A DNA stretch of 41,570 nucleotides. Origin: a virus. Location of the stretch: positions 1 through 41,570 of the IMG/VR virus record IMGVR_UViG_3300048919_000255. The stretch is one strand, 5' to 3'. The translations under genes were made by a program, and so were the position numbers. This document shows, one piece after another, positions 1 to 41,570 of the stretch. The first letter of the stretch is position 1, and each line of letters starts with the position of its first letter. The notes under the pieces were generated by a model, which saw only the letters and a program-made list of their open reading frames with translations, made no database searches and was not told where the DNA came from.

Positions 1-1
1 A

Positions 2-262
2 AGGACAGTTCGCATTCATAATACAGAGATAGCTGTATTCCGTCTGAGCGATGGCAGCGTGCATGCGCTTGAGAATCGTTGTCCGCACAAAGGGGGGCGG
101 TTATCCGAAGGAATGATATGTGGCTCATCGGTCCATTGTCCGCTCCATGACTGGAAAGTCGACCTTTCCACTGGTCGGGTGCAAGAGCCGGATACTGGAT
201 GTGTGACTGCTTACCCCACGGAGATTGATAGTGAGAGCGGGGCGGTTTATATCGTAATCTAA
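2..262 (+). CDS. nirD: Nitrite reductase small subunit-like Rieske protein, 5' truncated by window edge
   Basis: The reading frame is open from the first bases, so the start lies upstream. It carries a Rieske-type [2Fe-2S] ligand pattern, CPHKGG followed about 18 residues later by CPLHDW, i.e. two Cys-x-His/Cys-x2-His pairs. The compact single-domain ending and lack of a membrane anchor fit NirD, the electron-transfer small subunit of assimilatory NADH-nitrite reductase. A Rieske ferredoxin of another pathway cannot be excluded because the partner gene (nirB) is outside the window. It is the only clearly chromosomal gene here and marks the bacterial flank of the prophage. Confidence 0.75.
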
Positions 263-386
263 GAGTTCTATACGTATTGTGCTGATGGTTCTGCTTTTTT
301 TCTTCTATATAATAGAAGGATCAAGGTGAAAGGCTTTGTTGAAGAAGTGGTGCTGTTAAAGTGCAATGATCTGAGTATACAGAAAA

Positions 387-416
387 GTCGACCCTATTTT
401 TCCGGGCGGCTTTTTT
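387..416 (+). terminator. Rho-independent terminator after the nirD-like gene
   Basis: GTCG(a)CCC pairs with GGGCGGC (one bulged A, one G-T pair) and is followed directly by six T. It lies 125 bases after the Rieske gene. The rest of 263-520 is AT-rich and I see no credible gene in it; a TATAAT-like box at about 309-314 sits inside a small palindrome but precedes no good ORF. Confidence 0.5.
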
Positions 417-521
417 ATCTTATAAGTATGATTTTAATTAAAAAATATTTCTTGATTAAATCTTAGTGAATGACCTGTTTTCTTTTCTCAGGATAACTCG
501 CTTTATCTCTAGACAAATAAA

Positions 522-546
522 AAAAGCCTTGAGAATCAAGGCTTTT
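522..546. terminator. Bidirectional terminator next to the attachment site
   Basis: Perfect 11-bp hairpin, AAAAGCCTTGA / TCAAGGCTTTT with a GAA loop, giving A- and T-tracts on both sides. It lies just outside the tRNA fragment, so it was probably the terminator of the original leftward tRNA gene and would also stop the integrase transcript. Confidence 0.8.
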
Positions 547-551
547 GACGA

Positions 552-593
552 TAGGACGGATGGGGATCGAACCCATGACCCTTACCCTGTCAA
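552..593 (-). other. Prophage attachment site: 3' fragment of a tRNA-Val(GAC)-like gene (attL)
   Basis: Read leftward this is the last 42 nt of a tRNA: anticodon loop TTGACAG (anticodon GAC), 3' half of the anticodon stem, 5-nt variable loop, T-arm ATGGG-TTCGATC-CCCAT, acceptor 3' strand CCGTCCT and discriminator A. It starts exactly at tRNA position 32. The 5' half, including the AGGACGG acceptor strand, is absent, so this is not a functional tRNA. Tyrosine-recombinase phages commonly cross over in the anticodon loop, and the integrase gene lies 150 bases away. The intact tRNA is expected at the other prophage end, outside this window. Confidence 0.85.
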
Positions 594-619
594 GATCATA
601 CCCTGATAAGTAACGTTCG

Positions 620-711
620 GTAGGTTACGGTAAAAAACCAATGAAATAAAGGGTTTATAGTGTTCGCACGAACAGATGTTCAGTAGGTTTAAGTATGTCT
701 AGGAACCTACT
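620..711. repeat. Candidate integrase arm-type sites (GTAGGTT repeats) between att core and int
   Basis: The heptamer GTAGGTT occurs at 620-626 and 683-689 and inverted (AACCTAC) at 704-710. The last two form an 8-bp inverted repeat, AGTAGGTT / AACCTACT. Direct and inverted short repeats between the core site and the 3' end of int are typical of arm-binding sites for tyrosine integrases with an N-terminal arm-binding domain. The inverted pair could instead act as a weak terminator of int. Function is inferred from position only. Confidence 0.4.
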
Positions 712-741
712 TTCGTATCAAAATTCGTATCAAAATATGAT

Positions 742-1851
742 TCATGCTTTCTTGTAAAATGATCGTCCAAACATGTCAGCAGTATCCTCCTGAATGTCGG
801 GCAAGATATGGGCGTAATTGTCGATCATGCGAGTATCAGACCAGCCCATTCGTTCTGCAATAACCTGAGGCGTTTCTCTATTCTTTATAAGAAAGGTAAC
901 GTGTGAATGTCGCAGATCGTGGAACCTTATTTTCTTCAACTTTGAGTTAGCTATTATTCTGTCAAAAGTGCGGCTAATGTTTCGAGGAGATACGGGAGTA
1001 CCTAATGATGTTGACACCACTAACCCAAGGTCGGTGTAAACAAGCTTGTTACTCATCTTCTTTTCATTGGTGCGTATTTTATGAAGTCGTAAAGCCTCCA
1101 TTGTTTCTGAATCCACGCGGATTAACCTGCTGCCCGAGATCGTCTTAGCACCAACTTGAAAATCCTTACCGTCACTACTCATAATCTGAGTAATTGATAT
1201 AGTTCTCTTATCGAAATCCACGTCCTTCCAGCGAAGTCCTAATATCTCTCCCTTACGCATTCCGGTAGTTAGAGCAAGAAGGAACACAATATAATACATA
1301 TCGTCTTTTGAAGCTTCTAGGAAAGCATGTGCCTGTTCCAAGGTCCATACCTGCATTTCCTTTTTTCGAGCTTTAGGACGTTCAACTAACGAAACAGGAT
1401 TTTTGCTGATCATTTCCCAAGAAGCTGCTTTCTTCATGGATTCATTAATAATTGTGTGGCACTTTTGAATGTTTTCATCCGATAGTTTCCCATTAGAATG
1501 CAAATCATTATAAAAGTCTTGGATGTGGCGTGGTGTGATACTGCTAATGGTAAGGTGTCCAAGTGCGGGCAGAATATGATTGTTAATCATGCTGCTATAT
1601 GTAGTCATAGTGCCTCGCTTAACATGCATCTTCTTATCGTTTAAAAAACTTTCCATGAAATCCTTGTAGAGTGTCTTTGACTGTTCAATAAAAGTACCCT
1701 TGTTTAGATCGTTCTCCATTTCGCTCATCGCCGCTTTTGCTTCTTTTTGAGTTCTGAAACCACGACGCATCTTTTGTTTGTACTTCCCATTCTCTTTGTA
1801 GTTTACTTTGAAGTCCCATTTTCCAGTCTCATCATTCTTATATACAGGCAT
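742..1851 (-). CDS. int: Site-specific tyrosine recombinase (phage integrase)
   Basis: 369 aa. Residues 1-45 look like an AP2-type arm-binding domain (WDFKVNYKENGKYKQ then a GFRTQKEAKAA segment), 60-165 a SAM-like core-binding domain, and 170-365 the catalytic domain. The catalytic set is visible: R199 (TTGMRKGE), K236, H311-x-x-R314 (HDLRHSH), W337 and nucleophile Y346 (DNYAHI). It resembles Tn916/phi-type Firmicutes integrases and has full length. It should recombine attP with the tRNA site at 552-593. The ATG overlaps the stop of the upstream XRE gene by one base, which suggests co-translation. Confidence 0.95.
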   Translation of the reverse strand: MPVYKNDETGKWDFKVNYKENGKYKQKMRRGFRTQKEAKAAMSEMENDLNKGTFIEQSKTLYKDFMESFLNDKKMHVKRGTMTTYSSMINNHILPALGHLTISSITPRHIQDFYNDLHSNGKLSDENIQKCHTIINESMKKAASWEMISKNPVSLVERPKARKKEMQVWTLEQAHAFLEASKDDMYYIVFLLALTTGMRKGEILGLRWKDVDFDKRTISITQIMSSDGKDFQVGAKTISGSRLIRVDSETMEALRLHKIRTNEKKMSNKLVYTDLGLVVSTSLGTPVSPRNISRTFDRIIANSKLKKIRFHDLRHSHVTFLIKNRETPQVIAERMGWSDTRMIDNYAHILPDIQEDTADMFGRSFYKKA

Positions 1852-2060
1852 TATTGTTCACCAGCCTTATGCTCGATTATATCGCTTGGCTGCACGCCGA
1901 AATGCGTACATATCTTGTTCAACACTTCAAACGATATATTTTCATCTTTGCCCATCTTCGCCATTGTTGCAGTAGATATCCCCAGTTGAAGCCGTAAATC
2001 CTCTTTGTTCATATCCCTTTCAATTAACAACTTCCAAAGCGGTTTGTACGAAAAGCCCAT
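1851..2060 (-). CDS. Small XRE/Cro-type HTH protein co-transcribed with int
   Basis: 69 aa from the ATG at 2060; an upstream in-frame ATG at 2102 lacks a ribosome site. The sequence MGFSYKPLWKLLIERDMNKE then DLRLQLGISTATMAKM is a compact YozG-like Cro/CI fold: a helix, an HTH with 'GISTATMAKM' as recognition region, and a C-terminal helix ending in PSDII. It overlaps int by TAATG, so both are probably made from one leftward transcript. Likely role: regulator or directionality factor for integration/excision. The main lysogeny repressor looks to be the gene at 36386-37090 instead. Confidence 0.75.
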   Translation of the reverse strand: MGFSYKPLWKLLIERDMNKEDLRLQLGISTATMAKMGKDENISFEVLNKICTHFGVQPSDIIEHKAGEQ

Positions 2061-2710
2061 TTTAACACCATCCCAGATATTTATTTTACATATATAAATC
2101 ATATCTTTACATTATCAAAGAAATAGTATTCTCGCAAACTTTTGAATTGAAAAAAAATTACGTGAAAATTGATCGTAAAATGAAAATAATTGTGATCTAT
2201 TAGGTTTTGCGCATGGTAAATTAGTAACATGGAAAACAAAGAGAGAGCAGCACCCGACACAATCACACACCTGTTTGACGGTGGTAGGCGTAAGACGAGC
2301 GGCACCAGTTAGCCCCTTGCAATAAGACCTACAGAGAGCCGCAAGGGTAGGACAAGCGGGCATGCTGGTCTTTCTGTTTGTTCCTAGTAACTCCATTCTT
2401 GCTAAAGTGCGCCTGACGAGCGCATTCCTCATGCATGGTGATCCTAGCCGCTAAAGAATGGATCAGGAGCGCAGGCCGGACGCGTAAGTAAGTACCGGAT
2501 TCCAACAAAGCTTATATCATGATGTGGTGGCGGAACAGACGCAAGGCCGCGATACACGCCTCGCCCACATCGAAACTAATTACAACAAATTCGAGACAGC
2601 CGTAAAGTGGGTCATAATACCCCATCAATAAGGGCGGCAGACTGTTCCGCACGTAATGCGGACTATAGCGATTGACGGTAAACGCTGTGCAATAATTACC
2701 GTCCTTATAT
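2061..2710. other. 650-base region without a convincing gene, several hairpins
   Basis: No ORF here has a good ribosome site. The first 150 bases are very AT-rich and should hold the leftward int/XRE promoter. The rest is more GC-rich and full of inverted repeats: CCCTTGC/GCAAGGG near 2320, GATGTGG/CCACATC at 2521-2527/2565-2571 enclosing a tRNA-Leu-like D-arm, and GACGGTAA/TTACCGTC at 2674-2703 just before the tRNA gene. This suggests non-coding structured or decayed tRNA sequence. A 27-codon ORF at 2229 has no ribosome site and is not called. Confidence 0.4.
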
Positions 2711-2783
2711 GCTCCTTTAACTCAGTGGTTAGAGTTCGGTTCTTATACAGCCGCGGTCCTTGGTTCGAATCCAAGAAGGAGTT
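2711..2783 (+). tRNA. Phage-encoded tRNA-Ile(UAU)
   Basis: A full 73-nt cloverleaf folds: acceptor GCTCCTT/AAGGAGT (terminal G-T pair), D-arm ACTC-AGTGGTTA-GAGT, anticodon arm CGGTT-CTTATAC-AGCCG, 5-nt variable loop, T-arm CTTGG-TTCGAAT-CCAAG. The anticodon TAT (2744-2746) reads AUA isoleucine codons. CCA is not encoded, and the discriminator base is T, which is unusual. Bacterial hosts normally read AUA with a CAU (lysidine) tRNA, so this gene may supplement decoding of the AT-rich accessory genes around it. Anticodon identity is read directly; charging is inferred. Confidence 0.85.
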
Positions 2784-2856
2784 TACGCACAGAGAGTGGC
2801 GTAGATACGCTGCTCTTTTTTGTGCGCAAAAATAATAGAAAAGGAAGTGTTTTGTA

Positions 2857-3141
2857 ATGAGTACAGAGGCAAGCGCAGTACGTAATGGCGGATACGGATA
2901 TCTTGGTTCGGATAATATCTTTAAGGTGGTTAACACCGAGGCTGAGGCTCGTAAATATAGCCCCACTGGTAGAGTAGTAATCTTTGCTGGTCCACACGCA
3001 TATGGTAATCCTGTTGTCCCTACGGGTACAGGTGAATACGACCAGTTGGCTATTAAGCTGCATGCGGATGGTAGCCTGACCGAGAGCGAAGGTTTTACGA
3101 TTCCTGCTCACATTGCCAAGGTAGTCAAAGAGCTACAATAG
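2857..3141 (+). CDS. Hypothetical protein, 94 aa
   Basis: ATG start with AAAAGGAAG about 8 bases upstream. Soluble, without membrane segments; rich in Gly, Thr and Val, with an NGGYGYLGSDN segment near the N-terminus and a PAHIAKVVKEL C-terminus. I do not recognise the family. It stands alone between the tRNA and a strong terminator, so it is probably a monocistronic unit, possibly sharing the tRNA transcript. Confidence 0.7.
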   Translation: MSTEASAVRNGGYGYLGSDNIFKVVNTEAEARKYSPTGRVVIFAGPHAYGNPVVPTGTGEYDQLAIKLHADGSLTESEGFTIPAHIAKVVKELQ

Positions 3142-3146
3142 TGTTT

Positions 3147-3169
3147 ATCCCCGGATCAGCTCCGGGGAT
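3147..3169 (+). terminator. Terminator of the 2857 gene
   Basis: ATCCCCGG pairs with CCGGGGAT over a 7-nt loop, six bases after the stop codon. The trailing T run is short (the three T of GATTTAC), so termination may be partial and could let transcription enter the tRNA-like element that begins at 3174. Confidence 0.6.
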
Positions 3170-3173
3170 TTAC

Positions 3174-3216
3174 AGCGCCTAAAGGTAAATGTGCGGTTCG
3201 AGTCCGCAGGGTGCTA
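3174..3216 (+). other. tRNA-like minihelix (acceptor stem plus T-arm only)
   Basis: AGCGCCT pairs over all seven positions with GGGTGCT (two G-T pairs), enclosing a perfect T-arm TGCGG-TTCGAGT-CCGCA, with discriminator A at 3216. Only an 11-nt linker, AAAGGTAAATG, replaces the D-arm, anticodon arm and variable loop. Acceptor and T-arm would stack into a 12-bp minihelix. It is either a tRNA gene that suffered an internal deletion or a tRNA mimic. No CCA is encoded. Confidence 0.6.
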
Positions 3217-3220
3217 TTAA

Positions 3221-3373
3221 TTAGTGACCGTATGCCTGGTTGTACCACTGGGCAAAATGGTTCACTCGTGCTGGTGTTTCTTTCAAAGCTTTATAACCAA
3301 AAACACTAAGAGAGCTAACTACTGCCACTGCTAAAAATAGAACTAGAGTTATATATTTTACTCTATCAGCCAT
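3221..3373 (-). CDS. Small single-pass membrane protein, 50 aa
   Basis: ATG at 3373 preceded by a strong AAAGGAGGCG eight bases upstream. The sequence is MADRVKYITLVLFLAVAVVS followed by SLSVFGYK and a short polar tail ending AQWYNQAYGH. Residues 7-26 form one hydrophobic helix, or an uncleaved signal. It runs divergently from the Kiwa-like pair, with about 95 bases between. Family unknown. Confidence 0.65.
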   Translation of the reverse strand: MADRVKYITLVLFLAVAVVSSLSVFGYKALKETPARVNHFAQWYNQAYGH

Positions 3374-3468
3374 TAAAAACGCCTCCTTTCGAACTAATAC
3401 TTTCGGCGCAGAAAAAGGAATATCCTTCCTTAGTGTCGAAGTATGACCTAAAAAGGGGGATTGAAATT

Positions 3469-4494
3469 GTGGATATTAATAATGTTAATAATTTGTTGTG
3501 GAAATTAAGTGAAGTTGACGACACTATTCTGAGTGATTTAAGTCTTACTTTGAGCTTAGTCAAAAAGCAAAAGGAGTCTGACTTATGCTATCAATCTCTT
3601 GAGATATCACTTGCTCCAGAGGTGAAGGTATGGCTTAAGAAGAGCATTATAAAATCGTTGAAAAAACTAAAAGAAAAGGATTCTGAAGGTAAGGAAAAGT
3701 TTCTTGTTGGAGATTATAATCACGAAATAAAGAAGCAAGATCATATTGCTAAATATGATGTGACAGGCAAAGGGTTAGAAGATAAACTTAATAAAATGCT
3801 TACTTCAATAGCGACTCCCGATCCTTTGTTTGAAGAAGCGGACACTAACTTCCAAATGGTTAAAATATCTTATGGAACAGAACATGCATATTTTTGTTTT
3901 TATGGTGGCGTAAAGAAGAGTACTTCAAGAAAAAAAGCAGTATTCAGAAATACAAACAGATTCGAGTTTGTCAATCATACAGTTATTGATGTAGGCGGGA
4001 ATTTTAGCTTTATTATTGTGGGAATGAATATATTTATTTTAAATATTACTAACTTTGAAAATGCTTTTGATTATAGAGACCATATCACTGAATTAAGAGA
4101 TGAAAATCTTAAAGAAATAACGTCAATGCCCTTTTTTGAAGGGGAAGATTCAAATAAAGAAAAGTTTTTAAATTCTTGTAAGACCTTTATTCATTCAAGG
4201 GGGTTAGCCCAAATAAAACCAGAGACAATTTCGGTGTTACAAGATAAATTTAAGGAAAGATGCGATGAATTATCAATAATACGAAGAAGTGCTCCTAGTG
4301 ATCCAGAACAAAAAAAATTATATATTGAAAAAAACGGATCTCTTTGGCAACTGTTAGAATATATAAATGTTGAAGAGTACAAAATAACTTACAAAGAGGG
4401 GGATAATCCGACTCCATTAATTCATTTTTTTGCAGACAAGATTGCAAAGTCATTCTTAACAGAAGACGTCAGAGTTGTTACTGCTTATGAGTGA
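3469..4494 (+). CDS. KwaB-like (DUF4868) anti-phage protein candidate
   Basis: 341 aa from GTG 3469, chosen because AAAAGGGGG lies nine bases upstream; an in-frame GTG at 3433 has no ribosome site. The middle has the pattern typical of DUF4868/KwaB as I know it: NRFEFVNHTVIDVGGNF, a beta strand with FIIVGMNIFILN, then NFENAFDYRDHI, followed by a helical C-terminus ending in IHFFADKIAKSF. Length is close to Kiwa KwaB (roughly 300-350 aa). KwaB works with the membrane protein KwaA in the Kiwa defence system. The next gene, 36 bases downstream, encodes a multi-pass membrane protein of suitable size. Base composition is clearly more AT-rich than the structural genes, which suggests separate acquisition. 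Family call by eye. Confidence 0.65.
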   Translation: MDINNVNNLLWKLSEVDDTILSDLSLTLSLVKKQKESDLCYQSLEISLAPEVKVWLKKSIIKSLKKLKEKDSEGKEKFLVGDYNHEIKKQDHIAKYDVTGKGLEDKLNKMLTSIATPDPLFEEADTNFQMVKISYGTEHAYFCFYGGVKKSTSRKKAVFRNTNRFEFVNHTVIDVGGNFSFIIVGMNIFILNITNFENAFDYRDHITELRDENLKEITSMPFFEGEDSNKEKFLNSCKTFIHSRGLAQIKPETISVLQDKFKERCDELSIIRRSAPSDPEQKKLYIEKNGSLWQLLEYINVEEYKITYKEGDNPTPLIHFFADKIAKSFLTEDVRVVTAYE

Positions 4495-4530
4495 TTAATT
4501 GTTCTGCCTTCTCTTTAGAAAGGGGAGCTT

Positions 4531-5187
4531 ATGTGGGGGAAAAAAGAGCAAACTGTAATGTGGGCTACTGCATATTTACCTCTTTATCTGATAATGATCT
4601 ATCGATTCATCGACAGTAACGATTTTTTTAAAAAAACTAATTTTGCTCTATGGTTAGCGGTTCATATAAATAAATTCATTTTCGATACAACAATAATTAT
4701 ACTAATAATTATTTTCTCTCTAGTTATGTATAGAGTTGTGGTTAACTGGTACTTTAAAGCTTTGGAAAGAGAGGTATCTGAAGGGAACACGGGTAGTTCG
4801 TATTCAATTCGGAATTATGAGCAGTTAAGTGCAAATGACTATTCATTTTTCCTCATGACTTTGTTGTTACCCCTAATTTCTTTAGAATACTCCTCTGTTA
4901 TTAACTTAATTGTCTCATTATTGGTTATTTCTCTTATCATAATGATTTTCGTTAAAACAGATACCGTAAGTGTTTGCCCTCTTTTTTTTACATCACGATA
5001 TTTTGTATTTAAAGCAGTGATCTCTCAGAATACCAAAGAGGAAGAAGCTCTAAATCCAAGACTAAGAATTACAACAATCATTATAACCAAACAAAAAAGA
5101 TTAAATTTAAACAATAGGTTTAAAGCAGAAAAATTACTAAATGGTATGTATTATTTAGACAACGATATGAGGAATAACAATGAATAA
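4531..5187 (+). CDS. Four-pass membrane protein, KwaA-like candidate
   Basis: 218 aa, ATG with GAAAGGGGAG just upstream. Hydrophobic segments lie near residues 10-27, 50-72, 103-122 and 124-142. A polar loop of about 30 residues (VSEGNTGSSYSIRNYEQL) separates helices 2 and 3, and there is a basic cytoplasmic tail of about 70 residues. Size and topology match KwaA, the four-helix membrane sensor of Kiwa, but I see no diagnostic motif, so the call rests mainly on linkage to the DUF4868 gene. Gene order is B then A, the reverse of the characterised E. coli operon. The pair ends in its own terminator. Confidence 0.5.
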   Translation: MWGKKEQTVMWATAYLPLYLIMIYRFIDSNDFFKKTNFALWLAVHINKFIFDTTIIILIIIFSLVMYRVVVNWYFKALEREVSEGNTGSSYSIRNYEQLSANDYSFFLMTLLLPLISLEYSSVINLIVSLLVISLIIMIFVKTDTVSVCPLFFTSRYFVFKAVISQNTKEEEALNPRLRITTIIITKQKRLNLNNRFKAEKLLNGMYYLDNDMRNNNE

Positions 5188-5200
5188 TTGATAAATTTGT

Positions 5201-5225
5201 GCACCCTAACCGGTGCTTTTTTCTT
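5201..5225 (+). terminator. Terminator closing the Kiwa-like operon
   Basis: GCACC/GGTGC stem with a 6-nt loop followed by TTTTTTCTTT, 13 bases after the membrane protein stop. It insulates the two-gene unit from the regulator genes downstream. Confidence 0.75.
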
Positions 5226-5479
5226 TGCCTTAATTCCACCAGGAAGGAGGTGTTAATAATAGAAGAGAGCATATTAATTTACATTGGTCCGCCGATCCCA
5301 TCGCGCGGCTACGGATGTGGCTGGTCTTGTTGCGGACTTTAATTCTTTGCCTGGCAAGCTCCGTACTGCGGGTGTCTTGGCACCGTAAGTTACTTAAAGT
5401 GGTTAATGGTATTGACCATCCTGGTGATATAGTTTACACTAGCCCTAATGACAATACGATCACTAGGGGGTTTGGTGGA
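5226..5479 (+). other. Apparently scrambled coding remnant
   Basis: A near-ideal ribosome site, AGGAAGGAGGTG (5241-5252), is not followed by a normal start at proper spacing. One frame encodes ILIYIGPPIPSRGYG and stops at 5340. The LIYIGP motif and its DNA resemble the start of the core of the gene at 15619. The other two frames are partly open, one giving NSLPGKLRTAGVLAP, and one stays open into the winged-helix gene. This looks like a broken or recombined small gene. Confidence 0.35.
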
Positions 5480-5809
5480 ATGGATATCACAGGAAGGGAA
5501 TTACTTCGTTACAATCAGGTTAGAGATGAGGAATATACTTACGTACCTCATGGGCTTGAGCGAATGAAGTTGAGTGGCACTGAATTTTCTATTTATTTTC
5601 TGTTACTGATACGGATTGATAAGAATGACCGAGTAGAAGTGAGTTACAACGAGCTCGCTGAAAAAGCTAATATTTCGCGTAGAACAGCTATCCGTGCGCT
5701 TGCTGGTTTGGAAGAACACGGGCTGGTTAAACGAGTGAAACAATCGGCAGAAGACGGTAGCTTGCTGAAAAACGCCTATGAGATATACCGCCCGATAGAG
5801 ACTGAGTAA
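5480..5809 (+). CDS. Winged-helix DNA-binding protein
   Basis: 109 aa from ATG 5480, preceded by AGGGGG at 8-base spacing. The frame is open further upstream, but that part overlaps a scrambled segment. The C-terminal half is a clear winged helix: KLSGTEFSIYFLLLIRID (helix 1), SYNELAEKANISRRTAIRAL (HTH, recognition helix SRRTAIRAL) and GLVKRVKQ (wing). Helix-turn-helix proteins of this type are found among phage replication initiators and late-gene activators. It is followed five bases later by a second, related winged-helix gene, and then by the repeat cluster at 6139-6321, which is a plausible target. Confidence 0.7.
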   Translation: MDITGRELLRYNQVRDEEYTYVPHGLERMKLSGTEFSIYFLLLIRIDKNDRVEVSYNELAEKANISRRTAIRALAGLEEHGLVKRVKQSAEDGSLLKNAYEIYRPIETE

Positions 5810-5814
5810 CGCCT

Positions 5815-6114
5815 ATGAAGCTTTCTAAGGATTTTTTCAAAGGACCCAATGAAGTGTTTGAAATCGGATTGAATCCTTATCAAATTTCCGTCTACTTATA
5901 TCTTTGTCGGTGTGGTAATGATGGTAAGATCCCATTCCCAGGATTAAGAACTATTGAGGCGAAGTGTGGTATGAGTCGTCCGAAGGTTATTAAAACATTG
6001 GAAGAGTTAGAGGCTTTGGGACTCATCAATAAGGAAAAACGAGTGAGCGGGAGTGGAAATAAGAGCAACGTTTATACCCTGCATGCTCCTACTAAATTAG
6101 AGAACGACGTTTAA
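5815..6114 (+). CDS. Winged-helix protein (HTH_36-type, replication-initiator-like)
   Basis: 99 aa, starting five bases after the previous stop. NPYQISVYLYLCRCGNDGK leads into a winged helix: FPGLRTIEAKCGMSRPKVIK (HTH) and LEALGLINKEKR (wing). The pattern fits HTH_36-type domains found in plasmid/phage replication initiators and DnaD-like proteins, but no second replication domain is present. It is probably a transcription or replication regulator acting with the tandem neighbour. The downstream repeats suggest a binding site. Confidence 0.7.
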   Translation: MKLSKDFFKGPNEVFEIGLNPYQISVYLYLCRCGNDGKIPFPGLRTIEAKCGMSRPKVIKTLEELEALGLINKEKRVSGSGNKSNVYTLHAPTKLENDV

Positions 6115-6138
6115 AATCACGGTGTTTTCCGGTGTGTT

Positions 6139-6250
6139 TTATGACACTAGGGGGATGGATAATGTGTCACTAGGTAAGGGCCGAAAAAACCCTGTAGTAT
6201 CAAGTAGTGACACATTGTCCACCGTGGGTAAACTGTCACTAGGGTAAACT
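6139..6250. repeat. GTGACACTA inverted repeat and GGGTAAACT direct repeats
   Basis: AATGTGTCACTA (6161-6172) is exactly complementary to TAGTGACACATT (6205-6216), 32 bases apart. Related words occur at 6143-6152 (GACACTAGGG) and 6234-6243 (GTCACTAGGG). GGGTAAACT is repeated at 6226-6234 and 6242-6250. No gene covers 6115-6480. The arrangement suggests a protein-binding region, either an operator or an origin. Confidence 0.6.
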
Positions 6251-6258
6251 CCTAAAAG

Positions 6259-6321
6259 TGGTCAATTACGTTAACCAGGGTGGTAAACCACGTTAACCAG
6301 GGTGGTAAACCACGTTGACCA
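6259..6321. repeat. Array of three 19-bp palindromes at 22-bp spacing
   Basis: Three imperfect palindromes of the form TGGTnAAnnnnGTTnACCA lie at 6259-6277, 6281-6299 and 6303-6321, each offset by 22 bases (about two helical turns), so that dimers would sit on one DNA face. Unit 2 and unit 3 differ at one base. The position just after two winged-helix genes and before the packaging genes suggests an autoregulatory operator, a late-promoter control region, or iterons of an origin. Confidence 0.7.
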
Positions 6322-6480
6322 TATAAAGAACTATATATAAATATAAACATTAAAACATATAAAGACCTATTCACAAAATGAAAAATATCCATCTATAGTT
6401 ACTCTATATAGTATAAAGTAGCACCGTTCAAAAGGACGGTGTATTTGTTGTTCATACATAAAACAGATTGGAGGAAGATC

Positions 6481-6834
6481 ATGACCACATATCACAACAT
6501 ATTCAGATGGCATATCAAAGGAGTAAGAATAACAGGAGACACCACAGCAGTTATTGATATCTACATACCAGGAGTGAATCAACAGGATAGGGTGGATATC
6601 CGTTTAAACCTGATTGATAGATTACGTGGTATTGATATCGAACAAAAGACACTACGAACATTGGATGAATGGGAACAGATCTGTCAGGAACAGAATGCAG
6701 AGCTGGATAGAGCAGAGGAAAGGAGCAGACGTTTACGTGAAGCAGGAGTATATGTCAGCATAGTTCCATATAGCAGGATTGTCACTAAGGGTACAGAGCA
6801 TGGACAGCACTCACCCTTCATACCAAGGCCTTAA
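6481..6834 (+). CDS. Hypothetical protein, 117 aa
   Basis: Start at ATG 6481, preceded by TTGGAGGAAGATC; an earlier ATG at 6439 has no ribosome site. N-terminal beta-rich half (RWHIKGVRITGDTTAVIDIY) followed by a charged helical segment (LDEWEQICQEQNAELDRAEE) and a Pro-rich end. No membrane segment. I do not recognise it. It stands between the repeat array and the packaging module. Confidence 0.65.
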   Translation: MTTYHNIFRWHIKGVRITGDTTAVIDIYIPGVNQQDRVDIRLNLIDRLRGIDIEQKTLRTLDEWEQICQEQNAELDRAEERSRRLREAGVYVSIVPYSRIVTKGTEHGQHSPFIPRP

Positions 6835-6865
6835 AGATTAAATAATAAAAGAAGGAGGCGCACGC

Positions 6866-6922
6866 GTGAAAGATTCTATGAAAAATAACCTTAAAAGCTT
6901 TCTTTTTCTCCAGAAAAAATAA
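6866..6922 (+). CDS. 18-codon leader-like ORF with strong ribosome site
   Basis: GTG 6866 has AAGGAGG at 7-base spacing. The peptide is VKDSMKNNLKSFLFLQKK. Its last codons form the 5' arm of an 8-bp perfect hairpin, CTCCAGAA (6908-6915) / TTCTGGAG (6933-6940). A translated short ORF running into a hairpin ahead of the terminase genes resembles a leader or attenuator, but it could also be the remnant of a longer gene. The rest of 6941-7170 holds only the terminator below and possibly the packaging start (cos) site. Confidence 0.35.
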   Translation: MKDSMKNNLKSFLFLQKK

Positions 6923-7015
6923 ATTTGGGTCCTTCTGGAGCTTAAAAATAGGTACGGGTGCGCATGAGCCCGAAAAACGTCCAGATTTTAATTTTGAAAA
7001 ACACTTTCCTTTTTT

Positions 7016-7055
7016 AGCCCCGCAGGCTTCGTGTAATCCCTGCTGAGGGCTTTTT
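7016..7055 (+). terminator. Terminator upstream of the packaging genes
   Basis: AGCCC and GCAGG pair with CCTGC and GGGCT in a two-part stem (7016-7026/7039-7051) followed by TTTTT. It would separate early or accessory transcription from the late operon, whose promoter must then lie in 7056-7150. Confidence 0.6.
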
Positions 7056-7170
7056 ATATTGCGCTTGTATAATTTATCCCTTCTATTAATGCGCCGCTAA
7101 AAAGGGGCTTAAAATGCGTCTGATAGCGTGCCGTGATTTTGATGAATAAATGGAAAGTAGGTGGTCAGAT

Positions 7171-7656
7171 ATGGGGAAAGGAGAGAACAGGCCGGAGGGC
7201 ATCGTCGGAACCAGTGAACTTGCAACAATTGTGGGCAAAACCAAGCAATGGATCGGGCAATTAACCCGAGATGGAGTGCTTACACAGGTAAGTCGGGGAA
7301 AATACGACCTTGCTGCTTCCGTTCAGGCATATATTCGGCATGTGACGGGGACATCTGAGGAAGGTAAGGTAAGTTTCGCAGAAGAAAAGGCGGCGCATGA
7401 GCAAATAAAAAAGGAAATGGCGATGCTGGACCTGCAAAAGATGCGAGGCAACCTGCATACGACGGGGGATGTGCTGGATGCCTGGGGGGAGCTGCTTGTT
7501 TCGTTCCGTGAACGGCTGCGCGGACTGCCGCCGAGGATTGCGAATGAACTAGCTTACATGACGGATGAAAAAGCGATCAGAATCTTGCTTGAGAATAGGA
7601 TTGATGAAGCTTTGACCGAGCTTGGTAAATACGATCCTTTGGCGGAGAAAGAATGA
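7171..7656 (+). CDS. Terminase small subunit (Nu1-like)
   Basis: 161 aa from ATG 7171, with TAGGTGG six bases upstream; the in-frame ATG at 7150 lies before that site. An N-terminal winged-helix-type HTH (TSELATIVGKTKQWIGQLTR) is followed by a long charged helix (FAEEKAAHEQIKKEMAMLDL) and a C-terminal tail. This is the layout of lambda Nu1-type small terminases that bind the cos region. The stop overlaps the terminase large start by four bases (ATGA). Confidence 0.8.
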   Translation: MGKGENRPEGIVGTSELATIVGKTKQWIGQLTRDGVLTQVSRGKYDLAASVQAYIRHVTGTSEEGKVSFAEEKAAHEQIKKEMAMLDLQKMRGNLHTTGDVLDAWGELLVSFRERLRGLPPRIANELAYMTDEKAIRILLENRIDEALTELGKYDPLAEKE

Positions 7657-9515
7657 ACGCGCAGCGCAGGCAGACATTCAAGGTCCTGCAACAAGCCGTA
7701 CGCCTGGTTACCCCTCCCGAACCTATCAGTATCGCAGATTGGGCAGACGAACACCGGATTCTGTCCCCCGAGGATTCGGCAGAGAAAGGACCTTGGAAAA
7801 CAAGCCGTTCTCCGTTCCAGAAAGTGCCGATGGAAGCCATTTCAGACAAGAATGTGGAGTCGGTCGTTATGATGTGGGGGGCTCAACTCGGAAAAACGGC
7901 TGTCCAACTCAATACAATTGGTTATTTTACGGGCCATGATCCGGCTCCAATTATGGTGGTGCAGCCTGATTTAACCGTTGCGAAGGACTTTTCCAACGAC
8001 CGCTTGACCCCGATGTATCGGGATTCGCCGCAATTATCCAAGCTAATTACAAAAGATAAAAGCCGAGATAGCCGGAACACAATCCTATACAAGTCCTATC
8101 CTGGCGGCAGGATCAACATCGCAGGGGCGAATTCACCCGCTTCCCTGGCTTCCAAGCCGATCCGAGTGGTCATCGCGGATGAAATCGACCGTTTCCCGGT
8201 GTCGGCAGGTAAGGAGGGGGACCCGGTTTCCCTAGTGACTGCCCGTACTGAGACGTTCTACAACAAAAAGCTTGTGTTTGTATCTACCCCGACCATCAAG
8301 GGCGCGTCACGGATCGAAACACTTTACAACGATAGCACTATGGAAGAATGGTGTGTGCCTTGCCCCTCATGCGAAGCTTACCAGCCGTTCAAATGGCAAC
8401 AGATCAAGTTCAAGTATGACGAGGAAACGTCAAGCTGCACGTCTGTACATCACGTATGCAAAGAATGCGGCGCGATGCATGAGGAACATGAGTGGAAACG
8501 GGACTATGCGAACCGTGGCAAGTGGGTTGCTCGCAAACAACACCCAACCACGCGCGGATTCCATTTGAACAGCTTGGCGGGAACGATCAACATTACCTGG
8601 AAGAAGATCGTTAACGACTTCAAAAAGGCTCATCGTGGTGGTCCGCAGCTCCTTAAAACTTTTTTCAACACGAAGATGGCTGAGACATGGGAGGAAGAAG
8701 GAGAAAAAGTCGAACATGAATTGCTCCTGAATCGCCGTGAAATGTACATGCATCGGGTTCCAGAGGGCGTGAAATTCCTCACTGCGGCGGTGGATACCCA
8801 GGATAATCGGTTCGAAATTGACGTCATTGGCTGGGGAAAAGACTATTCTAGCTGGAGAATACAGTATCACCGGGTATATGGTGACCTGAAATTGCAGGAT
8901 GTTTGGGACGATCTGGACGAATTTCTGTCCCGGACATGGCAGGACGCAGTGGGCAGGAAGTTTCGCATACGTCGAACATTGATGGACTCAGGCGGACACT
9001 TCACTCGCGAGGTTTACAAGTGGTGCAAACCTCGTGCGTCACGCGGAATATATGCAATTAAAGGTGAGGACAGCGGTGACGGTACACACACACCTCTTTT
9101 AAATGGCACCACAGACAACAACGTCCATCGTGCTACGGTTATTCGGCTTGGGGTAGCCGAAGGTAAGGCTAAGGTATTTTCGTCGCTTACAATCGAACCT
9201 GGAAAGCCTGGGTCATGTCGGTTTCCACTTCCGAATCCAGATAACCCGGACCCGTTCGTATATGACGAAGAATATTTCAAACAGTTGACGGCAGAGCAAT
9301 TGGTCACCCGCTACAAAAACGGGATTCCTTATACCGTTTGGGTTCAGACCAGGGCGCGGAATGAAGCCCTTGACCTTGCTGTTTATAACCGTGCAGCAAT
9401 TGAAATGATGAATCCGAACTTTGACCTGCCGTTACCTGAGCCGGGAAGCGTGGTTACTGGTCCGGTAAGGCCACAACAGCGGAAGAAGAAAAGGAATGTT
9501 TCTAGCAGCTTGTAA
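7653..9515 (+). CDS. Terminase large subunit, GpA family
   Basis: 620 aa. Walker A-like GAQLGKT (76-82) and Walker B VVIADE (172-177) mark the packaging ATPase. A zinc-binding pair CPSC (237-240) / CKEC (269-272) follows, as seen in lambda gpA relatives. The endonuclease half begins at AAVDTQDNRFE (D381). It cuts concatemers and pumps DNA into proheads together with the small subunit. Family members pair with lambda-type portals, as here. Full length. Confidence 0.93.
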   Translation: MNAQRRQTFKVLQQAVRLVTPPEPISIADWADEHRILSPEDSAEKGPWKTSRSPFQKVPMEAISDKNVESVVMMWGAQLGKTAVQLNTIGYFTGHDPAPIMVVQPDLTVAKDFSNDRLTPMYRDSPQLSKLITKDKSRDSRNTILYKSYPGGRINIAGANSPASLASKPIRVVIADEIDRFPVSAGKEGDPVSLVTARTETFYNKKLVFVSTPTIKGASRIETLYNDSTMEEWCVPCPSCEAYQPFKWQQIKFKYDEETSSCTSVHHVCKECGAMHEEHEWKRDYANRGKWVARKQHPTTRGFHLNSLAGTINITWKKIVNDFKKAHRGGPQLLKTFFNTKMAETWEEEGEKVEHELLLNRREMYMHRVPEGVKFLTAAVDTQDNRFEIDVIGWGKDYSSWRIQYHRVYGDLKLQDVWDDLDEFLSRTWQDAVGRKFRIRRTLMDSGGHFTREVYKWCKPRASRGIYAIKGEDSGDGTHTPLLNGTTDNNVHRATVIRLGVAEGKAKVFSSLTIEPGKPGSCRFPLPNPDNPDPFVYDEEYFKQLTAEQLVTRYKNGIPYTVWVQTRARNEALDLAVYNRAAIEMMNPNFDLPLPEPGSVVTGPVRPQQRKKKRNVSSSL

Positions 9516-9542
9516 ATTATGTGAAGGAGGTGAACAGGGGAT

Positions 9543-9776
9543 ATGCCAAAAATGACTTTAGCCGAGGCTCAAATGATGTACAAGCTTTGGTGTGACGCTG
9601 AGGCGGCACTCGCTACAGGAAAATCATACACCATCGCTGGTCGGTCTATGACACGGACAGACATGAACGTGGTATTGGAACGCAAGAGATATTATGGTCG
9701 CATCGTTGACGATTTGGAGAATCCGGGAGTGAAGCGGAGAAGTAAAGTGAGAGGAATCACCCCGTTTGACCGATGA
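9543..9776 (+). CDS. gpW-like/DUF6148 head-joining protein
   Basis: 77 aa, ATG with GAAGGAGGTG upstream. MTLAEAQMMYKLWCDAEAAL, then a GKSYTIAGRSMTRTDM hairpin and a second helix VVLERKRYYGRIVDDLE. This helix-hairpin-helix with a SYTIxGRSMTR turn is characteristic of gpW-like/DUF6148 proteins placed between terminase and portal, where lambda gpW closes the portal after DNA packaging. Its stop overlaps the portal ATG. Confidence 0.65.
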   Translation: MPKMTLAEAQMMYKLWCDAEAALATGKSYTIAGRSMTRTDMNVVLERKRYYGRIVDDLENPGVKRRSKVRGITPFDR

Positions 9777-11455
9777 ACTGGCTGGACAAGACTCTAAACT
9801 TTGTGGCTCCGGGAATTGCGGCTAAAAGAGAGGCGTCCCGCCTGGATGTTGCAAGGCACGAAGCAGCTCAGGCAGTTATTAATAGCTACAAAGAGTCATT
9901 TGGCGGTAAAGGATATGGCAGGCATGGAGCCAGCCGTACAAAATCGTCTATGGTCATGTGGCAAACGCCAGTTGGTGACGCTGATGCAGATATTCATGAG
10001 AATATTAACGAGCTTAGGGCACGGGCAAGAGACTTGCACATGGGATCTGACGTTGTTGCAGCAGCTCACAAGGGTTTGCGAACGAACATCGTGGGTACTG
10101 GCTTACGCCTCAACCCAGCCTTTGATTCCAAATTCCTAAACCTTAGCGATCAGGAAAGTGAAGACTTGAGGGCGAGTATACACAGGGAATGGGCATTGTG
10201 GGCTGAAACAAGTAAATGCGATGCGGCAGGGCTCAATGATTTTTATGAATTGCAGGCCCTGGCTTTCTTATCAACCCTTATGAGCGGGGACGTATTCGCT
10301 TTGTTGCCAATGCTGCCAAGAGATCATGCGGTTTATGACCTCAGAATCAACCTAGTTGAAGCTGACCGTTGTGATACTCCTTTTAATGTGCAGTTGGACA
10401 ACGTGGATCGAGTCCAATCTGGCGTTGAAGTTGATGCAGACGGTATGGTGGTTGCCTACTATTTCAGCAACCGTCATCCGGGCAGTAGTAGATTTGACTT
10501 GACCGGGGAAAGGGAGTGGGTCCGGGTCGAGAAGTACGGCAAGCAGACGGGGCGATTGAACGTTATCCATCTTTTTGAAGCGGAGCGACCAGGACAACGC
10601 CGGGGCATCCCGATTATTGCGCCTATTATCGAATCTTTAAAACTCCTCAATCAGTATACAGAGGCAGAGTTGATGGCTGCAGTCATTACTTCAATGTACA
10701 CCGTGTTTGTAAAGACACCAGGAGATGACGGGCAAGATCCGTATGGTATGAATGAACCGGAAACCGATAACCAGTTCCAGGAACCCATACCCGGGACTGG
10801 TGGCGACAACATAAAGATGGGTCGGGGTGCTATCGTTTATCTGGACCCTGGAGAGGATGTTCAATTTGCTAACCCATCAAGACCAAATCCGAACTATGAG
10901 GCTTTCGTTCGGGCACTGCTGAAACAGATTGCAGCAGCTCTTGAACTGCCATATGAAATACTGACCAAGCAATTCACATCTTCATACTCAGCGAGCCGTG
11001 GAGCACTGTTGGAAGCTTGGAAAATGTATCGCATGCGCCGATCTTGGTTGGCTAAAACGTTTTGCCAGCCTATTTATGAAGAATGGTTTGTTGAGGCTGT
11101 AACCAAAGGTAGGATACACGCGCCTGGCATCTTTGATGACCCGGCTATTTTTGCTGCCTACACACGGGCTGAATGGCATGGTCCAAGTCAAGGTTTACTT
11201 GATCCAACCAAGGAAGTGGGCGCGGCTGTTACCCGGATTGAGAACAATTTAAGTACAGCCACAAAGGAAACGGTCGAGCTAAACGGCGGATCATGGGAAC
11301 AAAACATTCAACAGCGTGCGTATGAGAAAGCACGACTCAAGGAACTGGGACTGACCGAAGGAGCTGCACCAGTTCCGGTTACGCCGCCAGAGCCGTCTGG
11401 TGAGGGTGACGAAGACAACGACGATGAGGAAGGGGGTGAAGAAGAAAATGCCTAA
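9773..11455 (+). CDS. Portal protein, lambda (gpB) family
   Basis: 560 aa. Typical features include ARDLHMGSDVVAAAHKGLRT near residue 90 (entry to the portal core), a long central clip/stem region with QYTEAELMAAVITSMYTVFV, and SSYSASRGALLEAWKMYRMR, a signature of lambda-type portals. The tail is acidic (GDEDNDDEEGGEEE). It forms the dodecameric DNA channel at the head vertex. It overlaps the protease ATG by eight bases. Confidence 0.93.
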   Translation: MNWLDKTLNFVAPGIAAKREASRLDVARHEAAQAVINSYKESFGGKGYGRHGASRTKSSMVMWQTPVGDADADIHENINELRARARDLHMGSDVVAAAHKGLRTNIVGTGLRLNPAFDSKFLNLSDQESEDLRASIHREWALWAETSKCDAAGLNDFYELQALAFLSTLMSGDVFALLPMLPRDHAVYDLRINLVEADRCDTPFNVQLDNVDRVQSGVEVDADGMVVAYYFSNRHPGSSRFDLTGEREWVRVEKYGKQTGRLNVIHLFEAERPGQRRGIPIIAPIIESLKLLNQYTEAELMAAVITSMYTVFVKTPGDDGQDPYGMNEPETDNQFQEPIPGTGGDNIKMGRGAIVYLDPGEDVQFANPSRPNPNYEAFVRALLKQIAAALELPYEILTKQFTSSYSASRGALLEAWKMYRMRRSWLAKTFCQPIYEEWFVEAVTKGRIHAPGIFDDPAIFAAYTRAEWHGPSQGLLDPTKEVGAAVTRIENNLSTATKETVELNGGSWEQNIQQRAYEKARLKELGLTEGAAPVPVTPPEPSGEGDEDNDDEEGGEEENA

Positions 11456-12566
11456 GAAACTCAAGCTTAACGGAACAGTCGTAAGTGACGGCGTTGCTTG
11501 GATTTACGATTATTTCGGGATTTCAAATATTAGTCCGGGTAAGGTTTCCGGCTTCCTGGACGAAGCGAACGGGGATGACGTAGAAATTACGATCAACTCC
11601 GGGGGTGGTGATGTTTATTCTGGTGCAGATATTTATACAACCCTCAAGGGATACCCTGGAAACTCCACTGTAAATATCATTTTTGCCGCTTCTGCTGCAT
11701 CCGCGTTCGCCATGGGAGGCAAGAAGGTCCTTATGTCTCCAGCCGGACAGATGATGATTCACAATTCATCCACCGCAGCGTGGGGCGACCGTAACGAAAT
11801 GAGCGGGACAGCAAACATGCTTAAATCGGTGGATGAATCCATTGCCAATGCTTATGTCAACAAAACAGGTATGAGCCGGGAAGAATTGCTCAGCCTGATG
11901 GACAAAGAAACCTGGATGGACGCAGTTAAGGCGAAGGAACTGGGTTTCGTTGATGAAATCATGTTTGCCGAGGAAGTTCCACAAATGTCCAACAGTGCCG
12001 CAGGCGGTCATTTGCTGCCGCAAGAAGTTATTGACAAGATGCGTAATGAAATTGAAGCGGGGTTCAAAAAAGGAAACGAGAACAAACAGCCCATTCCGCC
12101 GTCAAACAGCACGCTTCCGCCAGTGACAGAACTCTCAGCACCACAAACGATTGTAAATAAGGAGGAAACGAAAACCATGGATATGAAGGAATTGAAAGAG
12201 AAGCACCCTGCTCTGTTCGCTGAGATCACCAACACAGCGCAGACAGCAGAGCGTAGCCGCATTGCATCGCTCCAAGATTTGGCTACAGCGCCTGGCGCTG
12301 CTCCATTTATCGCAGACGCAATTGCCAACGGTGACACCGCTGGTGATGTGGCTATGAAAATCGTTCAAGCGTCTATCAGTCGTGTAAACCAAGAAGGGAC
12401 CCAACGTCAGAAAGATTCGGACGACAGCGGTGTGAAAAATGTATCCCCAGAAGCGCCTGTAATCACTGTCAGTGCATCAAATGATGACGCTGAAAACGAA
12501 CAAGCCGTAAACAACATGATTGAGTATGCAAAGCAGCTCCAAAACAAAAAGGGAGGTCGTAAATAA
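11448..12566 (+). CDS. Head maturation protease (ClpP/S49-like) fused to scaffold domain
   Basis: 372 aa from ATG 11448, preceded by GGAAGGGGGTGAAG. The N-terminal ~210 residues are ClpP-like: VEITINSGGGDVYSGADIY, catalytic Ser near 85 (AASAASAFAMGG) and His105 (QMMIHNSS). A Pro/Ser linker then leads to a helical C-terminal scaffold-like domain (from about 244). This matches lambda gpC, where the scaffold Nu3 is also made separately from an internal start. The same internal start is visible here (see 12177). Confidence 0.88.
   Translation: MPKKLKLNGTVVSDGVAWIYDYFGISNISPGKVSGFLDEANGDDVEITINSGGGDVYSGADIYTTLKGYPGNSTVNIIFAASAASAFAMGGKKVLMSPAGQMMIHNSSTAAWGDRNEMSGTANMLKSVDESIANAYVNKTGMSREELLSLMDKETWMDAVKAKELGFVDEIMFAEEVPQMSNSAAGGHLLPQEVIDKMRNEIEAGFKKGNENKQPIPPSNSTLPPVTELSAPQTIVNKEETKTMDMKELKEKHPALFAEITNTAQTAERSRIASLQDLATAPGAAPFIADAIANGDTAGDVAMKIVQASISRVNQEGTQRQKDSDDSGVKNVSPEAPVITVSASNDDAENEQAVNNMIEYAKQLQNKKGGRK
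12177..12566 (+). CDS. Nested in-frame scaffold protein (Nu3-like)
   Basis: Inside the protease gene an in-frame ATG at 12177 follows AAGGAGGAAACGAAAACC, a strong ribosome site at usable spacing. It would yield 129 aa: a helical, charged protein beginning MDMKELKEKHPALFAEI and ending in a Lys-rich tail. Independent production of the C-terminal scaffold from within the protease gene is established for lambda C/Nu3. Here it is inferred from the internal ribosome site. Confidence 0.7.
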   Translation: MDMKELKEKHPALFAEITNTAQTAERSRIASLQDLATAPGAAPFIADAIANGDTAGDVAMKIVQASISRVNQEGTQRQKDSDDSGVKNVSPEAPVITVSASNDDAENEQAVNNMIEYAKQLQNKKGGRK

Positions 12567-12958
12567 TGCCAGCTTATGAAAGCCAGCCGTATGACAATCT
12601 GTACGCAGGTGGAGTCGAACCGAAAACGGTCATTGCAATTATCGTCAAAGCGGGGTCTGGAGTGGTTAAACGTGGTACTGTCTTGGGCAGAGAAAGCCAA
12701 CTCGCTGAAACAGATCCGTACGCAGGAACACCCATCACTGTGCCAGTAGATTCGAGTAAGACGGGCGGTATTGAGAATCCATACTGCATCTTGGCAGACG
12801 AAGAGGTCGACGCTACAACCAAGGATGCTCGGGCCGTGGCTTACACATCTGGTGAGTTTAATCGTGATGCCCTCAAGTTCGGCGGCACTGATACAGTTGC
12901 AAAACACGAAGTCGCCATGCGCAACATCGGTCTTATCACAAAACGAGTAGTTAAATAG
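12566..12958 (+). CDS. Head decoration protein (lambda gpD family)
   Basis: 130 aa, ATG right after GGGAGGTCG. Contains the VIKAGSG-type sequence IIVKAGSGVVKRGTVLGR and ADEEVDATTKDARAVAYTSG then FNRDAL, as in lambda head decoration proteins, which trimerise on the expanded capsid. Position between scaffold and major capsid is the lambda order. Confidence 0.85.
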   Translation: MPAYESQPYDNLYAGGVEPKTVIAIIVKAGSGVVKRGTVLGRESQLAETDPYAGTPITVPVDSSKTGGIENPYCILADEEVDATTKDARAVAYTSGEFNRDALKFGGTDTVAKHEVAMRNIGLITKRVVK

Positions 12959-12974
12959 GGAGGATTAATACATT

Positions 12975-14009
12975 ATGGCAAAAGATATTTACGCATTTCC
13001 GCAGTTATTCCGTGTAGTCGAATCATTTCCACAGGATTCTTATTACCTACTGGACACATATGCATCCGAAGGGGAAACGTTCGACTCCGATGAAATTGAA
13101 ATCCAGACTAAAAAAGGTCACCGTCCGCTGGCTCCTTATGTCAATGAATTGATGCCAGGTAAGGTTGTACTGCGCACTGGATTTACAGCCAAACAGTACA
13201 AGCCTGCGCTAGTTAAACCTATGCGTGTCATCACTCGGAACGATCTTAAAGTAAGACGTGCTGGAGAGACTTTGTATAACCCGGATTCTCCGGATGTTCG
13301 GGCGCAGAAACTCCTGATCGAAGACACGGCTGAATTGTTAAGCACAATCGACCGCCGAAAGATTCAACAGTTGTCCGAAACCATGTTTACGGGCAAGACA
13401 ACGCAAATCGGTGAAGGTGTGAATCAGGAATTGGATTGGGATTTTACCAACAAGGAAGTTCTTTCAGGAAAAGACTTCTCGGACCCAACTTTTGATGTTG
13501 TTGCTTATCTCACAGAGAAGAAAATGAAGGTCATGCGAAAAAGTGGCTTGACCATGCGTAGGGTGTTGACCACTTTTGAAGTTGGATCTGCAATTACTAG
13601 TCATCCTACTTTGCTTGCAATGATCAAAGCAGAAAAAGAAACCCTTGATGTCGGTAATTTGAACCAAGACATTCTGCCAGAGGGCGTTGTATATCATGGT
13701 TATTTGCGTCAGGCTGCTATTCATATCTGGTCCTACACCAATTCATACACCGACGAAGAAGGTAAAGAGCAGGATTACATTCCTGCTGGAACACTTGCGT
13801 TACTGCCAGACGGAAAACCGTTTGAGTTTAACTATGGAGCTAACTTGATCATGGGGGATGACGGTCAGTTCCAGTATGTCAAGGCAAAGGTAACGCCGCA
13901 ATCATGGACTACTAAAGAACCTGCAGCTCGTTACTTGCAAATGTTGGCCCGTCCTATCGTCGTTCCGCAAAATGTGGACGGATGGTATGTAGCTAAGGTT
14001 CTTAACTAA
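12975..14009 (+). CDS. Major capsid protein (lambda gpE family)
   Basis: 344 aa with AGGGAGGAT upstream. The E-family layout is clear: FPQDSYYLLDTYASEGETFD, then APYVNELMPGKVVLRTG, QYKPALVKPMRVITRNDLK, and a C-terminal ending TPQSWTTKEPAARYLQMLAR then PIVVPQNVDGWYVAKVLN. It forms the icosahedral shell. Confidence 0.92.
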   Translation: MAKDIYAFPQLFRVVESFPQDSYYLLDTYASEGETFDSDEIEIQTKKGHRPLAPYVNELMPGKVVLRTGFTAKQYKPALVKPMRVITRNDLKVRRAGETLYNPDSPDVRAQKLLIEDTAELLSTIDRRKIQQLSETMFTGKTTQIGEGVNQELDWDFTNKEVLSGKDFSDPTFDVVAYLTEKKMKVMRKSGLTMRRVLTTFEVGSAITSHPTLLAMIKAEKETLDVGNLNQDILPEGVVYHGYLRQAAIHIWSYTNSYTDEEGKEQDYIPAGTLALLPDGKPFEFNYGANLIMGDDGQFQYVKAKVTPQSWTTKEPAARYLQMLARPIVVPQNVDGWYVAKVLN

Positions 14010-14026
14010 AAAGGAGGAAAACAGAG

Positions 14027-14185
14027 ATGGCACATATAGCAACGTGGAATATCCGTCACAACGATAAGAATTACAAAATTGGTGAAGAGGTCCCTGTTAG
14101 TATTGGCAAAGAGGCGATTCAACGACTGATTGATCTTGGAATGGTAGAGGATGACGAGAAGAATACCGCCAAGCCTGCGGAATAA
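14027..14185 (+). CDS. Small head protein, 52 aa
   Basis: ATG with AAAGGAGGAAAAC upstream. The core HNDKNYKIGEEVPVSIGKEA then IQRLIDLGMVE matches a small fold seen in many phage head modules, in which a basic 'Y-x-G' strand pair is followed by a helix ending in 'LGxV'. It lies between major capsid and head-tail joining genes. Exact role unknown. Confidence 0.7.
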   Translation: MAHIATWNIRHNDKNYKIGEEVPVSIGKEAIQRLIDLGMVEDDEKNTAKPAE

Positions 14186-14203
14186 GGGGTTAGGAGGCGC
14201 GTC

Positions 14204-14617
14204 ATGAGCGATATTCAAACTGAATTGATAAAACCGTTCAGTTTTAAGGATCAGATCGAGCGGGATGTGAAGTCCGTTTTCTTGAATGAACGTGAGTTTG
14301 CCGACTGGCATGAAATCGCCTTTATGAGTCCGCCGAAAAACGGACTGCCTGCCACACCTGAACCGCCTGTCAAAATGTTGGTTATTGTTGATGATGATGA
14401 ACTGAGAGATCGGAAAAGTAGCGCCTCGAATCCAACAGATGGCGTTTACGATGCCGATCTTTTGTTTTATGCCCAGCGTGCCGACTTCCTGCTGAACTTT
14501 GGCAGGTTACCTGTGCTGCAGAGCAAAATCAGATTCGACGAACGTACCTATACGGTCACAGATATCCAAGATGATGAAAATATGGTTACTATCACGTTGG
14601 GGCGTAAAGGCTCATGA
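14204..14617 (+). CDS. Head-tail joining protein (lambda FII-like)
   Basis: 137 aa, start with TTAGGAGGCG upstream. DVKSVFLNEREFADWHEI at residues 22-39, KMLVIVDDDELRDRKS, and GRLPVLQSKIRFDERTYTV then TDIQDDENMVTITLGR follow the FII family plan (vFlN-EFa, then 'vvD', then 'y-V-di-de-g---i-L'). It should connect the head completion surface to the tail. Confidence 0.75.
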   Translation: MSDIQTELIKPFSFKDQIERDVKSVFLNEREFADWHEIAFMSPPKNGLPATPEPPVKMLVIVDDDELRDRKSSASNPTDGVYDADLLFYAQRADFLLNFGRLPVLQSKIRFDERTYTVTDIQDDENMVTITLGRKGS

Positions 14618-15162
14618 TTCGCGTCGATGTCAAAGAGCTTGCGGTGATGAAGAAGCGCTACGAGAAGGTCAAGGCTCAAGCTAAAGCGGCTGTGTCCCGA
14701 GCGATGAACCGTGTTGCATCTAATGCACGAACCAATGTAAAAAAAGAAATCGCAAAGGAATATGTGATCAAATCAGGCGATGTAAACAAAACATTGTCAA
14801 CCACAAAGGCCAGCGCTTCATCTACTTCAAGCGTGGTGCGTTCGACCAGCCGGGGAACTGGACTGGATAAATATAAGTTCAATCCGAAACGAGCAACGGG
14901 AAAGCGGCCTAAAGTTTTGAAGGCGGCTGTTAAAAAAGGGGGAGCGGTAAAGGGGATCAAGGGCGCGTTTGTGGCAGACAAAAACGGAGTAAAGATTTTC
15001 GCCCGTGAAGGAAAAAAGAGGTTGCCTATTCGCCGCCTGTATGGTCCTCCAGCTCCAGAAATGTTCAATCAGCAAAAGGTGCGTACTCCTGTTGAGCAGA
15101 AAGCCCGAGAAACATTTGAAGAACGTATTATGCACGAACTGGATAGGGAGTTGAAACCATGA
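14614..15162 (+). CDS. Minor tail protein Z-like (GpZ family)
   Basis: 182 aa, overlapping the previous gene by ATGA. Strongly basic; RAMNRVASNARTNVKKEIAK followed by YVIKSGDVNKTL is the GpZ signature ('A--RA-N-v----R-----i---y-i---v---l'), and an RLYGPPAPEMF segment is present near the C-terminus. GpZ acts at the tail completion/head junction. Confidence 0.8.
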   Translation: MIRVDVKELAVMKKRYEKVKAQAKAAVSRAMNRVASNARTNVKKEIAKEYVIKSGDVNKTLSTTKASASSTSSVVRSTSRGTGLDKYKFNPKRATGKRPKVLKAAVKKGGAVKGIKGAFVADKNGVKIFAREGKKRLPIRRLYGPPAPEMFNQQKVRTPVEQKARETFEERIMHELDRELKP

Positions 15163-15629
15163 CCCCATTTATGCTGAGAGACGCTTTGGTCAAAGAACTG
15201 GAGCGTCTTTTTGCTGACTCCACATATCTGAATGCACGTGGCGAGCTGTCCAAACTAAACATTTATGCGCAAAACCTGCCTGCAAAAAGCCAAGAAGACG
15301 ATGATGATCATTACCCGTTCATCCTTGTTCGTGTAGGTGATGTTGTCGATGTTTCGGACACTGAGAATTCAACGTGCGCCATTATGTTGAGCGTTGGAAT
15401 CATTGATGAAGGGCTGGACATGCGCGGTGAAGATACTGTCCTTAATATCACACAGCGTATCAGGCAACATTTTCTGACCAATCGAACGTTGGACAGGCAA
15501 TTTATTTTGGAACCCCAATTGACGTGTTCCTTATTCGAGGAAGAGGATATGTATCCTTACTTTTTCGGATATGTGGACATGAGTTGGATCATTCCCGCAA
15601 TAAGAGAGGGTGTTGGAATTGAGTACTGA
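15159..15629 (+). CDS. Probable tail-terminator/completion protein
   Basis: 156 aa, overlapping the GpZ-like stop by four bases. N-terminal helix MLRDALVKELERLF; YPFILVRVGDVVDVSDT and CAIMLSVGIIDEGLDMRGED strands, then VLNITQRIRQHFL helix. This alpha/beta layout with an acidic DDDDHYP segment resembles tail-terminator proteins (gpU-type fold), and the position just before the sheath gene fits. No diagnostic motif. Confidence 0.55.
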   Translation: MTPFMLRDALVKELERLFADSTYLNARGELSKLNIYAQNLPAKSQEDDDDHYPFILVRVGDVVDVSDTENSTCAIMLSVGIIDEGLDMRGEDTVLNITQRIRQHFLTNRTLDRQFILEPQLTCSLFEEEDMYPYFFGYVDMSWIIPAIREGVGIEY

Positions 15630-15975
15630 AAAACTAGAAACTCAAGACGTTAAACAGGTGGAAAAGCCGCCTGTAAAAGATAAGAAAGACGTTTCGCCTG
15701 TAACGCCTACCCAGCCATCCCAAGCAGCCGAACGGGAGCAACTTATTTACATTGGTCCTAATCTGCCAGGTGGGCGACTAGCAAAGTATTTTATTTCACT
15801 GGGCGGGTTCCCAGCATATCTGAACGATATTTCAGATAAAGTCCCTGCAATCACTGAACTGTTCGTCCCGGTTGCTGATCTGTCAGCCGCTAAAGTGGCG
15901 ATGGACCAGCCGGGAACTACTCATAACATCGCTTATGCCGCTGTGGTTGAAGCGATTCAAAAAGGAGGAATTTAA
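15619..15975 (+). CDS. Small virion-module protein with LIYIGP motif
   Basis: 118 aa if it starts at TTG 15619, preceded by GAGGGTG; GTG 15610 is in frame but lies inside that site. The N-terminal ~40 residues are a polar, Lys/Glu/Pro-rich tail (KQVEKPPVKDKKDVSPVTP), then EQLIYIGPNLPGGRLAKYF and an ITELFVPVADLSAAKVAM core. Similar short 'IYIGP' proteins occur in phage head-tail regions. Function unknown. The same motif appears in the broken segment near 5272. Confidence 0.65.
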   Translation: MSTEKLETQDVKQVEKPPVKDKKDVSPVTPTQPSQAAEREQLIYIGPNLPGGRLAKYFISLGGFPAYLNDISDKVPAITELFVPVADLSAAKVAMDQPGTTHNIAYAAVVEAIQKGGI

Positions 15976-17424
15976 GTGGCTGAACGTCATGGTGTATTTA
16001 TCACTGAGCAGCCCGCATCTGTCATTACTCCAGTGCGGCTCAACGTCACATTACCCGTTGTATTCGGTACAGCTCCGATCAACCTTAGTACGCTTGATGC
16101 TGCACCAGTAAATAAGCCGATTCTGTGCGAATCGTGGGCTGACGCGGTTGCTGCGTTCGGATATTCGGACGACTGGGATGATTTTACCCTTTCTGAATTC
16201 ATGCATTTCCATTTTAAAATTTCGAAACAATCGCCAGTCGTTTTTATTAACGTTCTGGACCCTGTGAAGCATGCAACCTCAGTCACGGCGGCTTCTTACA
16301 CGTTGGTTAATGGCACGCTTACGGTTGCGGTGCAGGGGATCATTAAAACTTCTGTGCTGGTCACATCTGATGATGGGGCGACCACATATATACTAGGCAC
16401 CGATTACGCTCTTTCCTTTAACGATGCTGGTCATTTGGTGGTATCTCGTATCGCTTCCGGCGCGTTGGCATCTGGTGCAAAGGTCAAAGTTGGTTACAGC
16501 AAACTGGACCAAAGCAAAGTTACATCTGCGGATATTATCGGCGGTATGGATGTTGACACAGGTATTGCTACGGGGCTGGAGTTGCTGGATCAAATTTTCC
16601 CGCTGTTCCGAATTGTTCCCGGTCTAATTGCTGCACCGGGGTTTTCACATAATCCTGTGGTCGGTGCGATTATGGTTGCAAAAGCAAATTCCTTGAATGG
16701 TGGTCATTTCAAAGCAACTGCGCTGACTGACATGCCATCCAACGTTGTATATACCGAGATTGCAAAGTGGAAGAAGGACAATGCCTATACGGACCCACAA
16801 CAGATTAACACCTATCCGCTAGCTACCAAGGACGGTTTGAAATATCACATGTCTACAGTTGTAGCTGCAGCAACCGTTAAATCTGACGTTGATAATGGCG
16901 GTATCCCTTCGACTTCTCCGTCGAATACAAACGCGAATATTGACGGTACCGCTTTGACAGATCGTGATTTTTTACTTGGTCCACAGCAAGCACAGTATCT
17001 TAATGCGCAAGGGATCGTAACAGCACTCAATTTTGTCGAAGGGTTTGTAGTGTGGGGTAACCGGACAGGAGTTTACCCAGATGCTAAAGACCCACAAAGC
17101 AGCTTTATCCCGGTGCGTCGGATGTTCAATTGGATTGGTAATACGTTGACTTTAACCTACTGGAAGTACCTTGATGATCCAACCAATAAAAAGATGATCG
17201 AGGCTATTACTGATTCAGTCAATGTCTGGATCAATGGTCTGGTGGCTGCCGGCTACTTGTTGGGTGGACGCGTCGAATTTAACGCTTCGGAAAACCCAAT
17301 AGAAAATCTGATTGATGGCAAAATGAAATTTCATGTGTACATCACGCCGCCGTCTCCGGGTCAGGATATTGATTTTGTACTGGAATACGATGCTTCTTAC
17401 TTTGCATCGTTATTCGCAGCTTAA
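15976..17424 (+). CDS. Tail sheath protein
   Basis: 482 aa from GTG 15976 with AAAGGAGGAATTTAA upstream. GVFITEQPASVITPVRLN and LPVVFGTAPINL at the N-terminus are typical of contractile sheath proteins ('G-y--E---g--pi----t-v-v-vGtAp'). The C-terminal third (RRMFNWIGNTLTLTYWKYLD and GGRVEFNASENPIENLIDGK) matches P2 FI-type sheath. It makes the outer contractile tube. Confidence 0.92.
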   Translation: MAERHGVFITEQPASVITPVRLNVTLPVVFGTAPINLSTLDAAPVNKPILCESWADAVAAFGYSDDWDDFTLSEFMHFHFKISKQSPVVFINVLDPVKHATSVTAASYTLVNGTLTVAVQGIIKTSVLVTSDDGATTYILGTDYALSFNDAGHLVVSRIASGALASGAKVKVGYSKLDQSKVTSADIIGGMDVDTGIATGLELLDQIFPLFRIVPGLIAAPGFSHNPVVGAIMVAKANSLNGGHFKATALTDMPSNVVYTEIAKWKKDNAYTDPQQINTYPLATKDGLKYHMSTVVAAATVKSDVDNGGIPSTSPSNTNANIDGTALTDRDFLLGPQQAQYLNAQGIVTALNFVEGFVVWGNRTGVYPDAKDPQSSFIPVRRMFNWIGNTLTLTYWKYLDDPTNKKMIEAITDSVNVWINGLVAAGYLLGGRVEFNASENPIENLIDGKMKFHVYITPPSPGQDIDFVLEYDASYFASLFAA

Positions 17425-17438
17425 AGGAGGTTTGAACA

Positions 17439-17963
17439 TTGGCTAAAGAGCAGATCAGTCAACGGACGATACAATATGAGGCTTACCGTAATGGTTCGGA
17501 GTATTTGGGGACTACAACCGTAGACCTTCCCGAAATCACATTACTAGCTGAGGACGTGACGGGCGGGGGTATTAACGGTACTGTCAATACTCCGACTATG
17601 GCCCAATTTGATGCCATGTCCACTACGCTTAATTTCCGAACACATGAAGAAAGTTATTATTCCCTTTTTGCTCAAGAGATCCACGCCATAGATTTACGGG
17701 CAGCTATCCAGGTGCAGAACCGTTTAACCGGGCAGTTGGATGTTGTACCGTACAAGGTATCATTTCGCGGTAATCCCAAAACAATGTCTTTGGGCAGCTT
17801 GGAACCAGGAGCGACGTCCGACAATTCTGTGGAATTTGAAGTGACCTATATCAAGATCACGCTTAATGGAGCGGTCAAGGTGGAAATTGATAAATACAAC
17901 TCTGTTTGTGTTATCAATGGTGTCGATTACTACGCAAAAATCCGTCAGGCGCTTGGAAATTAA
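17439..17963 (+). CDS. Major tail tube protein (P2 FII family)
   Basis: 174 aa from TTG 17439, preceded by AAAGGAGGTTTG. Tube signatures: YLGTTTVDLPEITLLAEDV, GGGINGTVNTPTMAQFDAM, then VPYKVSFRGNPKTMSLGSLE and KVEIDKYNSVCVINGVDYY, matching P2 FII-type contractile tail tubes. Immediately follows the sheath. Confidence 0.92.
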   Translation: MAKEQISQRTIQYEAYRNGSEYLGTTTVDLPEITLLAEDVTGGGINGTVNTPTMAQFDAMSTTLNFRTHEESYYSLFAQEIHAIDLRAAIQVQNRLTGQLDVVPYKVSFRGNPKTMSLGSLEPGATSDNSVEFEVTYIKITLNGAVKVEIDKYNSVCVINGVDYYAKIRQALGN

Positions 17964-18008
17964 TCATTTCCGGGCGTTGACCCGGATTTAAATATGGAGG
18001 GTTTTAAC

Positions 18009-18350
18009 ATGACAACTAATATTACAAAAGAAGCAGGATTGAAACCAGTGGAGAAGGTAGAAGATACTTCACAATATACGCTTAAATTCGATAAACCTTG
18101 GGACTTTGAAGGCGAAAAATATACGGAATTGAAATTTGATTTTAACAAAATCAATGGTCGTAAGTTGATTGCACTTACTAAAAGACTGGACCTTAATGAT
18201 ATGAAAACCCCCGTCAAGGCAATTAGTATGGAATTGCAGGCTGCTGTATGTGCTGAGGCTGCAGGTGTTCCGATGGAGTTGATTCTCGAACTTCCGGCCA
18301 ACTATTTTTCTAAAGTGACTGTTATGGCTCAGAATTTTTTGCTGCTATAG
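18009..18350 (+). CDS. Tail assembly chaperone, 0-frame product (gpE-like)
   Basis: 113 aa from ATG 18009 (TGGAGG upstream; ATG 17994 overlaps that site). YTLKFDKPWDFEGEKYTELK and FDFNKINGRKLIALTKRL are typical of P2 gpE/tail-assembly chaperones. It ends ...MAQNFLLL just after the slippery sequence TTTTTTG. It should coat the tape measure protein during tail assembly, with the longer frameshift product made as a minor partner. Confidence 0.85.
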   Translation: MTTNITKEAGLKPVEKVEDTSQYTLKFDKPWDFEGEKYTELKFDFNKINGRKLIALTKRLDLNDMKTPVKAISMELQAAVCAEAAGVPMELILELPANYFSKVTVMAQNFLLL

Positions 18351-18547
18351 ATGCAAGTGAAGATGTTGCATCTGATATCCGGGAAATTGTACTGACTTTA
18401 TCAATAGAAACCAGAAACAGCATCGATTTTTGGCTGGATCAACCGATAAGCGACCTGTCTAAATGGCAGGACGCTTTTTCTGCTTATGCAATAAAAAAAG
18501 AAAAGGCACTAGAGGAAGCTGAAAAGGCCCGAAAGAAAGGGCGGTGA
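18009..18547 (+). CDS. Tail assembly chaperone, -1 frameshift product (gpE+E'-like)
   Basis: At the heptamer T TTT TTG (18335-18341, in phase with the 0 frame) a -1 slip gives ...AQNF then AAIDASEDVASDIREIVL, adding about 68 residues to 18547. The -1 frame carries SIDFWLDQPISDLSKWQDAF and a basic coiled-coil-like end. It has no start of its own and fills the gap up to the tape measure gene. Programmed -1 frameshifting here is conserved in P2, lambda and most long-tailed phages. Join: 18009-18340 with 18340 read twice. Not measured. Confidence 0.85.
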
Positions 18548-18551
18548 TATA

Positions 18552-19885
18552 GTGGGACGCGAATATGATGTGGCGATGAAGCTTGCGGCGAACCTTGACC
18601 AAAGCTTTTTTGGTGCGTTCGATAAGGCCATTCAAAAAGTGAATGGTCTTGAGAACAGCTTTAAAGAACTTAAAAATATCCAGATGCCTACTGGAGCGAT
18701 TACCAATTTGCAGCAAGAAGTTGGGCAGTTAAATACTAAGCTGCAAAGCGTTAATGCCAACCGGGTTGGGGAAAACGTCTTTAAGCCCCTAAAGGACGAC
18801 ATTAGGGACGTGAAGACAGAGCTTACACGGCTCCAGTCCATGCGTTTGTCGGGAGATATAACCCGTGCGCTGGAGGTTAATGTTCAGGGGCTTGAACACA
18901 AGCTTAAAGCCCTTGGGCATTTGAGGATCGGCGCGAAAGTATTCGAACCGATGATGGCAGACGCAAGAGCAGTTGAGGCGCAAATACGTGTCATTCAGTC
19001 CATGCGCATCACGGGTGATATCGTCAAAGATATCCGTGAAGATTTGAAGAAGCTGGAAAGTGAATTTAAAGATATCAAGCGAATAAACGGCCCCAAAGAC
19101 GTTTTCCAGAACATGATTAGCGAATTGAAAATTGTTATTCCAGATCTGCGAGAGATGAAGAAGCTTCTTGCAGACATAGCCCGCATTCGCATGCCTTCAA
19201 ACCAATTCGGAAACGACATTGAAGCGTATGTAAGGCAGATTAAAGAATTAGAGAAGCGAATGAGAGATATCCAACGCATTAACGGTCCTTCGGGCGGTGG
19301 TGGCGGTGGATCTGGCGGAGATGATTCAGGGGGCGGCGGTACATTACTTGCCGCTGGTGGAGCTGGGATGATGGCGGGAGCTGCCGTGGCTGCGGGCGGC
19401 TTTTTTGCGTTTAAATATGCGGACGAATACCAGAAGGCCATGCTTCAAATCCAAGCCAGTACAGGGCAGACAGAAGCGCAGATGAAGGGCATGAAAGACA
19501 TTGCCAAGAATCTGTACAATCAGAAGCTAGGTGAGGATTGGAACGATCTAGCGCTTGTCGTCGGTAAGGCGAAAAACGTCTTGAAGCAAACCGGGCCTGA
19601 ACTAGAAAAATCAGCACGAGGCGCGATTGTCCTTCGAGACACCTTCGAAAATCTGGATGTTGATGAGTCTATTAAGACCGTCGATACCATGATGAAAAAC
19701 TTTGGTATCACATCGGAGCAGGCTTACAATTTGCTTGCACAGGGCGCACAGAAGGGGCTGGACAAGTCCGGCGAATTGTTGGACAGCGCCAATGAATATT
19801 CGGCCTACTTTGCAAAATTAGGATTCAGCGCAGAAGGTATGTTCGATATTTTTTCTGCAGGTCTGGATGCCGGGGCCTTTAACCT
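18552..19885 (+). CDS. Tape measure protein, exon 1 (residues 1-445)
   Basis: Starts at GTG 18552, just after the chaperone extension. The N-terminal ~230 residues are helical heptad-like repeats with recurring 'LKxIxxxMRxxGDI' units. Then comes a Gly-rich linker (SGGGGGGSGGDDSGGGG), a hydrophobic segment LLAAGGAGMMAGAAVAAGG, and the TP901-type tape measure core (AMLQIQASTGQTEAQMKGMK). The coding sense ends at ...AGLDAGAFN-CT and resumes at 20149: joining the exons gives GAFNLDKVGDGIKEFGIR, the expected core sequence. Exon lengths total 3288 nt (1095 aa), divisible by three. Unspliced reading would end at 19949 with an unrelated tail. Confidence 0.9.
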
Positions 19886-20148
19886 TTTTATTAGGGCTTT
19901 ATGGCGGCGACGCCATACCGAAACCTCTCTAATTCATGGGAAACCCTAACGTTGAGACGAGGGAAATCATGAGCGAAGTCCGTGATATACGGGAACGTGC
20001 AACGACTATCGGTGAGAAACCGAGTACACGCAAGCGCGTGGAAATGGGAGGGGACTCTTAGGAGTTCTTGATATAGTCTGATCTGCATGGAAACATGCAG
20101 CTGCCTTTAGTGGCGGGTAAGGCGTAGCGAGCCTTGCTGAACAGTATG
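19886..20148 (+). ncRNA. Group I intron in the tape measure gene (263 nt, no endonuclease ORF)
   Basis: Core elements are visible. P1: exon CCT with GGG (19894-19896), U-G pair at the 5' splice site. P2: ATGGCG-GCGA-CGCCAT (19901-19916). P7: AACGACTA (20001-20008) with TAGTC (20074-20078), in the classic GATATAGTC context. P7.1/7.2-like hairpins CGGTGAGAAACCG and CACGC-AAGC-GCGTG. P9: CTGCATG-GAAA-CATGCAG (20083-20100). The last base is G (20148). P10: the first seven bases of exon 2 (TGATAAA) pair with intron TTTATTA (19887-19893). Splicing restores the tape measure frame. Too short for a homing endonuclease gene. Confidence 0.9.
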
Positions 20149-22102
20149 TGATAAAGTCGGTGACGGTATTAAGGAATTTGGTATCCGTACAAAAGACGGA
20201 TCTAAATCATCATTAGAGGCATACAAATCCATCGGGCTCGGCGGTAAAGAAATGACAGCAGCATTCGCCAAAGGCGGTAAGACCGCACAGGAAGCATTCC
20301 TGAAAACCGTGAAGGCTATCGAAGCAGTGAAGGACCCGGTTTTGAAGAATGCTGTTTCTGTGCAGTTGTTTGGTACCCAAGCCGAAGATTTGGAAGCTCG
20401 CGTAATCAAGTCTTATGGCAATGTTAAAAAGCAGTTTGACAAGACCAAGAACAGCATTGACGAGATGGCAAAAATAAAATATAGCAGCATGGGCGATGCG
20501 TTTAAGGGGATCGGACGGCAGCTGCTTACAAGCATAATTATTCCTGTCTCTAACCTACTGTTGCCAGCCTTCAATAAGTTCAGTAACTGGTTTAATCAAA
20601 CAGGGCCGATGATAAGTAAATTCTTTTCTGAGGTTGGGACTGGGTTAAGCCGAGTCGGTAAAATCATCAAAAAAAGTGGTCAGCTACTTGAAAACACCTG
20701 GAACAACACTGGTTATTACACCGCTGCGGTTGGGATAACCAATATCGGTAAGGAAATAGGACTGAGTGAGGAGAATGCCTACAAGCTATCCGGTGCTATT
20801 ACTGATATAACTGATCGACTGTCTGGATTAAAGCCCTATGTTGATATTCTTAAAGGATTAGGCGATGTAGCTTACAACGTCACAATTGGCACTGGTGATA
20901 TATCAGGAGTACAACAAATCAATAAAGGTTTGCAGTCCATTGGATTCAGCCCGGATCAGGCTATTCAAATATCGAATAGTGCAGTTGATATATTCGATAA
21001 TATACGAGGCAAGGCGGAAGTATTTGTTGCAAGTCTCAAGCCGATCATGGGCGATATTAAAGGATATTTTAAAGAGGCCTTCACATTTGGGACTGATTTG
21101 GATTTTAGAGAGATTGTAGACAGTGTGAGTGATCTTCGCAAATCTATCACGCCTGTAATAGAATCTATTGCCTCTGGGATCGGCCCAGCATTGCATCCTG
21201 TCACTTCTCTGCTTGTTCCACTTATGAAGGTTGGAAAGCAAGCGTTCAATGCGATAATCCCTTTGGTTATGAAACTATCATCTTCTATTTCTTCCAAGCT
21301 TGGACCTGTGTTTACGTCAGTTTTTGGATATTTGACGAAAACTTTGTTGCCTCAGGTCAGTTCTGTACTGGCTGCATGGTTGCCTAAGATCGGAGCGCTG
21401 TTTAGCAAGGTCGGTGGGCTGATTATGGCAATATACAACACAGGTATTGCGCCTGTAATTGATAGTTTGGTCGGTATATTCAAATGGGCATGGCCTGTTA
21501 TCACTGCGGCTGTGACAGGTGCAATTAATATACTCAAGCCTGTTATCGGCGGAATTATTGATGTACTGGGCGGTGTAATTGACTTTTTGACAGGGGTTTT
21601 CACAGGGAATTGGGATCTGGCATGGCAGGGTATAAAAGAGGTCGCTGTCGGTATATGGGATAGTATCACAGGTGCTGTGAAAGCGGCATTTAACAATGTC
21701 ATCGCAATTATCAATTCAGCCATCCAGAAAGTAAACAGCTTTAGTTTCACTATGCCCGATTTACTCGGAGGCGAGACAATAGGAAGTTTAGGAATACCTG
21801 AAATTCCAATGCTTGCAGACGGAGATATTACCAACCGTCCGTCGATCATGGGTGAGGCGGGCTGGGAAGCCGCCATTCCTATTAACAATAAGCCTAGATC
21901 CATGAATCTACTGGAAAAAACAAATAGACTTATGGGCTACAATCCAAGCAGTGGCGGCGATAACTTGAACCTTAACTTTAATATTGTAATCCAAGGAAAT
22001 GCGGACGAAGAAGTAATGACGCAGGCAGTTAAGGCGGCAGAACCTTCTTTCCGTCAGCAGTATAAGCAAATGCAACGGCAAGATGCGAGGACAAGCCTAT
22101 GA
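20149..22102 (+). CDS. Tape measure protein, exon 2 (residues 445-1095)
   Basis: Continues from the Leu codon split by the intron: DKVGDGIKEFGIRTKDGSKS, then MTAAFAKGGKTAQEAFLKTV and VQLFGTQAEDLEARVI, standard TP901 core sequence. Hydrophobic repeats in the C-terminal half (e.g. ITAAVTGAINILKPVIGGII) are typical of tape measures. The end, GEAGWEAAIPINNKPRSMNL, then VIQGNADEEVMTQAV, is the usual C-terminal 'tail completion' region. An ORF caller would start this exon at an internal ATG (20252); that start is an artefact of the intron. Confidence 0.9.
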
Positions 22103-22305
22103 CGAAATATACAACGATCCAGGGCGATACCTGGGATATGATTGCATATAAAGCGTTCGGTGATGAAGCGTTGATGATCCAGATCATGAATTTGAATCTG
22201 GACTACATCGACGTTTCTGTTTTTTCTGCTGGGACTGTTTTGCAGATGCCGGACGTTACTGAGGTTGAAGAAACCGCGTCTGATCTGCCTCCGTGGAAGG
22301 TGTGA
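22099..22305 (+). CDS. Tail protein X (P2 gpX, LysM-like)
   Basis: 68 aa, overlapping the tape measure stop by ATGA. YTTIQGDTWDMIAYKAFGDE is the LysM-like 'qGDTwD-iA---yGde' pattern of GpX, followed by IMNLNLDYIDVSVFSAGTVL and a Pro-ending 'LPPWKV'. It works at the baseplate hub with gpD. Confidence 0.88.
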   Translation: MTKYTTIQGDTWDMIAYKAFGDEALMIQIMNLNLDYIDVSVFSAGTVLQMPDVTEVEETASDLPPWKV

Positions 22306-22307
22306 GC

Positions 22308-23486
22308 ATGGACGATATCATTAACGCAAGACGTGCCCAGGTTGTTGTTAACTACAACGGCAAGGACATCACCAAAGAGTTGTCTGATTACTTATTGGAT
22401 TTTACTTATACCGATGCGGAGCCGGGCACGTTGGACGATTTGCAAATTAACCTTGAGGATAAGGCGCGTAAATGGTCTGGTCCTTGGTCGCCAAGTGCTG
22501 GAGACAGGATAGTTGCCTATATAAAGACAATCGGGTGGGATAAGCCGGGAGAGATCAAGCGACTAAATTGCGGAAGCTTCGAGGTGGACTCGATTGACTT
22601 TGCCGGGCCGCCTGATACGGTCAGCATCAAAGCGGTGTCCTTGCCAGTTTCAACAAATGTACGGCAGGAGAAGAAAACGAAGGCTTGGGAGTCTGTGACG
22701 CTCAAGTCTATTGCTGCTGAAATCGCCAAGCGTGCGGGTTTCTCACTGATGTATGAGGCTCACGGGAACCCGAAATACGACCGCCAGGATCAGACCGATG
22801 TGTCTGACCTGGCTTTTTTAAATGACCTGTGCAAACAGGAGGGGATTGCGCTAAAAGTGACCGGGAAAAAGCTGGTGCTGTTTGATGAATACATTTATGA
22901 GCAAAAAGAGCCAGCGCTGACCATAGAACGCGGCGTGTCGGACATTATCAGTTACGGGTTCACGTTCTCTACTCAGGATGTAGCCTATGCAGCTTGCGAG
23001 GTCAGCTATCAGCCAGCAGCAGCCAAAAAGAAAACGTCTAAGAAAAAAGACGAGAAGAAGGACGAAAAAAAGGACGATAAGGATAAGACCAAGGCTGCTG
23101 CAACCGCCACTGATTCCAAGGAAACTGATAAGGAATCGAAGACCAAAAAGAAGAAAGAAAAGGCGGCGCAGCCAAAGCCGATTAAGGTGATTTATCGTCC
23201 GCCTGGTGCTCCAAAAGACGGTCCAATCTTAAAGGTATCCCAAAGTGTAGGGTCACAGGCGGAAGCCCTGAACGCGGCGCGAAAGAGCTTGCGCGAGAAG
23301 AATAAAGAGGCTGGTAAAGCTACTTTGTCTCTTATGGGCCATGTCGGCCTTGCAGCCGGGATGACCATCACTATAAAAGGATTTGGGAGATTTGATGGTA
23401 AGTATATTATCGTTTCTGCCACTCATGCGGTCGGTGGCTCAGGGTATACGACCAATTTAGAAATAAGGAAAGTGTTGGGGTGGTGA
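22308..23486 (+). CDS. Late control D-like baseplate hub protein
   Basis: 392 aa from ATG 22308 (GGAAGGTGTGAGC upstream); the ATG at 22293 lies in the end of gpX. ARRAQVVVNYNGKDITKELS and FTYTDAEPGTLDDLQINLED with WSGPWSPSAGD are characteristic of P2 gpD/T4 gp27-type hubs. Residues about 238-295 form an unusual Lys/Glu/Asp low-complexity insert before IKVIYRPPGAPKDGPILKV resumes the conserved domain, which ends GGSGYTTNLEIRKV. The insert probably loops out of the trimeric hub. Confidence 0.88.
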   Translation: MDDIINARRAQVVVNYNGKDITKELSDYLLDFTYTDAEPGTLDDLQINLEDKARKWSGPWSPSAGDRIVAYIKTIGWDKPGEIKRLNCGSFEVDSIDFAGPPDTVSIKAVSLPVSTNVRQEKKTKAWESVTLKSIAAEIAKRAGFSLMYEAHGNPKYDRQDQTDVSDLAFLNDLCKQEGIALKVTGKKLVLFDEYIYEQKEPALTIERGVSDIISYGFTFSTQDVAYAACEVSYQPAAAKKKTSKKKDEKKDEKKDDKDKTKAAATATDSKETDKESKTKKKKEKAAQPKPIKVIYRPPGAPKDGPILKVSQSVGSQAEALNAARKSLREKNKEAGKATLSLMGHVGLAAGMTITIKGFGRFDGKYIIVSATHAVGGSGYTTNLEIRKVLGW

Positions 23487-23487
23487 C

Positions 23488-24015
23488 ATGGCGACAGAAG
23501 AATTAGTAAGGATCGGCGTTGTTTCCAGCGTAGATACGGACACAGGAATGGTCCGGGTAGTCTTCCCAGACATGTCCGACATGGTTTCCCCGGAACTGCC
23601 GCTTCTAACAACCGGGACTGGTTGGGGGCTATCAAACGCGATGCCTGAGCCGGGCGACAATGTGCTGTGTGTCTTTCGTGGTGGCGGGCGGACAGATGGT
23701 TTCTGTCTTGGTGCGCTATATGATGGCAGCTATGATATGCCCGCCGATCAGTCCCAGCGTGGTATCTACTTCGAGGATGGCAGCTACGTGTATTTTGATA
23801 AAAATACAGGCTCCATAGAGGTCAATTCGGTCGGAGCTGTGAACGTACAAGCGAAGGCCGTAAGTATACAAGCGGATTCCGTGCAAATTACAGCCCAAAC
23901 CGTAGAGATTAAGGCAAGCAGCGTAAATATAAATGCTCCAGCGGTCCGGTTCGGTGGTAATGTAACGGTCGTCGGATCGGTAAAGGAACTAAATGAACCG
24001 ATTGAAGGTGAATAA
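23488..24015 (+). CDS. Baseplate assembly protein V (spike)
   Basis: 175 aa. N-terminal OB-fold: RIGVVSSVDTDTGMVRVVFP and a 'PGDNVLCVFRGGG' turn; middle GIYFEDGSYVYFDKNTGSIE; C-terminal alternating-residue repeats (AVNVQAKAVSIQADSVQITA) that would make a trimeric beta-helix spike, as in P2 gpV. No His-x-His metal-binding apex is obvious at the tip, so a separate tip protein or a plain apex is possible. Confidence 0.88.
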   Translation: MATEELVRIGVVSSVDTDTGMVRVVFPDMSDMVSPELPLLTTGTGWGLSNAMPEPGDNVLCVFRGGGRTDGFCLGALYDGSYDMPADQSQRGIYFEDGSYVYFDKNTGSIEVNSVGAVNVQAKAVSIQADSVQITAQTVEIKASSVNINAPAVRFGGNVTVVGSVKELNEPIEGE

Positions 24016-24017
24016 TT

Positions 24018-24419
24018 ATGGCAGCTAAAATAGGGAGCTACGGCAATATTGCTTTTGTTGTTACGCCGGAGGTCATACGTACATTCCGGGAACTTACCCG
24101 TTCCTCCGCCAGCCGTTGGGCGGATCATGAAATCATGTTGAAAAAGCCCAAAAGCCAGTTCTTAGGACCGGGGTTGGATACCGTGACATTTACAATGTAC
24201 TTTGCGGCATGGCACGGCACGAACCCGCGCAAAGAAATGGAAAAGCTTGTGGAATGGGACCGGAAGGGCAAAGCCGGAGCACTGACAATTGGCGGTAAAA
24301 AGTTGGGCGTTGGTCTTTGGGTTATAACAGGGCTTGAGCAGGCTTGGAGTTACGTGGACAACCGGGGGAACCTGTTAGCTGGGACCATTAACATTACGCT
24401 AAAGGAGTACGTTAAATGA
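24018..24419 (+). CDS. Tail protein U (P2 GpU family)
   Basis: 133 aa, start two bases after gpV. IGSYGNIAFVVTPEVIRTFR, then WADHEIMLKKPKSQFLGPGL and FTMYFAAWHGTNPRKEMEKL, with WVITGLEQAWSYVDNRGNLL, match GpU closely. Stop overlaps the next ATG. Confidence 0.9.
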   Translation: MAAKIGSYGNIAFVVTPEVIRTFRELTRSSASRWADHEIMLKKPKSQFLGPGLDTVTFTMYFAAWHGTNPRKEMEKLVEWDRKGKAGALTIGGKKLGVGLWVITGLEQAWSYVDNRGNLLAGTINITLKEYVK

Positions 24420-24766
24420 GCCAGTACAATCTTACTCTAACGGGTACACGACCAATTGACTTTGCCCCGGATTCACGCGAAATTGAATTGCGACAGAACC
24501 TGTTTACTCTGCTTACGTCTTGGCGTGGATCGGTTGTTTTAAATCGGCAATTTGGATTTGATCCAGCAGCATTGGACGAGCCGACAGAAGTATCCAAAGC
24601 ACTTATCACATCGCAAATCTATGAGCTGGTGGGGGAATATGAACCAAGGATTTTAATTCAGGAGATACAGTTTGTTAATCCGCAGGACGATCCTGACAAC
24701 GGGCGGTTAATTCCGGTCATTTACTTCGAGGAACAGGAGGTGAACGCAGATGACTACACTGGCTGA
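24416..24766 (+). CDS. Baseplate wedge protein (P2 gpW / T4 gp25-like)
   Basis: 116 aa. REIELRQNLFTLLTSWRGSV with LNRQFGFDPAALDEP, then LITSQIYELVGEYEPRILIQ, is the gp25-like fold seen in gpW/XkdS proteins ('q-i---L-t--Gerv-~p-fG~'). Forms the inner baseplate wedge with J. Overlaps the J start. Confidence 0.85.
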   Translation: MSQYNLTLTGTRPIDFAPDSREIELRQNLFTLLTSWRGSVVLNRQFGFDPAALDEPTEVSKALITSQIYELVGEYEPRILIQEIQFVNPQDDPDNGRLIPVIYFEEQEVNADDYTG

Positions 24767-25880
24767 GTTGCCGGACATTGATTTTGTCCAAGCGGATGTT
24801 AAGGCAATGCAGGATTCGCTTATTACGCTGTACGAATCAATTGCAAAACGACAGCTTGCTCCAGCCGATCCGCTTCGCACTTTCATAAATGCGATATCGT
24901 ACAAGATGTTAATGCAAGAAGTTAAGCTAAATCAGGTAGCCAAAGGGCAACTACTCCGTTATGCACGCGGCGCTGTACTGGATCATTTGGGAGCCTTCGT
25001 GGAAACACCGCGTTTGGGTGCCGATTATGCCATTACCCTAATCCAGTTCACGTTGTCCACTCCACTGACAAATGTCCAAATTATCCCCGCAGGGACCCGT
25101 ATAGGTCCGACTGAGGGGGACGGGACCATATATTTTTCTACCAAGGAGGCCGTTTCGGTGCCGATCGGTGATGTTGTGGTCACGGCTGCAGCCGAATGTA
25201 ATGTGTCTGGCACAGAAGGTAATGGATACATTGCAGGCCAGCTCACGACACTGATTGACCCACTCCCTTATGTAGCATTTGTAACCAATCTGACCGAAAC
25301 ATCGGGCGGAGCTGCCGTGGAGGACAATGACCCATACCGCGAGCGGATTCACATTGCCCCGGAATCGTTTAGTGTAGCGGGTCCAGATGGTGCGTATGAA
25401 TATTGGGCCAAAACTGCCAGTGCATCAATAGCAGACGTACATGTGGATTCTCCGAGTCCTATGCAGGTGGTGGTTACCGTGTTGCTTGCTGGTGGGGTCA
25501 TCCCCACACAAACCGTTCTTGACGAAGTGTTCGCGGTGTTGGACGACAGAAAGCGGCGACCTCTAACGGACAAGGTTACTGTTCAAGCTCCTACAGAGGT
25601 CGGTTACGATGTTGATTTGACCTACTATATCCGTAAATCAAGGGCGACAGACGTAACGAGTATTCAAAAAGGCGTAGAGGCTGCTTTATCCGAGTACAAG
25701 CTATGGCAAAAGTCAAAATTGGGCCGAGACATAAACCCATCTCAGCTAACACATATGCTCGTGGCTGCCGGAGCTTCAAGGCTTGACATTCGGGCACCTG
25801 CTTTCTTGGGGTTGGGTTCAAATCAAGTAGCCAAGGAAGGCACGGTTACAATGACTTTCGGAGGGTTGGTCGATGATTAA
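24750..25880 (+). CDS. Baseplate J-like protein
   Basis: 376 aa. LRTFINAISYKMLMQEVKLN and LLRYARGAVLDHLGAFVETP are the standard J-family N-terminal segments; then PAGTRIGPTEGDGTIYFSTK, NGYIAGQLTTLIDPLPYVAF and GGAAVEDNDPYRERI. It forms the wedge heterodimer arm of the baseplate. Confidence 0.93.
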   Translation: MTTLAELPDIDFVQADVKAMQDSLITLYESIAKRQLAPADPLRTFINAISYKMLMQEVKLNQVAKGQLLRYARGAVLDHLGAFVETPRLGADYAITLIQFTLSTPLTNVQIIPAGTRIGPTEGDGTIYFSTKEAVSVPIGDVVVTAAAECNVSGTEGNGYIAGQLTTLIDPLPYVAFVTNLTETSGGAAVEDNDPYRERIHIAPESFSVAGPDGAYEYWAKTASASIADVHVDSPSPMQVVVTVLLAGGVIPTQTVLDEVFAVLDDRKRRPLTDKVTVQAPTEVGYDVDLTYYIRKSRATDVTSIQKGVEAALSEYKLWQKSKLGRDINPSQLTHMLVAAGASRLDIRAPAFLGLGSNQVAKEGTVTMTFGGLVDD

Positions 25881-26433
25881 ACTGTCTGAATTAAGCCTGT
25901 TGGACGTGCTACCTGATAACTTACGAACCGATAAGCAGGTGTGTGATGCAGCGATGGCGCTTGATGTAAAGATGGACGAGCTGACGGCGAAGATCCAGAA
26001 AGTCAATCTGTTTGGACGAACGGATTGGACGGACGAAGAAACGGACGAATTGGCTTGGCAGTTCCATGTAGACTACTACGACCCTACATTGCCGCTTGAG
26101 CAGCGTAGGGAGCTTGTTCGACAGTCTATCCCCCTCCATCGACGCAAAGGCACACCGAGCGCTGTGGAGGATCTAGTGACCACTATATTCGGCTATGGCA
26201 AGGTGGAGGAATGGTGGGAGTACGGCGATGATCCTGGCTATTTTCAGGTTGTTGTCTCCAACCCAAAGGCCACGGAAGAACAGGCGCAGCAGTTTATCGA
26301 GGTTGTCGAGTCTGTGAAGCGGAAAAGCGCCCACCTGCGCCGCGTTGTTGTCTTGGATTCGGCAAAGGGCACACATTACTATGGTGTAGGTACACAGCAA
26401 GTGGACCTCATCAATTTAAGGCAGGTGAATTAA
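25873..26433 (+). CDS. Tail protein I (P2 gpI family)
   Basis: 186 aa, overlapping J by eight bases. LSLLDVLPDNLRTDKQVCDA, WTDEETDELAWQFHVDYYDP and RKGTPSAVEDLVTTIFGYGK with EEWWEYGDDPGYFQV are textbook gpI. It links baseplate wedges to tail fibres. Confidence 0.92.
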   Translation: MIKLSELSLLDVLPDNLRTDKQVCDAAMALDVKMDELTAKIQKVNLFGRTDWTDEETDELAWQFHVDYYDPTLPLEQRRELVRQSIPLHRRKGTPSAVEDLVTTIFGYGKVEEWWEYGDDPGYFQVVVSNPKATEEQAQQFIEVVESVKRKSAHLRRVVVLDSAKGTHYYGVGTQQVDLINLRQVN

Positions 26434-26434
26434 A

Positions 26435-28111
26435 TTGGCGTTTGATGGTATCCAAATTACTAATCGTGGTCGAAATCTGCTGGCAAAAGCAGAAGCTGGA
26501 CAGACCAAAATAACATATACAAAATTTTCAGCAGGGGACGGGAAGTTAGCTGGGCAAATGCCGATTGCATTAAAGGCTCTTATCAATGAGAAAATATCCT
26601 TCCCAGTCAGTCGGTTGAAGATACAGAACGAAAATGTGGTTGTCCCAGGTTTCGAGTTTAGCAATCAGGGCGTTGCCTCTGGCTTCTTTTTCCGCGAAGT
26701 CGGTCTATGGGCGACTGACCCAGACTTAGGAGAGATCCTTTACGCTTATGCCAACGCGGGTGAGGGAGCTGAGTATATTGATGCTCAGAACACATCTGCT
26801 GTATTAAAGAAGCTATTTAATTTTGAACTGACTGTAAGCAATACAGCCCAAGTAACAGTAGTTGTGGACGACACAATTATTTATGCCACTCCGCAAGATG
26901 TGGCGGACGTCTTGAAGAAATCAAAGGAGTACACGGACAACGCAATTTCAAACGTAAAAGTACCTGACGCCAGTACGACCGTGAAAGGTATTGTGCAGTT
27001 AACCAACTCCACAAACAGCACATCCGAAGTATTGGCACCGACCGCCAAGGCGTTGAAAACTACTTATGAATTGGCTAACAGTGCTTATAGACATAGAGGA
27101 AACGCGCCAAACGACTGGAACACCGCAATATTATCTGGTAACTATGCCGTGGCGGTTGCTAATTGGACGGGATATTCTAATTACCCCGCTGGATCGTACA
27201 CTTACGGAAAGCTTGTTGTTCACGGGGACTATGGTTTGCGTGTTCAAATTTACTATACACACGACAACCCCGGACGTGTATACACTCGCGTATCATTTAA
27301 CGATACGGATTGGAGGGCGTGGACGGAGGAAATCACGAGCAACACGGCTTCAAACTGGCAAAAATACAAACTGACTACCGATGTCGGTTCAAACAATCTT
27401 ATTATCGGAGCGGACCTAAATAACATCACCAGAAACGGTTTTTACGCAGGAGAAAATCTCAGTAATTGCCCATTGGGTACGTCTGCGGGTATTTGGGCAT
27501 ATGTCGAGGTTATGACTTTGGATGCTAATAGCGGCTATGTAATTCAGAAACTCTATAACTTGCATGGTGAAGCTACTATGTATATGCGTACATGCAGGTC
27601 TGGTACTTGGGGGCCTTGGTCACAAGACCTTTTTACATCTGTCGTTAATGGTAAAGGCGCTGTTGCTGGCGCAATTAACGGCAAAGGCGGTAGTGCGAAT
27701 GCAAGCAACTCATTCGCTGAATTGGCGGCGGCAATAACGAGTCTTCCAGTCAAGCGATGGGCAACAGGCACATTGAACGGGCAAAGCGCACAGGCCACAA
27801 GCACAGTTAATGGGGTCGATATGAGAATAACTGTGACTGGGTTACCATTCACCGTTACTCGCTTATTTGTACGGGTCATATTAGCGGAAACCGATGGTAC
27901 GCGACACATCGACGCTGTTCTAATGACCTCATCAACCTTTAACGACAATAAAGGCGCTAAAGGATGGAGAAATAATTATGTGAACATTGGATACATCGAG
28001 CCACCTATACAGGGTTTCAATGTGTTGCTGTCCAGTAGCAGAATAGACGCGTACGCTGGCGGTTCTCCAATCGCCAAAATATCCGCCTATGAATGGTGGG
28101 CGTACGAATAA
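26435..28111 (+). CDS. Tail fibre protein (gpH-type N-terminus)
   Basis: 558 aa from TTG 26435 (GCAGGTGAA upstream). Residues 1-150 are the phage tail-collar/fibre attachment domain (ITNRGRNLLAKAEAGQTKIT, GFFFREVGLWATDPDLGEIL). TTVKGIVQLTNSTNSTSEVL then APTAKALK is the typical short repeat of P2-like fibres. The C-terminal ~330 residues are beta-rich with 'pyocin knob'-like segments (YTRVSFNDTDWRAWTEE; RTCRSGTWGPWSQDLF) and a putative receptor-binding tip. The host receptor cannot be inferred. Confidence 0.85.
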   Translation: MAFDGIQITNRGRNLLAKAEAGQTKITYTKFSAGDGKLAGQMPIALKALINEKISFPVSRLKIQNENVVVPGFEFSNQGVASGFFFREVGLWATDPDLGEILYAYANAGEGAEYIDAQNTSAVLKKLFNFELTVSNTAQVTVVVDDTIIYATPQDVADVLKKSKEYTDNAISNVKVPDASTTVKGIVQLTNSTNSTSEVLAPTAKALKTTYELANSAYRHRGNAPNDWNTAILSGNYAVAVANWTGYSNYPAGSYTYGKLVVHGDYGLRVQIYYTHDNPGRVYTRVSFNDTDWRAWTEEITSNTASNWQKYKLTTDVGSNNLIIGADLNNITRNGFYAGENLSNCPLGTSAGIWAYVEVMTLDANSGYVIQKLYNLHGEATMYMRTCRSGTWGPWSQDLFTSVVNGKGAVAGAINGKGGSANASNSFAELAAAITSLPVKRWATGTLNGQSAQATSTVNGVDMRITVTGLPFTVTRLFVRVILAETDGTRHIDAVLMTSSTFNDNKGAKGWRNNYVNIGYIEPPIQGFNVLLSSSRIDAYAGGSPIAKISAYEWWAYE

Positions 28112-28126
28112 GAGAGGGTGTTTAAA

Positions 28127-28510
28127 TTGAAAATAGGTCCAAAAGTGTATTGGAGAAAAACAACTGGCGAGATTATTTATATTACTTCACAAATAGAATC
28201 CCCTTGGGCAGTTGAGACAACCAAAGAGGAAGACGTGAATTTTTATCCGCAACTAAAGGGTTATGACCAGGATCAGTTGGAAGTGTTGAAGCTGGAGTTT
28301 GATAAATATACCCAAGACTTTCAGCGAGCTACAGGCTATTGGATCAATCCTGAAACTGGATTGATAGAGTTTGCATATCCGTCTGGTGGAGGCGGAACAG
28401 ATCCTGTCTATCAAACCCCTCTGACTGATCAAGTAAGCGAACTCAAGACGCGCCAGGACAGCACAGAGGCCGCTATGCTTGCTCTTATGGATGTTACAAC
28501 TAAATCATAA
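28127..28510 (+). CDS. Fibre-associated small protein (XkdW-like position)
   Basis: 127 aa from TTG 28127 with GAGAGGGTG upstream (GTG 28118 is inside that site). Begins KIGPKVYWRKTTGEIIYITS, has EFAYPSGGGGTDPVYQTPL, and ends in a coiled-coil-like helix LTDQVSELKTRQDSTEAAML. In PBSX-like phages the gene between the fibre and XkdX is xkdW, which ends in a similar helix. Homology is not certain. Confidence 0.55.
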   Translation: MKIGPKVYWRKTTGEIIYITSQIESPWAVETTKEEDVNFYPQLKGYDQDQLEVLKLEFDKYTQDFQRATGYWINPETGLIEFAYPSGGGGTDPVYQTPLTDQVSELKTRQDSTEAAMLALMDVTTKS

Positions 28511-28535
28511 GATTAACGGAGGGAGGTGAAGCCTT

Positions 28536-28664
28536 GTGTATGGTTTCCTGCTGAACATGTGGACTATGAAAAAGGTCGATGAACAACGCCTAATTTCATA
28601 CACTCCAAAATTTATTAGTGAGGAAGAACAAAAGGCGATATTAGCAACACCGCAAAATGTCTAA
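28536..28664 (+). CDS. XkdX-family small protein, 42 aa
   Basis: GTG 28536 has GGGAGGTG at 8-base spacing. YGFLLNMWTMKKVDEQRLIS, then YTPKFISEEEQKAIL, fits the XkdX pattern (short N-terminal aromatic helix, 'k-v-e-q-l-------fIt-eE---Il'). Together with the preceding gene it follows the fibre as in PBSX. Function unknown, probably fibre/baseplate-related. Confidence 0.7.
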   Translation: MYGFLLNMWTMKKVDEQRLISYTPKFISEEEQKAILATPQNV

Positions 28665-28745
28665 CCAGCGTATCCAATGGGATGCGCTATTTTTATGCCC
28701 TCGGAGTGGTCGGGGGCTTATTTATTTGAGAGGGCGGGGGAAGTC

Positions 28746-29210
28746 ATGGACGACAGATTAACACACATTTTTAAGGGAGCGGCGGCGGGGTTTGGAGCGA
28801 TAGCCGGCTACCTGCTTGGAGAGTGGAGTGTCATGATACATTTGCTTTTTATTTTAGTGATTGCGGACTGGTTGACCGGATGGATAGCCGCATGGATTCG
28901 CGGGGAGTTACGCAGCAGGATCGGTTATCACGGCATAGCACGCAAGGTAGTTATTTTCTTGATTGTGGTGGTGGCCCATTTTATTGATGTAGCGTTGGGC
29001 AACCTAAACTATTTTCAAAACGCAGTTATCTTCTTTTACCTAGCCAACGAACTACTATCCATTATTGAAAATGTAGGTCGCATGGGTGTACCGATGCCGG
29101 ATGTACTCAGGAATGCGGTCAAGATTTTTGAGTCTCGGTCACAGGCTCCTAAAAATCCAAATATGCCAGAACCAGAAAATAAAGAGCAGGGGCAAAAACC
29201 TGCTGTATAG
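28746..29210 (+). CDS. Holin, phi29/toxin-secretion family
   Basis: 154 aa from ATG 28746 (GGGGGAAG upstream). Hydrophobic segments near residues 10-28, 30-50, 65-83 and 90-108, with LFILVIADWLTGWIAAWIRG and RIGYHGIARKVVIFLIVVVA matching phi29-type holin family proteins ('D--tG---a---g---Sr-g--Gi-rK'). The C-terminus is polar and Pro/Lys-rich. It permeabilises the membrane for endolysin release. Confidence 0.88.
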   Translation: MDDRLTHIFKGAAAGFGAIAGYLLGEWSVMIHLLFILVIADWLTGWIAAWIRGELRSRIGYHGIARKVVIFLIVVVAHFIDVALGNLNYFQNAVIFFYLANELLSIIENVGRMGVPMPDVLRNAVKIFESRSQAPKNPNMPEPENKEQGQKPAV

Positions 29211-29221
29211 GGGGAATTATT

Positions 29222-30220
29222 TTGCAAGCACGAAAAAAAGGAAATGCACAAGGGATTGACGGGTCCCATCATCAAGGCAATATTGATTTTAAAAAGGTTG
29301 CTGCAGATGGGATCAGCTTTGTATTTATCAAGGCTACACAGGGACAGTCGTTTCGGTCCAAGACGTTTCTAACATTTGTAAAGGCTGCGAAGGCCGCTGG
29401 CTTGATGATCGGAGCGTATCACTACATTGACGATTCTGCCACGACACCGGATGAAGCCCGTAAGGAAGCGGTGAACTTTGTCAGTGCGATTAAGGACGCA
29501 GGAGGCGCGTCCACATTTGACCTGCCGCCTGTTATGGATTATGAGTCCAATAAGTCCAACCTTAGCAAAGCGGCTGTTACAGCGGTCGCTAAAGCGTTTC
29601 TGGAGGAAGTGGAGCGGCTCACTGGAGTACGCCCAATTGTCTATACGTACCCATCGTTTATCGGCAATTTTTCCGGTCTGTCCGGTTATCCGCTATGGAT
29701 TGCGCGGTACCATGCCACAAAGGCTCCAGTGGATGCGTCCGGTTGGTCACGTTGGGATTTTTGGCAATACTCTGACGGTCAGTATGGTGGAACTCTGCCG
29801 AACGGAACGCGCAAGGTGTCTGGCATCGCCGGGCCAGTAGACCTTAACGAATACAACGGCACAGTGGACGAGCTGCGAGCACGCTTCACTAATCGTCCTG
29901 CTGCGCCAGATAAAGCGGGAACAGTTGGGTCAGGCACGTTTGTTGCTAACGGCAAGGAAGTCGGTAAGGTGCTGCTGTTTGGTGGCAAGAGCTATGTGCC
30001 TTTGAAGGTTTTGGCGAATGCCCTGGGCCTATCGTATCACTGGGATAATGCCCATAAGGAAGCCTATCTAAACGGGGCCAAGCTGCAAATGGTCCAACTT
30101 GTAGTTGGTACGGCTTATGTACAACTCAAACCTATTGCAGAGGCTTACGGCGCTGTAGTGTTCTGGGATCCTAGATCAAAAATCGCAACACTAACAAAAG
30201 GGGATAAAAAACATGATTGA
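29222..30220 (+). CDS. GH25 endolysin with copper-amine-oxidase-like stalk domain
   Basis: 332 aa from TTG 29222, GGGGGAATT upstream. Residues 8-200 form a GH25 muramidase with catalytic residues visible: D13 (QGIDGSHHQG), D106 and E108 (PPVMDYESNK), and the closing WDFWQYSDGQYGG. Residues ~235-325 match the 'copper amine oxidase N-terminal' stalk domain: GTFVANGKEVGKVLLFGGKS, then YVPLKVLANALGL and YVQLKPIAEAYGAVVFWDP. This domain is widespread in Paenibacillus cell-envelope proteins and probably anchors the enzyme to the wall. Confidence 0.92.
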   Translation: MQARKKGNAQGIDGSHHQGNIDFKKVAADGISFVFIKATQGQSFRSKTFLTFVKAAKAAGLMIGAYHYIDDSATTPDEARKEAVNFVSAIKDAGGASTFDLPPVMDYESNKSNLSKAAVTAVAKAFLEEVERLTGVRPIVYTYPSFIGNFSGLSGYPLWIARYHATKAPVDASGWSRWDFWQYSDGQYGGTLPNGTRKVSGIAGPVDLNEYNGTVDELRARFTNRPAAPDKAGTVGSGTFVANGKEVGKVLLFGGKSYVPLKVLANALGLSYHWDNAHKEAYLNGAKLQMVQLVVGTAYVQLKPIAEAYGAVVFWDPRSKIATLTKGDKKHD

Positions 30221-30548
30221 ACAATATATAACAACAATTGCACTGTCCATTATCAGCTTGGTTACGATCGGTGCTCTGACTCTTGGTATGGCAGTATACC
30301 GCAAGCTTAAGCCAGTATACGAGGCCCGTTTTTCCGTGGAGCAGCGTAACCGGATCGGACAGCTGGCCCAAGATGCTTATGCATGGGTAGAACGGAACTA
30401 TGCAGGAGTTGGCACGGAAAAGTTTCACGAGGCTGTTAAATATTTGACGGTTAAGACAGGCCAGTTAGGTATTGTTATAAAGTCGGAGGAAGTAGAGGCA
30501 GCAGTGCAAAAAGCTTGGGAAGAGTTTAATACCTTAAAAGATAAGTAA
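30213..30548 (+). CDS. LLH-family phage holin
   Basis: 111 aa, overlapping the endolysin stop by eight bases. One N-terminal membrane helix (ITTIALSIISLVTIGALTLG) is followed by an amphipathic helical region: RIGQLAQDAYAWVERNYAGV, then KFHEAVKYLTVKTGQLGI and VEAAVQKAWEEFN. This matches the LLH holin family. A second holin-type protein, perhaps an antiholin partner of the phi29-type holin, is common next to endolysins. Confidence 0.82.
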   Translation: MIEQYITTIALSIISLVTIGALTLGMAVYRKLKPVYEARFSVEQRNRIGQLAQDAYAWVERNYAGVGTEKFHEAVKYLTVKTGQLGIVIKSEEVEAAVQKAWEEFNTLKDK

Positions 30549-30668
30549 TGATATGAATATTCTATTTTATTTATCTATAGTACGTATGCAAAAGATTTCT
30601 TTATAGAATTAAACATTTATTGAATTATAGTATATTTGTTCCATAAAAAACTAGTAGGAGGTAGTCTA

Positions 30669-31127
30669 ATGAATTCATTTGCAAAACTATCACTGGCATC
30701 ACTATTAGTCTTAGGTTTAGGAGTAGCCTCTTTCCCTTTAAGCACATCTGCTGATTCTGCAAAAGAAGACGTCCAAAAAAAAGTAGAAATAAGCACAATG
30801 CCTGACATTATGGGATTTAATGTTTCAATCGGTTCTTATATAGTAACTGATTCATCTATCAGCACAACCGGAGGGGATATAAGTCTCACGGTGTATCAGT
30901 ACTTAACTGGCACAAATACACCTGCCAATACTAATTATCAATTAGTACACGTTGGAGGAACAACTACCTTTCCTCAAATAATTACAATCACAGGTGAATT
31001 CAATAACGTTACCGGACCTACAACAAGGGTCTTTAAAAATGTTCCAGCAGGCACATGGAAATTAAGAATTGGTAATACGGGGGATAATGGCTTATTAAAT
31101 GCTCGTGGATATCTGAGTACTTATTAG
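30669..31127 (+). CDS. Secreted protein, 152 aa (lysogenic conversion candidate)
   Basis: ATG 30669 with TAGGAGGTAG upstream. Clear Sec signal peptide: MNSFAKL then SLASLLVLGLGVASFPL, with cleavage probable near TSA-DS. The mature part is ~125 residues, low-charge and Thr/Gly/Asn-rich with predicted beta strands (ISLTVYQYLTGTNTPANTNY; TTRVFKNVPAGTWKLRI), i.e. a small beta-sandwich. Much more AT-rich than the lysis genes, with its own AT-rich upstream (30549-30660) and its own terminator, so it is a moron expressed apart from the late operon. Family not recognised. Confidence 0.7.
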   Translation: MNSFAKLSLASLLVLGLGVASFPLSTSADSAKEDVQKKVEISTMPDIMGFNVSIGSYIVTDSSISTTGGDISLTVYQYLTGTNTPANTNYQLVHVGGTTTFPQIITITGEFNNVTGPTTRVFKNVPAGTWKLRIGNTGDNGLLNARGYLSTY

Positions 31128-31144
31128 TTTAAAGCATCGGTGAT

Positions 31145-31175
31145 ACCCTACTGGCTAAGCTGGTGGGGTTCTTTT
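31145..31175 (+). terminator. Terminator of the secreted-protein gene
   Basis: ACCCTACTGGC pairs with GCTGGTGGGGT (10 of 11 positions, some G-T) over a TAA loop and runs into TTCTTTT, 18 bases after the stop. Confidence 0.7.
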
Positions 31176-31195
31176 ACGTTATGGGAGGTGTTATT

Positions 31196-31345
31196 TTGGC
31201 CTTTGATTTAATACCATTTATACTTAACATGATACTTATCCTCATTTCTTTTGCTGGTGGTGTTCTATTGTTAGGAACATTGTACAGGGGATATACACTG
31301 CTGGGCCTACTTATTGCCGAGAAAAAGAATAAGAACAATATCTAG
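31196..31345 (+). CDS. Small membrane peptide, 49 aa
   Basis: TTG 31196 follows GGGAGGTG at 5-base spacing; upstream ATGs overlap the preceding terminator. AFDLIPFILNMILILISFAG then GVLLLGTLYRGYTLLGLL gives one long or two short membrane helices, with the basic tail EKKNKNNI. Followed immediately by a terminator. Function unknown; could be a holin-like or regulatory peptide. Confidence 0.5.
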   Translation: MAFDLIPFILNMILILISFAGGVLLLGTLYRGYTLLGLLIAEKKNKNNI

Positions 31346-31353
31346 AAAACCAG

Positions 31354-31391
31354 AATCTCTGCTGACAGTAAGGTCAGCGGAGATTATTTTG
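31354..31391 (+). terminator. Strong terminator
   Basis: AATCTCTGCTGAC pairs with GTCAGCGGAGATT over a 6-nt loop (one mismatch-type G-T), then TATTTTGTTTT. Ends the small membrane peptide transcript. Confidence 0.8.
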
Positions 31392-31443
31392 TTTTGAAGG
31401 AATTACCACAGAATCCACCGAATAGCTATTTGAGGTGATCAGC

Positions 31444-31532
31444 ATGAACCATACATATAAAGTGTTAAAGTCGATATCGAACTGTTTGCAGCTGCATTAA
31501 GCCAGGTAAGAGTATATGTAGTTCAGGCATGA
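31444..31532 (+). pseudogene. Frameshifted small phage gene remnant
   Basis: ATG 31444 with TGAGGTGATC upstream reads MNHTYKVLKS and stops after 18 codons. A one-base shift within the AAAG at 31469-31472 gives instead ...VLK-VDIELFAAALSQVRVYV then VQA and a stop at 31532. The two halves look like one ~29-residue peptide broken by a single-base loss. The rest of 31533-31640 shows nothing I can name. Confidence 0.35.
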
Positions 31533-31648
31533 GTGGTGGAGTTATTTTCTCGAAAATTGCTCTAACCAGGACTAAGTGGAACGGCATAGAAAGAGTTGCA
31601 CCTTAAAATTAATAAGACCGAAGATATACTAAGCAATTTATCAATATA

Positions 31649-31678
31649 AAAATCCTTCCATTGCTTTGGAAGGATTTT
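31649..31678. terminator. Bidirectional terminator between convergent units
   Basis: AAAATCCTTCC / GGAAGGATTTT perfect 11-bp stem, 8-nt loop, with A/T-tracts on both strands. It lies at the 3' side of the leftward gene that follows and would terminate it. Confidence 0.8.
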
Positions 31679-31694
31679 AGGATCTTTCTTTATT

Positions 31695-32048
31695 TTACTC
31701 TGTCATATAATTAATTTTGAATTCACCTAACTTCGTCTCAATCGTTCGTGTAAGGATTTTTATCTTAGCCCAGACTTCACCTTCAGATCTTGTAAGACAT
31801 ATTTCTGTATTATCAAGATATACTTTACATCCTAATAATTCAAATAGTTCTGTACCATCTAATTCATTTGTACATTGATTTGGGACATTCAAACACTTTT
31901 CAAATTTTACCTCATCCGCATACAAAATAACAATACATACCCTTCCTTCTTGTTCATCAGGAGCTACTCTAACATCAAACTTTGACCAGTCCGGCCATCG
32001 TCCGTATTTCCTGTCTCGTTCTAAAATTTGGTCCAAATCGTCTGCCAT
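31695..32048 (-). CDS. Hypothetical acidic protein, 117 aa
   Basis: ATG with ACAGGAGGCAAC upstream on the minus strand. MADDLDQILERDRKYGRWPD at the N-terminus, VCIVILYADEVKFEKCLN and an LFELLGCKVYLDNTEICLTR segment in the middle; overall acidic, four Cys, no membrane segment. The size and isolated AT-rich setting resemble immunity-type or moron proteins, but I do not recognise the family. Confidence 0.65.
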   Translation of the reverse strand: MADDLDQILERDRKYGRWPDWSKFDVRVAPDEQEGRVCIVILYADEVKFEKCLNVPNQCTNELDGTELFELLGCKVYLDNTEICLTRSEGEVWAKIKILTRTIETKLGEFKINYMTE

Positions 32049-32619
32049 TTTGTTGCCTCCTGTTGGATGTCATTCATTAGGAATAACTAATTTTTTTCCT
32101 ATAATTAGACTCCCCAGGTGTTTATAAAAATATTCTAATTTGCGTTTTAATGATTTAGATGCATCACTGTTCCAATTGTCCGTTTTCATTCCCGAAAGCA
32201 CCAGCCAGCATCTACGCTGATAATTTTCTCGGGGAGAAATCTTTATAAATCAGTTTACACAAAAGGATTGACAGACCCCACATTTTAATGACTCGCTTCT
32301 CCATGGAATACTCGGACAAGATTAAACAAAGCTCCGGCAATGTAGAGCTAAAAGAATAAGGAGCGTCTTTATTAGCATCGGCTTCAGAAATGAAGTAGAG
32401 TGCGACTGTTCGAAAAATGATTCAACCATCTGATGAAGAGATATTGTTTTGGTGTTCATTACACATTCCTTTGGGACATATTTTGACCATATTTATATCA
32501 GACCACATCCGAATTAACCGGAATTCAAAAAATTACTTCCTTATATGTAACGCGAAAATTAGAGCTTGTCTGATGCGTTATTTAAGAACAAAATAAAAAG
32601 CCCTCAGCATGAGGACTTG
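32049..32619. other. 570-base region without a convincing gene
   Basis: AT-rich with stops in all frames. A 23-codon ORF at ~32289 (MTRFSMEYSDKIKQSS) lacks a good ribosome site and could be a remnant. A frame open from TTG 32566 runs into the toxin-like gene but crosses its promoter, so it is not called. No repeat or hairpin of note. Confidence 0.35.
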
Positions 32620-32628
32620 TGGTATAAT
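32620..32628 (+). promoter_or_regulatory. Extended -10 promoter of the toxin-like gene
   Basis: TGGTATAAT is a perfect extended -10 box (TGnTATAAT); there is no good -35, as is usual for this class. Transcription would start near 32635, giving a leader of about 55 nt. In that leader CCTT (32662-32665) can pair with AAGG of the ribosome site (32671-32674). Confidence 0.65.
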
Positions 32629-32688
32629 CTGGATTGGACAACGAGTGGGGTCACGGCGCAGCCTTCTGTAAAGGAGGTGATTGACGCC

Positions 32689-32817
32689 ATGACTGCACTT
32701 GGTGCGTTTTACATGATCCTGAAAGTAATTTCAACGATTCTAAGCATATGGTTTAGTTCACGGAAAGTTTACCGATGGATACGTAAAAGACGTAACAAGC
32801 GCAAAACCCACCGCTAA
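32689..32817 (+). CDS. Type-I-toxin-like small membrane peptide, 42 aa
   Basis: ATG 32689 is preceded by AAGGAGGTGAT at 8-base spacing, close to a perfect anti-16S match. MTALGAFYMILKVISTILSI then WFSSRKVYRW and a tail of Arg/Lys (IRKRRNKRKTHR): one hydrophobic helix plus a strongly basic C-terminus, as in B. subtilis prophage toxins such as YonT. It has its own promoter and a long-stem terminator whose 5' arm overlaps its last codons. An antisense antitoxin RNA would be expected from the opposite strand over the 3' end; I could not find a clear promoter for one. The longer in-frame reading (83 aa from 32566) is an alternative. Confidence 0.5.
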   Translation: MTALGAFYMILKVISTILSIWFSSRKVYRWIRKRRNKRKTHR

Positions 32818-32843
32818 GGTTGACCGCCTACGGTGGGTTTTGC
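32801..32843. terminator. Long-stem terminator at the toxin 3' end
   Basis: GCAAAACCCACCG and CGGTGGGTTTTGC form a perfect 13-bp stem with a 17-nt loop; the stem begins inside the coding sequence. T-tract is within the 3' arm. Could terminate the toxin mRNA and also stabilise its 3' end. Confidence 0.75.
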
Positions 32844-32890
32844 TGTCTTCACAGTAATATATGCGCGCCGTGAGGCACTTCGTTGTTCAG

Positions 32891-32916
32891 GGGGAGTGTA
32901 GCGACTCCCCTTATTT
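32891..32916 (+). terminator. Second terminator-like hairpin
   Basis: GGGGAGT-GTAGCG-ACTCCCC followed by TTATTT. Lies 75 bases past the toxin gene. Confidence 0.6.
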
Positions 32917-32984
32917 CTATTCTTATGTTACCACACTGAAACTATACAGGCAATGGGATTGCCTTTGTTGACTATATGAAATAT

Positions 32985-33019
32985 AGAGCATGAGGAATGA
33001 CCCTTCGTGCTCTTTTTTT
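32985..33019 (+). terminator. Third terminator-like hairpin before the SOS-box promoter
   Basis: AGAGCATGAGG pairs throughout (with G-T) with CTTCGTGCTCT and is followed by seven T. It isolates the winged-helix gene downstream from upstream transcription. Three successive terminators lie within 220 bases here. Confidence 0.75.
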
Positions 33020-33022
33020 GCC

Positions 33023-33052
33023 TTGAATAACGAACGTCTGTTTGCATATAAT
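33023..33052 (+). promoter_or_regulatory. Promoter with embedded LexA (SOS) box
   Basis: -35 TTGAAT (33023-33028), 18-bp spacer, -10 TATAAT (33047-33052). Inside the spacer CGAACGTCTGTTTG (33031-33044) fits the Gram-positive LexA/DinR pattern CGAAC-n4-GTTYG, exactly where LexA would block polymerase. It precedes the winged-helix gene at 33074 by 22 bases. Confidence 0.75.
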
Positions 33053-33073
33053 GTTTGTAGAGGAGTGATCAAC

Positions 33074-33346
33074 ATGTTGCCAGACATCGAGCGCAAGCTA
33101 CTACGGATACTCTACAACTATTCAGCCGGAAGAAGACGGCTACCAACAATGAAGGAATTGGAGATAAAGACAGGAAGGCGTACAGAGGACATAAAGGCGG
33201 GGCTGTTGGCTCTTGAGAGGGATAATTATATTATATGGGAAAACAAACCTGATACGCGGCATATCCGCATTATCGAAGGATGGGATCGCGATCAGAAGAT
33301 CGTTACGCCTCCAGGTGCGGCGAATAGATACTATACAGAATATTAA
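33074..33346 (+). CDS. LexA-like winged-helix DNA-binding protein, 90 aa, SOS-controlled
   Basis: ATG 33074 with AGAGGAGTGATC upstream; an in-frame ATG at 32990 lies in the terminator. DIERKLLRILYNYSAGRRRL, then PTMKELEIKTGRRTEDIK and LLALERDNYIIWEN resembles the N-terminal winged helix of LexA ('ppt--El---tg----v---l--Le--g-I'), but there is no autoprotease domain. With a LexA box in its promoter, it is likely a DNA-damage-responsive phage regulator, perhaps competing at operators or controlling induction. Ends at a strong terminator. Confidence 0.7.
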   Translation: MLPDIERKLLRILYNYSAGRRRLPTMKELEIKTGRRTEDIKAGLLALERDNYIIWENKPDTRHIRIIEGWDRDQKIVTPPGAANRYYTEY

Positions 33347-33348
33347 AA

Positions 33349-33375
33349 CCCCGGATTGCTCCGGGGCTCTTTTTA
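33349..33375. terminator. Terminator shared by convergent genes
   Basis: CCCCGG-ATTGCT-CCGGGG then CTCTTTTTATTT, three bases after the winged-helix stop and at the end of the leftward DUF4352 gene. Confidence 0.75.
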
Positions 33376-33990
33376 TTTATCGATATCAATTAGCTCTTTG
33401 TTGCCTGCTTCCCAGCCAATGCCGCTGTCTGCTTGGAGTTTGAAGTTTTTACTATCCTTCGGAACCTCGAACACTACATTCGCTGTTTTGGTCAATCCTG
33501 GGTTGATTTTTGCCAAGAACAGCATGTTTCCTGAATCGTTTACGTACAGATCCGCATCTGCCATTGGCTCGTACTCAAGCCCTGCAGTGTCTATCAATTT
33601 AAACATGCTTGTATCAAGCGTGCGGGCCTCTTTATCCAAGTTCTTTATAGACAAATTAATAACAATGTACTTGTCAGCGGTCTTCTTTTGCAGGAACTCA
33701 TTTTCACCTATTGTTGTTTTAGAGCTGGCTTTGTTGGCCTGAACAGCAAGCTCACCTACCCTTACGGCCTCACCTATTTTAGCCATTTTGGGAGCTTCTT
33801 TTTTAGGTCCAGCTTTAGGTGCTGCCTTTTTCTCAGGTGTTGCTGCTGGTGCCGTGGTAGTTTTAGCAACTGCATCTGTGCTATTAGTTGAGGCTTGTTC
33901 CGTTTCGGTGCCTTTTGAATTCAATCCTCCGATAATAAACAGAACAACAATTACCCAGAACCACCACTTCTTATAAAATGGCTTTTTCAA
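33373..33990 (-). CDS. Membrane-anchored DUF4352 protein
   Basis: 205 aa from TTG 33990, AGGGGG nine bases upstream on the minus strand. One N-terminal membrane helix (WWFWVIVVLFIIGGL), a Thr/Ala/Pro/Lys linker (to ~70), then a DUF4352-type immunoglobulin-like domain: IGEAVRVGELAVQANKASSK, YIVINLSIKNLDKEARTLDT and FKLIDTAGLEYEPMADA, ending LQADSGIGWEAGNKELIDI. Such proteins are displayed outside the cell membrane; prophage copies may alter the host surface. No lipobox, so it is anchored by its helix. Confidence 0.8.
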   Translation of the reverse strand: MKKPFYKKWWFWVIVVLFIIGGLNSKGTETEQASTNSTDAVAKTTTAPAATPEKKAAPKAGPKKEAPKMAKIGEAVRVGELAVQANKASSKTTIGENEFLQKKTADKYIVINLSIKNLDKEARTLDTSMFKLIDTAGLEYEPMADADLYVNDSGNMLFLAKINPGLTKTANVVFEVPKDSKNFKLQADSGIGWEAGNKELIDIDK

Positions 33991-34175
33991 AACGTTATCC
34001 CCCTAATTGATCAATAATTTTATAAAAATAGTATATATGACCTAGGTAAATATTTCTATATTTATTTACAAAACGGACCAATTCATTTAGAATTACAGGG
34101 CGTTGGAAACGGTGTTCTGATATGATTTGGTTCTAATTAGTAAGGTAAAACATTCTACATATTGGAGGAATCTAA

Positions 34176-35027
34176 TTGAGGTTTTCTGAAAGGATAGGGA
34201 GAACATCTGCTAAGGTTGATATACAAATTGAATCAATGGACGACGATCTTAGAGTAGGTCTTTGGAATTGTTTTCAGGAATTTGCTCTTGGTAATTATAA
34301 AACTACTTTTGCTTCTCAAAGTTTATTGATGCCTCTATTCAGACAACTATGGAGAGACTTTTTCAAGTTGCCTATGGATACTATTCCAGACTTTTTTTCA
34401 GCCCTAGAAATATTTTTGAAGGATAAATTTTTTAAATTGGAATGGTTCTCGGTATATGATTTTATCGAATTTACTATTCAAGCATATTCATTGCCTAAAA
34501 CCTTAGCTAAGCATTTAACTATATCATGCAATCATATTTTGGAAAGGGAGTTATCCGCCTACAGAATAGTTGGAACTGAAATTACACAAATCACAGATAA
34601 AAATGAAGTAAAAGAAATTGAGGAAGGATTGGCGAAATCAGCCATACTTCCTTTGAAATCAGTCAGTATTCATTTGACCACAGCCCTTTCCCTGCTCTCA
34701 GATAGAAAGTCTCCTGACTATAGGAATTCAATCAAGGAATCTATCTCAGCTGTCGAGTCCATTGCTCAAATCATATCAGGAGAGCACAAAGCTGAACTTG
34801 GAAAAGCATTGAAAATACTATCAGATAAAATTGGATTGCACGGTGGTTTAAAGGCTGGATTTTCTTCAATTTATGGTTACACAAGTGACGAGGGTGGTAT
34901 TCGTCACGCAATGTCAGATGAAAAAGAAATATGCTTTGAAGATGCGAAATACATGCTCGTTGCTTGCTCTGCTTTTGTAAATTACTTGATCGTGAAGGCA
35001 GATAAGGCGGGGATCGTTTTGGGATAA
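34176..35027 (+). CDS. AbiJ-NTD4-type abortive infection protein candidate
   Basis: 283 aa from TTG 34176 with GGAGGAATC upstream. It opens with RFSERIGRTSAKVDIQIESM and DDDLRVGLWNCFQEF, the start typical of AbiJ-NTD4 domains. The C-terminal half has the associated helical domain: YRNSIKESISAVESIAQIIS, LGKALKILSDKIGLHGGLKA, then YGYTSDEGGIRHAMSDE and YMLVACSAFVNYLIVK, with an R-H pair (GGIRHA) that could be a HEPN-like nuclease motif. AbiJ-type proteins act in abortive infection. AT-rich and monocistronic. Function inferred by family resemblance; not tested. Confidence 0.75.
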   Translation: MRFSERIGRTSAKVDIQIESMDDDLRVGLWNCFQEFALGNYKTTFASQSLLMPLFRQLWRDFFKLPMDTIPDFFSALEIFLKDKFFKLEWFSVYDFIEFTIQAYSLPKTLAKHLTISCNHILERELSAYRIVGTEITQITDKNEVKEIEEGLAKSAILPLKSVSIHLTTALSLLSDRKSPDYRNSIKESISAVESIAQIISGEHKAELGKALKILSDKIGLHGGLKAGFSSIYGYTSDEGGIRHAMSDEKEICFEDAKYMLVACSAFVNYLIVKADKAGIVLG

Positions 35028-35059
35028 CAGAATCGTTATATGAAGCTAATTGGAAAAGT

Positions 35060-35088
35060 TTGCAGTCTATTTAACTTTGTGATATATT
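35060..35088 (+). promoter_or_regulatory. Candidate promoter of the structured RNA
   Basis: TTGCAG, 17-bp spacer, TATATT, with an upstream TG making an extended -10 (TGATATATT). Transcription would start near 35095, just before the first hairpin. Confidence 0.45.
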
Positions 35089-35094
35089 GTCTTC

Positions 35095-35366
35095 AATACG
35101 ATTTATTAATTATCTCTGCTGACATTAGTCAAGCGGAGAACAGGTTACTTGAATGAGACGGTAGGATCTCTCTGTACTGAGTTATAGCCGTCAAAACGAG
35201 CGGTAGTATTTCTCTTAGGTGAGTCATGGCCGCTACAAGTGTGATGCATAGTTTTTTAAAAAAAACGAAAAAAACTCGTCGTCCTCTCTATTCCTTCAAA
35301 AAGGAAAGAAGATAGCCAGTTTTAAAGTTTCTTTAAAAAACATGCACACTTGTAGCGGCCTTTTTG
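35095..35366 (+). ncRNA. Structured RNA with tandem hairpins and mutually exclusive terminator stem
   Basis: Between the AbiJ-like and LytTR-like genes lie: a hairpin at 35113-35139; two homologous hairpins 42 bases apart, GACGG...CCGTC (35157-35192) and AGCGG...CCGCT (35199-35234), sharing the core GGTAGnATnTCTCT then GAGTnATnGCCG; and a perfect 16-bp stem GGCCGCTACAAGTGTG (35228-35243) / 35345-35360, followed by TTTTT. The CCGCT arm of hairpin 2 is also the start of the long stem, so both cannot form together. This is switch- or attenuator-like, or an independent small RNA. I do not recognise a known riboswitch class. Confidence 0.6.
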
Positions 35367-35394
35367 CGTTCTCATATTCTTTCAAGGAGGTGAT

Positions 35395-35493
35395 TTGGAC
35401 GAGCACAGGGTATACGAACATACGTACATACATCTACAGGAAATTGTAGAGTATGGAATCACACCTCTGTGGTGCATACAAGTACAGAGGTGA
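35395..35493 (+). CDS. Possible 32-aa peptide upstream of the LytTR-like gene
   Basis: AAGGAGGTGA is followed four bases later by TTG 35395; the frame reads DEHRVYEHTYIHLQEIVEYG then ITPLWCIQVQR and stops in the ribosome site of the next gene. Spacing is short and the start is non-ATG, so expression is uncertain. It may be a leader peptide coupling translation to the LytTR-like gene. Confidence 0.4.
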   Translation: MDEHRVYEHTYIHLQEIVEYGITPLWCIQVQR

Positions 35494-35498
35494 TATTT

Positions 35499-35819
35499 AT
35501 GGACATTCTAGTGGTGAATCTGAAAACGGGCACACCAAAGGTCATACAGTCAAAGCAGGTGGTTTATCTTGAGTCAAGGGAGGGGAAAACTATAATACAC
35601 ACCAAGACATCTGAGTACCGACCCGCATATGCTTTACGTGACTTTGCTCCTATATTATTCGCAGAAGGCTTTGAAGCACTCGAAAAATCCAACCTTACCA
35701 ACATGACGGAGGTTAGGGATTATGATTTGTCGAGTAAAAAGGCATTTTTCGACAAATCGAGAAAGGGGAAGCATGTGAGTGTATCTCGGAGAAATAAAGA
35801 GAAATTGGAGGGACTATAG
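35499..35819 (+). CDS. LytTR-like DNA-binding protein, 106 aa
   Basis: ATG 35499 with AGAGGTGAT upstream. KQVVYLESREGKTIIHTKTS near residues 20-40, then ALRDFAPILFAEGFEALEKS, NLTNMTEVRDYDLSSKKAFF and HVSVSRRNKEKLEGL, follows the LytTR plan ('i-yiE----k--ihT---ey----l--f---L---gF--~-kS--vN-~-v--yd-----~f-----~~vSRR'). There is no receiver domain, so it is a stand-alone LytTR-type regulator. The structured RNA upstream may control it. Confidence 0.65.
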   Translation: MDILVVNLKTGTPKVIQSKQVVYLESREGKTIIHTKTSEYRPAYALRDFAPILFAEGFEALEKSNLTNMTEVRDYDLSSKKAFFDKSRKGKHVSVSRRNKEKLEGL

Positions 35820-35912
35820 CCGTTCACCATGGTTAATCAGTCGAGTTAAGACGACACCGACCGACATACTACGCAGGAATAAAAGGCTATGATAGGTACA
35901 AGGTGGTGTTAA

Positions 35913-35926
35913 GAACGTATACGTTC
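35913..35926. promoter_or_regulatory. Perfect 14-bp palindrome GAACGTATACGTTC
   Basis: Exact dyad in the 150-base gap between the LytTR-like gene and the leftward XRE gene. It resembles a LexA box widened by two bases, and may be the site of a dimeric regulator such as a phage repressor. Confidence 0.4.
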
Positions 35927-35969
35927 CAAATCTGCCCGGGGGAGGCTGCTAAACCAAGCCTCGTCTGCT

Positions 35970-36188
35970 TTAATCGGCTGTAATAATCCACTGGTATAAG
36001 TCTTCCATGTGTACCTCTAATATTGTGGATACTGTGTACATAGCGTCTACACTCATCATACGCTCCGTCTTGCACCAGTAGGATACCATGCGGACGGACC
36101 AACCTGATCGTTCAGCTAGATCAGTCTGAGATATGCCACGTTCATTTAGCCAGTATTGCAGCAGACACCTCCCGCGGGAGTATGCCAA
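35970..36188 (-). CDS. XRE-family HTH protein, 72 aa
   Basis: TTG 36188 with AAAGGAGCG upstream (spacing rather long). LLQYWLNERGISQTDLAERS, then GWSVRMVSYWCKTERMMS is a canonical Cro/CI helix-turn-helix ('SQTDLAERSGWSVRMVS'), ended by TISTILEV-type helix MYTVSTILEVHMEDLYQWI. A CI-type operator (36246-36259) lies ~60 bases upstream, so the main repressor probably controls it. Likely a second lysogeny regulator. Confidence 0.75.
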   Translation of the reverse strand: MAYSRGRCLLQYWLNERGISQTDLAERSGWSVRMVSYWCKTERMMSVDAMYTVSTILEVHMEDLYQWIITAD

Positions 36189-36245
36189 GAACGAATTCGC
36201 TCCTTTCGTATGCAGATCATATATACAAACAAGTGTTCTTATTTA

Positions 36246-36259
36246 TTACCTTATGGTAT
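36246..36259. promoter_or_regulatory. Distal repressor operator (TTACCTTATGGTAT)
   Basis: Matches the TTMCC-n4-GGTAW dyads at 37154-37300 and lies upstream of the leftward XRE gene, ~900 bases from the main operator cluster. Suggests coordinated repression or DNA looping. Confidence 0.6.
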
Positions 36260-36385
36260 ACTCGATTTAACCTCTCAAAAACGGAAAATATTACATCTAG
36301 GAGTGTTGACCTATTCAGAAAAAAGAAATTGACTTAACCCAATTAGCTATTGTTATGGATAAGCACCCCGCATATTTAATTAGAA

Positions 36386-37090
36386 CTATTTCGAAGTCTG
36401 GTCCCGATAAAGGCGCTCAGCACGTACGGCTGCAATCATGCGTTGATATTCTTCCTCTGTCAATTCACGACCGTCTACTTTAAAATCATAGCGCTCTTTA
36501 ATTTCTTCATCGGATAGCTCAAGTGATATTTCAAAAAGTTCTCTTTCGGTTTCATATGAAGGAGGACTTTTTTTAGATGAGCCTGATAACCCTATTTTAA
36601 GCTGGCTTATAAAAAAAGATTTAATCTCCATAGCTACGTCTTCGTAGTCTAAAAACGCCATTATTCCGTCTATTGTTAGTGGTAACTTTTTCAATCCCTT
36701 TTCCTCTGCATAAGACACTATTTCCTCAATGAATATATTTTTTAAAATCTTCGCTAAACCTTCCGAATCACCGCGGTTTATATATTCCTGTATTAAACCC
36801 GTGATTTCCTTATCCAGGTCTTCGTGAATTGAAAAATATTTTTTTACCTCATCCTTTTTGTTTTCTTCCAAACCATCAAAATATCCTGCCTTTTCCATTA
36901 GGGTTGCTTTAGATATTTCCAAACCTGCTGCTAATTTTTTTATGGTTTCTGGTCGCGGTAAATCGCGAAGTCCATTTTCTATACGTGAAATCTGAGCGTT
37001 ACTTACTCCTGATTTAATAGCTAATTGATTGAGGCTCATTCCCTTTTGCTCTCGTAATGATCTCAAATGTTCTCCAAAGGTTGTGCTCAT
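36386..37090 (-). CDS. CI-like lysogeny repressor (XRE)
   Basis: 234 aa from ATG 37090; an upstream ATG at 37114 has no ribosome site. N-terminal HTH: FGEHLRSLREQKGMSLNQLA then IKSGVSNAQISRIENGLRDL. The long C-terminal region is helical and acidic and lacks the S24 protease motif, so induction would not be by LexA-type self-cleavage. Divergent from the Cro-like gene with four operators between, the classical genetic switch layout. The minus promoter at 37140-37168 is covered by an operator, which implies autoregulation. Confidence 0.85.
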   Translation of the reverse strand: MSTTFGEHLRSLREQKGMSLNQLAIKSGVSNAQISRIENGLRDLPRPETIKKLAAGLEISKATLMEKAGYFDGLEENKKDEVKKYFSIHEDLDKEITGLIQEYINRGDSEGLAKILKNIFIEEIVSYAEEKGLKKLPLTIDGIMAFLDYEDVAMEIKSFFISQLKIGLSGSSKKSPPSYETERELFEISLELSDEEIKERYDFKVDGRELTEEEYQRMIAAVRAERLYRDQTSK

Positions 37091-37139
37091 TTTAGATACA
37101 CACTCCACTTTCATATACTTTTTTTGTTGTACAAGTGTA

Positions 37140-37168
37140 AATATACACGATTATTCCCAATAGGTAAA
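37140..37168 (-). promoter_or_regulatory. Repressor promoter (PRM-like)
   Basis: Read leftward: -35 TTTACC, 17-bp spacer, -10 TATATT. Operator O1 (37154-37167) covers the -35 side and spacer. Confidence 0.6.
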
Positions 37169-37300
37169 GGTATATAAAGAAAAAACGTTACCGAGTGGTA
37201 AAACCCCTTGATTTTGAGCCTATAAGAACAAATATTCCTCTTTTTGACGTTTTACCTTGTGGTATAAGTGTGTTACCTTATAAGTGTTCCCAATGGGTAA
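37154..37300. promoter_or_regulatory. Operator cluster of the genetic switch (O1-O4 plus a half site)
   Basis: Related 14-bp dyads: O1 TTCCCAATAGGTAA (37154-37167), O2 TTACCGAGTGGTAA (37188-37201), O3 TTACCTTGTGGTAT (37252-37265), O4 TTCCCAATGGGTAA (37287-37300), and half site TTACC at 37273-37277. Consensus TTMCC-n4-GGTAW. O3 overlaps an extended -10 (TGGTATAAG), presumably the rightward PR promoter; O4 lies just before the Cro-like ribosome site. Confidence 0.8.
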
Positions 37301-37330
37301 CGAAATATACGCAGCAAGGAGGGATACGAG

Positions 37331-37579
37331 ATGAGGCTATCACTTAATATACCCAAGACACAACAATATATGAAGGAGAAGGGGTGGTCCGAGGCTGATT
37401 TGGCTGAAAAAATAGGAGTTTCTAAAGTTCAGGTTTATCGTGTTTTACGTGGGCAACGCGAACCGGGTAATGAATTTATTGCTGGACTTTTAAGTGCTTG
37501 TAGAGAGATGGGTCTGAACGACCTGTTTATTTTTGAACAACCGTTACCACTAGGTAGTGGAAAGGAGGTAATGCGATAA
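37331..37579 (+). CDS. Cro-like XRE protein, 82 aa
   Basis: ATG with GCAAGGAGGGATAC upstream. KTQQYMKEKGWSEADLAEKI, then GVSKVQVYRVLRGQREPG, is a complete XRE helix-turn-helix in a minimal protein. First gene of the rightward early operon, opposite the repressor. Confidence 0.82.
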   Translation: MRLSLNIPKTQQYMKEKGWSEADLAEKIGVSKVQVYRVLRGQREPGNEFIAGLLSACREMGLNDLFIFEQPLPLGSGKEVMR

Positions 37580-37957
37580 ATGAACCCTAATGCAATCGTG
37601 ATGACTCCTGAACAATTTGCTGATTTAAAGGAGAGTCTTATTCGTGAACTTGAGCCAAAAATAAAATCTCAAGTAGAGGAAGAACGCCGAAAACATTCAT
37701 CTTCGGTAAGTCTCAATGTATGGCCCCCTATAAGAGACGAAGCATTGCACCGTCTCAGACACTTGGTAACATACAACCGATATCAAGTCGTCAATGCTCT
37801 GTCAACAATCGTTCGTAACTCATTAGGTGTCAGTAATGTGCAAGGGCTGACGACAGACCAAGCACAGGCGGCGAGAGATATTGTCGATGCTGTTGTTTCT
37901 ACAATGCTAAAGTACAGCAAACCAAAGGCTGGTGAACAGAGTGAACATGCGAACTGA
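37580..37957 (+). CDS. Early hypothetical protein, 125 aa
   Basis: Starts directly after the Cro-like stop (GGAGG upstream, AAAGGAGGTAATGCG). MTPEQFADLKESLIRELEPK then IKSQVEEERRK helix, a Ser-rich hinge, and a helical C-terminal half (VWPPIRDEALHRLRHLVTYN). Lacks known motifs; may be a small DNA-binding or antirepressor-associated protein. Overlaps the antirepressor gene. Confidence 0.65.
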   Translation: MNPNAIVMTPEQFADLKESLIRELEPKIKSQVEEERRKHSSSVSLNVWPPIRDEALHRLRHLVTYNRYQVVNALSTIVRNSLGVSNVQGLTTDQAQAARDIVDAVVSTMLKYSKPKAGEQSEHAN

Positions 37958-38558
37958 AACATGGCTCGGTCACAGCATCCGCTTTGTTGAAAAAACACCT
38001 AGTAATTGGTGGGCAATTGCTGGAGATATCGCGGAAGCCTTGGGATATCGAAAGATTGACAGCATGCTGCGGAAATTAAAGCCATCCCAAAAGGATGCTC
38101 ACTTAATGAGTACCCTTGGTGGTTTACAAGAAGTATCTATTATCTCTGAAACCGGAATTTATAAGGTGATAATGCGGTCTCGAAGAAAAGAAGCCGAGGA
38201 ATTTGAGGATTGGGTACTTGAGACGATCCGAACATTACGCCAATCGACCGGACTCGAAGGATTCCAGATCTTCCGTATGCTGGACAAGGACCATCAAAAA
38301 GAAGCCATGCAGAAACTGCGCTCCAGCCTGAAACAGCCTGTTCGGGTGGACTTCATCAAAGCTAACACGATAGCAAACAAGGCCGTTTCAAGTAAATACG
38401 GTCATCCCAAGATGATCAAAAAGGATCAAATGACACCGGACATGCTGGTTAGCAGGCAGGAGATTCTGGAAGATACGGTTGACTTGATGGGCACCAAAGA
38501 ACGGTTTGGGCTGGATATAGCGGTATCTCAAACGATCTACGAAAAACACATTCATTAA
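37932..38558 (+). CDS. Bro-N antirepressor
   Basis: 208 aa from GTG 37932 (AAAGGCTG upstream); ATG 37947 is an alternative. N-terminal Bro-N domain: SNWWAIAGDIAEALGYRKID then SMLRKLKPSQKD, ISETGIYKVIMRSRRKEAEE and FEDWVLETIRTLRQ. The C-terminal region is a helical KilA/ORF6C-type tail. Antirepressors of this type block the CI-like repressor and promote lysis; the position just after the Cro-like gene fits. Confidence 0.88.
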   Translation: MNRVNMRTETWLGHSIRFVEKTPSNWWAIAGDIAEALGYRKIDSMLRKLKPSQKDAHLMSTLGGLQEVSIISETGIYKVIMRSRRKEAEEFEDWVLETIRTLRQSTGLEGFQIFRMLDKDHQKEAMQKLRSSLKQPVRVDFIKANTIANKAVSSKYGHPKMIKKDQMTPDMLVSRQEILEDTVDLMGTKERFGLDIAVSQTIYEKHIH

Positions 38559-38574
38559 CGAAAGGATGGTAGCT

Positions 38575-38754
38575 ATGGACAAACAAAAAAAAGAAACCAC
38601 CGCGGCAACGGTGGTGACGAAAGAGTCTCTTAACGGTTTATCAAACATCGAAGCAGCTTATAAGTTTTATCAGTTGATCGAGAATAAAGACTTTCAAACA
38701 ATCATGGAAATCGGTAACTACATTAAGATTATTGCGATCAATAGAAAACGTTAA
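38575..38754 (+). CDS. Small early protein, 59 aa
   Basis: ATG 38575, preceded by AAAGGATGG at 7-base spacing. MDKQKKETTAATVVTKESLN then an amphipathic helical C-terminus (AAYKFYQLIENKDFQTIME). Unknown; ends tail-to-tail with a leftward gene. Confidence 0.6.
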   Translation: MDKQKKETTAATVVTKESLNGLSNIEAAYKFYQLIENKDFQTIMEIGNYIKIIAINRKR

Positions 38755-38996
38755 TTTGGTTCATACAGCTTAATCCCAATAATTAAATCCTCAAAACCTG
38801 AGTGATCATCATAAACAACCCTTATTGCATTATCTCTTTCCAACTCAATTAAGCGGGCATGAATTAATTCTTTAATATCAAGTCCACGAGATGAGCAAGC
38901 GTCATAAATGCTCACAAAACTCACAATAGGGCCATGACTTTTAAAAACACTAACAGGCAAGCTAAACAACAGCTTTTTGAAATCTTCTTTATTCAA
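38751..38996 (-). CDS. Hypothetical protein, 81 aa
   Basis: TTG 38996 with GGGGAGGTG upstream on the minus strand. The open frame extends further up, but only this start has a ribosome site. NKEDFKKLLFSLPVSVFKSH, then VSFVSIYDACSSRGLDIKEL and a LIELERDNAIRVVYDD wing-like end. Helix plus strand pair suggests a small winged-helix-like fold. Opposite strand to neighbours, so probably a moron. Confidence 0.55.
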   Translation of the reverse strand: MNKEDFKKLLFSLPVSVFKSHGPIVSFVSIYDACSSRGLDIKELIHARLIELERDNAIRVVYDDHSGFEDLIIGIKLYEPN

Positions 38997-39069
38997 AACA
39001 GCACCTCCCCTCTGGAGATAGTTTACCAGAATGAGGAAACAGAAAGGAAGGATGCCCGAACAAACTAAA

Positions 39070-39264
39070 TCAATCCATAACAATCTGTAACTGTGATGGG
39101 TGAATTCGATAGTTTTTATCGCCAAATCTGATATTCACATGGTTGAGTTCAAAAAATCGGTGCCACTCTTCATTGTAGTAAGTTACAGGATCAGTGTTTT
39201 CGATTAGACCGCTGTCGGTTATATCGGTCCATGTTCCTATGAGGTTAGCGTAAATTCGTTTCAC
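39070..39264 (-). CDS. Hypothetical protein, 64 aa
   Basis: GTG 39264 with GCAGGTG upstream. YANLIGTWTDITDSGLIENT then DPVTYYNEEWHRFFELNHVN, rich in aromatic residues, no membrane helix. Precedes the leftward gene 38751-38996 and may be co-transcribed with it. Confidence 0.55.
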   Translation of the reverse strand: MKRIYANLIGTWTDITDSGLIENTDPVTYYNEEWHRFFELNHVNIRFGDKNYRIHPSQLQIVMD

Positions 39265-39348
39265 TTAAAACACCTGCTTTCAGCAAAATTATGACCAAAA
39301 TCTATTTTAAATGAGAAGGAAAAATCTTGGAAGGGAGCATGCACACAC

Positions 39349-39507
39349 ATGCACAAGCCTAATGATGAAAGGTTACGTGAGCTTTGTGAATTCTTCGGCA
39401 AAATGGAACGCCGGATGTTGGCGAATGGGCGCTTACTGATAGCTCTACACGCTCGGGGCCAGTATCGCAAATATCATCGGCAGTTGGTTGGGCGGTGGAC
39501 AGCATGA
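39349..39507 (+). CDS. Small basic early protein, 52 aa
   Basis: ATG 39349; GGAAGGGAG lies about 12 bases upstream, which is a little far. MHKPNDERLRELCEFFGKME, then RRMLANGRLLIALHARGQ and YRKYHRQLVGRWTA: helical and basic. Overlaps the next gene by ATGA. Unknown function. Confidence 0.55.
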   Translation: MHKPNDERLRELCEFFGKMERRMLANGRLLIALHARGQYRKYHRQLVGRWTA

Positions 39508-39695
39508 GGAACCAGGAGTCAGGTGAGGTCGCTTGCTGCGCGGTATGCAGAAACATTATGCACAAGAAGTTCTTGCGCCGCTGGAACGAGCAGGACGTAT
39601 GTAGGCCGTGTATCGGTGAAATGACTCAGGACTACCCGGAGGGAGGTGAACACATTGCAAAATCACGAACAGCAATTATTCCTTCAATTCTATAA
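39504..39695 (+). CDS. Small zinc-finger-like protein, 63 aa
   Basis: ATG 39504 overlaps the previous stop. VACCAVCRNIMHKKFLRRWN then EQDVCRPCIGEMT: two Cys-x2-Cys pairs (ACCAVC / CRPC) 20 residues apart, i.e. a zinc-ribbon-type finger. Likely nucleic-acid or protein binding in the early operon. Confidence 0.6.
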   Translation: MRNQESGEVACCAVCRNIMHKKFLRRWNEQDVCRPCIGEMTQDYPEGGEHIAKSRTAIIPSIL

Positions 39696-39869
39696 CTCTC
39701 TTGCCCCGGAAGTGCAGCGGGACATTGAACTTATTTGTTCGTGTATGACATGTACTTGGACGAGCAGGACCCGAAAGCCCGGGAAACACTGCTTGGCGAA
39801 ATGAACATGCTGGAGGGCAAATACATTTTGGAGGTAACACATGGCGGAAATAAAAATAATCAGCGCTAA
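39655..39869 (+). pseudogene. Frameshifted small early gene
   Basis: TTG 39655 with GGAGGGAGGTGA upstream reads QNHEQQLFLQFYNSLAPEVQ then RDIELI, a sensible helical start, then turns into CSCMTCTWTSRTRKPGK until a stop at 39804. The -1 frame from the same point continues the sense: FVYDMYLDEQDPKARETLLG, EMNMLEGKYILEV, ending at 39869. A one-base loss near 39739 would explain it. A programmed -1 slip is possible, but no good slippery heptamer is present. Overlaps the ATPase start. Confidence 0.5.
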
Positions 39870-41406
39870 GGCGCACAACTTTAAAGCGCACCGTGACCTG
39901 TCAGTTAACTTTGGACGGATAACACAGATCACGGGCGATAACGCGCTAGGCAAATCCAGCATTTTGGAAATACCTTCGTGGACATTGTACGGCACAGATA
40001 CCATGGGTGGCAAGCTTGATCCTACACCTACCAATTATGAATACGATCATGTGTTGTCTGAAACCCTTCTGGATATTGACGGAAAACAGGTCCTGTTGGG
40101 TCGAGGAATCGAGAAGGGCAAGGCTACTTACTACGTCAACGAGGTTCCTAGTAAATACGGCGACTTCGACGAAATCGTTAAATCTCTTTTTGATAAAGAT
40201 TTGTTCTTGTCTCTGTATAACCCGTCCTATTTTTTCACTCTTCATAAGGATGGTCAAAGGGACCTGCTACTTCGTTACGTGACTCCAATATCGAATAAAG
40301 AAGTATTCACGGAAATGAGCCGGACAAGCCCGGACGAGAAGGCCAAAGACATAAAACTCAACCCGCAGGCTACAAAGCTATCTGAATTGGTCAAGAAACA
40401 CACTTTGCCACAGATTGAAGAGATTCACCGAAAGAACAAGAACGACAAGGACACGGCCTACAAACGTGCTCAAGGCCGAACAGAGGCGCTTGTCGATCAA
40501 CTCCTGAAGCTACCACCTGCACCGGATGATATCGAAGCTGTAAAAGCAGAAGATACCGCGTTGCTTGAGCAAATTAAGGAGCTGGCAGACCAAACGGAGC
40601 TTGCAGGAGAAACAAACCGAAAGCGCACCGTTCTGGAAAGTACCATACAGTCCCTACAACGGCAGATTGCGCAGGCCAAGGACAACTATATGAAGGTGTA
40701 TAACGAGCCTATTGAAGACCATTGTCCTGCTTGCAAACGCCCGCTTGATGCCGAGTCTGTGGATGCTGTCACAGCCGATAAGGAGCGTCGGAAGGACGAG
40801 CGCCGGGCCGATCATCAAAAGCTTATCAACGAGCGCAAGGAACTAGAAACCAAACTCGCAGCGATTGAGCCAGTGGACGTATCCGAACAAATTTCACAGA
40901 TGCGTGCTTTGGAAGTTAAACGCGATGCAACAGCCGAAGCAGTAGGCAGCTATAAAGCCCGCCAAACATTACAGACCGACATCGACAAAGCCCGCTCTGA
41001 CGAGGCTGATACACTTGCCAGCCGGAACGACTCTATCTTTGTTCTGGATGCTATTAAAGCGTTTGAGGCGAAGGAAGCCGAGTTACAGGCTGCCAAGGTG
41101 CAAAGCCTGTTCACAACTCTATCAATCTCTTTATTTAAAGAACAGAAGAATGGCGAGCGTAAGCCGGACTTTGTGATTGAAAAGGACAATAAGCCGTATC
41201 CGATCTTGTCGCTTTCTGAGTCCGTCCGTGCTGGTTTGGAACTGAGGGAAGTCCTCAGCGAACAGAGTGGGGTGATATCACCTGTAGCGGTGGACAACAC
41301 TGAGAGCACTTTCAAGATTAAAAAATCTTCCGGTCAGCTCATTCTGGTAAAAGCCATCGAGGATGCACCTTTAGAAATAAAACAGATTGGAGGCGAGTCG
41401 GCATGA
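39841..41406 (+). CDS. SbcC/RAD50-like recombination ATPase
   Basis: 521 aa, GGAGGTAAC upstream. N-terminal P-loop GDNALGKSS (32-40) in an AAA_23-type fold; central coiled coil (~200-420) with a zinc-hook-like CPACKRPL (C295, C298); C-terminal signature-like LSLSESVRAGLELREVL and Walker B-like VAVDNTES. This is the RAD50/SbcC arrangement in a shortened phage form. Such ATPases work with an SbcD-like nuclease or other recombination protein expected downstream. Role in phage DNA recombination or end processing. Confidence 0.85.
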   Translation: MAEIKIISAKAHNFKAHRDLSVNFGRITQITGDNALGKSSILEIPSWTLYGTDTMGGKLDPTPTNYEYDHVLSETLLDIDGKQVLLGRGIEKGKATYYVNEVPSKYGDFDEIVKSLFDKDLFLSLYNPSYFFTLHKDGQRDLLLRYVTPISNKEVFTEMSRTSPDEKAKDIKLNPQATKLSELVKKHTLPQIEEIHRKNKNDKDTAYKRAQGRTEALVDQLLKLPPAPDDIEAVKAEDTALLEQIKELADQTELAGETNRKRTVLESTIQSLQRQIAQAKDNYMKVYNEPIEDHCPACKRPLDAESVDAVTADKERRKDERRADHQKLINERKELETKLAAIEPVDVSEQISQMRALEVKRDATAEAVGSYKARQTLQTDIDKARSDEADTLASRNDSIFVLDAIKAFEAKEAELQAAKVQSLFTTLSISLFKEQKNGERKPDFVIEKDNKPYPILSLSESVRAGLELREVLSEQSGVISPVAVDNTESTFKIKKSSGQLILVKAIEDAPLEIKQIGGESA

Positions 41407-41570
41407 AGCCACATGAACAACTGGAATATGAAATGGCAATGGAAAACATGCTCAAGGTCCTTCCTGCCATGTTGGGGATGTATGGGGCAGTAGCCAAGGC
41501 AACAAAGGCATATTATGACGAATTGATTGCCGCTGGATTTAGCGAAGCCCAAGCCCTTCATATAGTCTCC
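41403..41570 (+). CDS. Hypothetical early protein, 3' truncated by window edge
   Basis: ATG overlaps the ATPase stop (ATGA). The first 56 residues, MKPHEQLEYEMAMENMLKVL then PAMLGMYGAVAKATKAYYDE and LIAAGFSEAQALHIV, are helical. Probably co-translated with the ATPase; recombination partner or accessory. Family not recognised. Confidence 0.6.
   Translation, partial: MKPHEQLEYEMAMENMLKVLPAMLGMYGAVAKATKAYYDELIAAGFSEAQALHIVS

Follow-up and report, generated by a model that had tools for sequence, protein, structure and literature searches.

It has long been asked by what route group I introns without a gene of their own spread, and the question is raised here by the tape measure gene of a phage: is the insert that interrupts this gene an intron that can be spliced out, and how did it reach its position? 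The window, i.e., the whole stretch of DNA analysed, is an IMG/VR virus record of 41,570 bases from a temperate, contractile-tailed phage of the Paenibacillaceae type, with genes for an integrase, terminase gpA, a lambda-type portal, sheath-like and tube proteins, GpU, GPD and baseplate J. Ahead of the tape measure gene, the tail assembly chaperone gene (17994-18350) has a T TTT TTG slippery heptamer (18335-18341) just before its stop codon, and the -1 frame is open to about 18548, which is the usual tail-chaperone frameshift. A tRNA-Ile-like gene with the anticodon UAU (2711-2783), near the integrase end, could be an attachment site or a phage tRNA. Two neighbouring ORFs (5315-5809 and 5815-6114) both resemble the N-terminal part of a phage replication initiator, and 3433-4494 and 34176-35027, with Pfam KwaB-like and AbiJ_NTD4 domains, are possible phage-borne defence genes.

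Location and boundaries of the intron

The tape measure gene extends from a GTG start codon at 18552 to 22102 on the plus strand. When the message is read unspliced, the ORF opening at 18552 closes after 465 amino acids (18552-19949), as the original prediction of an early end had implied. An Rfam search matched 19876-20100 to positions 1 to 253 of the model RF00028 with 82.4 bits (E = 1.3e-19; gathering score, 50). The intron itself lies at 19886-20148 (263 nt), also on the plus strand, between exon 1 (18552-19885) and exon 2 (20149-22102), and its last nucleotide is a G (G20148). Its removal from the 3,551 nt of the gene leaves 3,288 nt, i.e., 1,095 codons and a stop codon, and the junction AAC CT|T GAT AAA is then read as N-L-D-K. 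The restored frame and the sequence GAFNL-DKVGDG are those that had been predicted, and they are found in intronless homologues. Indeed, in the intronless L002 (98% identity over 155 residues) the sequence is AACCTTGATAAAGTC, exactly the joined window exons, and the loci that read through the insertion site without interruption number well above one hundred, though not every one is distinct. Moreover, Pfam recognizes a single PhageMin_Tail domain, the first part of which lies in exon 1 and the rest in exon 2. Annotators should note that in records of this kind the tape measure gene comes in pieces, each of which may be called as a gene of its own.

The intron region folds with a z score of -3.6 compared to shuffled sequences. 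With this value and the compensatory changes described below, the insert stands well above chance. Taken together with the intact gene that results from joining the exons, the sequence makes it very probable that 19886-20148 is an endonuclease-free, IA-like group I intron that is predicted to splice.

Structure and conservation of the intron RNA

Seven introns from different phages, each with 12 nt of exon per side, were aligned, and 80 base pairs were named in 16 helices. These pairs hold in 97.3% of the base-pair cells across the seven introns, a percentage that is favoured by the helices having been drawn from the window sequence; more weight lies on the compensated changes. Twenty pairs were changed on both sides, compared to 8.2 ± 1.9 in shuffles, none of which (0 of 500) reached 20. 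When the partners were slid by 1 to 3 columns, pairing fell to 35 to 48%.

At the 5' end, the internal guide UUUAUUAGGG (19887-19896) pairs with CCU|UGAUAAA, giving 3 bp of P1 and 7 bp of P10. P1 (19883-19896) is formed by the exon CCU (19883-19885) and the guide GGG (19894-19896) and is kept in all seven introns, each with a U.G wobble at the 5' splice site. P10 (19887-20155) is formed by the guide UUUAUUA (19887-19893) and UGAUAAA of exon 2 (20149-20155), and two of its positions are altered on both sides among the relatives: where the window has guide A and exon U, L105 and L106 have guide U and exon A, and in L092 both sides are changed at a different position. The P2 hairpin (19900-19917) has a GNRA loop (GCGA) and two compensated pairs, and P3 (19924-19929 with 20046-20051) is compensated in L105 and L106. 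The P4-P5-P6-P6a domain (19933-19997) was placed by the RF00028 match and the seven-intron alignment, and the P8 hairpin (20052-20067), P9 (20083-20100, with a GAAA loop), P9.1 (20101-20116) and P9.2 (20117-20137) were placed by the alignment. P7, the guanosine-binding helix (GACUA at 20004-20008 with UAGUC at 20074-20078), is invariant. P9.0 (20081-20082 with 20146-20147) changes from U-A to A-U in L098, L105 and L106. The hairpins P7.1 (20010-20022) and P7.2 (20027-20040) are found in all seven introns, the latter compensated in L092. An insertion of P7.1 and P7.2 between P7 and the 3' strand of P3 is typical of subgroup IA, and from it we take the window intron to be IA-like.

The RNA therefore has the group I core (P3-P8 and P4-P6, with the guanosine site in P7) as well as group I ends, i.e., the U.G pair of P1, the internal guide and P10 on one side and the terminal G and P9.0 on the other. 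P1, P2, P7, P9, P10 and the terminal G had been named in the original prediction and were all recovered; P3 to P6, P6a, P7.1, P7.2, P8, P9.0, P9.1 and P9.2 were found in addition.

Predicted splicing and a competing P1

As a predicted self-splicing RNA, the intron would leave the tape measure mRNA by two guanosine-started transesterifications, with UUUAUUAGGG aligning CCU^ and ^UGAUAAA and with G20148 setting the 3' site, and the product would be a tape measure protein of 1,095 residues. A second pairing of the same guide competes with P1. In this P1' (19874-19898), GGCCUU of exon 1 (19874-19879) pairs with AGGGCU (19893-19898) at -5.2 kcal/mol, compared to -2.6 kcal/mol for the true P1, which has just 3 to 4 bp. 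If P1' were used, the 5' splice site would move 7 nt upstream, 7 nt more would be removed and the frame would be shifted. P10 and tertiary contacts may choose between the two.

The short P1 and the rival pairing would fit an inactive remnant that leaves the tape measure gene dead, but the core pairs, all of them intact and compensated, have been conserved in seven phages, and both exons are still open reading frames. Loss of splicing is thus very improbable, and from these features we infer that the intron is spliced in vivo. Nor does a regulatory switch that gates production of the tape measure or of late proteins fit well. The unspliced message would indeed give a truncated protein of 465 amino acids, but most relatives, the nearest among them, have this site empty, and an Rfam search found no further element at the locus. 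Such a switch has very little probability, and the regulation of late proteins suggested in the original prediction is speculative.

Distribution of the intron among phages

An intron at the same codon was found in seven distinct carriers: the window, L093 (the same as L045), L092, L107, L098, L105 and L106. The intron of L107 is identical to that of L097, probably one and the same prophage. All seven introns are 263 to 270 nt long. They are 76 to 95% identical, whereas the 150-nt exon flanks are 48 to 70% identical except in L105 and L106, and in every pair the intron is more similar than the flanks, if only narrowly in L105/L106 (92% versus 85 to 87%). The window and L093 are 95% identical in the intron but 60 to 70% identical in the exons, the value for the 150-nt flanks being 66 to 70%. 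In a quick maximum-likelihood tree of 104 tape measure proteins, the distribution of the seven carriers takes seven changes, no fewer than for labels placed at random, and the well-supported branches by themselves force at least four. The window's clade (99% support) includes the empty L002 as well as L022, L024 and L131 (the same record as L013) with another intron; empty alleles, alleles with the intron under study (site 1) and alleles with an intron at a second site (site 2) thus occur among near-identical tape measures.

Since the introns are far more alike than the exons and are scattered over the tree, these comparisons indicate that the intron has moved between phages and that its family has spread horizontally. 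Old vertical inheritance with many losses would account for the identical codon in all seven carriers, but it is hard to reconcile with 95% identity in the intron against 60 to 70% in the exons, with as many changes as carriers (seven, of which at least four are forced) and with closest tape measure proteins that are intronless (L002) or interrupted at site 2 by another intron (L022 and L024); we consider it highly unlikely. The window phage very probably received the intron horizontally, by homing or recombination, at the strongly conserved motif GAFNL^DKVGDG, a tape measure motif that several unrelated group I introns use. The original prediction had called the spread of the intron open; the lack of a homing gene holds, but the question is now narrowed to horizontal spread to at least seven distantly related phages at one codon.

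A search by pattern found no further carrier in 400 class-level genomes and, in 399 order-level genomes, two that were already known. Among plasmids, matches to the intron core were weak only. L095 and L096 were rejected as carriers (a chance 20-mer match), as were L031, L032, L033, L042 and L057, which have an in-frame insertion of 59 protein residues instead. L102 does have a group I intron at Rfam level, located in a different gene, and the Rfam search of L103 gave no match.

The intron is also represented in a CRISPR array. A spacer in L100 (1500-1533; G294, a genome of the Paenibacillaceae sample) matches window positions 19990-20023 in 32 of 34 bases, from the 3' strand of P6a to P7.1, and 20 near-exact copies of the repeat GTCGCACTCTACGTGAGTGCGTGGATTGAAAT were counted in the array. 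Because the spacer matches the intron core, a host may target intron DNA that is common to divergent phages. The 5' flank of the target is ATA in the window and differs from TTC, the flank expected for type I-C.

A second intron site 13 nt downstream

Site 2 lies at 20161-20162 (plus strand), after ...GTCGGT^GACGG (KVG^DG), and is empty in the window, but relatives have other group I introns there. They are of two classes. Introns of 221 to 229 nt without a gene are present in L022 (3160-3386), L024, L148, L161, L182 and L185, with a P1 of GUCGGU/GCCGAC, five to six P10 pairs, a P7 of GCAUA/UAUGC and a final G. The inserts of L022 and L024 are below the Rfam gathering score, that of L022 being unmatched even at E = 1; their assignment to group I was made manually, on P1, P10, P3, P7 and the terminal G. 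Introns of 1,358 to 1,367 nt lie exactly at site 2 in L099, L101, L159 and L184; their ORFs encode 360 to 379 amino acids, with GIY-YIG and NUMOD3 domains in the two that were scanned. A 36-nt P7-P9 core of these long introns is 94 to 97% identical to that of the window intron, so the two kinds share ancestry in the 3' core. The endonuclease ORFs extend into P7 and come from the direction of P6; their location is thus the P6 region, which in the window intron holds only a short variable hairpin. Among 350 Paenibacillaceae genomes, the endonuclease had two near-full-length relatives (52 to 63% identity over approximately 335 residues), both in site-2 introns, and five other matches that were short or weak.

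Thus, the site-2 introns are like the window intron in gene and conserved motif, and the GIY-YIG class also in P7-P9 sequence. They are unlike it in lying 13 nt downstream, one class with a core that Rfam misses and the other with a GIY-YIG endonuclease. Two further inserts were seen in tape measure genes: L092 has a second group I-like insert farther downstream, at approximately 1172-1428, in a motif corresponding to FGTQAED (RF00028, a weak 21.7 bits), and the gene of the annotated phage TPWB06 is split by another intron-like insert.

Spread of a gene-free intron

The 263-nt intron does not encode a homing endonuclease, the mark of a mobile group I intron, and no free-standing endonuclease beside the intron-bearing gene, as in collaborative homing, was recognized among the window ORFs. 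HNH, HNH_3 and GIY-YIG domains were absent from the whole 41.6-kb record, which agrees with the endonuclease-free state originally predicted; the search covered these three domains and Pfam and PHROG scans of the larger ORFs, and an unrecognized nuclease in the record is possible. The other site-1 virus records had none of the three domains and no site-2 endonuclease either. Because intron and record are without a recognized endonuclease, the probable course is either that the intron was spread in trans or that it spread before an endonuclease gene was lost; the agent of mobility is inferred.

That the intron first homed autonomously and that its endonuclease gene disappeared once it had arrived is possible, if less likely than not. 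This reading is consistent with the site-2 ORFs occupying the very P6 region that holds only a short variable hairpin in the window intron, and with the degeneration of endonuclease genes after invasion, which PMC4059233 gives as the standard life cycle. On the other hand, none of the seven site-1 introns has the gene or a recognizable remnant, and their length is uniform (263 to 270 nt). Alternatively, and compatible with the preferred explanation as a refinement of it, the GIY-YIG enzyme of site 2 might cut empty alleles, and repair from a site-1 donor would then spread the gene-free intron. We regard this as rather unlikely, and give the same standing to its second half, in which the site-1 intron splits the target of that endonuclease and so shields its host. 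I-TevI-type enzymes cleave well upstream of the insertion site. The GIY-YIG/NUMOD3 introns at site 2 in four relatives, the location of both near-full-length endonuclease relatives in site-2 introns and the near-identical P7-P9 cores argue in the same direction, and trans homing of gene-free introns has been documented (PMC3984707, PMC6083498). Against it, no record has both introns, the site-2 endonuclease is absent from all other virus records searched and the signal of flank co-conversion is weak.

Such co-conversion was also considered as proof of homing and was dropped: flank similarity is raised only in the three pairs of window, L093 and L098, some intronless pairs are equally alike and there is no general signal. 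The same flanks bear on ordinary phage recombination, by which the intron would have hitch-hiked with tape measure segments without any endonuclease. Tailed phages are mosaic, and DNA near the site is relatively conserved across all these phages, but near-flank identity averages 0.69 between intron-bearing pairs and 0.68 between intron-bearing and intronless pairs; thus, no exon block seems to have moved along, except perhaps tens of bases, and recombination of this kind is unlikely. It is more doubtful still that the adjacent sites form a competing pair in which the gene-free site-1 intron exploits its rivals' site-2 GIY-YIG enzyme and shields its host; if they did, the introns would act as alleles in phage-phage competition. 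Our preferred explanation remains horizontal arrival of an apparently splicing-competent intron, probably driven in trans or preceding the loss of its endonuclease gene.

Comparison with known systems

In the literature searched, no paper treats a Paenibacillus phage together with an intron and a tape measure. The original prediction that introns in tape measure genes are not common was overstated: according to a survey from 2023, this gene is frequently interrupted by homing endonucleases, and that of phage ICP1 has three spliced introns (PMC10448857). The ICP1 introns are spliced from tape measure mRNA, as is predicted for the window intron, and some of them likewise have no endonuclease gene; they differ in the phage lineage, in the HNH-3 endonucleases and in their number. 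The group I introns in phages of Gram-positive bacteria, namely those of SPbeta bnrdE, phiAGATE and Staphylococcus phages, are of the same RNA class, with core DNA about 67 to 77% identical, but they lie in other host genes, whereas the window intron has a tape measure site and no endonuclease gene. In cyanophage S-PM2 (the psbA intron and F-CphI) and in the ICP1 terminase gene, a group I intron likewise has a possible driver endonuclease outside it. In those systems one genome holds both, with the endonuclease adjoining the intron, whereas the nearest putative candidate for the window intron lies inside an intron of other phages, 13 nt away. Tape measure introns and trans or collaborative homing are thus already known (PMC3984707, PMC6083498, PMC10448857), and what is new is this intron and its informative hotspot, where seven carriers at one codon, a clade of mixed alleles and a candidate endonuclease 13 nt away in related phages open trans homing and intron-intron exclusion to direct tests.

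Follow-up and report, generated by a model that had tools for sequence, protein, structure and literature searches.

RAT antiterminators of the BglG/SacY type are imperfect hairpins which overlap the 5′ arm of a terminator and are stabilised by a factor. RNAs located near the promoters of mobile-element or exopolysaccharide operons, such as conAn of pLS20 (PMC8955417), canT of Tn916 (PMC11658703), the put RNA of HK022, and EAR, govern the passage of terminators; they are processive and act on distant terminators. ANTAR targets consist of two hairpins with hexanucleotide loops carrying A1 and G4 (PMC3369931). EGeRS1 of the pLS20-family plasmids is a GC-rich region of 400-600 bp, without a sigma-A promoter, which lies before establishment operons (PMC8708921). 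It hinders transcription from upstream, by a mechanism described as unknown in PMC8708921. Gene control in Gram-positive mobile elements is poorly understood, and the leader family reported here, which brings its own promoter and terminator, offers a compact case that can be tested.

The window (the whole stretch of DNA analysed, 41,570 nt) is the virus record IMGVR_UViG_3300048919_000255. Its terminase, portal, sheath, tape measure, and integrase genes indicate a contractile-tailed temperate phage, whose closest named relatives are among Paenibacillus larvae phages. The leader element is located between an AbiJ_NTD4 gene and a LytTR-domain gene, and the locus has the following features.

34176-35027: AbiJ_NTD4 protein; PADLOC candidate defence PDC-S32, 361 bits
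35060-35088, + strand: sigma-A type promoter (TTGCAG, 17-nt spacer, TATATT, TG extended -10), seen in the sequence; scan match at 35059-35088
35095-35365, + strand: leader RNA of ~270 nt, from the predicted start to the end of the U run, with homologues in three phages; the region folds at -97.6 kcal/mol vs. -64.5 for shuffles (z = -7.98)
35114-35138, + strand: hairpin P0 (CUCUGCUGACAUUAGUCAAGCGGAG), the part common with plasmid leaders; model R3 72.2 bits, E 2e-12, the window being in the training set
35157-35192, + strand: hairpin H1, 36 nt; model R1 52.4 bits (in the training set), alignments A2 and A8
35199-35234, + strand: 36-nt hairpin H2, which resembles an antiterminator and whose 3′ arm is also the 5′ arm of the terminator; model R1 58 bits (in the training set)
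35228-35360, + strand: long terminator hairpin with a perfect 16-bp outer stem (35228-35243 / 35345-35360) and a folded interior
35361-35365, + strand: U run of the intrinsic terminator; T5-T6 at the matching place in all four phages
35366-35379, + strand: conserved tail GCGTTCTCATATTC directly 3′ of the U run; GCGTTCT-NN-TATT in all four phages
35384-35393, + strand: Shine-Dalgarno AAGGAGGTGA of the 32-codon ORF, seen in the sequence
35395-35493, + strand: short ORF of 32 codons with a TTG start, running into the LytTR ribosome-binding site; a Shine-Dalgarno and a weak start codon are at the same position in phages G002 and L152
35457-35497, + strand: inverted repeat (35457-35470 / 35484-35497) which would mask the LytTR ribosome-binding site
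35499-35819, + strand: LytTR DNA-binding-domain protein, the presumed controlled gene; 106 aa counted from ATG, PF04397 40.8 bits

The closest idea among the known systems is EGeRS1, which likewise recurs as a structured region ahead of a number of different operons within a single mobile element. However, the Paenibacillus leaders are only ~150-270 nt long, have their own promoter and an intrinsic terminator, and are also present in phages; the window element itself, at ~270 nt and with a conserved promoter, is outside the 400-600 bp, promoterless definition. It resembles conAn, canT, put, and EAR as a promoter-near RNA that may govern terminator passage, but in the window-type leaders the terminator is internal, one per operon. 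As in ANTAR targets, there is a tandem pair of hairpins, the second of which competes with an intrinsic terminator. The loops of the window hairpins (UGUACU and UUAGGU) and the 4-nt loop of the homologue in phage G001 do not follow the A1/G4 hexaloop rule, however, and the internal loop motif differs. H2 is similar to RAT as an imperfect hairpin overlapping the 5′ arm of the terminator, but no RAT sequence similarity was recognised in the window element. No description of the Paenibacillus P0 leader family was found in the open-access literature, and within that literature the family is undescribed.

The initial annotation had listed a promoter just upstream, tandem homologous 36-nt hairpins, and a perfect 16-bp stem ending in T5, and all of these are present at the positions given above. 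Its claim that both hairpins share their 3′ arm with the terminator holds for H2 (35228-35234), whereas H1 has no overlap. The element is also larger than first listed, with the addition of P0 and of the conserved tail and Shine-Dalgarno (35366-35393). In this AT-rich region, the promoter consensus match alone is not above chance (4 found vs. 6.6 expected). The -10 region is kept in G002 and L152, and the -10 and the initial transcribed sequence are also conserved on plasmids. Transcription is expected to start near 35095. The window element has no match in Rfam 15 at the gathering threshold, and the E-value mode (E up to 10) yielded nothing but miRNA-like chance matches of the long hairpin and some other weak ones, which bears out the earlier remark that no known riboswitch class was recognised.

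H1 and H2 are homologous to each other, and two of the differences between them, in the basal stem, are compensatory. They share the motif UAG.AU.UCUC...GAGU.AU, which has a conserved asymmetric internal loop. A short terminator hairpin with 101 nt left unpaired in its loop was considered and ruled out; the loop itself folds, producing the single long hairpin 35228-35360 with a predicted stability of -55.4 kcal/mol, compared with -11.6 kcal/mol for H2. In thermodynamic prediction, therefore, H2 wins only if something holds it. Across the nascent prefixes that were folded, H2 was predicted to be kept until 35352 and lost at 35360, once the 16-bp stem is complete; that is, it would persist until the final 8 nt of the terminator are made. 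An outer stem, in which the tail pairs with GAAU-GAGA-CG before H1, was seen by eye in the window and G002. It was not adopted because the pairing is partial in L152 and absent in G001. A coding origin of the tail (V-x-A-F-L-R-S-x-I-L-like, with third-position changes) was rejected, as in the window this frame stays open over just 18 codons.

A two-sided hairpin pattern search of IMG/VR led to two more phages, G001 (L003) and G002 (L004/L007), and the fourth phage, L152, was reached via a shared ATPase gene. The element is thus carried by three phages besides the window. A relaxed hairpin pattern gave over 100 matches, mostly by chance, and pairing of a terminator with the hairpin 3′ arm was observed only in true members. 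Matches of Lak phages to H1 were taken as chance. Four P. larvae phages that share the ATPase gene (Lily, PBL1c, Diva, and Xenia) do not carry the element. When 24 window proteins were compared with G001 and G002, few matched: the tape-measure and protease segments, AbiJ, the repressor, and the ATPase. The terminase, portal, major head, and sheath proteins of the window have no detectable match in these two phages.

The initial annotation had suggested a choice between termination and antitermination, and the homologues support this. They preserve both the terminator pairs and the hairpin which uses the 5′ arm of the terminator. In the 11-bp terminator core of the four phages, 100% of the cells are paired and four pairs are changed on both sides; the covariation score was reached by none of 500 shuffles, and slid controls were 25-59% paired. 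H2 is also present in G001 and G002. L152 is without the top of H2 and has a short AGCGGU..GCCGCU form, and the number of full hairpin copies differs among the four phages, but the overlap with the terminator arm is always kept. The covariation of H1/H2 pairs alone is not significant (112/500 shuffles), and their conservation is mostly in sequence.

The neighbouring genes change. Upstream of the element there is an AbiJ-like gene in two phages, an HTH gene in G001, and, in L152, a gene resembling a deoxyribosyltransferase, on a weak Pfam match below the threshold. Downstream there are LytTR, a 25-codon ORF, a 6-codon ORF, and a 62-aa ORF in the four phages, the last without a Pfam match. G002 and L152 have no real gene downstream, only the ORFs of 25 or 6 codons and a further hairpin resembling a terminator. 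In all four phages, a Shine-Dalgarno is present at a near-fixed distance past the terminator. As a query, AbiJ matched only G002, L012 (whose contig stops short of the element), and one Clostridiales MAG, and the LytTR protein found no viral relative. The AbiJ-like gene is not a component of the leader element.

The L152 leader gave a weak blastn match (E 0.1), to intergenic DNA of two Paenibacillus plasmids only. At these plasmid sites, the -10, the AATACGA start, and P0 are again present, and there is no H1/H2 motif. Seven copies were used to build the model R2 of this 5′ module (promoter, AATACGA, and P0), and it detected additional ones on plasmids, with E from 1e-10 to 1e-5 and some weaker. 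With E allowed up to 1, the P. peoriae HS311 plasmid has 11 copies, P. polymyxa pSb31l and P. lautus pAZOPL1 have six each, and pSb31s has two. The refined model R3 at E ≤ 0.01 gave the same plasmid counts, and its 28 matches in total comprise 25 on the four plasmids and three in phages. Two W04 copies outside the training set were recovered at 41.6 and 41.8 bits. There was no R3 match in 20 control genomes; these belong to the same phylum as a Clostridiales MAG, and they gauge chance matches rather than distribution. P. polymyxa pSC2 (510 kb) has no R3 match and pPPM1a has one borderline match of 31 bits. The P0 of G001 is too divergent to be detected with R2 or R3.

In the alignment of 24 sequences, which was fitted to the model and somewhat favours its pairing statistics, eight of the ten P0 pairs are changed on both sides and 96.2% of the cells are paired (0/500 shuffles). 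The cells changed on both sides number 29, compared with 8.3 ± 3.3 in shuffles, and the slid controls drop to 49-58% paired. Judged from this pattern of substitutions, it is very probable that P0 forms a genuine hairpin in RNA. The window has the -10, the AUUAC/AAUACGA start, and a P0 above background, and belongs to the family.

On the three large plasmids, 20 of the 22 copies examined are 118-254 nt upstream of a gene on the same strand (dnaN, LPD1, a ThiF operon, and others). The two exceptions are copy 91587, with ~400 nt between it and the annotated gene that comes next, and copy 79910 of pAZOPL1, where a group II intron (Rfam RF02004, L182 1779-1954) intervenes before the next gene. Most plasmid leaders have a second hairpin of varying sequence after P0 and finish in a terminator; in many of them an outer stem, with a T run of its own, encloses an inner hairpin that also has one. 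Predicted folds of the leaders are more stable than those of shuffles (mean z -5.2). Nine of the 23 leaders tested have a competing hairpin of 4 bp or more, where 2.9 would be expected. Several are near-duplicates, and an antiterminator is not proved to be general in the family.

In the family, a promoter is followed by an AUUAC/AAUACGA start and P0, next usually by another hairpin (P1), and then by a terminator, a Shine-Dalgarno, and a gene. The repetition of promoter, leader terminator, Shine-Dalgarno, and gene is the layout of an attenuator regulon. Comparison between phages and plasmids shows the leader family, its P0 hairpin, the terminator stem, and the placement before genes. In the window, the promoter is followed by an intrinsic terminator ahead of a gene, and an alternative structure which would exclude the terminator is present in all four phage members; in the wider set, nine of 23 leaders have one. 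It is moderately likely that the window element is a promoter-proximal transcription attenuator, a phage-borne and elaborated member of a leader family of mobile elements, which gates the LytTR gene.

We infer that the element is transcribed and switches as follows. RNA polymerase would start near 35095 and produce P0, H1, and H2, and H2 would occupy the 5′ arm of the terminator. Once the polymerase has made the 3′ arm (35345-35360), the 16-bp terminator, being much more stable, would oust H2, and transcription would halt in the T run, leaving an RNA of ~270 nt. If H2, or the whole P0-H1-H2 leader, were held by a putative factor, the polymerase would continue into the short ORF and the LytTR gene.

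The leader is found up to eleven times per plasmid and also in phages that otherwise have little in common, which implies that scattered mobile-DNA operons are under one shared control. The element appears to be an on/off device common to mobile DNA, and P0 may be the site where a common signal or factor acts. It is possible, at a fairly low probability, that P0 and its neighbouring hairpin are a cis-acting RNA site which reprograms RNA polymerase or recruits one common factor. The leader-terminated plasmid operons and the phage genes would then be opened together at a defined moment, such as the entry into a new cell, as an antitermination regulon shared by Paenibacillus phages and plasmids.

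The main rival to the attenuator is a trans-acting sRNA: the product would be the terminated RNA of ~270 nt, directed at an mRNA, a host protein, or an incoming element, while the terminator would do no more than form its 3′ end and read-through would be incidental. Its own promoter and strong terminator are conserved though both neighbours change, nothing substantial is downstream in G002 and L152, and the conservation of H1/H2 in sequence rather than by covariation is expected of a binding site. However, the plasmid copies stand immediately upstream of different operons, the Shine-Dalgarno follows the terminator at its near-fixed distance in the phages, and the H2/terminator overlap is preserved. 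With these observations, a trans-acting sRNA is rather unlikely.

Ribosome-mediated control, also among the main rivals, is quite unlikely. It supposes a translated short ORF after P0 (in the window TTG AAT GAG ... TTA TAG, 12 codons, ending inside H1), whose stalling or completion picks H2 or the terminator. In-frame TTG-AAT ORFs of 12, 9, and 10 codons in the window, G002, and L152 have the same end point in H1. P0 is followed by a purine-rich segment, and ORFs of 3-20 codons are found there in many plasmid leaders. The starts are mostly TTG, however, the spacing is loose and the codons are not conserved; certain plasmid leaders are without such an ORF, and chance alone predicts short ORFs.

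A ligand-binding riboswitch or a single-protein aptamer formed by the tandem H1/H2 motif is very unlikely. The two near-identical copies with the asymmetric internal loop suggest it, and dual-hairpin antiterminators have a known precedent in ANTAR (PMC3369931), but the varying number of full copies, the missing H2 top in L152, the lack of a common metabolic theme among downstream genes, and the Rfam search giving nothing beyond chance at E up to 10 all argue against it. The earlier suggestion of a type III toxin-antitoxin RNA adjoining the Abi gene, which drew on the order of promoter, tandem ~36-nt repeats, terminator, and gene beside an AbiJ-like neighbour, is extremely unlikely, since no ToxN/CptN/TenpN-like gene follows (only LytTR, the 62-aa ORF, or short ORFs), the hairpin copy number and the neighbours differ among homologues, and no Rfam type III antitoxin matches.

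Under the attenuator reading, LytTR is the presumed target, and the promoter scan found no promoter-like site between the terminator and this gene. The inverted repeat 35457-35497 is within the 32-codon ORF preceding LytTR. Its position there, together with the expected masking of the ribosome-binding site of LytTR, suggests translational coupling of the two.

Elsewhere in the window, a group I intron (RF00028, 82.4 bits) at 19876-20100 interrupts the tape-measure gene (18552-19949 and 20252-22102). The P0 stem sequence CTCTGCTGAC..GTCAGCGGAG recurs in simple terminator-like hairpins, at 31357-31384 in the window and at 941-970 and 2304-2333 in L152.
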